A DNA stretch of 38,787 nucleotides from Anaerolineales bacterium. GTDB lineage: Bacteria > Chloroflexota > Anaerolineae > Anaerolineales > E44-bin32. The notes beneath the pieces were generated by a model. That model had not been told where the DNA came from. It ran no database searches and saw nothing but the letters and a program-made list of their open reading frames with translations. The stretch spans positions 1 to 38,787 of the forward strand of contig SOJU01000141.1 in assembly GCA_004376465.1 (NCBI GenBank), in the 5' to 3' direction. Position numbers and translations under genes: made by a program. This document shows, piece after piece, positions 1 to 38,787 of this stretch. Each line of letters begins with the position of its first letter. Positions within the stretch are counted from its first letter, which is position 1.

Positions 1-2
1 CG

Positions 3-245
3 CTGCCCTACGGCGGGATCGTTATGTACTGTACCAAATGGTGTACGGATTGTATTCAGGCGCGCGCGTGGCTCAAAGAACGCAATTTGGATTACACCGA
101 AGTGGACGTTTACGATGTGCCAGGGGCCTTGAAGCAGGCACGGGAATGGGCCGGCAATCGCTTGGTCACGCCCACCTTCAACATCGACGGAACGATTGTC
201 GTCGATTTTGACGTGGCGCGACTCGAGCAGGTCCTGGGCGAGTGA
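3..245 (+). CDS. Glutaredoxin-like thiol-disulfide protein, 5'-truncated by window edge
   Basis: YCTKWCTDC (CxxC) followed by a thioredoxin-fold pattern with TPTFNIDG; the reading frame stays open upstream of the listed ATG (LPYGGIVMYC...). Confidence 0.75.
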   Translation: MPYGGIVMYCTKWCTDCIQARAWLKERNLDYTEVDVYDVPGALKQAREWAGNRLVTPTFNIDGTIVVDFDVARLEQVLGE

Positions 246-435
246 GGCTCAAAGACTTTAACACCCGTGAAGAATGACACATCACAAACTCTCGGCATGG
301 ATGCCCAGCCTTATATTAAAACGCCTCTAAGTGCCTGGTCGACTGGAATCCACATCTTCCGGGTCGACTGTGAACCATAACTTAAAGTAGGTTGTGTAGG
401 ACGCGCGGCGATGCAGGATAAGATGGGCGATCTTT

Positions 436-1293
436 TTGAATATCGCCTGGAGGTCGATAGCTTTGGAAAAGTCGAACAAACGAGTTTTCATACTCATCAC
501 AGCGCTTGGCATTTTGTTGAGCGCCTGCAGCCAAGTGGGTCAGGGCTTATCGTCTACGGATACGGCTGAGCCTGAGCCAATGCTAGCTCCGATGACGGAT
601 ACGCCCATACCACCCACGCCGACGAATATTGAGACGCTAACACCATCGGCTACAGTAGAACCGACTTCAACCTCCACGCAAGTACCGCAGATCAGCGTCG
701 ATGAAAACACGAATTGCCGCTCGGGTCCAGGAGTTGACTATCCCAATAAAGGAGTGCTTCGCGTTGGGGAAGTAGCCGATGTGATCGGGAGAAGCACTGT
801 GCCGGATTATTGGTATGTGACAAACGCACAACTCCCAGAAGACGGCTGCTGGCTGTGGGGTGAGTTTGGTCAGGTGGAGGGGGATACCGAAGTGTTACCG
901 GTGTACACACCGGCGCCCAGCCCGACGCCTCAGGTTGGTTTCATTGTTTACGTAAAGAGCTTCGTAGATTGCGGATACGCAAAGAATGTCGTCTTCGGCG
1001 TGAAGAACGCGGGCAGCGAGCGGATCTGGTCTGGCTATGTCGAGGTGCAGGACCTTGGGACTGGTGGTACTTTGTATAAAGCCCGGGAACGGCATCCTTT
1101 CGCGGATAGCGTTGAGCCGGCTTGCCCACCCGGTCACGGGAATGAGCTATGGCCGGGTGAGACGCGCTACATCCATGTGCCGATATCACCCGGGAAATCA
1201 GGAATCTCAGCGGTGGGGATCATCACCTTATGTACTGCAGATCATCAAGGTGGAACTTGTCTGACGGAATACAGTTATTTTTACCTTAAATAA
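436..1293 (+). CDS. Lipoprotein with Thr/Pro-rich linker and bacterial SH3-like domain
   Basis: Signal peptide with LLSAC lipobox, TP-rich linker, NCRSGPGVDYPNKGVLRVGEVADVIGRS... SH3b-like segment. Confidence 0.75.
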   Translation: MNIAWRSIALEKSNKRVFILITALGILLSACSQVGQGLSSTDTAEPEPMLAPMTDTPIPPTPTNIETLTPSATVEPTSTSTQVPQISVDENTNCRSGPGVDYPNKGVLRVGEVADVIGRSTVPDYWYVTNAQLPEDGCWLWGEFGQVEGDTEVLPVYTPAPSPTPQVGFIVYVKSFVDCGYAKNVVFGVKNAGSERIWSGYVEVQDLGTGGTLYKARERHPFADSVEPACPPGHGNELWPGETRYIHVPISPGKSGISAVGIITLCTADHQGGTCLTEYSYFYLK

Positions 1294-1550
1294 TCAAAGC
1301 ACTTTGTTAAGGATAATCGGAACAAGAGTTGATGATTGAGTTAAATGGCCAGATAGTTGATCTCAAGGCTACTTCGTTGAAAAGAGTAGAGATCCGTGAG
1401 TTTCATTGAATGTGTTTTTTACAGGTGAAGGAACTGTCGCAGGAAGTGCTGGCTTTTTGAGGTGGCTTATCCCTTGATGCTCATCTCGAGCCGCTGGCGC
1501 CGATGCAACGGGTCAAAGAAGATGACCTTGCCCATCGTTTTGGAGCAAAC

Positions 1551-4502
1551 TCAAGGTTCTCCGACTTCTCCCAGCGCGTAGGCTATCGCCTCATCAAAGC
1601 TCATGGCCGCGCCCTCTGCATACACCCCCTCGAAATCTTCATTGCCCATGATTTCTCGTAATGCAGCCACCTGGTCTTCAAGTTCGCCACGGATAAGGGG
1701 CGGTATCCAAGTCTGAGAACCAGTCCTTAAAGCAGCCCCCAGTAGACGTGCTGCCCGCTTGTTGTGCCCCGCAATCTCTGCCAGCACGGCAAACCGTGCA
1801 AGACATCTGGCTATTTCATCCTTGCGGTCTAGCTTCGCAAAACCCAGCAGGCTTCCACGGAGGAATTCCGCGGCCTGGTCGAAGTCGCCATCGTGTTGGG
1901 CGACTCGAGCCAAGCGTCCCAATGATCGCGAGGCACAGGTTTCATCGCCAATCCGCTGCAAGATTTCCAGTCCATCTCGTAAATATTCGTCCGCCTCTCG
2001 ATAATGTTCCATCTCTAAGGCAACCATACCCAGGCCTTGCAAAGCATGGGCTGCCATGACCTTGTCCTCGACCAATTCGCACTTTGAAAGGCTTTCCAGA
2101 TAGACCTTTTTCGCTTCATGGTAATCGCCGTGATCGCGAAGTGTACCGCCAAGCGAGAAAAGCGAATGCGCGACATTCCAAACATCCCCTAGATCCTCGA
2201 ATCGCTGCAGCGCCTCTTTCTGAAGCGCTACGGATCGATCGATGTCTTCTTCAATTTCTGCAATTTGACCGAGGTACCGGGTGGACCACGCCACACCCCA
2301 TTCATCATCCAGCGATTGGAAGAGCTCTATGCTCTTCTTTAGGTTAGCCGTTCCCTCATCCAGATCCAGCTTGATAAAGGTTGTTGCTTGCCCCAGAAGA
2401 TTCAAACACCAGGCCATACCCTCTTCATCACCGATGTCCATGCATATATCAAGAGCTTCCTTTACGAGTTCAAGTGGACCTGCCAGGTTTCCCCGAATGA
2501 TTTCTAACCCTCCAGCTCGATAAAGGGCTTTTGCGCGCAGGTGAGGCTCAGGGTCTGTAGCCATGTCGAGCGACATGGTCAGCCATCTCCATGCTTCCTC
2601 CCAATAGCCACGGATGAACCAGAACCATCCTAAGGCGCCCACAAGTCGGGCCGCATCGTTTGCCCGATCGGAAGCGATCGACCATGCCAGCGCAGCACGA
2701 AGATTCTCATGCTCGTCTTCGAGGATCTCCAACCACTTTAACTGGTCGACGCCGCGTATTTTTGGATCAGTTTCTTCGGCCAGCTTGATGAAGAGATTGG
2801 CGTGGCGTCGGCGGAACTCATCTGCATCTCCTGAAGCGGTGAGCAATTCGGCGGAAAATTGACGTACCGTTTCAAGCATTCCGTACCGAGCAAGCCCATG
2901 TTTGTGATCCACGATGACCAACGACTTGTCGACAAGGTAGGATAGAAGATCGAGCACATCGGTTCTCGCCCCCAAATCGTCCTGTATCAATCCTTCGACA
3001 TCTTCAAGGGTCCAACCCCCGGCGAACACCGAAAGTCGTGTTAACAGGAATTGCTCGGGCTCCGTCAGGAGGCCGAATGACCAATCCATCGTTGCCCGAA
3101 GGGTTTGGTGCCTTTCAAGTGCCGTCCGAGGACCCCCTGTTAGAAGCCGGAACCGATCTTGCAGGAGATCTTCGATCTGCTCGGGTGCGAGGATTTTCAC
3201 CCTGACCGCAGCAAGTTCGATGGCCAGAGGAACCCCGTCAAGGCGGCGACAGATGTTTGCGATGGACGCTCTGTTGTCACTCGTGGGTTGGAAAACGGGA
3301 AGCGCAGCCACCGCCCGGTCGATGAAGAAACGTGTCGCTTCATACGTCTCAATCTCTTGTGGGAGCGACACTTCAGGAGGTACTTTCATTGAGGGCACGA
3401 TGAACGATGTCTCGCCTGGGATTCCAAGATTTTCCCTGCTAGTTGCGAAGAGTTTGACCTCCGGGCACTCTCTAAGTAGGGTATTAGCAAGTCCAGCGCA
3501 CGCCTCGATGAGGTGTTCACAATTGTTAAGAAGCATCAGGAGCTTCTTTCCCCGCAGGTAGCTCGTCAGAACGTCTCCCACGTCTCGACCTTCAACGGCC
3601 TCCTGAGCGCTCACCCCGAGCACCGCCGCTGCATGTTGAGGGACTAACTCAGGGTCTCTCAGCTTAGCGAACTCCACCAACCAGACACCATCTGGGAAAT
3701 CCCCGACCAATTCGGCTGCGGCATGCAATGAGAGGCGAGTCTTTCCCATTCCTCCCACACCCACCAGCGTTAACAGGCGAATGGAGGGATCCCGCAACAT
3801 ATCACCGATCTCGACCAGTTCAGTTTCTCTGCCGATGAAGGGTGTAAGTTCAGCAGGCAAGTTGTGTCGTCGTTTCTCGCCAGGCGTACCTGGCGACAGA
3901 GCCTCCAGAGATTTTAGGGGAGGAAACTCAGCAGGCAGCCCATCAATGACCAACTGGCGGATTTGCTCTGTCCGGCGTACGTCTTTCAAACGGTGCCGGC
4001 CCAAATCCAGCAAACTCACGCCCTCCGGAAGTTCATCCATGACCAGCGCTGCAGTTGTCTCCGATAACAGCACCTGACCGCCATGGCCCACGTTAGCTAT
4101 ACGCGCTGCACGGTGCACGTCCATGCCGACGTAACCTTCTTCGGCCACCCAGGGCTCCCCTGTGTGCAGCCCGATCCGCACTCGCACTCCAACCCCCTCT
4201 GGCCAGGAGTGCGCCGCAAGCTCTCGTTGAGCGTTGACCGCAGACGCCACTGCATCGGTTGCTCGTGGGAAGGCGACAAAGAATTCTTCCCCCCGGCTAT
4301 CCACCTCGTGCCCATTCCATTTGGCGAAAGCACCGCGCAAGATTTCGCGGTGCTCGTCCAGCAGAGTCGAATACAGGTCGCGCAGGCGCTTCAGAAGCTT
4401 GGTCGAACCTTCAATATCGGTGAAAAGGAAGGTGACCGTGCCTCCCGGTAGAACTGGGAAGGGTAGGTCGGTCTTGGGCTCATCGCTCATTTGGACATCC
4501 AC
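1551..4502 (-). CDS. Adenylate/guanylate cyclase-like domain + NB-ARC-type ATPase + TPR regulatory protein
   Basis: FLFTDIEGSTKLL class III cyclase motif, VGVGGMGKTRL P-loop, LLNNCEHL region, long C-terminal TPR-like repeats; 983 aa. Confidence 0.85.
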   Translation of the reverse strand: MDVQMSDEPKTDLPFPVLPGGTVTFLFTDIEGSTKLLKRLRDLYSTLLDEHREILRGAFAKWNGHEVDSRGEEFFVAFPRATDAVASAVNAQRELAAHSWPEGVGVRVRIGLHTGEPWVAEEGYVGMDVHRAARIANVGHGGQVLLSETTAALVMDELPEGVSLLDLGRHRLKDVRRTEQIRQLVIDGLPAEFPPLKSLEALSPGTPGEKRRHNLPAELTPFIGRETELVEIGDMLRDPSIRLLTLVGVGGMGKTRLSLHAAAELVGDFPDGVWLVEFAKLRDPELVPQHAAAVLGVSAQEAVEGRDVGDVLTSYLRGKKLLMLLNNCEHLIEACAGLANTLLRECPEVKLFATSRENLGIPGETSFIVPSMKVPPEVSLPQEIETYEATRFFIDRAVAALPVFQPTSDNRASIANICRRLDGVPLAIELAAVRVKILAPEQIEDLLQDRFRLLTGGPRTALERHQTLRATMDWSFGLLTEPEQFLLTRLSVFAGGWTLEDVEGLIQDDLGARTDVLDLLSYLVDKSLVIVDHKHGLARYGMLETVRQFSAELLTASGDADEFRRRHANLFIKLAEETDPKIRGVDQLKWLEILEDEHENLRAALAWSIASDRANDAARLVGALGWFWFIRGYWEEAWRWLTMSLDMATDPEPHLRAKALYRAGGLEIIRGNLAGPLELVKEALDICMDIGDEEGMAWCLNLLGQATTFIKLDLDEGTANLKKSIELFQSLDDEWGVAWSTRYLGQIAEIEEDIDRSVALQKEALQRFEDLGDVWNVAHSLFSLGGTLRDHGDYHEAKKVYLESLSKCELVEDKVMAAHALQGLGMVALEMEHYREADEYLRDGLEILQRIGDETCASRSLGRLARVAQHDGDFDQAAEFLRGSLLGFAKLDRKDEIARCLARFAVLAEIAGHNKRAARLLGAALRTGSQTWIPPLIRGELEDQVAALREIMGNEDFEGVYAEGAAMSFDEAIAYALGEVGEP

Positions 4503-4839
4503 TCAGGATAAATTGAGACATCTTGAGGTGAAAACAAACGAAGACACACGATGGGGAACTTACCTTCTCCAATGCTGCGTTGGGGGTATCCGCACGACTC
4601 TGAAACATCGCAAGCCTTCTTCATCTTATCCATGATATATCCATCCAGTCGTGAATTCAATATTAGCATATTCGTATTATCATACGCAGTTGCCTGCCCT
4701 CTCATCTTGGCAGGGCATCAGGACTCTTCGCTTGAACCCGCCGGCTACGCTCAGGATAGACGGATACGGGACGCCATGATCCAAAATACCGAGTTTTCGC
4801 GCAATCGGAAGCAAATCCCCTGGATGATGATATCCCCTC

Positions 4840-5021
4840 GCAGATCTAGTTGTTTATGATCCCAACCACGAGACACGCATCAGCGTGGGGTGCTTCATTC
4901 CAATACCGACTACATAATATTAGATGGGTTTAAAGTGAAGGGACAACTCACACAGACCACCCTGCGAGGCGTTGTCGTTTCAGAGAATGGTGAGTCCCTT
5001 GCAGAAATCCCGAATTGGTAA
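4840..5021 (+). pseudogene. C-terminal remnant of a dihydropyrimidinase/D-hydantoinase-like amidohydrolase, frameshifted
   Basis: Frame 1: ADLVVYDPNHETRISVG; after a frameshift: VLHSNTDYIILDGFKVKGQLTQTTLRGVVVSENGESLAEIPNW*. Together these match the C-terminal pattern of cyclic amidohydrolases (ADLVIYDPN...LHSNTDY...EGxxVxGxPxxTxxRGxVVVEDGE). Confidence 0.65.
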
Positions 5022-5248
5022 ACCCTCTCCCGTGAACCATACTAGGTAGTTAATTAAAAGGCTTTCTTCTCACGATATGCGATTAAATTAATGGAGTGCA
5101 TAGAATTGACGAGTAATATAGAATTCCCTACAATGGCTCTCATTCTTAGAGAGGAGGATGTATAGAGTAAAGAAGGCAGAACGGTGAGCGCGGAAAATTG
5201 TTTGATTGAGCCGCTACGAATAACAATTATGCCAGGAGGAGAAACGTA

Positions 5249-6571
5249 ATGATCAGCAAACTCTTACCAAAGAAGCATGGGGCGCTATTAAGAGTGATTG
5301 GTTTAGTTGTGATCACAGCTTTGATGGTTCTAGGAACAACGATGTGTGCACCAGCAGCGGAAGAACCCCCGGTGGTGGAAGAACCCCCGGTGGTGGAAGA
5401 ACCTCCAGTGGTGGAAGAACCCCCAGTGGTGGAAGAAGGTGTTACCTTGGCGATAGAGCACTTCAGTGTTATTGAAGGGACCACCTGGTCAGGCGCTCAC
5501 GATCGTGCTGGTAAGCGCATAGCTGAGGTGTATCCGAACGTAGATTATGTTTTCCGTGAGGAAGTAGGACCTGATCTCACAAATCCCTACGCAGAGGAAA
5601 TGATCGCGGACGGCGCTGATATCGTCATTGGCAATGCAGAGTTCATGGGTATGCCCTTGAAGGACATCGCCGATAAATATCCTGAGGTGTATTTTGGATC
5701 CATCATCGCCAGCGATCTATCCACAAAAAGAAACTTCATTCGCCTCTTCCCCAGGCAATACCAGGCTCTCTATCTGGAAGGGCTTATCGCTGGAGCATTG
5801 ACCGAAACAGGTAATATCGGCATCGTCTCGGCATTTCCATCCGTCCAGGTCATCAGGCGGCAGAATGGCTTTATCCTGGGTGTGCAGGATGCAGCAGCGT
5901 TACTCGACAAAGATGTCAATATATACGTGAAGTATGTAGGTGACTGGTATCTGCCCACTGAAGAGCGTGATATCGCAGAGACTTTGATAACCCAGTACGA
6001 CGTGGATGTCCTCACCCAGCAAACGGATTCAGGGTCTCCCCTTGATGTTGCCGCAGAACAAGGTATCTGGTTCGTCGGCAAGGACATGGATATCGTCGGG
6101 TTCTACGGGTGGTCGGACACAGATACTGTCGCCGTATCCTTCGATACGCGGTGGGAAGTCCTTTACAACTACATGTTGAGCGAATTCCTGGCCGGAGAAG
6201 AGAATCCGACGACCGTCCTCTATCTCGGCATGGAATCATTCATGGTCCTGGCGGACGGCTCAGAAGCCCCCACAGTTGACATCATGAACGATAATAAAGT
6301 GGGCGTGGATGCCATCAGCCCGGCAGCGCTTCCCTTCATCCCTGACGAGATCGTGGATCTTGTTGAGAAAACAAGGGCCGATATGATGTTGGGGACCTGG
6401 GATCCATTCACTGAGCATGCTTTCGTAAGCAACGGCACAGGCCTTGACTTGGCAGATACACCTGTTCCAGCTGCAGGAACTGAAGTCAAAGCAGCCGGTG
6501 AAGAGCCAACAGACGAGTGGCTGCTCTCCCAGTTCAACTTCGACGTTGAAGGTGTGACGATATTGGAGTAA
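5249..6571 (+). CDS. BMP/Med-family ABC transporter substrate-binding lipoprotein
   Basis: RBS AGGAGG upstream; signal peptide ending MCAP; TWSGAHDRAGKRIAEVYP..., ADIVIGNAEFM, GNIGIVSAFPSVQVIRRQNGFILGVQ, typical of BmpA-type proteins; followed by matching ATPase and two permeases. Confidence 0.88.
   Translation: MISKLLPKKHGALLRVIGLVVITALMVLGTTMCAPAAEEPPVVEEPPVVEEPPVVEEPPVVEEGVTLAIEHFSVIEGTTWSGAHDRAGKRIAEVYPNVDYVFREEVGPDLTNPYAEEMIADGADIVIGNAEFMGMPLKDIADKYPEVYFGSIIASDLSTKRNFIRLFPRQYQALYLEGLIAGALTETGNIGIVSAFPSVQVIRRQNGFILGVQDAAALLDKDVNIYVKYVGDWYLPTEERDIAETLITQYDVDVLTQQTDSGSPLDVAAEQGIWFVGKDMDIVGFYGWSDTDTVAVSFDTRWEVLYNYMLSEFLAGEENPTTVLYLGMESFMVLADGSEAPTVDIMNDNKVGVDAISPAALPFIPDEIVDLVEKTRADMMLGTWDPFTEHAFVSNGTGLDLADTPVPAAGTEVKAAGEEPTDEWLLSQFNFDVEGVTILE
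5360..5437 (+). repeat. 18-bp tandem repeat (4 units plus 6 bp) encoding (EEPPVV)n
   Basis: GAAGAACCCCCGGTGGTG repeated four times with few substitutions, then GAAGAA. Confidence 0.95.
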
Positions 6572-6834
6572 AACAGCGTTAGGTGATCCTCCACGATCAC
6601 ATTAATGCAAAAAGGACACAACCAAGCACAAGCGTGAGACTCCCAATCTTGAGCGCAAATCCCAGGAATGGGAGCCTCATGCCTGCTTGCAGATCAACTT
6701 CAGTTTATTACAATCACATAAGAAGCTTGGAAGTTATCGATATTACCCCTATCGAGTATCGGCTGTTTCGGGTCACGGATAAAGACAGCCAGACCGGCAT
6801 ACAAGACAATGTCCTCCTCACGGAAGAGTGTCCA

Positions 6835-8391
6835 GTGCAAAAAGTGCTCATACAAGATATTAAACGCGGGGAAACGATCTTAGAAGCGCGAGGAATTACG
6901 AAGCGGTTCCCAGGCGTAGTAGCCAATGATCAAATCGATTTCAAGATTCGGGTGGGTGAAATTCACGCCGTTCTAGGGGAGAATGGCGCAGGAAAAACCA
7001 CCTTGATGAAAATCCTTTTCGGCCAGTATCAACCTGACGAAGGGGAGATATTCATCGGAGGTGAAGAGGTCAGGTTCAAATCCCCTCTCGATGCTATCGA
7101 CCTGGGAATCGGGATGGTCCATCAGCATCGCAAACTCATCCCCGCACACAGTGTCATCGAAAATATCATCCTCGGGCATCCCCACGCCGGGACAATACTC
7201 AATCTGAAGAGAGCTGAAAAAGAGGTGCTTGAAATTTGCGAAAAGTATGGATTCAGCTTGGATCTGAACGCAAAAGTTTGGCAGCTTTCTGAAGGCGAGA
7301 AACAATTGGTAGAGATAATTAAGGCGCTCTATCGTGGAGCAGAAATTCTCATTCTTGACGAACCCTCCTCCGCTCTGACCCCAATGGAAACCGAGAAACT
7401 TCTCACTTCCATCAAGGCCATGTCCAGAGGCGACCTTGCCATCGTCCCATTCATCACCCACAAACTTCCCATCGTGTTACGAATAAGCGATCGTGTGACG
7501 GTATTACGGAAAGGAAAGGTTGTCTGCTGCATCGATACATCTGAAGCTACAGAGCAGAGTCTCGCCAAGGAAATGGTTGGACGAGAGGTTATTTTTCGGA
7601 TTGAACGGACTAAGGTAGAAAAGGGAGAGACGATCCTTCAGGTCGACGACCTCTCTGCCGTCAGCGATAAAGGAGTCGTGGCGCTTAATGGCGTCTCCTT
7701 CTCGATCAGTGAAGGGGAGATCTTCGGGGTAGCGGGAATCTCTGGAAACGGGCAACGGGAATTGGTGGAGGCGCTTGCCGGGCTTCGCAAGCCAGAGGGA
7801 GGCAGCGTGTGGCTGGATGGGGAAGATATCACATTTGCCGACAGTTTAAAAAGGTGGCAGCTGGGAATCGGGTATGTCCCCGCGGATCGTATCGCCATGG
7901 GTTCGATCGCAGATTTCTCCCTGGTTGAAAATGTCACGATGAATTATTACTTTGACCATGAATATTACCGGCGCGGCGTTCTTGACACTAAGAAGATCCG
8001 CGAGCTCACCAACGACATCATCGCAGAATATGACGTTGTAACGCCAAACGCCGACATCGTGGCAAAATGTCTCTCTGGGGGGAATCTTCAAAAGCTCATC
8101 CTGGCGCGGGTGCTCTCCCGGAAGCCACGACTTTTAATTGTGGATTTACCCACACAGGGTCTCGATGTTGGGGCAACAGAGTTTGTTCGCAATAAACTCA
8201 TCGACGCGAAAAAGGAAGGAGCGTGTGTTCTGCTTATCTCCGAGGACCTGGATGAGGTGTTATCGCTCAGTGATTGGGTTGCGCCGATCTATGAGGGTGA
8301 GTTCATGGGTATCCTGCCCGGAGAAGATGCAAAACGAGAGCTTGTCGGCGCCATGATGGCAGGAATCCATCTGGATGAGGAATCAGCATGA
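6835..8391 (+). CDS. BMP-type (nucleoside/sugar) ABC transporter ATP-binding protein with two ABC domains
   Basis: GENGAGKTTLMK Walker A, LSEGEKQLVEI, ILDEPSSALTP; second domain GISGNGQRELVEALAG, LSGGNLQKLILARVL, PTQGLDVGA. The maximal ORF starts at 6583, but homologous sequence starts near an in-frame GTG at 6835. Confidence 0.9.
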   Translation: MQKVLIQDIKRGETILEARGITKRFPGVVANDQIDFKIRVGEIHAVLGENGAGKTTLMKILFGQYQPDEGEIFIGGEEVRFKSPLDAIDLGIGMVHQHRKLIPAHSVIENIILGHPHAGTILNLKRAEKEVLEICEKYGFSLDLNAKVWQLSEGEKQLVEIIKALYRGAEILILDEPSSALTPMETEKLLTSIKAMSRGDLAIVPFITHKLPIVLRISDRVTVLRKGKVVCCIDTSEATEQSLAKEMVGREVIFRIERTKVEKGETILQVDDLSAVSDKGVVALNGVSFSISEGEIFGVAGISGNGQRELVEALAGLRKPEGGSVWLDGEDITFADSLKRWQLGIGYVPADRIAMGSIADFSLVENVTMNYYFDHEYYRRGVLDTKKIRELTNDIIAEYDVVTPNADIVAKCLSGGNLQKLILARVLSRKPRLLIVDLPTQGLDVGATEFVRNKLIDAKKEGACVLLISEDLDEVLSLSDWVAPIYEGEFMGILPGEDAKRELVGAMMAGIHLDEESA

Positions 8392-9500
8392 GGATAGGCA
8401 GCCGCGAACTTAAACTGGAGAGAAGAGAATCGCTATCTGGCTGGCAGGCAACAGGAATCTCCATCCTTGCCATCCTCGTCGCTCTTGCCATCTTCAGCAT
8501 CATTTTTATACTCGCCGGGATCAATCCGCTCACTGCCTACGCTGAAATCTTCTCCTACGCGTTCGCAAACCCCTTCGTCCTGCCATTGACGATGAATAGA
8601 TTCATCTTCATTTTGCTTTGCACGTATGCTTTCATCATCCCATTCGCAGCTGGATTATGGAACATCGGCATGGCCGGCCAGCTCTACGCGGGATCATTAA
8701 CCGTCTATGCTGTGCTGCTTGCGCTGGGGGTAAAAGAATTTCAATCCACCCAACTTCCCACAACGCTGGTGATATTAATGATGCTGATCGCGGCAATGCT
8801 TGGAGGCGCGTTCATTGGCGGGATCGCCGGATTCCTTAAAGGGAAATACAACGTCAATGAGATCGTGGTGACTATGATGTTGAATTTCATGACATTCTGG
8901 GTGGTTTCAGACTTTATCAAAGAAGGCGGCATTTTTATGAACCCTGGAGGAAGAGGTGAAAGTTTTGAGTTACCTCCATCCCTTCAACCTCCGTTAATCA
9001 TGGGTGTCCCTTTCACCATATTCATCGCCATTGGTGTGGCTTTGCTACTATATTTCGTGCTGCGTAGAACCAAAATCGGGTATGAAATTCGAGCGTACGG
9101 AGAGAATCCGACCGCAGCTGCATACGCCGGAATTAGTAATTTCTCAATCCCCTTGCTTGTATTTATTATGGGCGGAGCATTGGCTGGATTAGCCGGGTAT
9201 CACTACTTCGCTGCAGTTCCCGGGGTCTATAAAATCGCCAGGACTTATGGGTACTTCGGCGATCTTGCTTTTTATGGCATTATCTGCGGTTTAATTTCTC
9301 GGGGGAATCCATTGGCTGCCATCCCTGTGGCGTTTCTTTTTGGTGGGCTGTCAATTGGCGGCCGGCTCGTGCAGGGCAAGCTGGGTATGAGTTTCGGTGT
9401 TGATTACGCCCTGCTCGGTGTATTAATGATTACACTCGTCGCCTTTCAGTTTTTCTACAGGTATAAGTTTATTTGGGAAAATTCCCAAGGAGAGCCTTGA
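8388..9500 (+). CDS. BMP-type ABC transporter permease
   Basis: Polytopic; GLWNIGMAGQLYAG and GAALAG-type permease motifs; ATGA overlap with the ATPase gene. Confidence 0.88.
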   Translation: MRIGSRELKLERRESLSGWQATGISILAILVALAIFSIIFILAGINPLTAYAEIFSYAFANPFVLPLTMNRFIFILLCTYAFIIPFAAGLWNIGMAGQLYAGSLTVYAVLLALGVKEFQSTQLPTTLVILMMLIAAMLGGAFIGGIAGFLKGKYNVNEIVVTMMLNFMTFWVVSDFIKEGGIFMNPGGRGESFELPPSLQPPLIMGVPFTIFIAIGVALLLYFVLRRTKIGYEIRAYGENPTAAAYAGISNFSIPLLVFIMGGALAGLAGYHYFAAVPGVYKIARTYGYFGDLAFYGIICGLISRGNPLAAIPVAFLFGGLSIGGRLVQGKLGMSFGVDYALLGVLMITLVAFQFFYRYKFIWENSQGEP

Positions 9501-10372
9501 TGTGGGAGTTCTTCATTAGGAGTCTAGATGCATCAACCATCTTCACAATTGCCGCGCTTGGTGAACTCATCGGGCAACGTTCGGGGATTCTCAATGTTGG
9601 CATCGAGGGTGTCATGCTCTTCGGCGCCACGCTGGGTTTTATCACCGCTAAAACCACCGGGAGCTATTTGCTCGGCTTCTTAGTGGGAATTGCCGTCGGA
9701 GGATTAATCGGACTTCTCCACGGATTTTTTTCCATAACGCTCGGAGGGGACCAAGTGGTAAGCGGCATGGGAATATGGATCCTGGGCTTCGGGCTCACCA
9801 CATATATCGGCAGCCCCTACACGGGTCCACTCGGAATGGAGAGGATCCCCACGATCCTGGGTCTCTCCCCCTTCTTCTTCGTGGCCATCGCCTTGACGAT
9901 AATCATTTGGTTCATATTATCGAAAACGAGCCTGGGATTACGTATTCGATCGGTCGGAGAGAGTCCAGAAGTTGCGGAGGTATCAGGCATTAGCGTCGCC
10001 AAGACGCGTTATCTGTGTGTTGTCGGCGGAGGGATGTTGATGGGCTTTGCGGGTGCTATCTTCTCCCTGGATTACAACCCGGTGTGGAGTTATAACTTCC
10101 TTCTCGGCAGGGGCTTTATCGCCCTCGCTCTTGTTTTCTTCTCAATGTGGAATCCTTTCATCCTCCTGGGTGGTTCCATCCTTTTCGGCACTCTCTGGCA
10201 GCTGTCGCTTAACCCACAGTTTATCCCTGGCCTTATGTCCCGATACAAATGGAGGACGGTGCCCTTCGCCATCACGCTTGGTGCCCTGCTGCTCATGTCT
10301 ACGAAGTGGTTCAGGACGAAATGGGGTGCGGCAACGCCCGAAGCGCTTGGACAACCTTACGTAAAAGATTGA
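9500..10372 (+). CDS. BMP-type ABC transporter permease, second subunit
   Basis: GELIGQRSGILNVGIEGVMLFGA, LRIRSVGESPEVAEVSGISV; likely start at ATG 9500 overlapping the upstream stop. Confidence 0.88.
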   Translation: MWEFFIRSLDASTIFTIAALGELIGQRSGILNVGIEGVMLFGATLGFITAKTTGSYLLGFLVGIAVGGLIGLLHGFFSITLGGDQVVSGMGIWILGFGLTTYIGSPYTGPLGMERIPTILGLSPFFFVAIALTIIIWFILSKTSLGLRIRSVGESPEVAEVSGISVAKTRYLCVVGGGMLMGFAGAIFSLDYNPVWSYNFLLGRGFIALALVFFSMWNPFILLGGSILFGTLWQLSLNPQFIPGLMSRYKWRTVPFAITLGALLLMSTKWFRTKWGAATPEALGQPYVKD

Positions 10373-10712
10373 TATGCTAAGAACAATTTTCTCAAAGCAA
10401 CAGATTTATTCCATAGAGATGATCTATCTAATCGAAGCTACTTGCTGCCGCAGAACTACTCGTTAAGGGATCCTATAAACTCCATTCTCCATCAATATGA
10501 TCACAACTGCACCCTTTCTTCTCAAGAATTTATGGTTTTCTTTCGTCAGCCGAACATCTTATCAAAACAGTACCTCACAGCAATGTTGGAGCCCGCGAAC
10601 TTGGAATGACTCTTGAATTTATGCGACAATAGCGCAGAAGATGGAATCCCCAAGTAGTTTGCAGCGTGCGGATGGGAAGTTCACAACTCCACAGGTTTTA
10701 CGGAGACCATAA

Positions 10713-11921
10713 ATGAGTCCACTGAAGGGCATTCGAGTACTGGATCTTAGCCGGGCAATGGCAGGGCCGTATTGCACTATGATGCTCGGAGATCTAGGTG
10801 CGGACGTGATAAAAGTGGAGCGCCCAGGAAGCGGCGATGAAAGCCGTGGGTGGGGGCCGCCGTTTGTTGGGCAATCGAATGACAACCCCTCGGGTGAATC
10901 GACTTACTTCCTATCTGTAAATCGCAATAAACGCAGCATCACTGTTAATTTAAAGAGCAGCGAAGGGCAAGAAGTCATTCAGCGTTTAGCGAGCTTGTGT
11001 GATGTGCTCGTGGAGAACTTCCGGACTGGAGTGCTTGAAAAGCTGGGGTTGGGCTATGAAGACATGAAGAAACTCAATCCCAGCCTGGTGTATTGCTCCA
11101 TCAGTGGGTATGGGCGAACCGGCCCGTACGCCGGACGACCTGGCTACGATGTGATTATCCAGGCCGAGGGGGGGATGATGGGGATCACCGGTCCTGTTGA
11201 AGGGCCCCCTTCAAGGGTAGGTGTGCCGATCGTGGATATCACAACGGGCATGTTCGCGGCGACCTCCATCCTGGCGGCGCTGCGCGCCCGCGACCAAACG
11301 AATGAGGGACAACTCATCGACGTTTCGCTCTTCGATACGCAGGCAGCGCTCTTAACGAATGTTGCCTCCAGCTATCTGATTGGAGGAACCGATCCGCTCC
11401 GAATGGGGAATGACCACCCCAATCTGGCGCCCTACGGAGCCTTCCGCGCGAAAGATGGCTGGCTCGTCCTCGGCGTCGCCAACGAACGCCAATGGGAAAC
11501 CTTCTGTGCGGTAATTGATCGACCAGATTTCCGCGAGGATGTGCGCTTCAAGACGAATGGAGACCGTGTAGCTCATAGGGTTGAATTTGGTGAGATACTC
11601 AGCGAGGTTATCGCCACGCGCCCGGCGAGCGAATGGCTAAGCGCCTTGCGTAATGCCGGGCTTCCCTGCGGTCCTATCAATGACGTAGCCGCGGTCTTCG
11701 ATCACCCCCAGGTTCAGCCCAGGGAGCTGATATTGGAGGTGGAACATCCCAATGCCGGTCCGATTCACCTCACCGGGTTTCCTTATAAACTTACGCAGAC
11801 GCCGGCCGAACTACGGCATCCTCCTCCGCTGCTCGGGGAGCATACAGAGGATGTGCTCACGGAGATGTTGGGTTACTCTAAGGAGGAAGTCGCACAATTT
11901 CAGGAGCGAGGGGCGATTTAG
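10713..11921 (+). CDS. CaiB/BaiF (class III) CoA-transferase family protein
   Basis: MSPLKGIRVLDLSRAMAGPYCTMMLGDLGADVIKVERPGSGDESR; GRTGPYAGRPGYDVIIQAEGGMMGITG; PIVDITTGMFA. Confidence 0.93.
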   Translation: MSPLKGIRVLDLSRAMAGPYCTMMLGDLGADVIKVERPGSGDESRGWGPPFVGQSNDNPSGESTYFLSVNRNKRSITVNLKSSEGQEVIQRLASLCDVLVENFRTGVLEKLGLGYEDMKKLNPSLVYCSISGYGRTGPYAGRPGYDVIIQAEGGMMGITGPVEGPPSRVGVPIVDITTGMFAATSILAALRARDQTNEGQLIDVSLFDTQAALLTNVASSYLIGGTDPLRMGNDHPNLAPYGAFRAKDGWLVLGVANERQWETFCAVIDRPDFREDVRFKTNGDRVAHRVEFGEILSEVIATRPASEWLSALRNAGLPCGPINDVAAVFDHPQVQPRELILEVEHPNAGPIHLTGFPYKLTQTPAELRHPPPLLGEHTEDVLTEMLGYSKEEVAQFQERGAI

Positions 11922-12003
11922 AATAATTCTACTAACCACCCTGAAGATCCTTTAGTGGGATCATCCATCTCGAAGTGAATTTTTCAAGGATTGTGGTGTT
12001 GTC

Positions 12004-13722
12004 ATGATATCTAAAGTAGAGATTCGATCCGGTGCATATTACGACTCGGTCATCCTCATGCAGCTGCAGCGAGAGCTCGCTGCTCTCCCCGATGTCATTG
12101 ATGCTGGTGTGGTGATGGGGACAGAGGCGAATAAGAATATTCTCAGTCAAAACAACATGTTGTCGCCCGAGGGTAAAGCTGCCGGGCCGGAGGATTTGCT
12201 AATTGTCGTGCAAGCTCCAAGCGGGAAGGTTGCACTGGACGCGCTGGGCAAAGTGGATGAGCTGCTTACCCGCCGACGCCAGGCCGCAGATCATGAATAC
12301 CGGCCAAAGAGCATTGAAACTGCAGCAGAGATGGCACCGGATGCGCGCTGGGCGCTCGTCTCTGTGCCGGGTCGCTACGCCGCCGACGTCACCCGAACTT
12401 TACTTAACCTGGAGAAGAATGTCTTCCTCTACAGTGACAATGTCACCCTCGAGGATGAGATTGCGATCAAGCAAGCAGCAAGAGAGAAGGGGTTAATGGT
12501 AATGGGTCCCGATTGCGGCACCGCAATCGTTAATGGCGTCGGACTGGGATTTGCAAACCAGGTGCACCGAGGCCCCATCGGATTGGTCGCTGCCTCAGGG
12601 ACAGGTCTGCAAGCGGTGAGTGTGCGCATCCACCAGCTGGGTAGCGGTATTACCCATGCCATAGGGACAGGTGGACGAGACCTCTCCGATGCGGTGGAGG
12701 CGATCACTGCATTTCAAGGGCTCGACCTCCTCCGGCGTGACCCCGATACGCAAGTCATCGTCTTAATTTCCAAACCCCCATCTGCAACCGTGGCAGAAAA
12801 ACTTGTGCAAGTTGCGCGGCTATCGGGCAAACCTGTGGTCGTAGATTTTATCGGCTATGCAAGCCCTGTCCGACAAGTGGAAAATGTGTTCTATGCAGCT
12901 TCCTTCGATGAGACTGCCGAGCTGGCTGTAAAGCTGGCTTCCGCTTCTTCCGAAGTTGCACCCTCAACAGAAGTGGACGCCAGTGCTTTTTCATCAACCC
13001 AACGCTACCTGCGCGGCCTCTTCTCGGGAGGCACATTGGCGTACGAAACCCTACTAATCTTGCAGGCGTACATCCCTGATGTTTATTCCAATGTCCCACT
13101 AAAGGAAGAACTCCGCCTACCCGACGCGTTAGTCAGTCAGGAGAACACCATCGTCGATCTCGGTGAGGATGAGTTCACTGTCGGACGCCTGCATCCGATG
13201 ATGGACAACGATCTTCGTATCCGCAGACTGGAGCAGGAAGCTTCCGACCCTGAAGTGGCCGTGCTCCTGCTCGACGTGGTCCTAGGTCACGGCGCACATC
13301 CCGACCCCGCCAGCGAGCTGGCGCCGGCGATCCAGAGGGCACTTGAGACTGCCAGTAAGGCGGGTCGCCATCTAGAGGCGGTCGCGGTCGTGGTCGGAAC
13401 GGATGAAGACCCGCAAGGTTTAGATGCGCAGATTTCACAGCTCGAAGCAGCGGGCGCTAAAGTCTGGACCAGCAACGAAGCCGCGGCGCGGTATGTGGGT
13501 CGCTTGATTCAAGCCCTCTCGCCCGAACCCGAGATCCATGACCACACGCCAGTAGATTTGAGTGTTTTGAAGGATTCGCTGTCGGCAATTAATGTTGGGG
13601 TGGAATCATTTGCCGAAAGCCTGTCGGCTCAGGATGCTTCTGTGATCCATGTGGATTGGCGTCCGCCAGCGGGTGGTAATCAGGAGCTGATGTCCATTCT
13701 TGAGAGGATGAAGGGTAAATGA
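12004..13722 (+). CDS. fdrA: FdrA-like protein (succinyl-CoA-synthetase-alpha-like; related to an oxamate carbamoyltransferase subunit)
   Basis: YYDSVILMQLQRELAALPDVIDAGVVMGTEANKNILSQ; MGPDCGTAIVNGVGLGFANQVHRGPIGLVAASGTGLQ; HAIGTGGRDLSDAV. Confidence 0.85.
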   Translation: MISKVEIRSGAYYDSVILMQLQRELAALPDVIDAGVVMGTEANKNILSQNNMLSPEGKAAGPEDLLIVVQAPSGKVALDALGKVDELLTRRRQAADHEYRPKSIETAAEMAPDARWALVSVPGRYAADVTRTLLNLEKNVFLYSDNVTLEDEIAIKQAAREKGLMVMGPDCGTAIVNGVGLGFANQVHRGPIGLVAASGTGLQAVSVRIHQLGSGITHAIGTGGRDLSDAVEAITAFQGLDLLRRDPDTQVIVLISKPPSATVAEKLVQVARLSGKPVVVDFIGYASPVRQVENVFYAASFDETAELAVKLASASSEVAPSTEVDASAFSSTQRYLRGLFSGGTLAYETLLILQAYIPDVYSNVPLKEELRLPDALVSQENTIVDLGEDEFTVGRLHPMMDNDLRIRRLEQEASDPEVAVLLLDVVLGHGAHPDPASELAPAIQRALETASKAGRHLEAVAVVVGTDEDPQGLDAQISQLEAAGAKVWTSNEAAARYVGRLIQALSPEPEIHDHTPVDLSVLKDSLSAINVGVESFAESLSAQDASVIHVDWRPPAGGNQELMSILERMKGK

Positions 13723-13735
13723 TCGGAGACCAGGA

Positions 13736-14641
13736 ATGAAGGAATTTATTGCCGCTTGTGTTCAGATCGCCATTACTCCCAATGACGTACAAGCTAACGT
13801 GTCGAAGGGTGTTAGCTGGTTGACGAAGGCTGTGAGCGAAAATGAAGCCGAGCTTGTCGTTTTTCCAGAGTCGGTGACGACCGGCTATGAAACCGGCCTG
13901 GATGCCGAGGGCTTATGGGACTTGGTCGACGAAGCTCCGGGATTGATCACCCAGGGGATCCAGGAAGCTGCTGATGAGCTTGGCGTCTATGTCGTCTGGC
14001 CATCCTACCGTCGGGGACCCGTGCGCGGAGACGTCTACAATTCGTCGATCTTGATAGGTCCGGATGGAGAGATCATAGGCATCTACGATAAAACCCACCC
14101 GGCGCCCTGGGAGCGACGCGATCACGGAGGATGGGCGCTCGTGGGTGATCACGCTGATGTATATGAAACTGAGCTGGGTACCCTGGGCATGATCATTTGC
14201 TACGACGGGGATTTCCCGGAGCTGTCGCGCATACTGGCGGTGAAGGGCGCTGAGATCATTGTTCGCGTATCCGCACTGCAGCGCAGTTTCGATATTTGGC
14301 TCATGACAAATTCTGCGCGAGCCTACGACAACCATGTGTATGTCATTGCCAGCAACCTGGTCGGACGGGATGCGAAGGATAACTACGGTTTTGGGCACAG
14401 TATGATCGTCAACCCGATCGCCTGGCGATTGGCGCAGGCGCGCGGCACCGAAGAAATCATCGCCGCTCGCCTTGATCCCGATCCCCTTCGCTACATCACC
14501 TGGGGTAGCAAACATCCACAAAATTTCGATCACCTGGAGGATCGCAACCTCGAACTTTATAAAGAGAGCCTTAAAGAAGCTCGATCTCGCTTCGAGATCG
14601 GGAAACATTTTCGACCGTCGGGGGCAGAGGGTGATAATTGA
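13736..14641 (+). CDS. Nitrilase-superfamily carbon-nitrogen hydrolase
   Basis: Catalytic triad context: VVFPES (E), YDKTHPAPWER (K), MIICYDGDFPE (C). Confidence 0.9.
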   Translation: MKEFIAACVQIAITPNDVQANVSKGVSWLTKAVSENEAELVVFPESVTTGYETGLDAEGLWDLVDEAPGLITQGIQEAADELGVYVVWPSYRRGPVRGDVYNSSILIGPDGEIIGIYDKTHPAPWERRDHGGWALVGDHADVYETELGTLGMIICYDGDFPELSRILAVKGAEIIVRVSALQRSFDIWLMTNSARAYDNHVYVIASNLVGRDAKDNYGFGHSMIVNPIAWRLAQARGTEEIIAARLDPDPLRYITWGSKHPQNFDHLEDRNLELYKESLKEARSRFEIGKHFRPSGAEGDN

Positions 14642-14709
14642 GGTAGACCATTATTGTTTGATGACTAACTGGCAATAGCAAGCCAGCGTCATCGAGCAGG
14701 GGAGGACCC

Positions 14710-15951
14710 ATGGATATTGATAAGGCTAATTCAGAAGCGTGTGAACGAATGATGGAGTCTCGTCCGCTTGTAGTGGGTTTGGGGAAAGCGTTGGATGTGA
14801 TTCCGGACATGCGTGAGAATTTGTTGCTGCACGCCGGACCTCCCATCACCTGGGAAAGGGCGTCCGGACCCATGCGCGGCGCCATTACCGGAGCCTTGAT
14901 CTTCGAAGGCAAGGCGAAAGACGAAATAAGCGCCCAGGCTCTGGTTGAGTCGGGCAAGATAGCGCTTGAACCCTGTCATCACCACCAGGCGGTGGGACCG
15001 ATGGCCGGCGTCATCTGCCCATCTATGTCGGTTTATATCCTTGAGGACACGGTCCATGGGAACAAGTCCTTTTCTAACCTGAACGAGGGCTATGGCAAAG
15101 TGCTGCGCTATGGCGCTTACAGCGAGGAGGTATTAGAGCGCTTGCGCTGGATAGAGGAGGTGATGGCTCCGGTCTTGAATGATGCCATCCAGGCCAGCGA
15201 GGGGATCGACATCCGGGCGCTTCTGGCCGAAGCGCTGCACATGGGCGACGAAGGACACAACCGGAACAAAGCCGGTTCGGTGCTTTTCACGAAGATCCTC
15301 GCCCCATTCATCGTTAGGGTGACCAAAGACTCAGAAGTTGCCGCGCAAATCATAGAGAATTTGGGCGATAATGCTTTGACCGTACTCAACCCCGTCATGG
15401 CCGCCTGTAAAGCCATGGTCGATGCGGCTCACGGGATCAAAGGCAGCACCATCGTGAGCGTCATGGCCCGTAATGGCACGGATTTCGGGATCCGGATCAG
15501 CGGATTAGGCGACCGATGGTTTACCGCTCCAGTTGCCGTGCCGAAAGGGTTGTACTTCCCGGGTTTCACGGAAGAGGACGCGAGCGGGGATATTGGTGAT
15601 AGCACCATCACCGAGACGGCAGGCATTGGTGGTTTTGCTATGGCTAGCGCGCCAGCCATCGTCACATTCGTTAGCGGTACGCCAAGAGATGCGATAAACG
15701 CCACGCTGGAAATGTATGAAATCTGCTTCGCTGAGCACAAATACTTCACGATGCCCCCTCTCGATTTCCGGGGGACGCCGACCGGGATTGACATACGAAA
15801 GGTCGTCGAGAAAGGCATCACTCCCCGTGTGAACACGGGTATCGCCCACAAAGATGCAGGGGTGGGGCAGGTTGGAGCCGGTTTGGTGCGCCCACCGATG
15901 GAGATGTTCGAGGAGGCACTCGTGGCGTTTGCCAAAGAATACGATATTTGA
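14710..15951 (+). CDS. DUF1116 family protein (YlbE/AllG-like)
   Basis: HAGPPITWERASGPMRGAITGALIFEGKA; CHHHQAVGPMAGVICPSMSVYILED; MARNGTDFGIRISGLGDRWFTAP. Confidence 0.85.
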   Translation: MDIDKANSEACERMMESRPLVVGLGKALDVIPDMRENLLLHAGPPITWERASGPMRGAITGALIFEGKAKDEISAQALVESGKIALEPCHHHQAVGPMAGVICPSMSVYILEDTVHGNKSFSNLNEGYGKVLRYGAYSEEVLERLRWIEEVMAPVLNDAIQASEGIDIRALLAEALHMGDEGHNRNKAGSVLFTKILAPFIVRVTKDSEVAAQIIENLGDNALTVLNPVMAACKAMVDAAHGIKGSTIVSVMARNGTDFGIRISGLGDRWFTAPVAVPKGLYFPGFTEEDASGDIGDSTITETAGIGGFAMASAPAIVTFVSGTPRDAINATLEMYEICFAEHKYFTMPPLDFRGTPTGIDIRKVVEKGITPRVNTGIAHKDAGVGQVGAGLVRPPMEMFEEALVAFAKEYDI

Positions 15952-16021
15952 GCGTCGACGAAGATCATCCCTCGCCAAAATTGAATGTGAGCGGGAATAC
16001 AGATTTGAAAGTGAGGTTTGA

Positions 16022-17701
16022 ATGGATCGAGATCGTTTTATCAAAACCATGACAGATGCCAAACTTTATGACTTGACCCAGGATTGCAGTATCTTTACGC
16101 CTCCCTGGCCGGGAGAAAAATCACTGGAGGTTCATTTTTTCAAACGTGTGACAGGCGCCTATGGGGGAGGGCAGGGTGCGAATGGTCAGATCCTCAATTG
16201 GAGCAACACCGTAGGCACGCATTTGGTTGGAGAGCGAGCCTTCCATTCCGCGGGTAGAGCCATCGCCGATGTTGGTTTGAGAGATCTTTGTGGTCCGGGA
16301 GTCGTGGTCGATATTTCGGATGCGGTCTCCGACTACAGCCTGTACACCCCCGAGATGATCACTGAGCGGGCAACGGTCAAAGAGGGGGATATTCTGATTA
16401 TCAACACTGGATATCATAAATACTCGTGGGATCAACCTGATGTTTTCAATGAAGATGCGCAGGGCGGCGTCGAGTCGAAGGAGTTTGGATTCCTCGTTCG
16501 CCATCCTGGCCCCTCCCCCGACTTCTTCAAGTGGGCTTTGGAGATGAAACTAAAAGTCGTGGGGGTGGATTGTGGCTGCGCCGAACACCCGATGAACACG
16601 CCCATCCGCCGGATGCACGAGCGTGAGTTTCAGAAAGCCGAGGAGAAATTACTCAAAGAGCACGGAAAAACGTGGGATGAAATGTATCCGCAAGACGAAT
16701 ACTACAAGATGACCCACGCGGACATTCCCAACGCTCACTTGCTCTTCGTTGAATCCATAGTCGGCGACATTGACAAGCTGAAAAACCAACGTGCCTGGAT
16801 CATGATTATGCCCATCCCCTTCATGGAGGTCGAAACCGCATGGGCGCGTGTCTCTGCCCTAACGGCGCCGAAGGGCATGGAGGAAGAAGAGTTCATCAAG
16901 GTCATGAGCTCAGCTGAGATGCTGGATCTCACGATCCCATTCAGCGTCCAAACCCCTCAATGGCTGAATTACATTCCACTGAGCGTGACCTACACCAAGC
17001 GGGTCGGGGGCCAATTCTTCGGCATGGGCAGGAATGGTTCGATCTGCAATGCCAGCATCCACCTGGCGAGCCACATGGATGGCGAGATACACTTCTACCC
17101 AGCGGGTCGATCCATTGGAAAAGTCCCCTTAGAAGAATGGGTTGGACCGGGCGTTATTGCCGATATTTCACATCTGGTCAGCAATTCAAGTGTGTACACA
17201 CCCAAGATGATTGAAGAAGTGGTGGACATTCACAAGGGCGACATACTCATCATCAAGACGGGATGGCATAAATACGGGTGGAAAAGCCCTGAATCGGATG
17301 AATTCCGCTATATGGTGAATCACCCCGGTCCTTCCCCGGATTTCTCGGACTGGTGTGTGGACATGCAGATCAAGTGGATCGGGGTCGACGCCGTGAGCGC
17401 GGATCATCCCATGAACACCATCATGCGTATCTGGCACCCGAAGACTTTCGAGGAAGCCAACCGCAAGCTGATCGCCGATTTCGGCAAAGACTGGGATGAG
17501 ATGTACCCACTGGATAAGTACTACCAGGATATGCATCTGAATCTCTTCCCGAAGCGTATCGTCCATGCCGAAAACATGGGGCTCGACATCGATAAAGCCG
17601 AGAGCGGCAGGTATTACATCGGCTGCTACGTCCAAAAAGCCATGGAGGCCGAATCGATGTGGGGTAGATTCGTAGCTTTCAAGGAGAGCAGCGAAGGTTA
17701 G
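16022..17701 (+). CDS. Cyclase-family (kynurenine formamidase/isatin hydrolase-like) protein with two tandem domains
   Basis: Two homologous halves: YDLTQDCSIFTPPWPGE.../LDLTIPFSVQTPQWLNY..., with NTVGTHLVGERAFHSAGR vs SIHLASHMDGEIHFYPAGR and GVDCGCAEHPMNT vs GVDAVSADHPMNT. Confidence 0.83.
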   Translation: MDRDRFIKTMTDAKLYDLTQDCSIFTPPWPGEKSLEVHFFKRVTGAYGGGQGANGQILNWSNTVGTHLVGERAFHSAGRAIADVGLRDLCGPGVVVDISDAVSDYSLYTPEMITERATVKEGDILIINTGYHKYSWDQPDVFNEDAQGGVESKEFGFLVRHPGPSPDFFKWALEMKLKVVGVDCGCAEHPMNTPIRRMHEREFQKAEEKLLKEHGKTWDEMYPQDEYYKMTHADIPNAHLLFVESIVGDIDKLKNQRAWIMIMPIPFMEVETAWARVSALTAPKGMEEEEFIKVMSSAEMLDLTIPFSVQTPQWLNYIPLSVTYTKRVGGQFFGMGRNGSICNASIHLASHMDGEIHFYPAGRSIGKVPLEEWVGPGVIADISHLVSNSSVYTPKMIEEVVDIHKGDILIIKTGWHKYGWKSPESDEFRYMVNHPGPSPDFSDWCVDMQIKWIGVDAVSADHPMNTIMRIWHPKTFEEANRKLIADFGKDWDEMYPLDKYYQDMHLNLFPKRIVHAENMGLDIDKAESGRYYIGCYVQKAMEAESMWGRFVAFKESSEG

Positions 17702-17712
17702 GAGGTTCTGAA

Positions 17713-18582
17713 ATGATCCTCGTTACTGGAGCTGCGGGCAAGACCGGGCGGTACGTTATCCAGGAGCTGGTCGAGAAAGGCGCGCGGATACGAGCATTTG
17801 TCCACCACAGGGCGTATATCGAGCGGGTTGAAGAAATCGGCGCGATCGAGGTCGTCCATGGCGATTTGTGCGACCGGCGGACGGTGGACCAAGCGGTCGA
17901 AGGAATAAGAGCGGTATATCACATACCGCCTAATGTCCACCCGGATGAGGTTGCGATCGGGCAGACGATGATCTCTGCTTCACAATCGGCTGAGATCGAG
18001 CACTTTGTTTATCACTCCGTGGTGCATCCGCATATCGAAGCTATGCCGCACCATTGGCAGAAGATGCGTGTCGAAGAGCAGCTCTTTTCCTGCGGTCTAG
18101 CCTTTACCATTTTGCAGCCCGCAGCATACATGCAGAATATCCTGGCTCAATGGGACACACTGATCGGGGATGGTTGCTACCGTGTACCCTATCCGCTCGA
18201 AACCCGATTGAGCCTCGTCGATCTGAAAGACGTCGCCGAAGCTGCCCGGCTCGTTCTCACCGAGGATGGACACATAGGTGCGACGTATGAGCTGATTGGC
18301 ACCAAGCCGATGTCCCAGGTCGAAGTTGCCCAGGCATTGAGCGATGGTTTGGGTCGAGAAGTAACCGTTGAAAAGACACCGATCGAAGTCTGGGAGCAGG
18401 GCGCTCGGGACGCCGGATTGGGAACATATGCGATCGAGACGCTAACGCAAATGTTTCATTACTATGAGCATCACGACTTTGTTGGTAGCCCGCAAATCCT
18501 GAACTGGCTGCTTGGGCGTCCGCCGACGACTCTGGCTGAGGCCATCGAGCGTAAGCGCGCGCGTCGCGAGAACGACAACTGA
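17713..18582 (+). CDS. NmrA-like/atypical SDR NAD(P)-binding protein
   Basis: N-terminal MILVTGAAGKTGRYVIQELVEKGARIRAFVH Rossmann motif; FVYHSVVHP, FTILQPAAYMQN. Confidence 0.88.
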   Translation: MILVTGAAGKTGRYVIQELVEKGARIRAFVHHRAYIERVEEIGAIEVVHGDLCDRRTVDQAVEGIRAVYHIPPNVHPDEVAIGQTMISASQSAEIEHFVYHSVVHPHIEAMPHHWQKMRVEEQLFSCGLAFTILQPAAYMQNILAQWDTLIGDGCYRVPYPLETRLSLVDLKDVAEAARLVLTEDGHIGATYELIGTKPMSQVEVAQALSDGLGREVTVEKTPIEVWEQGARDAGLGTYAIETLTQMFHYYEHHDFVGSPQILNWLLGRPPTTLAEAIERKRARRENDN

Positions 18583-18629
18583 AATGAACCCTGGAGTAAT
18601 AGGGGTTCTTTGAGGAGGGAAATAAGCCT

Positions 18630-19520
18630 ATGAAGCCTGCACCATTCGAATACATTGCACCAACCACCGTAGAGGAGGCTTTGGGTCATCTCGCTGAATA
18701 TGGTTATGATGCCAAAATCCTGGCTGGCGGTCAGAGCCTGATCCCGATGATGAATTTCCGTCTGGCTCAACCGTCGGTGCTGGTCGATCTGAATAAGCTC
18801 GCGGAGCTTTCATTTATCCGCTCCGAAAAGGATGGTGAGCTGCGCATCGGCGCCATGACTCGCCATTTTCAGGTTGAGCGTGATGACCTTGTGGCCGAAC
18901 ATGCACCGCTGATCCACGAGGCCATGCCGAAAATCGCCACTCCACAGATCCGCAGCCGGGGGACCTTCGGTGGAAGCATTGCCCATGCGGATCCAGCTGC
19001 TGAATTAACCACGATCTGTGTCGCACTGGATGGGCGTTTTCGCTGCCAGAGTGCGCGCGGGGAGCGCTGGGTCCCGGCGCAGGATTTCTTCCTGGGTATG
19101 TTCACCTCGGTTCTGGAGCCCGATGAGATGCTGGTCGAGATCGCAATTCCACCGATGGCGCCACGCACGGGCTGGGCGTTGGAAGAGGCAGCACGACGCG
19201 CACACGATTTCGCGCTGGTAGGCGTGGGCGCAGTGGTGACCTTGGACGCGAAGGACTGTTGTGAACGTGCTCGGCTGGTGTTCTTTAGTGTCGGTGATGG
19301 ACCGGTGGAAGCGGTGAAGGCCACAGAGATGCTTATTGGGAAGGAAGTTTCCCCCGATTTAATCCGCGCAGCAGCCGAAGCGGTGACCGATGAACTTGAT
19401 CCGAGCGCGGACATCCACGCCTCGGTGCAGTATCGATTGCATTTAGCCAGGGTCTTGGCGAGACGAGCGCTCGAGAAAGCGTTCGCGCGCGCCGCTGCCC
19501 CCGGAACCCAAGCAGCGTGA
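18630..19520 (+). CDS. Xanthine dehydrogenase/CODH-family FAD-binding (medium) subunit
   Basis: AGGQSLIPMMNFRLAQPSVLVDLNKL; IRSRGTFGGSIAHADPAAEL. Confidence 0.93.
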   Translation: MKPAPFEYIAPTTVEEALGHLAEYGYDAKILAGGQSLIPMMNFRLAQPSVLVDLNKLAELSFIRSEKDGELRIGAMTRHFQVERDDLVAEHAPLIHEAMPKIATPQIRSRGTFGGSIAHADPAAELTTICVALDGRFRCQSARGERWVPAQDFFLGMFTSVLEPDEMLVEIAIPPMAPRTGWALEEAARRAHDFALVGVGAVVTLDAKDCCERARLVFFSVGDGPVEAVKATEMLIGKEVSPDLIRAAAEAVTDELDPSADIHASVQYRLHLARVLARRALEKAFARAAAPGTQAA

Positions 19521-19533
19521 GAGAGGAAATGCC

Positions 19534-20022
19534 ATGAGCGAAGCAATGGACATTACTGTCACCGTCAATGGAGAGGTCTTTCAGAAGACGATCGAACCCC
19601 GTCTGCTCCTCAGCGATTTCATCCGCCACGAGCTCAATCTCTCCGGGACGCATGTCGGCTGCGAACACGGTGTGTGCGGGGCTTGTACGATCTTGTTCGA
19701 TGGAATGCCCGTCCGCTCTTGCCTGATGTTCGCCGTACAGGCTGATGGGCATGAAATTCGCACCGTTGAAGACCTCGGGACCATGGAGAATTTGCACCCA
19801 CTCCAAGAGGCGTTCCAGGAAGCCCACGCTCTGCAATGTGGCTTCTGCACATCCGGCTTCCTGATGAGTATCCTCCCCGTCCTCGAGGGAACGACGGACC
19901 TGAGTGAAGAGGACCTCAAGCGGGCGATGGAGGGAAACCTCTGCCGCTGCACAGGATACCAGCATATCAGGGATGCGGTCCAACTGGCCGCCGAAAAGAT
20001 GTCGTCGGGGAGTGAATCATGA
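19534..20022 (+). CDS. (2Fe-2S)-binding small subunit of molybdenum hydroxylase
   Basis: GCEHGVCGACTILFDG...C; CGFCTSGFLMS...NLCRCTGYQHI. Confidence 0.95.
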   Translation: MSEAMDITVTVNGEVFQKTIEPRLLLSDFIRHELNLSGTHVGCEHGVCGACTILFDGMPVRSCLMFAVQADGHEIRTVEDLGTMENLHPLQEAFQEAHALQCGFCTSGFLMSILPVLEGTTDLSEEDLKRAMEGNLCRCTGYQHIRDAVQLAAEKMSSGSES

Positions 20023-22367
20023 TGGCCAAATTGATAGGGAAGCGCATCACGCGCAATGAAGACCCTCGTTTGCTCACTGGTCAGGCGTTATTCGTCGATG
20101 ATGTTGAGCTACCGGGCATGCTTCACGCTGCCTTTCTCCGCAGCGAATACGCCCACGCCAAATTGAAAGGCATTGATCTTTCAGCTGCGTTGGAGCGGCC
20201 GGGGGTGGTTGCGGCATTCACGGCAGAAGATATGGGCGACGACTGGGCTCCGGGCCCCCCGCTGGTGATCCCGCCGCCGACCATCGAGGATGTGGAATTC
20301 TACACTCGCACGCAAGTCCCACTGGTGAAGGATAAGGTTCGCCACGCCGGTGAACCCCTCGCCATCGTCATCGCCGATAGCCGCTATATCGCCGAAGACG
20401 CGTTGGACGATATCGTCGTCGACCTCGAACCCCTTGATGTGGTGACGAACATCGAGCGCGCGTTGGAGCCTGATTCGCCGCTGGTTCATGATGATCTCGA
20501 ATCCAATCTCGCCGCGCATCTCGTCCAGGAGAAGGGCGACTACGCGGCCATACGTGAGAGTGCCGATAAGGTGATCAAGCGGCGTATCGTCATTGAACGC
20601 GGAATCGCCGGCGCAATGGAGAACCGCGGCATCGTCGCCTCCTGGGACAATAAGCAGCAGCAATTGACTGTCTGGGATACGACGCAATCGCCCATTCCCA
20701 TCCGCAACGGTTTGGCGAGCATGTTCGGGTTATCCGAACATCAAGTCCGTGTGATCGCGCCCTTCGTCGGCGGCGGCTTCGGACCCAAGATCATGATGTT
20801 TTACCCGGAGGAGGTGCTGCTCACCTGGTCCACGCTTAAGATGGGCAAGCCGATCAAATGGATCGAGGACCGCCGCGAGAACTTCTACGCCACAACTCAG
20901 GAGCGCGGACAGATCCATGATGTTGAATTAGCGCTCACAAACGACGGGCGCATCCTGGGGATGCGCGACGATTTTCTGCATGACACCGGCGCCTATGATC
21001 CCTACGGGCTGACCATCCCGCTGAATACCCAGTGCCATGCACTGGGCCCCTACGATATACCCAACTTCAGCTCCGATTTGAAAGTCGTTTTCACCAACAA
21101 GACCCTCACCACGCCGGTCCGCGGGGCCGGGCGACCGCAGGGAGTGTTTGTGATCGAACGGATGCTGGATATCGCCGCCAAAGAGTTGGGCATCGACCGA
21201 GCGGAGATCCGTAAGCGGAACTACCTTCCCAGGGATGTATTCCCCTATGACAACCTCATCATCGACCAGGCTTTTTCGTCCTTCGTAATCGACAGTGGGG
21301 ATTATCTTCCGGCGATGGAGAAAGCACTTAAGCTGATTGATTACGAGAAGTTCACCCAGGAGGAGCAGCCTAAGCTGCGGGAGGAAGGGAGGCGGGTGGG
21401 CATCGGAGTCGTTTCGTTCATCGAGACGACGGGCGTCGGCCCTTACGAGGGCGCCCGGGTGACGATCGAGTCGAGCGGGAAGGTTAATACGGCAACGGGT
21501 GTCGGCACCCAGGGGCAAGGTCACTTCACAACCTTTGCGCAGATCGTCGCCGAGCAACTGGGGGTGGATGTTCGCGATGTGCACCTGGTGACTGGAGACA
21601 CAGCACAGTTCCACTGGGGGACGGGCACATTTGCCAGTCGCGGCGCAGTTGTCGCTGCGAATGCGGTGAATGCTGCCGCTTCGATCGTGCGCGGGAAGGT
21701 CCTGAAGCTTGCCAGTGAGTTGCTCGACACACCCGAAGAGGAGTTGGAGCTCGAGGATGGTGTCGTCCGTGTGGCCGATATCCCGACTCAATTTATTAGC
21801 CTGGGTGATCTGGCTCAACGTTCCAATCCGCTGCGCGGCGCCGTTGAACCAGGCACCGAGCCAGGGCTCGAAGCGACGGCCTACTTCGGTCCGAAATATG
21901 GAGCTACGGCCTTCGGCACACACGCCATGATCGTCGAAGTCGATCCAGAGACGATGATGGTAGAGATCAAGCGCTACATCGTCGTCGAAGACTGCGGCAC
22001 GGTACTCAACCCGCTCATCGTTGAAGGACAGCTACATGGCGGTGTCGCACTCGGCATTGGCAATTCCTTCTACGAGAAATTGGTCTTTGATGACAATGGA
22101 CAGCTCCTAAACGCCTCTTTTGCGGATTACTTGATCCCCACAGCGGCGGAGATTCCCACAATTGAAATAGCTCATCAAGTCACACCTTCACCGCTGAATC
22201 CGTTGGGCAGCAAGGGTGTCGGTGAGGCTGGGGCCATCCCGGTCCCGGCGCTCTTCGCTCAGGCGGTGGAGAACGCGCTAGGTGTGGATGGGCTGGAGAT
22301 TCTCGAATCGCCGCTCAGTCCGCAGAGGCTGTTCGAGTTATTCCACGGAGAGGAGAAAGACGCATGA
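20019..22367 (+). CDS. Xanthine dehydrogenase-family molybdopterin-binding large subunit
   Basis: GKRITRNEDPRLLTGQALFVDDV; APFVGGGFGPKI; TPVRGAGRPQGVFVIER; GSKGVGEAGAIPVPALFAQAVENAL. 4-bp overlap with the small subunit. Confidence 0.94.
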   Translation: MMAKLIGKRITRNEDPRLLTGQALFVDDVELPGMLHAAFLRSEYAHAKLKGIDLSAALERPGVVAAFTAEDMGDDWAPGPPLVIPPPTIEDVEFYTRTQVPLVKDKVRHAGEPLAIVIADSRYIAEDALDDIVVDLEPLDVVTNIERALEPDSPLVHDDLESNLAAHLVQEKGDYAAIRESADKVIKRRIVIERGIAGAMENRGIVASWDNKQQQLTVWDTTQSPIPIRNGLASMFGLSEHQVRVIAPFVGGGFGPKIMMFYPEEVLLTWSTLKMGKPIKWIEDRRENFYATTQERGQIHDVELALTNDGRILGMRDDFLHDTGAYDPYGLTIPLNTQCHALGPYDIPNFSSDLKVVFTNKTLTTPVRGAGRPQGVFVIERMLDIAAKELGIDRAEIRKRNYLPRDVFPYDNLIIDQAFSSFVIDSGDYLPAMEKALKLIDYEKFTQEEQPKLREEGRRVGIGVVSFIETTGVGPYEGARVTIESSGKVNTATGVGTQGQGHFTTFAQIVAEQLGVDVRDVHLVTGDTAQFHWGTGTFASRGAVVAANAVNAAASIVRGKVLKLASELLDTPEEELELEDGVVRVADIPTQFISLGDLAQRSNPLRGAVEPGTEPGLEATAYFGPKYGATAFGTHAMIVEVDPETMMVEIKRYIVVEDCGTVLNPLIVEGQLHGGVALGIGNSFYEKLVFDDNGQLLNASFADYLIPTAAEIPTIEIAHQVTPSPLNPLGSKGVGEAGAIPVPALFAQAVENALGVDGLEILESPLSPQRLFELFHGEEKDA

Positions 22368-22825
22368 GGATCGAAGGCGAGCACGTTTTTAACGGCTCTC
22401 GAGAGGATGTCTGGGCGATGGTGCGCGACCCTGAAGTCCTGGCAACGTTGGTTCCAGGCACAACGGAATTGACCCAGCTCTCGGAGTCCGAATACGAGGG
22501 AGAGATCAACCTGCGTATAGGACCCATTTCGGGGAGTTTCTCCGGGAGGATCTTCGTCGAAGATGAGTTACCCCCCGAGAGCTGTACATTGAAAGCCGAA
22601 GGCGAGGGGAGGGCGGGCTTCTTTAAAGGCAGCGGCACGGTTCATCTGACCGAGCAAGACGATGGGACGCTGATGAAATATGAAGGGGATATTCAGATCG
22701 GCGGGAAATTAGCCAGCATTGGCCAGCGGCTCATCGATATGACGAGTAAGACCATGATCCGCCAGGGGATGAAGGGTTTAGATGCTGCTTTAGAAGAACG
22801 CAAAGCAAACGTCACAGACGAATAG
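22364..22825 (+). CDS. CoxG/SRPBCC family protein (carbon monoxide dehydrogenase subunit G-like)
   Basis: MRIEGEHVFNGSREDVWAMVRDPEVLATLVPGTTEL; 4-bp overlap with the large subunit. Confidence 0.88.
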   Translation: MRIEGEHVFNGSREDVWAMVRDPEVLATLVPGTTELTQLSESEYEGEINLRIGPISGSFSGRIFVEDELPPESCTLKAEGEGRAGFFKGSGTVHLTEQDDGTLMKYEGDIQIGGKLASIGQRLIDMTSKTMIRQGMKGLDAALEERKANVTDE

Positions 22826-22979
22826 ATGGGGGGCCGCCTTCCATGCGGAGCCTCACCTAAATCTCCGCGAGTTTCCACTTCTAGATAGTTTGCATAGTTT
22901 ATTAGGGTTAAACTCCACTTAATACCAAGTTTAGCCCATAAATGAGTTATTCTTGCGCATGATACTATAGTGTGATACT

Positions 22980-23240
22980 ATGCCGCTAAGAAGAAAGCAC
23001 CTGAATACTCTAGAGGCGATATTTTCGTATCCAATACAAGCGAATATTCATTGGATTGATATTGAAGCATTGCTTATCGCTTTAGGGGCAGAATGCTCAG
23101 AAGGTCGTTGTTCGAGATTACGAGTTGTGTTGAATGATGTAAGAGCTGTTTTTCACCAACCCCATCCGCGGAAGGAAGCTTCCAAGAGTACAGTTCGGTC
23201 GGTAAGACGATTTCTTGATGAAGCGGGAGTATCGGTATGA
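22980..23240 (+). CDS. HicA-family type II toxin
   Basis: HLNTLEAIFSYPIQANIHWIDIEALLIALGAE...VFHQPHPRKEASKSTVRSVRRFLDEAGV; immediately followed by a HicB-like ORF. Confidence 0.8.
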   Translation: MPLRRKHLNTLEAIFSYPIQANIHWIDIEALLIALGAECSEGRCSRLRVVLNDVRAVFHQPHPRKEASKSTVRSVRRFLDEAGVSV

Positions 23241-23584
23241 TGGAATATAAGGGATATATAGCTAATGTTGAATTCGATGATGGCGCTAGAATTTTCCACG
23301 GTGATGTATTAAATCTCCGTGATGTAATTACTTTTGAAGCCGATACAGTTGATGATCTCCTTCAGGCTTTCCACGATTCTGTAGATGATTATTTGGATTT
23401 TTGTGCAGAGAGAGGAGAAGATCCTGAACGGCCATTTTCTGGAAAGTTTATAGTCCGCCTCGGCACAGAGTTGCATAAGAAAATCTATATCAAAGCGAAG
23501 TTAGAAAAGAAGAGCCTGAATTCTTGGGTTTCCGATGCACTTGAGGCAGTACTATCTCGCGATTTACCTAAAATCACTCCTTGA
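23237..23584 (+). CDS. HicB-family antitoxin
   Basis: GYIANVEFDDGARIFHGDVLNLRDVITFEADTVDDLLQAFHDSVDDYLDFCAERGEDPERPFSGKFIVRLGTELHKKIYIKAKLEKKSLNSWVSDAL; ATGA overlap with hicA. Confidence 0.9.
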   Translation: MMEYKGYIANVEFDDGARIFHGDVLNLRDVITFEADTVDDLLQAFHDSVDDYLDFCAERGEDPERPFSGKFIVRLGTELHKKIYIKAKLEKKSLNSWVSDALEAVLSRDLPKITP

Positions 23585-23801
23585 TCTATCATCGGCCAAA
23601 CGGCTTTCTTCACTAACCCAACCGGGGTTTTGGGACAGCCCATCCTTATAGACAGCTTCACGTTCCTTGACAGGTGGACAGCCATCGATTATCGTTAGCA
23701 CCGTCTTAATAATTAGCCAGCAGTCGTTGCCGCTGTTACGTTTGAGCTCCGCTCGATTCCCCTGACATCCGCTTGACTTCTGAAACAAGGATTTAATTTA
23801 T

Positions 23802-25019
23802 ATGAACTTCAATCAGTTCAATCTTGATTCCCGTTTAAATGACGGGATTAAACGTGAGGGTTATCACACGCCAACGCCGATTCAGTTAGCGGCTATTCCC
23901 CTCGCCCTTGCCGGGCACGATCTAATCGGCACTGCCCAAACGGGCACAGGAAAGACGGCGGCTTTTGTCCTGCCTATCCTACATAAACTACTCACAGGTC
24001 CACGCAACCGAACGCGGGCTTTAATCATCACACCAACCCGTGAGTTGGCTGAACAAATTCACCAGGCCATAGGCAGCCTAAGAGGCGGGACAAATATACG
24101 CAGCATTGCTATTTACGGGGGTGTTGGGGCAGCAGTCCAAATTGAGGCGCTGCACCGCGGCGTGGAAATTGTAGTGGCCTGCCCGGGGCGGCTGCTGGAT
24201 CATATCCAAAATAAACATGCCAAACTGGGGCAGTTGGAAGTGTTGGTGTTAGATGAGGCCGACCGGATGCTTGATATGGGTTTCTTGCCTGATATTAAAC
24301 GTATCCTCCAGCACGTACCCGTACGGCGCCAAACCATGTTGTTTTCAGCTACTTTCCCCAAAGAGATTGAGCGCCTTGCAGCCCAGACTCTGCACAAACC
24401 TGAACGGGTCGCCATTGGGCTTGCCCGTCCAGTTCACACAGTAACCCATACGCTTTACCCGGTGCCGCATCACCTGAAAAGGGGACTGGTGATTAAATTA
24501 CTCCAGCAGACGGACACCAATTCGGTGTTGATCTTCACCCGCACGAAACACCGCGCCCAGCGGTTGGCAAAACAAATAGCAGGCAGCGGCTTCAAGGTAA
24601 CCAGTTTGCACAGTAACCGCACCCAGGGTCAGCGCCGTGCAGCGCTAAAAGGGTTCAAACAAGGCAGGTACCAGATTATGGTAGCGACGGACATAGCCGC
24701 GCGCGGTCTGGACATTGATAGCATCTCACATGTGATCAATTACGATATGCCCGACACTGCAGATGCTTACATTCACCGGATCGGGCGCACGGGGAGGGCC
24801 AAGCGCACGGGGGAAGCCTTCACCTTGATCACCGCGGACGATCAGGCATTGGTACAAAAAATTGAAAAGATCATGAAGCAAAAACTGCCGCGGCAAACGC
24901 TGCCAGATTTCAATTACGATGTACCTAAACCGGATTACCCGCAGACTGCCCGGAAACCAAAGCCGCGCAACAAGCGGACATCTCCTGCTCGGTCACACTA
25001 TCGCGCCCGCCAGATCTGA
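23802..25019 (+). CDS. DEAD-box RNA helicase (RhlE-like)
   Basis: TAQTGTGKTAAF, PTRELAEQ, VLDEADRMLD, FSATFP, HRIGRTGRAKRTGEA. Confidence 0.95.
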   Translation: MNFNQFNLDSRLNDGIKREGYHTPTPIQLAAIPLALAGHDLIGTAQTGTGKTAAFVLPILHKLLTGPRNRTRALIITPTRELAEQIHQAIGSLRGGTNIRSIAIYGGVGAAVQIEALHRGVEIVVACPGRLLDHIQNKHAKLGQLEVLVLDEADRMLDMGFLPDIKRILQHVPVRRQTMLFSATFPKEIERLAAQTLHKPERVAIGLARPVHTVTHTLYPVPHHLKRGLVIKLLQQTDTNSVLIFTRTKHRAQRLAKQIAGSGFKVTSLHSNRTQGQRRAALKGFKQGRYQIMVATDIAARGLDIDSISHVINYDMPDTADAYIHRIGRTGRAKRTGEAFTLITADDQALVQKIEKIMKQKLPRQTLPDFNYDVPKPDYPQTARKPKPRNKRTSPARSHYRARQI

Positions 25020-25036
25020 CCGATAAACCCGACCCT

Positions 25037-25071
25037 AAAACCAGCCGGACGATTATGTTCGGCTGGTTTTT
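25037..25071 (+). terminator. Rho-independent terminator after DEAD-box helicase
   Basis: AAAACCAGCCG (25037-25047) / CGGCTGGTTTT (25060-25070) inverted repeat followed by T tract. Confidence 0.85.
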
Positions 25072-25170
25072 ATTGTTAAACCATGCGTAGGGGACGGCAG
25101 AGAGATCAAAGGGGCGAACCAATATTTTTTTTGGGGGGGGGCAGATCGAAGAGAGAAATATTAGGAGTGG

Positions 25171-25190
25171 CCGATTATGAAAATAATCGG
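25171..25190. repeat. 20-bp intergenic palindrome, copy 1 (CCGATTAT-GAAA-ATAATCGG)
   Basis: Perfect 8-4-8 inverted repeat; related copies at 30079, 36211 and 36251. Confidence 0.7.
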
Positions 25191-25326
25191 AAGCATTATT
25201 TTTTTTCAACGCAAGCTTCCTCGTTCGTACTTTATCGAAAATCAAATATGAATAGAAATCCATGGTTCAACAAATTAGACTGCGGCGGTGCACCCCAATT
25301 CTTGATTTAGTTGACGAAATTTCAAT

Positions 25327-25387
25327 TGTCAGATATAATCTGACATATGTCAGAAAGTAACTTACAAGTATCAGATACATTCTGACA
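25327..25387 (+). promoter_or_regulatory. Three tandem 19-bp operator-like palindromes at 21-bp pitch upstream of wHTH gene
   Basis: TGTCAGATATAATCTGACA (25327-25345), TGTCAGAAAGTAACTTACA (25348-25366), TATCAGATACATTCTGACA (25369-25387), followed by GAGG-N7-ATG. Confidence 0.8.
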
Positions 25388-25398
25388 GAGGTAACCGT

Positions 25399-25740
25399 AT
25401 GGAAATAGCTACATTGGAACCCATTCTGGGTTCAGTAAACGCTGAGAGAGTTCTTGTTTATGTACTCGCAAGGGGAGAAGGATATGCGCGCGAAATTGCC
25501 AGATTCTTCGGTGCAGATCCGGATTCAATACAAAAGCAACTAGTGAAGCTTGAATCCGGTAGTGTATTGACCAGCAAAGAGTATGGCCGAACCATCCTGT
25601 ATAAATTTAATCCCCGATACGCATTCCTGCCAGAGCTAAAGAGATTGCTCGAAAAAGCCCTGAGTTTCTATCCAGAGGGAGAGCGTGAGCGCCTTATGAT
25701 GTCAAGACGGCGCCCTAGGCGTAGAGGTAAGCCATTGTGA
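25399..25740 (+). CDS. Winged-helix (ArsR-like) DNA-binding protein
   Basis: EGYAREIARFFGADPDSIQKQLVKLESGSVLTSKEYGRTILYKFNPRY wHTH pattern with basic C-terminal tail. Confidence 0.72.
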   Translation: MEIATLEPILGSVNAERVLVYVLARGEGYAREIARFFGADPDSIQKQLVKLESGSVLTSKEYGRTILYKFNPRYAFLPELKRLLEKALSFYPEGERERLMMSRRRPRRRGKPL

Positions 25741-26270
25741 AGCCGATTCGAGACATGACTCAGGCCGAATTGGGTGCCTATGTCCAATCACACTTGAGCG
25801 CCAAAGGGATTGACGTTGTCTTATCAGGAGGCGCGGTCGTGGCAATCTACACTAATGGTAGGTATGTCTCGGGCAATCTAGATTTTGTCAATCGGTATTT
25901 TGTAAAGCGGTCGGTGATAAAAAGTGCAATTGAAGAGTTGGGATTTAAAGAAGCAGGAAGGCATTTCGAACACCACGATACAGAATACTTCGTAGAATTC
26001 CCTCCTGGGCCGCTTGCAATCGGCGAAGAATATAATATCAAGATCGACGAGTTCGAAATGGAAACAGGGATCCTGCGCTTAATCTCGCCGACCGATTGTG
26101 TGAAGGATAGACTAGTCTGGTATTACCATGACGGTGATAGACAGTGCTTATCACAAGCTATACTCGTGGCGCAAGATCATCAAATCGACATTGATAAAAT
26201 CAGAGAATGGTCAGACGGTGAGGGGAAACTTGAGGAGTTCGAAGAGATCGAGGCAGAGCTCCAAAGTTAG
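25737..26270 (+). CDS. Nucleotidyltransferase-fold-like protein
   Basis: VVLSGGAVVAIYTNGRYVSGNLDFV resembles the GG...R.S..D NTase motif; GTGA overlap with the wHTH gene. Confidence 0.6.
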   Translation: MKPIRDMTQAELGAYVQSHLSAKGIDVVLSGGAVVAIYTNGRYVSGNLDFVNRYFVKRSVIKSAIEELGFKEAGRHFEHHDTEYFVEFPPGPLAIGEEYNIKIDEFEMETGILRLISPTDCVKDRLVWYYHDGDRQCLSQAILVAQDHQIDIDKIREWSDGEGKLEEFEEIEAELQS

Positions 26271-26612
26271 ATGCACTCGGAACCAAGTTTTCGAAGGGAT
26301 TCTTAATCACCAATTTTAGTTTAGAATCTGTATCATCCAATTTATCAAGTAATCTGAGGCTGAAATCGAAAGCAGCAGCCCGACGGCGGGATCACGCAGG
26401 TACTCCCATCTTTGGCGATGTCATCAGAATCACTAAAATCTGCTTGTAGAAGCATTTATTGTTGCTTATTTAGTTTACCTGTAGCGTGTTGATAGGCTCA
26501 AAATCTTGAGTCCTGGAACCCTCCTCTAGGGTGTGGTGATAAGGGGTATGCAGTAGGCCCATATCCTGGGCAATCATTGCCTCGAACTATCTCCTAACTA
26601 GGCTGGATTTCG

Positions 26613-28340
26613 TTATTCATTCTGTGAAGTATTGGCGATCATCATTAACCCCGCCGCGATAACCCCGGTGCTAATCAATGCAGTCCCGAATCCAATCATC
26701 TGGATGGCAAACATCATTAAGAACATCCACAAGAAGGTGAAGTTATAACGCAGCGTCTGGAAACCGAATTGGTAGATCAACGCATACACCAACAACCCGC
26801 CCAGGAGGAACAGAATGATGTCGATCAATTTCGTTATACCTCGCCGTCCCTGGATCAGGAACCAGAACAATGTTGGTGCGATGAAAAGCAACGAGAATGG
26901 ATTTACCAGCAGTATGTAGATACCCACAATGCCGATGATAAGTAAGGCAAAACTCTTCGTATGCTTGAACGAGGGGGATTTGATGTGCCCAGCGTATTTT
27001 CGCGCCAGGCGCCGTCCAATGAACAGGAAGGATGCCAATCCAAGCAGGAAAAGGGTTATCGCTAACCAGTTTGGATTTAATATCTCCGGGTCTTTTGTGG
27101 TGGCGGGATAAAGGTCATACTCAAGCATAATACCAACGGCTACGAACACGTATAACAGAAGTATCGAGGCGACCAGGGGCAGCCACCAACCTAAAAAGTC
27201 AGGTAAAACCGCCCGCCAGGCGCTGAGTTTCTCTTTGAGTGAACGCCCACCAATGAGATAACTACCGAGGAAAAACAACCCGACGAAACCAATGAAAATG
27301 ATCCACAACGGTGCCCCACGAAAAACCTGCTGACTCTCATCGAAATACAAGTAAGGCCCTGACTCGCGTGGGAATTCCTGCATGGTTAGCAGCTGACGAA
27401 TCAACGTTTCCGTGATGGCTCCGGATTGTCCTACGGATCCGGGGGATTGGCGCGCCATGGTGTCATCCGGGTCATGCCATAAGCGGTAGTGCTCGTCACT
27501 AAACTCCATTGGATATCCACCCGTAAAGCCGATTGCCGGGACACCCGCCGAGACCATGGGTCCTTGGTCCATGAAAGAGATCGGCACGGCCTGATCGAGT
27601 GCCTGATCTATGGGCGCTCTGAGATTGACGTCCCACAAACCATCTGCTGCTCGAGCTGCATCCCTGGCTGTGAGTGCGAACCAGATTTGCCCGTATTTAC
27701 GAGATAGCCCAACGAGTTCCATATTCATACTGTCGTAGTATTCGCGCCCAACGTTATCTAATGAGATGCCCGCGATGATGTCGTCTGTATTAGGGTGAGT
27801 CTGAATATATCGAAGGCTGCCGAGCATCCCGTATTCCTCTGCGTCCGTTGCGACGAAAACCAACGTATATTTCAGTGGTTTTTCAGCATCAAAGATCTCT
27901 GCTAAATGCAGTAATATTGCGATGCCTGAGCCATCGTTATCGGCACCTTGAATGGTCGTCGAGGCCTGGTCATGATGCGCAACGACAAGTATTTCGTGCC
28001 TACCTTCGTTTATCTCTCCAGGCAGTCGGCAGACGACGTTTCTCAATTTCAATGGTTCGCTGTAGTTTATGACCTCCCATTCATCGAACGAACAATTCCA
28101 TCCAGATTGTGTGAATTGCTCTCTCAACCATTCGGTCGCAAGCCTGTTTTGATCAGTCCCACTGTGTCGGTTTGTAAATTGGGTGACAAATTCGCTTTCG
28201 ATGTCGAATGCCCTAGTGCCATCGAAGCGGATGGCGTTGGGATCGAAGTTGATTTTATTTTCTGGACCGGGGCTGCAGGCAGTGATCGAGAATAGGATGA
28301 GAAATACGATTGCGAATGCAAACTTCTTCTGAGTGTTCAT
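26613..28340 (-). CDS. M28-family metallopeptidase with C-terminal transmembrane domain, lipoprotein signal
   Basis: FSITACSPG lipobox; VVAHHDQ, GADNDGSGIAILLHLAE, FVATDAEEYGMLGS metal-binding motifs; several C-terminal TM segments. Confidence 0.9.
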   Translation of the reverse strand: MNTQKKFAFAIVFLILFSITACSPGPENKINFDPNAIRFDGTRAFDIESEFVTQFTNRHSGTDQNRLATEWLREQFTQSGWNCSFDEWEVINYSEPLKLRNVVCRLPGEINEGRHEILVVAHHDQASTTIQGADNDGSGIAILLHLAEIFDAEKPLKYTLVFVATDAEEYGMLGSLRYIQTHPNTDDIIAGISLDNVGREYYDSMNMELVGLSRKYGQIWFALTARDAARAADGLWDVNLRAPIDQALDQAVPISFMDQGPMVSAGVPAIGFTGGYPMEFSDEHYRLWHDPDDTMARQSPGSVGQSGAITETLIRQLLTMQEFPRESGPYLYFDESQQVFRGAPLWIIFIGFVGLFFLGSYLIGGRSLKEKLSAWRAVLPDFLGWWLPLVASILLLYVFVAVGIMLEYDLYPATTKDPEILNPNWLAITLFLLGLASFLFIGRRLARKYAGHIKSPSFKHTKSFALLIIGIVGIYILLVNPFSLLFIAPTLFWFLIQGRRGITKLIDIILFLLGGLLVYALIYQFGFQTLRYNFTFLWMFLMMFAIQMIGFGTALISTGVIAAGLMMIANTSQNE

Positions 28341-28827
28341 TTTTAATTCCTCCCGTTTTATCCCCGCCGTTTGATTCGATCGTGACAGACTTCTTTAATA
28401 CCTTAACCCTGGAGCGGAGTTCAAGTTATCCTCTCCTTAACATAAAACGATACTTGTCCAGACAAGAGTATTATTGCATAACTTATAGAGTTGTGTATGA
28501 GGCATTCGATAATGAGAGTTGCCAGATGCTAGGGCAGGGTAGGTTCCTTTATTTTGCGCAATCAGGAGCTTTGATTGCACTATTGATCTTTTCATACTAT
28601 GTATAGAATATGTGAAACTAGAAGCTGGTCGGGTTTCCATAATTGTTTGACCATAAGACCACCCTGGGAAACCTGGCCTGACGGTCCAAGGCCCCCATTA
28701 TTGGAAGTGAACTTATAACCTGGCGAATGCCGGCAACAACAAACTTGAACTCAACCGTTCGTAAGAACGTATTAAGAGTGTGCCAGGCAATCTGGGATCA
28801 ATTGAACAAATGAGGAAGGCAAAAATC

Positions 28828-29943
28828 ATGGATCGTAGAACCTTCATTCGAGTGGCTGCGCCGTTCGTTGGCAGTGTTCTCGGGGCACAAGCACTCTCTG
28901 GCTGTCGTCGTGCTCTTGGTTTGATCCCATCCGCAATGCCGACAAACCCACCTTCCGAGATACCCACGAACACCCCGCCGCCTTTACCCACTGCCACCAA
29001 TCTCCCAGACCCTACCGCAACCACTGTGCCGGATCGAGCCGTGGTCGTACTGGTTAAAACCGAAGACCGCATCGATGGTGTGCAGCGAGCTTTGTCGATT
29101 CTTGAGGCGCGTGACTTTCGCGGCAAGCGAGTGCTGGTTAAACCCAATTTAAACAGCTCTCACGCAACGCCCGGATCAACACATAATGATGTCCTAGCCA
29201 CGATGGTCCAGTGGGTAGAGCAAAACGGTTCCGAGCATATCACCGTCGGCGATCGCAGCGGCATGGAGATGACCCGCCGGGTGATGGACAAAAAAGGTCT
29301 TCCTGCCATGGGAGATGAACTTGGCTTTGACTTGATCGCTTTTGACGAACTCGAAGTCGAGGATTGGGAGCATATTGAATTCGAAGGTTCAGATTGGCCA
29401 TCGGGGATCGCACTCGCTCGACCGGTGCGGGAGGCAGAAGGCATCGTTTCACTCTGTTGTCTAAAGACCCATCGATTTGGAGGTCACTTCACCATGTCGC
29501 TCAAGAATTCGGTGGGCATGATCGCCTCTCATGTGCCGGGCGAAGGCGTGGAATATATGGCCCAGTTGCACAATTCTACAGCCCAGCGGCGCATGATCGC
29601 GGAGATTAACGCTGCCTACAAGCCCGACCTTGTCATCGTCGACGCAGTAGACGCCTTCATATATGGTGGCCCGGATACAGGAACGTTAGCCCACCCGGGA
29701 TTGATTCTTGCGGGTACCGATCGTGTGGCCATCGATGCGGTTGGAGTTGCAATCCTGCGATATTTCGGCACCACCAACGTGGTTCAGCAGGGTCCGATAT
29801 TCAAGCAAGCCCAGATTGAACGAGCCGTGTCTCTTGGCCTCGGGATTGACCATCCCAACAAGATCGATTTAATCACAGATGATGCGGCGAGCGATGGTTT
29901 TGCCGAAACGCTGCGCCCGATCCTTCTCCAGGATGCGGCTTAA
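28828..29943 (+). CDS. DUF362 domain-containing secreted/lipoprotein
   Basis: MDRRTFIRVAAPFVGSVLGAQALSGC signal; KRVLVKPNLNSSHATPGSTHNDVLATMVQWV, LKTHRFGGHFTMSLKNSVGM. Likely start at ATG 28828 within the longer ORF. Confidence 0.88.
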   Translation: MDRRTFIRVAAPFVGSVLGAQALSGCRRALGLIPSAMPTNPPSEIPTNTPPPLPTATNLPDPTATTVPDRAVVVLVKTEDRIDGVQRALSILEARDFRGKRVLVKPNLNSSHATPGSTHNDVLATMVQWVEQNGSEHITVGDRSGMEMTRRVMDKKGLPAMGDELGFDLIAFDELEVEDWEHIEFEGSDWPSGIALARPVREAEGIVSLCCLKTHRFGGHFTMSLKNSVGMIASHVPGEGVEYMAQLHNSTAQRRMIAEINAAYKPDLVIVDAVDAFIYGGPDTGTLAHPGLILAGTDRVAIDAVGVAILRYFGTTNVVQQGPIFKQAQIERAVSLGLGIDHPNKIDLITDDAASDGFAETLRPILLQDAA

Positions 29944-30078
29944 GAGCAGATAATCGTGCCCCTGGAGTAGATGAATGGCTTCTTGGTTGCAGCCATGGAA
30001 GCCTGCCGCTGCGGCGTGGTTCCCAATCTGCGTCACCCAGGTGCTCCAAGCCCCCAGCTGGCCTCCCTCAAGTTGAGG

Positions 30079-30098
30079 GTGATTATAAGAGTAATCGG
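30079..30098. repeat. 20-bp intergenic palindrome, copy 2 (degenerate: GTGATTAT-AAGA-GTAATCGG)
   Basis: Same 8-4-8 layout and core, with substitutions in the left arm. Confidence 0.5.
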
Positions 30099-30149
30099 AA
30101 ACTGAGAAGTGCTACTTCGCTGAGTTCTAGTACCGCTGAAGTTTTACCG

Positions 30150-30178
30150 CCCCCGCCTCGCAAAGGTCGGGGGTTTTC
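30150..30178 (+). terminator. Rho-independent terminator
   Basis: CCCCCG-CCT-CGCAA-AGG-T-CGGGGG-TTTT hairpin (30150-30173) followed by T-rich tract. Confidence 0.75.
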
Positions 30179-30310
30179 TTTACCCAACTAGCACCCCCTT
30201 TAATGTGGTCTTCGTCCTTGACATCGAATTGTGTTTCGAATATTATTCAGTAAACAGGTTGGCGATACCAACCGGTCGGCGGCAACAACATGATGGAGAG
30301 GAGTGATTTC

Positions 30311-30958
30311 ATGGACACAGAGAACACGTTGAATCGGGCTTATGCTCATTGGCTTAAAGATGGCATTTTTGAGATCGGGTTAGGGATTCTCTTTACAGGC
30401 GTTGGCGCATTGCGTGCCATCATCCACTTTGCTGGAGCAAAGTCGGCCGCCTATTATTGGCTTTCAGGAGGATTGCTCGTATTCATGATTGGAGTTGCAT
30501 GGGGAGGCAAGCGGTTCGGCGAGGCTCTTAAAGAGCGCATCACTTACCCGCGCACAGGGTATATGGCTTTCAAGCCACGCACTTACAATTATAAAAACAT
30601 CCTTGCCTTCATTGCCTTGTTAATATTTGGTGGGATTCTCGGCGGTATGCTGGGAATATTTTCCACTCAGCCAAATCAACAGAAGATAGGGGTTTTCGTT
30701 CCAATTGTAATGGGTATTGTCGGTGCGCTGGCTTTCGCCTACGTTGCACAACGGGTTGAAGTAAAACGACTTTATTATCTTGCAGCCTTCTCTATCGGGA
30801 TTGGGTTGGTAATTGGTGCGCTCGGTGTTGGCGTTGTTCTTGGCGTTTCTTTTTTCTACTTAAGTATCGGCCTGGCACTGGTTGTGTCGGGGTGTGTGGC
30901 GCTGGTGCAATATCTCCGTAGTCATGAACCGGTTGACCTGAACGGAGAGAGCCAGTGA
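30311..30958 (+). CDS. Polytopic membrane protein of unknown function
   Basis: GAGAGGAG RBS before ATG 30311; multiple hydrophobic segments; 4-bp overlap with the downstream wHTH gene. Confidence 0.75.
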   Translation: MDTENTLNRAYAHWLKDGIFEIGLGILFTGVGALRAIIHFAGAKSAAYYWLSGGLLVFMIGVAWGGKRFGEALKERITYPRTGYMAFKPRTYNYKNILAFIALLIFGGILGGMLGIFSTQPNQQKIGVFVPIVMGIVGALAFAYVAQRVEVKRLYYLAAFSIGIGLVIGALGVGVVLGVSFFYLSIGLALVVSGCVALVQYLRSHEPVDLNGESQ

Positions 30959-31272
30959 ACGATACCGACACTTTGCAAAGCATGCTTGATGTTGATCGGC
31001 TTATTCACGAGCCTGCCCGTCTGATTATCCTTTCCATTCTCTACGTCCTCGAAAGTGCTGACTTCCTGTACCTGCTCCGAGAAACAGGGCTGGGCAAAGG
31101 CAATCTATCATCGCATCTGACACGATTAGAACAAGCAGAATACATCACAATAGAAAAGACCTATCGAGGCAAGACTCCGATGACAATTTGTCAGCTTACC
31201 GGAGCAGGGCAGGCCGCATTTGAGACTTATCGTGAGCAACTCAAGAATGTTGTTAATACAATGTACAAGTAA
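30955..31272 (+). CDS. Winged-helix transcriptional regulator (MarR/ArsR-like)
   Basis: ARLIILSILYVLESADFLYLLRETGLGKGNLSSHLTRLEQAEYITIEKTYRGKTPMTICQLTGAGQAAFETY. Confidence 0.87.
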   Translation: MNDTDTLQSMLDVDRLIHEPARLIILSILYVLESADFLYLLRETGLGKGNLSSHLTRLEQAEYITIEKTYRGKTPMTICQLTGAGQAAFETYREQLKNVVNTMYK

Positions 31273-31754
31273 CGGCCTTTTCGGGTCAGGATAGGATAAA
31301 TGTTGTTGACGATTGGCATCACGTCGACCTGAATGCAACACAAACAAGCATGGATTTTCAAAATTCTCAGCTGCCATGATAGGTTTTTTGTTGCTTAAAG
31401 TGAGCATTTCAGTTTCCGATAATTCCTGTCATCGAAGCCTAGGTCTTCTCGGCAAGCGATTATGAAAGTAAATAGAATTAATAAAATGACAGCCCCCAGC
31501 TGGAAACGCCGGTTGGTTTTTTTTCGTGTCTAAAGACTCTTATCCACTTAACAATGAACAGAGTGCTTTTTATTCGCACTTAATATCCACAAACTTTCGG
31601 GTTGTGTTTCGTTTGGGGTAAATAAGATAGAGAGTTGGAAGTTTGTCAGCCCTCTATTATGTGGAATACTTCAGATATGGCCGTAACTTTATACCTAATG
31701 GGGGGTTATTGAAGGAAATCCGTTATTCTATTTAATGTCCAAGAGGAGGAAGTA

Positions 31755-32321
31755 ATGTCTGAAGATCGAATTTCAAGTGAACGTAAGCCTTTGCTTTCAG
31801 CTAGGCAAGTTGGGGTAGCTGCCGCATTTGGTGGTGTCGCCTTGGCCCTGGTATTGGCAGGCATAACGATCCCAATACCAGGAACTCCTGTTGTCACGGA
31901 CCCCCGCGAGATTTTCACCACGATTGGCGCCGCTCTGACCGGTCCCGTGGGCGGGATAGTCATCGGTATTCTCGCTGGGATCGCTGAGCCGGGCATTCCC
32001 CTGGCAAGTTTGATCGCTCACATCATCGGCGGGATTTACATGGGCTATGTTTATAAGAGCTTCACCTGGAAGTCAAAGGATAACCGGGTCACTTATCTTG
32101 TGAAGTGGGCCGTAACGGTTTTGGGTTACTACTTCGTCGTAGTGGTGCCACTCTTTGTGGTTGGCTTGATGATGTTCTACCCAGATCCAGAATTTGGTGG
32201 ATTCTTTGGGTTCCTAACTGTGTTGGAAACTGGAGCAGCCCCAGAAGCAGTCATCACCACAGTAGTGACCACGATCATCATGTCTGTATTACCAGAACGT
32301 TACCGCCGCCCGCTTTGGTAA
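31755..32321 (+). CDS. Putative ECF transporter S component / membrane protein
   Basis: Hydrophobic; ARQVGVAAAFGGVALALVLAGITIPIPGTPVVTDPREIFTTIGAALTGPVGGIVIGILAGI resembles S components; next to EcfA and EcfT. GAGGAGG RBS upstream. Confidence 0.7.
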   Translation: MSEDRISSERKPLLSARQVGVAAAFGGVALALVLAGITIPIPGTPVVTDPREIFTTIGAALTGPVGGIVIGILAGIAEPGIPLASLIAHIIGGIYMGYVYKSFTWKSKDNRVTYLVKWAVTVLGYYFVVVVPLFVVGLMMFYPDPEFGGFFGFLTVLETGAAPEAVITTVVTTIIMSVLPERYRRPLW

Positions 32322-32415
32322 GTATTTCTAATATCATAATTCGAGTAGTTTTTTTCCCAAGTCGCAATCCGTTTGAGGATTGTGGCTTGGGGTCTAATAT
32401 TCCATAATATTCCAC

Positions 32416-34140
32416 ATGTCCATTGACGTTGAATTCCAAAATCTAACCTTTACATATGAAGGGGCGGATCAGCCTGCTTTAAAGGACATAAATTTTACGG
32501 TTTCACCTGGTGAGATTATCTTAATTACCGGACCTGCGGGGAGCGGTAAGACTACATTATGTTATTGCATCAATGGCTTGGTACCTCATTTTCATGAAGG
32601 GGATTTTATCGGGGATGTATTGGTGCGTGAACATAATACGCGCAGGTCTCGAGTTGGCGGGCTGGCCTCTTTAGTTGGGATGGTTTTCCAAGACCCGGAA
32701 AGTCAATTGGTTACCAGCAGTGTGGCTGACGAGGTCGCTTTTGGTCCAGAAAATTTTGGGGTTCCTCGTGAAGAGATCAATCAACGGGTCGCAAACGCGT
32801 TAAAGGCCACTCGTTTAGAAGGATATGATGAGCGAGAACCGCATACATTATCTGGGGGAGAACAGCAAGCTTGTGTGATCGCTGCGGTTTATGCGATGCA
32901 GCCTGAGATCTATGTCATGGATGAACCACTTGCCAATCTTGACCCCGAAGGCAAAGCAAAGGTGTTGCGGGTGGTTGTGGAATTGGCCAAGCAACGCGGG
33001 AAAACACTTGTGTTGGTGGAACACGCGTTAGAAGAAGTGCTGCCTTTGGTGGATCGGGTTATCGTGCTGGATAAGGGGCAAATCGTACGCGATGGGCCGA
33101 TAGAGGAAATCTTGGAAGCGGGAGATATTCCCTTTGTATTCACACGGCCACCAATCTTGCGGCTGGGAGAGAAATATGGGCTGACCCCATTACCGCTTTC
33201 TTCCCAGGATTTCTATGAAAAATTCCAGGCGCGCTATACCGTGGATGATATTCAGTGGGAGGATTCAAACCAGGGTGATTTCAATGTAGGTATGCAAGTC
33301 ATTAAGATAGAAGATATTTCATTTTCCTACAATAAGAACGCAACGAATCAAGCAGAAGCTTTGAAAAATATCAGTCTATCGGTCTGTGCAGGCGAGATGG
33401 TGGCAATTTTAGGGCGTAATGGCTCTGGAAAGACGACTCTGGTCCGGCATATCATTGGATTGCTTCACCCAGATGCTGGAAAGGTAGTCGTTCTAAATAA
33501 AGATGTGGCCCTGACCCCAACATATGAACTTGCGCGGGATGTTGGTTTTTGTTTTCAAAACCCCAACCACCAGATTGTTTCTTTCAATGTGCGGGATGAG
33601 ATTATTTTTGGCCTCAAAGCCCATGGCATTGATCCCGGAGAATTTGATTCCCGGATTCAGGAGTCATTAGAATTTGTAAACATGCTTGACTACATCGATG
33701 CGGAGGTATTTGATCTAGGGATGGGTCAGAAAAAAAGGGTTACTTTAGCATCCGTGCTATCCCTGAGACCAGGAATATTAATTGTGGATGAGCCTACGAC
33801 TGGGCAGGATCCATGGATGGCTCAAGAAATCTTTGAGATCATTAAACGTTTGAATGATTCTGGCACAACTGTTCTAATCATCACTCACCAAATTGATTTT
33901 GCTGCTGCCTATGCAAAGCGAGCGGTTGTGCTGGATGAAGGTAGGATCAAATTTGATGGCGCAATTAAAGATTTGCTTGTTGATCAAGATTTAATGAAAG
34001 CGTCTGCTTTGGAAATGCCGCCAACCACTCGATTGGCATCCTTGATGAGCCGCCATGGCATTCCTCCCTGGTTGGTGACGATGGAAGAGTTGGACCAGGC
34101 GATTGGCAAGCTGGTGGAGACTTCTTCAAATGGCCATTGA
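32416..34140 (+). CDS. ECF transporter ATPase with two fused ABC domains (A-A')
   Basis: GPAGSGKTTL + LSGGEQQACVIAAV + VMDEPLANLDP; GRNGSGKTTLVRHI + DLGMGQKKRVTLASVL + IVDEPTTGQDP. Confidence 0.92.
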   Translation: MSIDVEFQNLTFTYEGADQPALKDINFTVSPGEIILITGPAGSGKTTLCYCINGLVPHFHEGDFIGDVLVREHNTRRSRVGGLASLVGMVFQDPESQLVTSSVADEVAFGPENFGVPREEINQRVANALKATRLEGYDEREPHTLSGGEQQACVIAAVYAMQPEIYVMDEPLANLDPEGKAKVLRVVVELAKQRGKTLVLVEHALEEVLPLVDRVIVLDKGQIVRDGPIEEILEAGDIPFVFTRPPILRLGEKYGLTPLPLSSQDFYEKFQARYTVDDIQWEDSNQGDFNVGMQVIKIEDISFSYNKNATNQAEALKNISLSVCAGEMVAILGRNGSGKTTLVRHIIGLLHPDAGKVVVLNKDVALTPTYELARDVGFCFQNPNHQIVSFNVRDEIIFGLKAHGIDPGEFDSRIQESLEFVNMLDYIDAEVFDLGMGQKKRVTLASVLSLRPGILIVDEPTTGQDPWMAQEIFEIIKRLNDSGTTVLIITHQIDFAAAYAKRAVVLDEGRIKFDGAIKDLLVDQDLMKASALEMPPTTRLASLMSRHGIPPWLVTMEELDQAIGKLVETSSNGH

Positions 34141-35146
34141 ATACCAAAAAGGCAATTCATATTTACATCGATTAGATGCGCGAACAAAGATTCTGATGTT
34201 TGCAATTGCCTCCGTGGTTGTAGTTGTGATCATTGATCCGGTGATCATGGGAATATTATTCTTGTTGTTGTATTGGATGGGGACGAAAACGGTAGACCGA
34301 CAATACCTGAATAAAAATTTACGGGTTCTGGTCGTCATTTTTTTGACTTTTTCGATGTTTCAGATCCTGTTCTTTACACCTAGTAATTCGCATTTTCTGT
34401 TCTATTTGGTGCCAGGAAAACAGTGGGTGCCGGTAACGGTTGAAGGAATCATCCGAGGAGTAGCGGTTTTCTTCCGCTTTTTTAGTGTTGTGCTTTCGGT
34501 GCACTTAATGTTGTATTCGACCCCACCTGTAAATCTGGTGCTAGGGATTACCCGTCGGACTGAAACCCGCGACCTTCTCAAAGAGGCGGGGGCAATTGTG
34601 ATGATCGGCATTTTATTTACCGTAATTGCCTTTCTTTCTTGGCCAGACGAAATTCAGAACATTCCTTTGGGACTTGAGCTAAAAGTGTTAGTTGTATCTC
34701 TGGCGGCATTGGGATTAGCCTTTGTCTTCCAGAGGGTGGCAGCCCGCGGGTTGCCTCCAGAAATGGGTGTGGCTCTGACTTTGGGGTTTGCTACGGTTGG
34801 TATCCTTTCCCAGCAAACCCAAAAGATCACAGATGCGCAAAAGGCACGCGGATATGATGTTCAACCTAAAAATATTATTCAGCGAGTGCGAGTGCTAACT
34901 GCGTTACTAATTCCAATATTCTTGGCAACACTTGAGCGGTCCCAAGATATTTCGATTGCGATTATGGCGCGGGGATTCGATTATAATATTGCTGCAAGAA
35001 CCTATCGTCGCCAACTGACATTTACTGCAGATGATTATATTTTCCTGCTATTTATGGTTGCTCTTCTTATTGCAGGAATGGCACTTAATTACTTGGGCAT
35101 TGGCAATATCACCGAGCAGCTGGTCCTCGCTTGGATGGGCAATTAG
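34130..35146 (+). CDS. ECF transporter transmembrane (T) component
   Basis: SYLHRLDARTKILMF; two coupling motifs KARGYD and MARGFD; ATG at 34130 overlaps the ATPase 3' end. Confidence 0.9.
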   Translation: MAIEYQKGNSYLHRLDARTKILMFAIASVVVVVIIDPVIMGILFLLLYWMGTKTVDRQYLNKNLRVLVVIFLTFSMFQILFFTPSNSHFLFYLVPGKQWVPVTVEGIIRGVAVFFRFFSVVLSVHLMLYSTPPVNLVLGITRRTETRDLLKEAGAIVMIGILFTVIAFLSWPDEIQNIPLGLELKVLVVSLAALGLAFVFQRVAARGLPPEMGVALTLGFATVGILSQQTQKITDAQKARGYDVQPKNIIQRVRVLTALLIPIFLATLERSQDISIAIMARGFDYNIAARTYRRQLTFTADDYIFLLFMVALLIAGMALNYLGIGNITEQLVLAWMGN

Positions 35147-35174
35147 AATATAAACAGGAGTACGGAGAAAGATT

Positions 35175-36101
35175 ATGACCGAACATTCTTTGGATGGCAG
35201 TGTAACTCAACCATTTTGGGATAATTCGGTTGAGCCTCGCTTGGAAATTGAACCGGGGGACACAGTTGTGTTCGATTGTCCAGAACCGTGCGGTCAGGTA
35301 ACTCCAGAGTGGAGCGACGATGATTTGGCATCCATCGATTTCTCACTTATTCATGCTTTGGTGGGATCTGTGTACGTAAAAGGAGCTAAACCTGGGGATT
35401 CGCTGGAGGTTGAGGTCCTAGAAATGAAACATAAAGGCTGGGGCTGGAGTGGGCATTTACAAGGCTTTGGGTTACTGGCGGAAGACTTTGATTTTGCCTA
35501 TATCCACCATTGGCATTTGGAGGATGACGAGTGTCATTTCGGTATTAAGGATATTATCCTACCTTTCCAACCGTTCTGCGGAACTATGGGCGTTGCGCCA
35601 GTCGAATTTGGACGGATTGATACGATCCCACCCCGTCAAAACGGTGGCAATGTAGATATTAAAGACTTAGGTCCAGGTTCTAAAGTTTGGCTGCCGACCT
35701 TAGTGGACGGGGCCTTATTTGCTTGTGGGGATTGCCACAGTGCCCAAGGTGATGGCGAGCTGAGTGGAACAGGGATCGAATCTCCAATGGAGGTTACATT
35801 GCGGTTCAATGTGCGGAAGGATTTCTCTGTCAAAGAATTGCAGTTTGAAACTTCGAGCCCCTTGTCTCAATTGGAAAATAAAGGTTTCCATGCCACTACG
35901 GCTCATGGCCCTGACTTGATGGGAAATGCCAAGAATGCAGCCCGCTATATGATCGATTGGTTGGTGGAAACCCACGGGTTGAGCCGCAGTGAAGCCTATA
36001 TTCTGTGCAGTGAAGCGGTTGACCTGAAAATCAGCGAGATTGTGGATGTGCCCAATTTCATTGTTTCGGCATATGTGCCGTTGAGTATCTTCAAGTCCTA
36101 G
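35175..36101 (+). CDS. Acetamidase/formamidase family protein
   Basis: EPGDTVVFDCPEPCGQ; FCGTMGVAP; GGNVDIKDLGPGSKVWLPTLVDGALFACGDCHSAQGDGELSGTGIE. Confidence 0.93.
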   Translation: MTEHSLDGSVTQPFWDNSVEPRLEIEPGDTVVFDCPEPCGQVTPEWSDDDLASIDFSLIHALVGSVYVKGAKPGDSLEVEVLEMKHKGWGWSGHLQGFGLLAEDFDFAYIHHWHLEDDECHFGIKDIILPFQPFCGTMGVAPVEFGRIDTIPPRQNGGNVDIKDLGPGSKVWLPTLVDGALFACGDCHSAQGDGELSGTGIESPMEVTLRFNVRKDFSVKELQFETSSPLSQLENKGFHATTAHGPDLMGNAKNAARYMIDWLVETHGLSRSEAYILCSEAVDLKISEIVDVPNFIVSAYVPLSIFKS

Positions 36102-36120
36102 TACCAGAAAAGGTGAAATA

Positions 36121-36155
36121 GAAAAGAGCCAAGTATTTGGTACTTGGCTCTTTTC
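36121..36155 (+). terminator. Strong Rho-independent terminator after acetamidase/formamidase
   Basis: GAAAAGAGCCAAGTA-TTTGG-TACTTGGCTCTTTTC: perfect 15-bp stem with 5-nt loop. Confidence 0.9.
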
Positions 36156-36210
36156 TTACTGCTATCGACATACGATTAGATGATCGTCGATCGCCCTGAT
36201 GTATTTATGT

Positions 36211-36270
36211 CCGATTACTATGGTAATCGGAGGCTAAACGTTAGAAGTGTCCAGTTATCTCCATAATCGG
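36211..36270. repeat. Two 20-bp intergenic palindromes 40 bp apart, copies 3 and 4
   Basis: CCGATTAC-TATG-GTAATCGG (36211-36230) and CCAGTTAT-CTCC-ATAATCGG (36251-36270). Confidence 0.7.
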
Positions 36271-36640
36271 ATGCCGGTAAGGACTACCCAAAACCAGAGC
36301 GAAGCCTCTCGCATTTTCTTCCAAATTGGTGTACCTTAAGTAGGAATGTCAGGAATATATAAGACCAATCTCACTTGTTTGGATTCGCGTGGTTATTATG
36401 CTTAAACTGACGTATTCGTAGCCCCGGCCATTGTTATTATGCATGATGGGTGTTTTTTTCGCGACAATTCCTGAATTTCGCCAGGAAATCACCATACCTG
36501 CATTCGAAATATGACGGTTTAGATAGAAGCACCAAGAAGACCCTCGAAAGGAGGCGGGGAGGAAGAATAGGATTCGGTACTAATTCACAACAAAGAGATA
36601 CACCTACTACCATCATCGAAAAGGAAAAAGGAGAATAAGC

Positions 36641-38787
36641 ATGAGTAAGTTCAGATTTCGCCCCATCGTACTGCTCGTAATTGCCATACTGGCTTTAGGG
36701 CTATTCATGACTGCCTGTCAACCGGCAGCTGATGAAGAGCCTGCTCCAGGAATTACGGGTTCCGTTGGCATCGTCCTACCGACGAGGGAAGAACCACGCT
36801 GGATCCAGGATGAGACCCGCTTCAAGGATGCGCTTGGCGCAGCCGGATACGAAGTCGAGATCCTCTTCAGCGAGGGCGATTCCGCCAAGGAAAAGTCCAA
36901 TGTTGAAGCCCTGATCACCAAAGGTATCGAGGTGCTCATCATCTGCCCGCATGACGGCACCGCTGCTGCGGCAGCTGCTGAAGTTGCTCGCGCTGCCGGG
37001 GTCAAGGTGATCTCCTACGACCGCCTGATCCGCGATACTGAGGCTGTTGATTACTATGTGACCTTCGACAGCATCGCTGTGGGAGCAGCACAGGCGCAGT
37101 ACCTGGTGGATAAAGCTGCCGGGGAAGGGAACCCGCTGTATCTGTACGCTGGAGCGGCATCCGATAACAACGCCTTCCTGTTCTTTGAGGGTGCTTGGAA
37201 TGTGCTGCAGCCGAAGATCGCAGATGGGACCTTCTATATCGTGAACTCGAGCCAGGCGGTGGCCTTGCAGGACAAGGCGACGCTGACCCGGGACGAGATG
37301 GGCCAGATCCTCGGCCAGATCACGACGGAGTGGGATTTCGACACTGCCAAGACCCTGGCCGAGTCCAACCTGACGGCTGCGACAGCGGCAGACAAGGGTG
37401 ATGTGTCCATCCTGGCGCCGAACGACGGCACCGCCCGCGCGATTGCGGATGCATTTGGAGCCGATGCGGATGTTTCGAGCTACGTGGTCACCGGCCAGGA
37501 TGCCGAAATTGCCTCGGTGCAGTACATCATCGACGGCAAGCAGTCCATGACGGTGTTGAAGGATGTGCGCACGCTGGTTGCGGATGCGATCAACGCTGCG
37601 GTTGCGTATCTCGAGGGGGGTAGTCCACTAGAGACCCACACCTACAACAACGGTGTGTTCGATGTCCCCGCCAAGCCTTCGGATGTGATCTCCGTTGACC
37701 AGGCGAACGTAGAGGCAGCGGTCATCGACTCCGGTTACTGGGACGCCAGCGAGTTTACCGGCCTCGACGCAGAACCTGCGGAAGTGGTGGCAGGCTCGGT
37801 CGGGATCGTTCTGCCGACGAGGGAAGAACCACGCTGGATCCAGGATGAGACCCGCTTCAAGGATGCGCTTGGCGCAGCCGGATACGAAGTCGAGATCCTC
37901 TTCAGCGAGGGCGATTCCGCCAAGGAAAAGTCCAATGTTGAAGCCCTGATCACCAAAGGTATCGAGGTGCTCATCATCTGCCCGCATGACGGCACCGCTG
38001 CTGCGGCAGCTGCTGAAGTTGCTCGCGCTGCCGGGGTCAAGGTGATCTCCTACGACCGCCTGATCCGCGATACTGAGGCTGTTGATTACTATGTGACCTT
38101 CGACAGCATCGCTGTGGGAGCAGCACAGGCGCAGTACCTGGTGGATAAAGCTGCCGGGGAAGGGAACCCGCTGTATCTGTACGCTGGAGCGGCATCCGAT
38201 AACAACGCCTTCCTGTTCTTTGAGGGTGCTTGGAATGTGCTGCAGCCGAAGATCGCAGATGGGACCTTCTATATCGTGAACTCGAGCCAGGCGGTGGCCT
38301 TGCAGGACAAGGCGACGCTGACCCGGGACGAGATGGGCCAGATCCTCGGCCAGATCACGACGGAGTGGGATTTCGACACTGCCAAGACCCTGGCCGAGTC
38401 CAACCTGACGGCTGCGACAGCGGCAGACAAGGGTGATGTGTCCATCCTGGCGCCGAACGACGGCACCGCCCGCGCGATTGCGGATGCATTTGGAGCCGAT
38501 GCGGATGTTTCGAGCTACGTGGTCACCGGCCAGGATGCCGAAATTGCCTCGGTGCAGTACATCATCGACGGCAAGCAGTCCATGACGGTGTTGAAGGATG
38601 TGCGCACGCTGGTTGCGGATGCGATCAACGCTGCGGTTGCGTATCTCGAGGGGGGTAGTCCACTAGAGACCCACACCTACAACAACGGTGTGTTCGATGT
38701 CCCCGCCAAGCCTTCGGATGTGATCTCCGTTGACCAGGCGAACGTAGAGGCAGCGGTCATCGACTCCGGTTACTGGGACGCCAGCGA
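36641..38787 (+). CDS. ChvE/XylF-like sugar ABC transporter substrate-binding lipoprotein with duplicated binding domain, 3'-truncated by window end
   Basis: AAGGAGAATAAGC-ATG; FMTACQPAADEEP lipobox; GSVGIVLPTREEPRWIQDETRFKDALGAAGYEVEILFSEGDSAKEKSNVEALITKGIEVLIICPHDG; frame open to window end (not in the ORF track because it has no stop). Confidence 0.88.
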   Translation, partial: MSKFRFRPIVLLVIAILALGLFMTACQPAADEEPAPGITGSVGIVLPTREEPRWIQDETRFKDALGAAGYEVEILFSEGDSAKEKSNVEALITKGIEVLIICPHDGTAAAAAAEVARAAGVKVISYDRLIRDTEAVDYYVTFDSIAVGAAQAQYLVDKAAGEGNPLYLYAGAASDNNAFLFFEGAWNVLQPKIADGTFYIVNSSQAVALQDKATLTRDEMGQILGQITTEWDFDTAKTLAESNLTAATAADKGDVSILAPNDGTARAIADAFGADADVSSYVVTGQDAEIASVQYIIDGKQSMTVLKDVRTLVADAINAAVAYLEGGSPLETHTYNNGVFDVPAKPSDVISVDQANVEAAVIDSGYWDASEFTGLDAEPAEVVAGSVGIVLPTREEPRWIQDETRFKDALGAAGYEVEILFSEGDSAKEKSNVEALITKGIEVLIICPHDGTAAAAAAEVARAAGVKVISYDRLIRDTEAVDYYVTFDSIAVGAAQAQYLVDKAAGEGNPLYLYAGAASDNNAFLFFEGAWNVLQPKIADGTFYIVNSSQAVALQDKATLTRDEMGQILGQITTEWDFDTAKTLAESNLTAATAADKGDVSILAPNDGTARAIADAFGADADVSSYVVTGQDAEIASVQYIIDGKQSMTVLKDVRTLVADAINAAVAYLEGGSPLETHTYNNGVFDVPAKPSDVISVDQANVEAAVIDSGYWDAS
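36779..38787 (+). repeat. Tandem in-frame duplication, period 1035 bp (36779-37752 = 37814-38787)
   Basis: No mismatch found by eye over about 974 bp; 1035 bp = 345 codons, so the frame is kept. ORF-track pairs 37195/38230 and 37234/38269 have identical translations. Confidence 0.93.

Follow-up and report, generated by a model that had tools for sequence, protein, structure and literature searches.

Phased palindromic dyads and a covarying recognition helix in a winged-helix and nucleotidyltransferase operon of Anaerolineales

The DNA analysed here, hereafter the window, is a stretch of 38,787 nucleotides from an Anaerolineales bacterium (contig SOJU01000141.1 of assembly GCA_004376465.1). 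It contains three regularly spaced palindromes directly in front of a gene for a small winged-helix (wHTH) protein, which is followed by a gene for a nucleotidyltransferase (NTase)-like protein. This arrangement raises the question of which molecule reads the palindromes and to what end. A preliminary description predicted cooperative autorepression by the wHTH protein.

Palindromes, promoter and genes of the operon

The three 19-bp dyads have exactly the sequences and coordinates first given for them, as summarized in Table 1. Their starts are 21 bp apart and lie ahead of the wHTH start codon, the linkers between them are 2 bp long, and the perfect symmetry of dyad 1 with its 8-bp arms was also confirmed. 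However, the 4-bp gap that had been placed between dyad 3 and the ribosome-binding site was not found. Instead, the Shine-Dalgarno-like AGAGGT shares its first base with the end of dyad 3, and 6 nt separate it from the ATG. When the upstream region was scored for a comb of three dyads at 21 bp, its score of 18/21 was reached by none of 200 dinucleotide shuffles. As the TATAAT of a predicted promoter forms the centre of dyad 1, a protein bound there would directly block RNA polymerase, and dyads 2 and 3 would lie within the predicted 5′ leader, down to the ribosome-binding site. Farther upstream, a strong terminator-like hairpin is present at positions 25037-25070, just 3′ of a DEAD-box helicase gene, and may insulate the operon from upstream transcription.

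Table 1. Features of the operon and its upstream region in window coordinates (aa, amino acids; AF2, AlphaFold2).
Feature	Position	Strand	Description
Predicted sigma-70-type promoter	25311..25339	+	TTGACG-N17-TATAAT; 11/12 consensus matches
Operator dyad 1	25327..25345	.	TGTCAGATATAATCTGACA; TGTCAGA-TATAA-TCTGACA; perfect, centred on the -10 box; conserved in relatives
-10 box	25334-25339	+	TATAAT, inside dyad 1
Operator dyad 2	25348..25366	.	TGTCAGAAAGTAACTTACA; TGTCAGA-AAGTA-ACTTACA; imperfect, outer pairs 5/7
Operator dyad 3	25369..25387	.	TATCAGATACATTCTGACA; TATCAGA-TACAT-TCTGACA; one mismatch, outer pairs 6/7
Shine-Dalgarno-like site of the wHTH gene	25387..25392	+	AGAGGT; abuts dyad 3
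P0001, ArsR-like winged-helix protein, proposed autorepressor and antitoxin	25399..25740	+	113 aa; AF2, Foldseek
Recognition helix, residues 41-53	25519..25557	+	AF2 model
Specificity residues D42 and S43	25522-25524, 25525-25527	+	Covariation with operator bases
Codons of the conserved Arg-rich C-terminal tail	25705..25731	+	RRRPRRRGK; near-invariant in the alignment
RBS-like site of the NTase gene	25723-25728	+	AGAGGT; inside the tail codons
Nucleotidyltransferase-fold protein, proposed toxin	25737..26270	+	177 aa; GTG start, 4-nt overlap with the wHTH gene

The provisional assignment of the two genes as wHTH and NTase-like was right, based on AlphaFold2 models and their Foldseek matches. 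The wHTH protein is modelled confidently as a winged helix (pLDDT 89.6). Besides the single wHTH, the model has two helices in its C-terminal part and a short tail rich in Arg, the tail being of low confidence. Its structural matches are the ArsR/MarR repressors ZitR, CzrA, SqrR and SmtB (probability 1.00 for ZitR, CzrA and SmtB). At the sequence level it scores 21.8 bits against NF033788, below the cut-off of 55, and its best PADLOC match is PDC-M05A (E 3e-9). No Cys or His residue is present among the 113 residues of P0001, which therefore lacks the metal or thiol sites usual in ArsR proteins. The NTase is also modelled confidently (pLDDT 93.5), and the nearest folds in the PDB are 5uvd, MenT1, ANT(2'')-Ia and LnuA, with TM scores of 0.5-0.63. 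PADLOC matches to the NTase were marginal, the best being AbiEii with E values of 0.027 (2 of 14 members) and 0.042 (1 of 14), and searches against Pfam and NCBIfam gave no match above cut-off for either protein.

The catalytic motif of the NTase family is LSGG-x14-D-h-D, with D47 conserved in 53 of 55 members and D49 in 54. The NTase of the window reads SGNLD where its relatives have S-x-D-[LIV]-D, so that N47 replaces the near-invariant first Asp of DxD; the only other members deviating at either Asp are those of loci L018 and L047. If N47 is not an assembly error, this NTase copy may be catalytically dead, and thus perhaps not a working toxin. The repressor and operator of the window remain sharp.

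A 21-bp array whose spelling follows the recognition helix

Relatives of the operon were collected from Anaerolineales genomes, yielding 91 distinct loci after duplicate removal. The NTase occurs in 58 of 301 Anaerolineales genomes and the wHTH protein in 98 of 400, a few of the latter being distant wHTH paralogues, and almost no relatives were found elsewhere in the sample of the phylum. Scanning the contigs of named genomes gave a single near relative, which is 88% identical and comes from an Anaerolineales MAG, and the flanks of the site differ in a genome of the same genus. Outside the phylum, plasmid-borne relatives are present in Sulfurospirillum, Sulfurimonas, Bdellovibrio and Leptospira (L179, L180, L181, L182 and L183). 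These plasmid pairs of Campylobacterota, Bdellovibrionota and Leptospira are mostly annotated as hypothetical proteins. One relative was found among viral contigs and none among phage records. In the plasmid and viral loci an open wHTH frame lies directly 5′ of the NTase, except for the Leptospira noguchii copy, in which the wHTH frame is interrupted.

Conservation upstream of orthologues had been named as the check on the dyads. For 88 upstream regions, the best pair of 19-bp dyads was scored at each spacing from 10 to 40 bp and compared with shuffles. Only the 21-bp spacing was prominent (mean z 3.3); it was found in 58 of the 88 loci at 11/14 or better, while any other spacing reached that level in 14 loci at most. 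An array at exactly 21 bp with a half-site agreement of at least 23/28, a threshold passed by none of 264 mononucleotide shuffles, is present in 74 of the 88 loci, and about 14 have no clear array. A lack of conservation, which would have spoken against the prediction, was thus not observed. The 21-bp phasing is kept across the family, with the spelling of the half-sites drifting between operons. The arrays consist of two dyads in 57 cases and three in 17, the 2-bp linker is TA at 71 of 91 junctions, and the outer half-sites are as well conserved as the inner ones in both kinds of array. The -10 box begins 5 bp before dyad 1 in 45 of the 74 arrays, a fixed register that differs from that of the window's clade, where it sits inside dyad 1. 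The array also extends beyond the phylum: it scores 26/28 in Sulfurospirillum (0 of 200 shuffles) and persists weakly in Sulfurimonas.

Half-site spelling is common to all copies within one array and varies between operons, and includes TGTCAGA, TGACCTA, TAACCAA, TGACGGA, TGACGTC, TTACCGA and GTACTAC among others. To relate this variation to the adjacent protein, operator distance was compared with distance in windows of the wHTH protein as a partial correlation that takes account of distance over the remainder of the protein. The correlation is strongest for the recognition helix (0.34); in non-overlapping windows, the best of which is in the wing, it is 0.15 or less. Among all pairs of protein column and operator base, mutual information is highest for residue 42 and base 5 (1.15 bits), followed by residue 43 and base 6 (1.14 bits). 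With residue classes that were set after part of the data had been seen, Pro, Gln or Met at position 43 occurs with T6, Ser or Thr with G6 and Ala or Gly with A6 in 73 of 74 arrays, and Lys at position 42 occurs with G5, Arg with T5, most other residues with C5 and the DPD type with A5 in 71 of 74. Examples of matched protein and operator types are DPDS with TGTCAGA, DLKP with TGACGTC and DLYG with TAACCAA. The combinations KS, KP, DP, YG, RG and RS recur at positions 42 and 43, indicating that the two residues act nearly independently.

Shared ancestry was addressed with a tree built without the recognition-helix columns, on which the residue-43 class switches 15 times and base 6 switches 14 times. 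In 12 of 13 independent pairs the residue-43 class and base 6 change together, and in none do they change oppositely (sign test p 0.0005), though restricting the count to well-supported branches leaves only three such pairs. In ten loci fetched after the rule had been fixed, base 6 was correct in all ten, one of them with a more distant upstream array that was read by eye; base 5 was correct in seven, the other three being C/T or G/T ties. The Sulfurospirillum relative breaks the base-6 rule, having Ser with T6, and the code is therefore local. Loci L011 and L018 form a sub-family with the helix DYYP-IYDQ and TGATATA/TGATCTA operators, which departs from the main base-5 rule; in Sulfurospirillum L179 the similar spelling TGATATA goes with a different helix. 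Paralogues in the same genome differ at operator bases 5-6 in 7 of 8 pairs, compared with 85% of random pairs, which is not a significant difference.

Probable autorepression, its rivals and the proposed role of the NTase

Since operator spelling and the recognition helix of the neighbouring wHTH protein change in concert, that protein is the likely binder of the dyads, and together with the conservation of the 21-bp array upstream of orthologues this supports the autorepression originally predicted. Judged from sequence, the wHTH protein very probably represses its own promoter at these dyads. We propose that a wHTH dimer would occupy each 19-bp dyad with one recognition helix per 7-bp half-site, and residues 42 and 43 would set bases 5 and 6, respectively. 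Two or three such dimers would lie side by side at 21-bp (two-turn) intervals and, covering the -10 box and the DNA immediately 3′ of it, would exclude RNA polymerase. Cooperativity between them is plausible and would be compatible with the 21-bp phasing and 2-bp linkers. Translation of the NTase is probably coupled to that of the wHTH protein on a shared mRNA, and the NTase is most likely a growth-inhibiting nucleotidyltransferase that would be restrained by the wHTH protein, possibly via its Arg-rich tail.

The dyads might instead be operators of a regulator encoded elsewhere, with the adjacent wHTH protein serving only as an antitoxin. The link between the adjacent protein and the dyads is indeed drawn from comparison of sequences. 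However, the covariation is with the recognition helix of that very protein and goes beyond mere relatedness. In a pattern search of the whole assembly (2.9 Mb, 81% complete) TGTCAGA-N5-TCTGACA occurs at one mismatch or fewer only as dyads 1 and 3, and two-mismatch sites elsewhere in the assembly are not commoner than those of a reversed-pattern control. The array is thus local and self-directed rather than part of a detectable regulon, which speaks against a distant regulator with a regulon, and a regulator encoded elsewhere is very improbable. Leader RNA hairpins, acting in translational control or as a type III-like RNA antitoxin, are also conceivable, given that the predicted leader includes dyads 2 and 3 beside the ribosome-binding site and that these can pair as RNA (-13.8 kcal/mol). 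With a z of -1.45 this fold does not stand out, dyad 1 contains the -10 box and would not be transcribed from the predicted promoter, and there was no match in Rfam. Moreover, both arms of all copies change in step to one common half-site, a pattern that pairing by itself would not demand, and base identity tracks protein residues. We regard RNA hairpins as very improbable too. A further reading retains autorepression and changes only the binding unit, which would be the palindrome centred on the linker, TCTGACA-TA-TGTCAGA, instead of the 19-bp dyad. The operators of SmtB and CzrA have a 12-2-12 layout that resembles this register, and the predominance of the TA linker, with the junction itself palindromic, would fit as well. 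This register leaves the equal conservation of outermost and inner half-sites in two- and three-dyad arrays unexplained, and is rather unlikely.

The role of the operon is a separate matter. Among the 91 loci the NTase is intact in 55, broken in 16 and missing in 20; the wHTH gene accompanies each intact NTase, whereas 33 loci have a wHTH frame and no intact NTase. Operators above threshold are found in 27 of these 33 loci and in 47 of the 55 with an intact NTase (Mann-Whitney p 0.30), so that operator quality is no lower where the NTase has been lost. Loci with a solo wHTH gene and no NTase downstream (L104, L109, L118, L122, L125, L126, L127, L129, L132, L135-L137, L139, L142, L143, L146, L148 and L149) mostly retain clean 21-bp operator arrays. 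The Arg-rich tail is truncated or altered in 11 of the 33 loci without an intact NTase and in none of the 55 with one (p 6e-6), in a post-hoc comparison in which GK[EDI]L endings were accepted as intact for the count of 0/55. This suggests that the tail serves the NTase, by contact or because its codons hold the ribosome-binding site of the NTase gene, although general decay of orphan genes could contribute.

The one-sided loss, the patchiness of the distribution and the occurrence on plasmids are in keeping with a toxin-antitoxin module, and on balance we favour this assignment, with the NTase as the putative toxin. The main competitor is an autoregulated operon of another kind, in which the NTase would modify a small molecule, as antibiotic-type enzymes do, and the wHTH protein would be a ligand-sensing repressor. 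ANT(2'')-Ia and LnuA rank high among the Foldseek matches of the NTase, and the wHTH protein resembles ligand-sensing ArsR/MarR repressors. On the other hand, P0001 is devoid of a Cys/His sensor site, and the distribution, the plasmid occurrence and the frequent loss of the NTase with retention of the wHTH gene, never the reverse, are better accommodated by a toxin-antitoxin module. Hence a small-molecule NTase with a ligand-sensing repressor appears unlikely, if clearly worth keeping in mind.

Novelty and relation to known systems

Literature searches for a wHTH-NTase pair of this kind, or for toxin-antitoxin repressors with such a code, gave nothing relevant. What is new here is an array with 21-bp spacing shared across the family and a code of two residues, both in a wHTH-NTase module that has no name. 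More tentatively, the operons could represent an unrecognised toxin-antitoxin family of Anaerolineales and of plasmids in other phyla, with a near-modular two-residue specificity code, a rigid 21-bp array and mutually insulated copies within a genome. If so, the copies would be a natural library of orthogonal repressor-operator pairs. The close match of two helix residues to two operator bases, which recurs across one operon type, offers a testable natural DNA-recognition code for a small ArsR-like repressor, along with candidate orthogonal repressors. The wHTH-NTase pair, for which no Pfam, NCBIfam or PADLOC model matches convincingly, is also flagged as a likely toxin-antitoxin family.

In a study of the MerR family (Prot-DNA-Korr), mutual information between protein and operator columns pinpointed contact residues (PMC5045206). 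The present case differs in protein family and in that both sides of the code come from one local operon type. The wHTH protein shares with ArsR/SmtB repressors the fold (ZitR, CzrA, SmtB) and a dyad operator over the promoter; unlike them, it has no sensing Cys/His, scores below the family cut-off and is paired with an NTase. The NTase resembles MenT1 as a small enzyme of the same fold (Foldseek match 8an5_B, TM 0.52). However, the antitoxin MenA1 is a 7.4-kDa protein with no wHTH (PMC11375011) and is unrelated to the wHTH repressor that is the partner here. A type III toxin-antitoxin system, with transcribed repeats and an endoRNase toxin, was rejected: dyad 1 is promoter DNA, the partner has an NTase fold and there is no Rfam match. 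PDC-M05, a candidate defence pair of a nucleotidyltransferase and a HEPN protein (PMC12988326), has a related wHTH and gives the closest PADLOC profile match. In PDC-M05-related loci the wHTH is part of a protein of ~200 residues, fused to MNT and accompanied by HEPN, whereas in the window the wHTH and NTase are separate genes with no adjoining HEPN, and membership was rejected. A second, different pair of the PDC-M05 kind, wHTH-MNT with a HEPN-like protein, is present elsewhere in the same genome (L155:647-1679, G000:C30).

AbiE comprises an autorepressing wHTH antitoxin and an NTase toxin encoded bicistronically, with repeated operators overlapping the promoter (PMC3985639, PMC7319586). AbiEi has two domains, is a monomer in solution and binds two 23-bp repeats 3 bp apart (PMC7319586), and motif III of the AbiE NTase is KLxAaxxR (PMC3985639). 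Membership in AbiE was rejected on the criteria examined: Pfam and NCBIfam gave no AbiEii/DUF1814 match above cut-off and the PADLOC AbiEii models matched only weakly, the NTase family has an invariant K123-D124-R125 and Y/F130 at the place where motif III expects R, and the 113-residue ArsR-like protein has a single wHTH in place of a wHTH plus an antitoxicity domain, with 19-bp dyads at 21 bp. The hG[G/S]-x-DhD motif of AbiE does occur in the family as LSGG-x14-D-h-D, the window member having N47. Like the type IV system AbiE (AbiEi-AbiEii, with a DUF1814 NTase), the operon described here pairs wHTH and NTase genes bicistronically behind repeated operator sites over the promoter, and by analogy AbiE would be the known system that works most like it.
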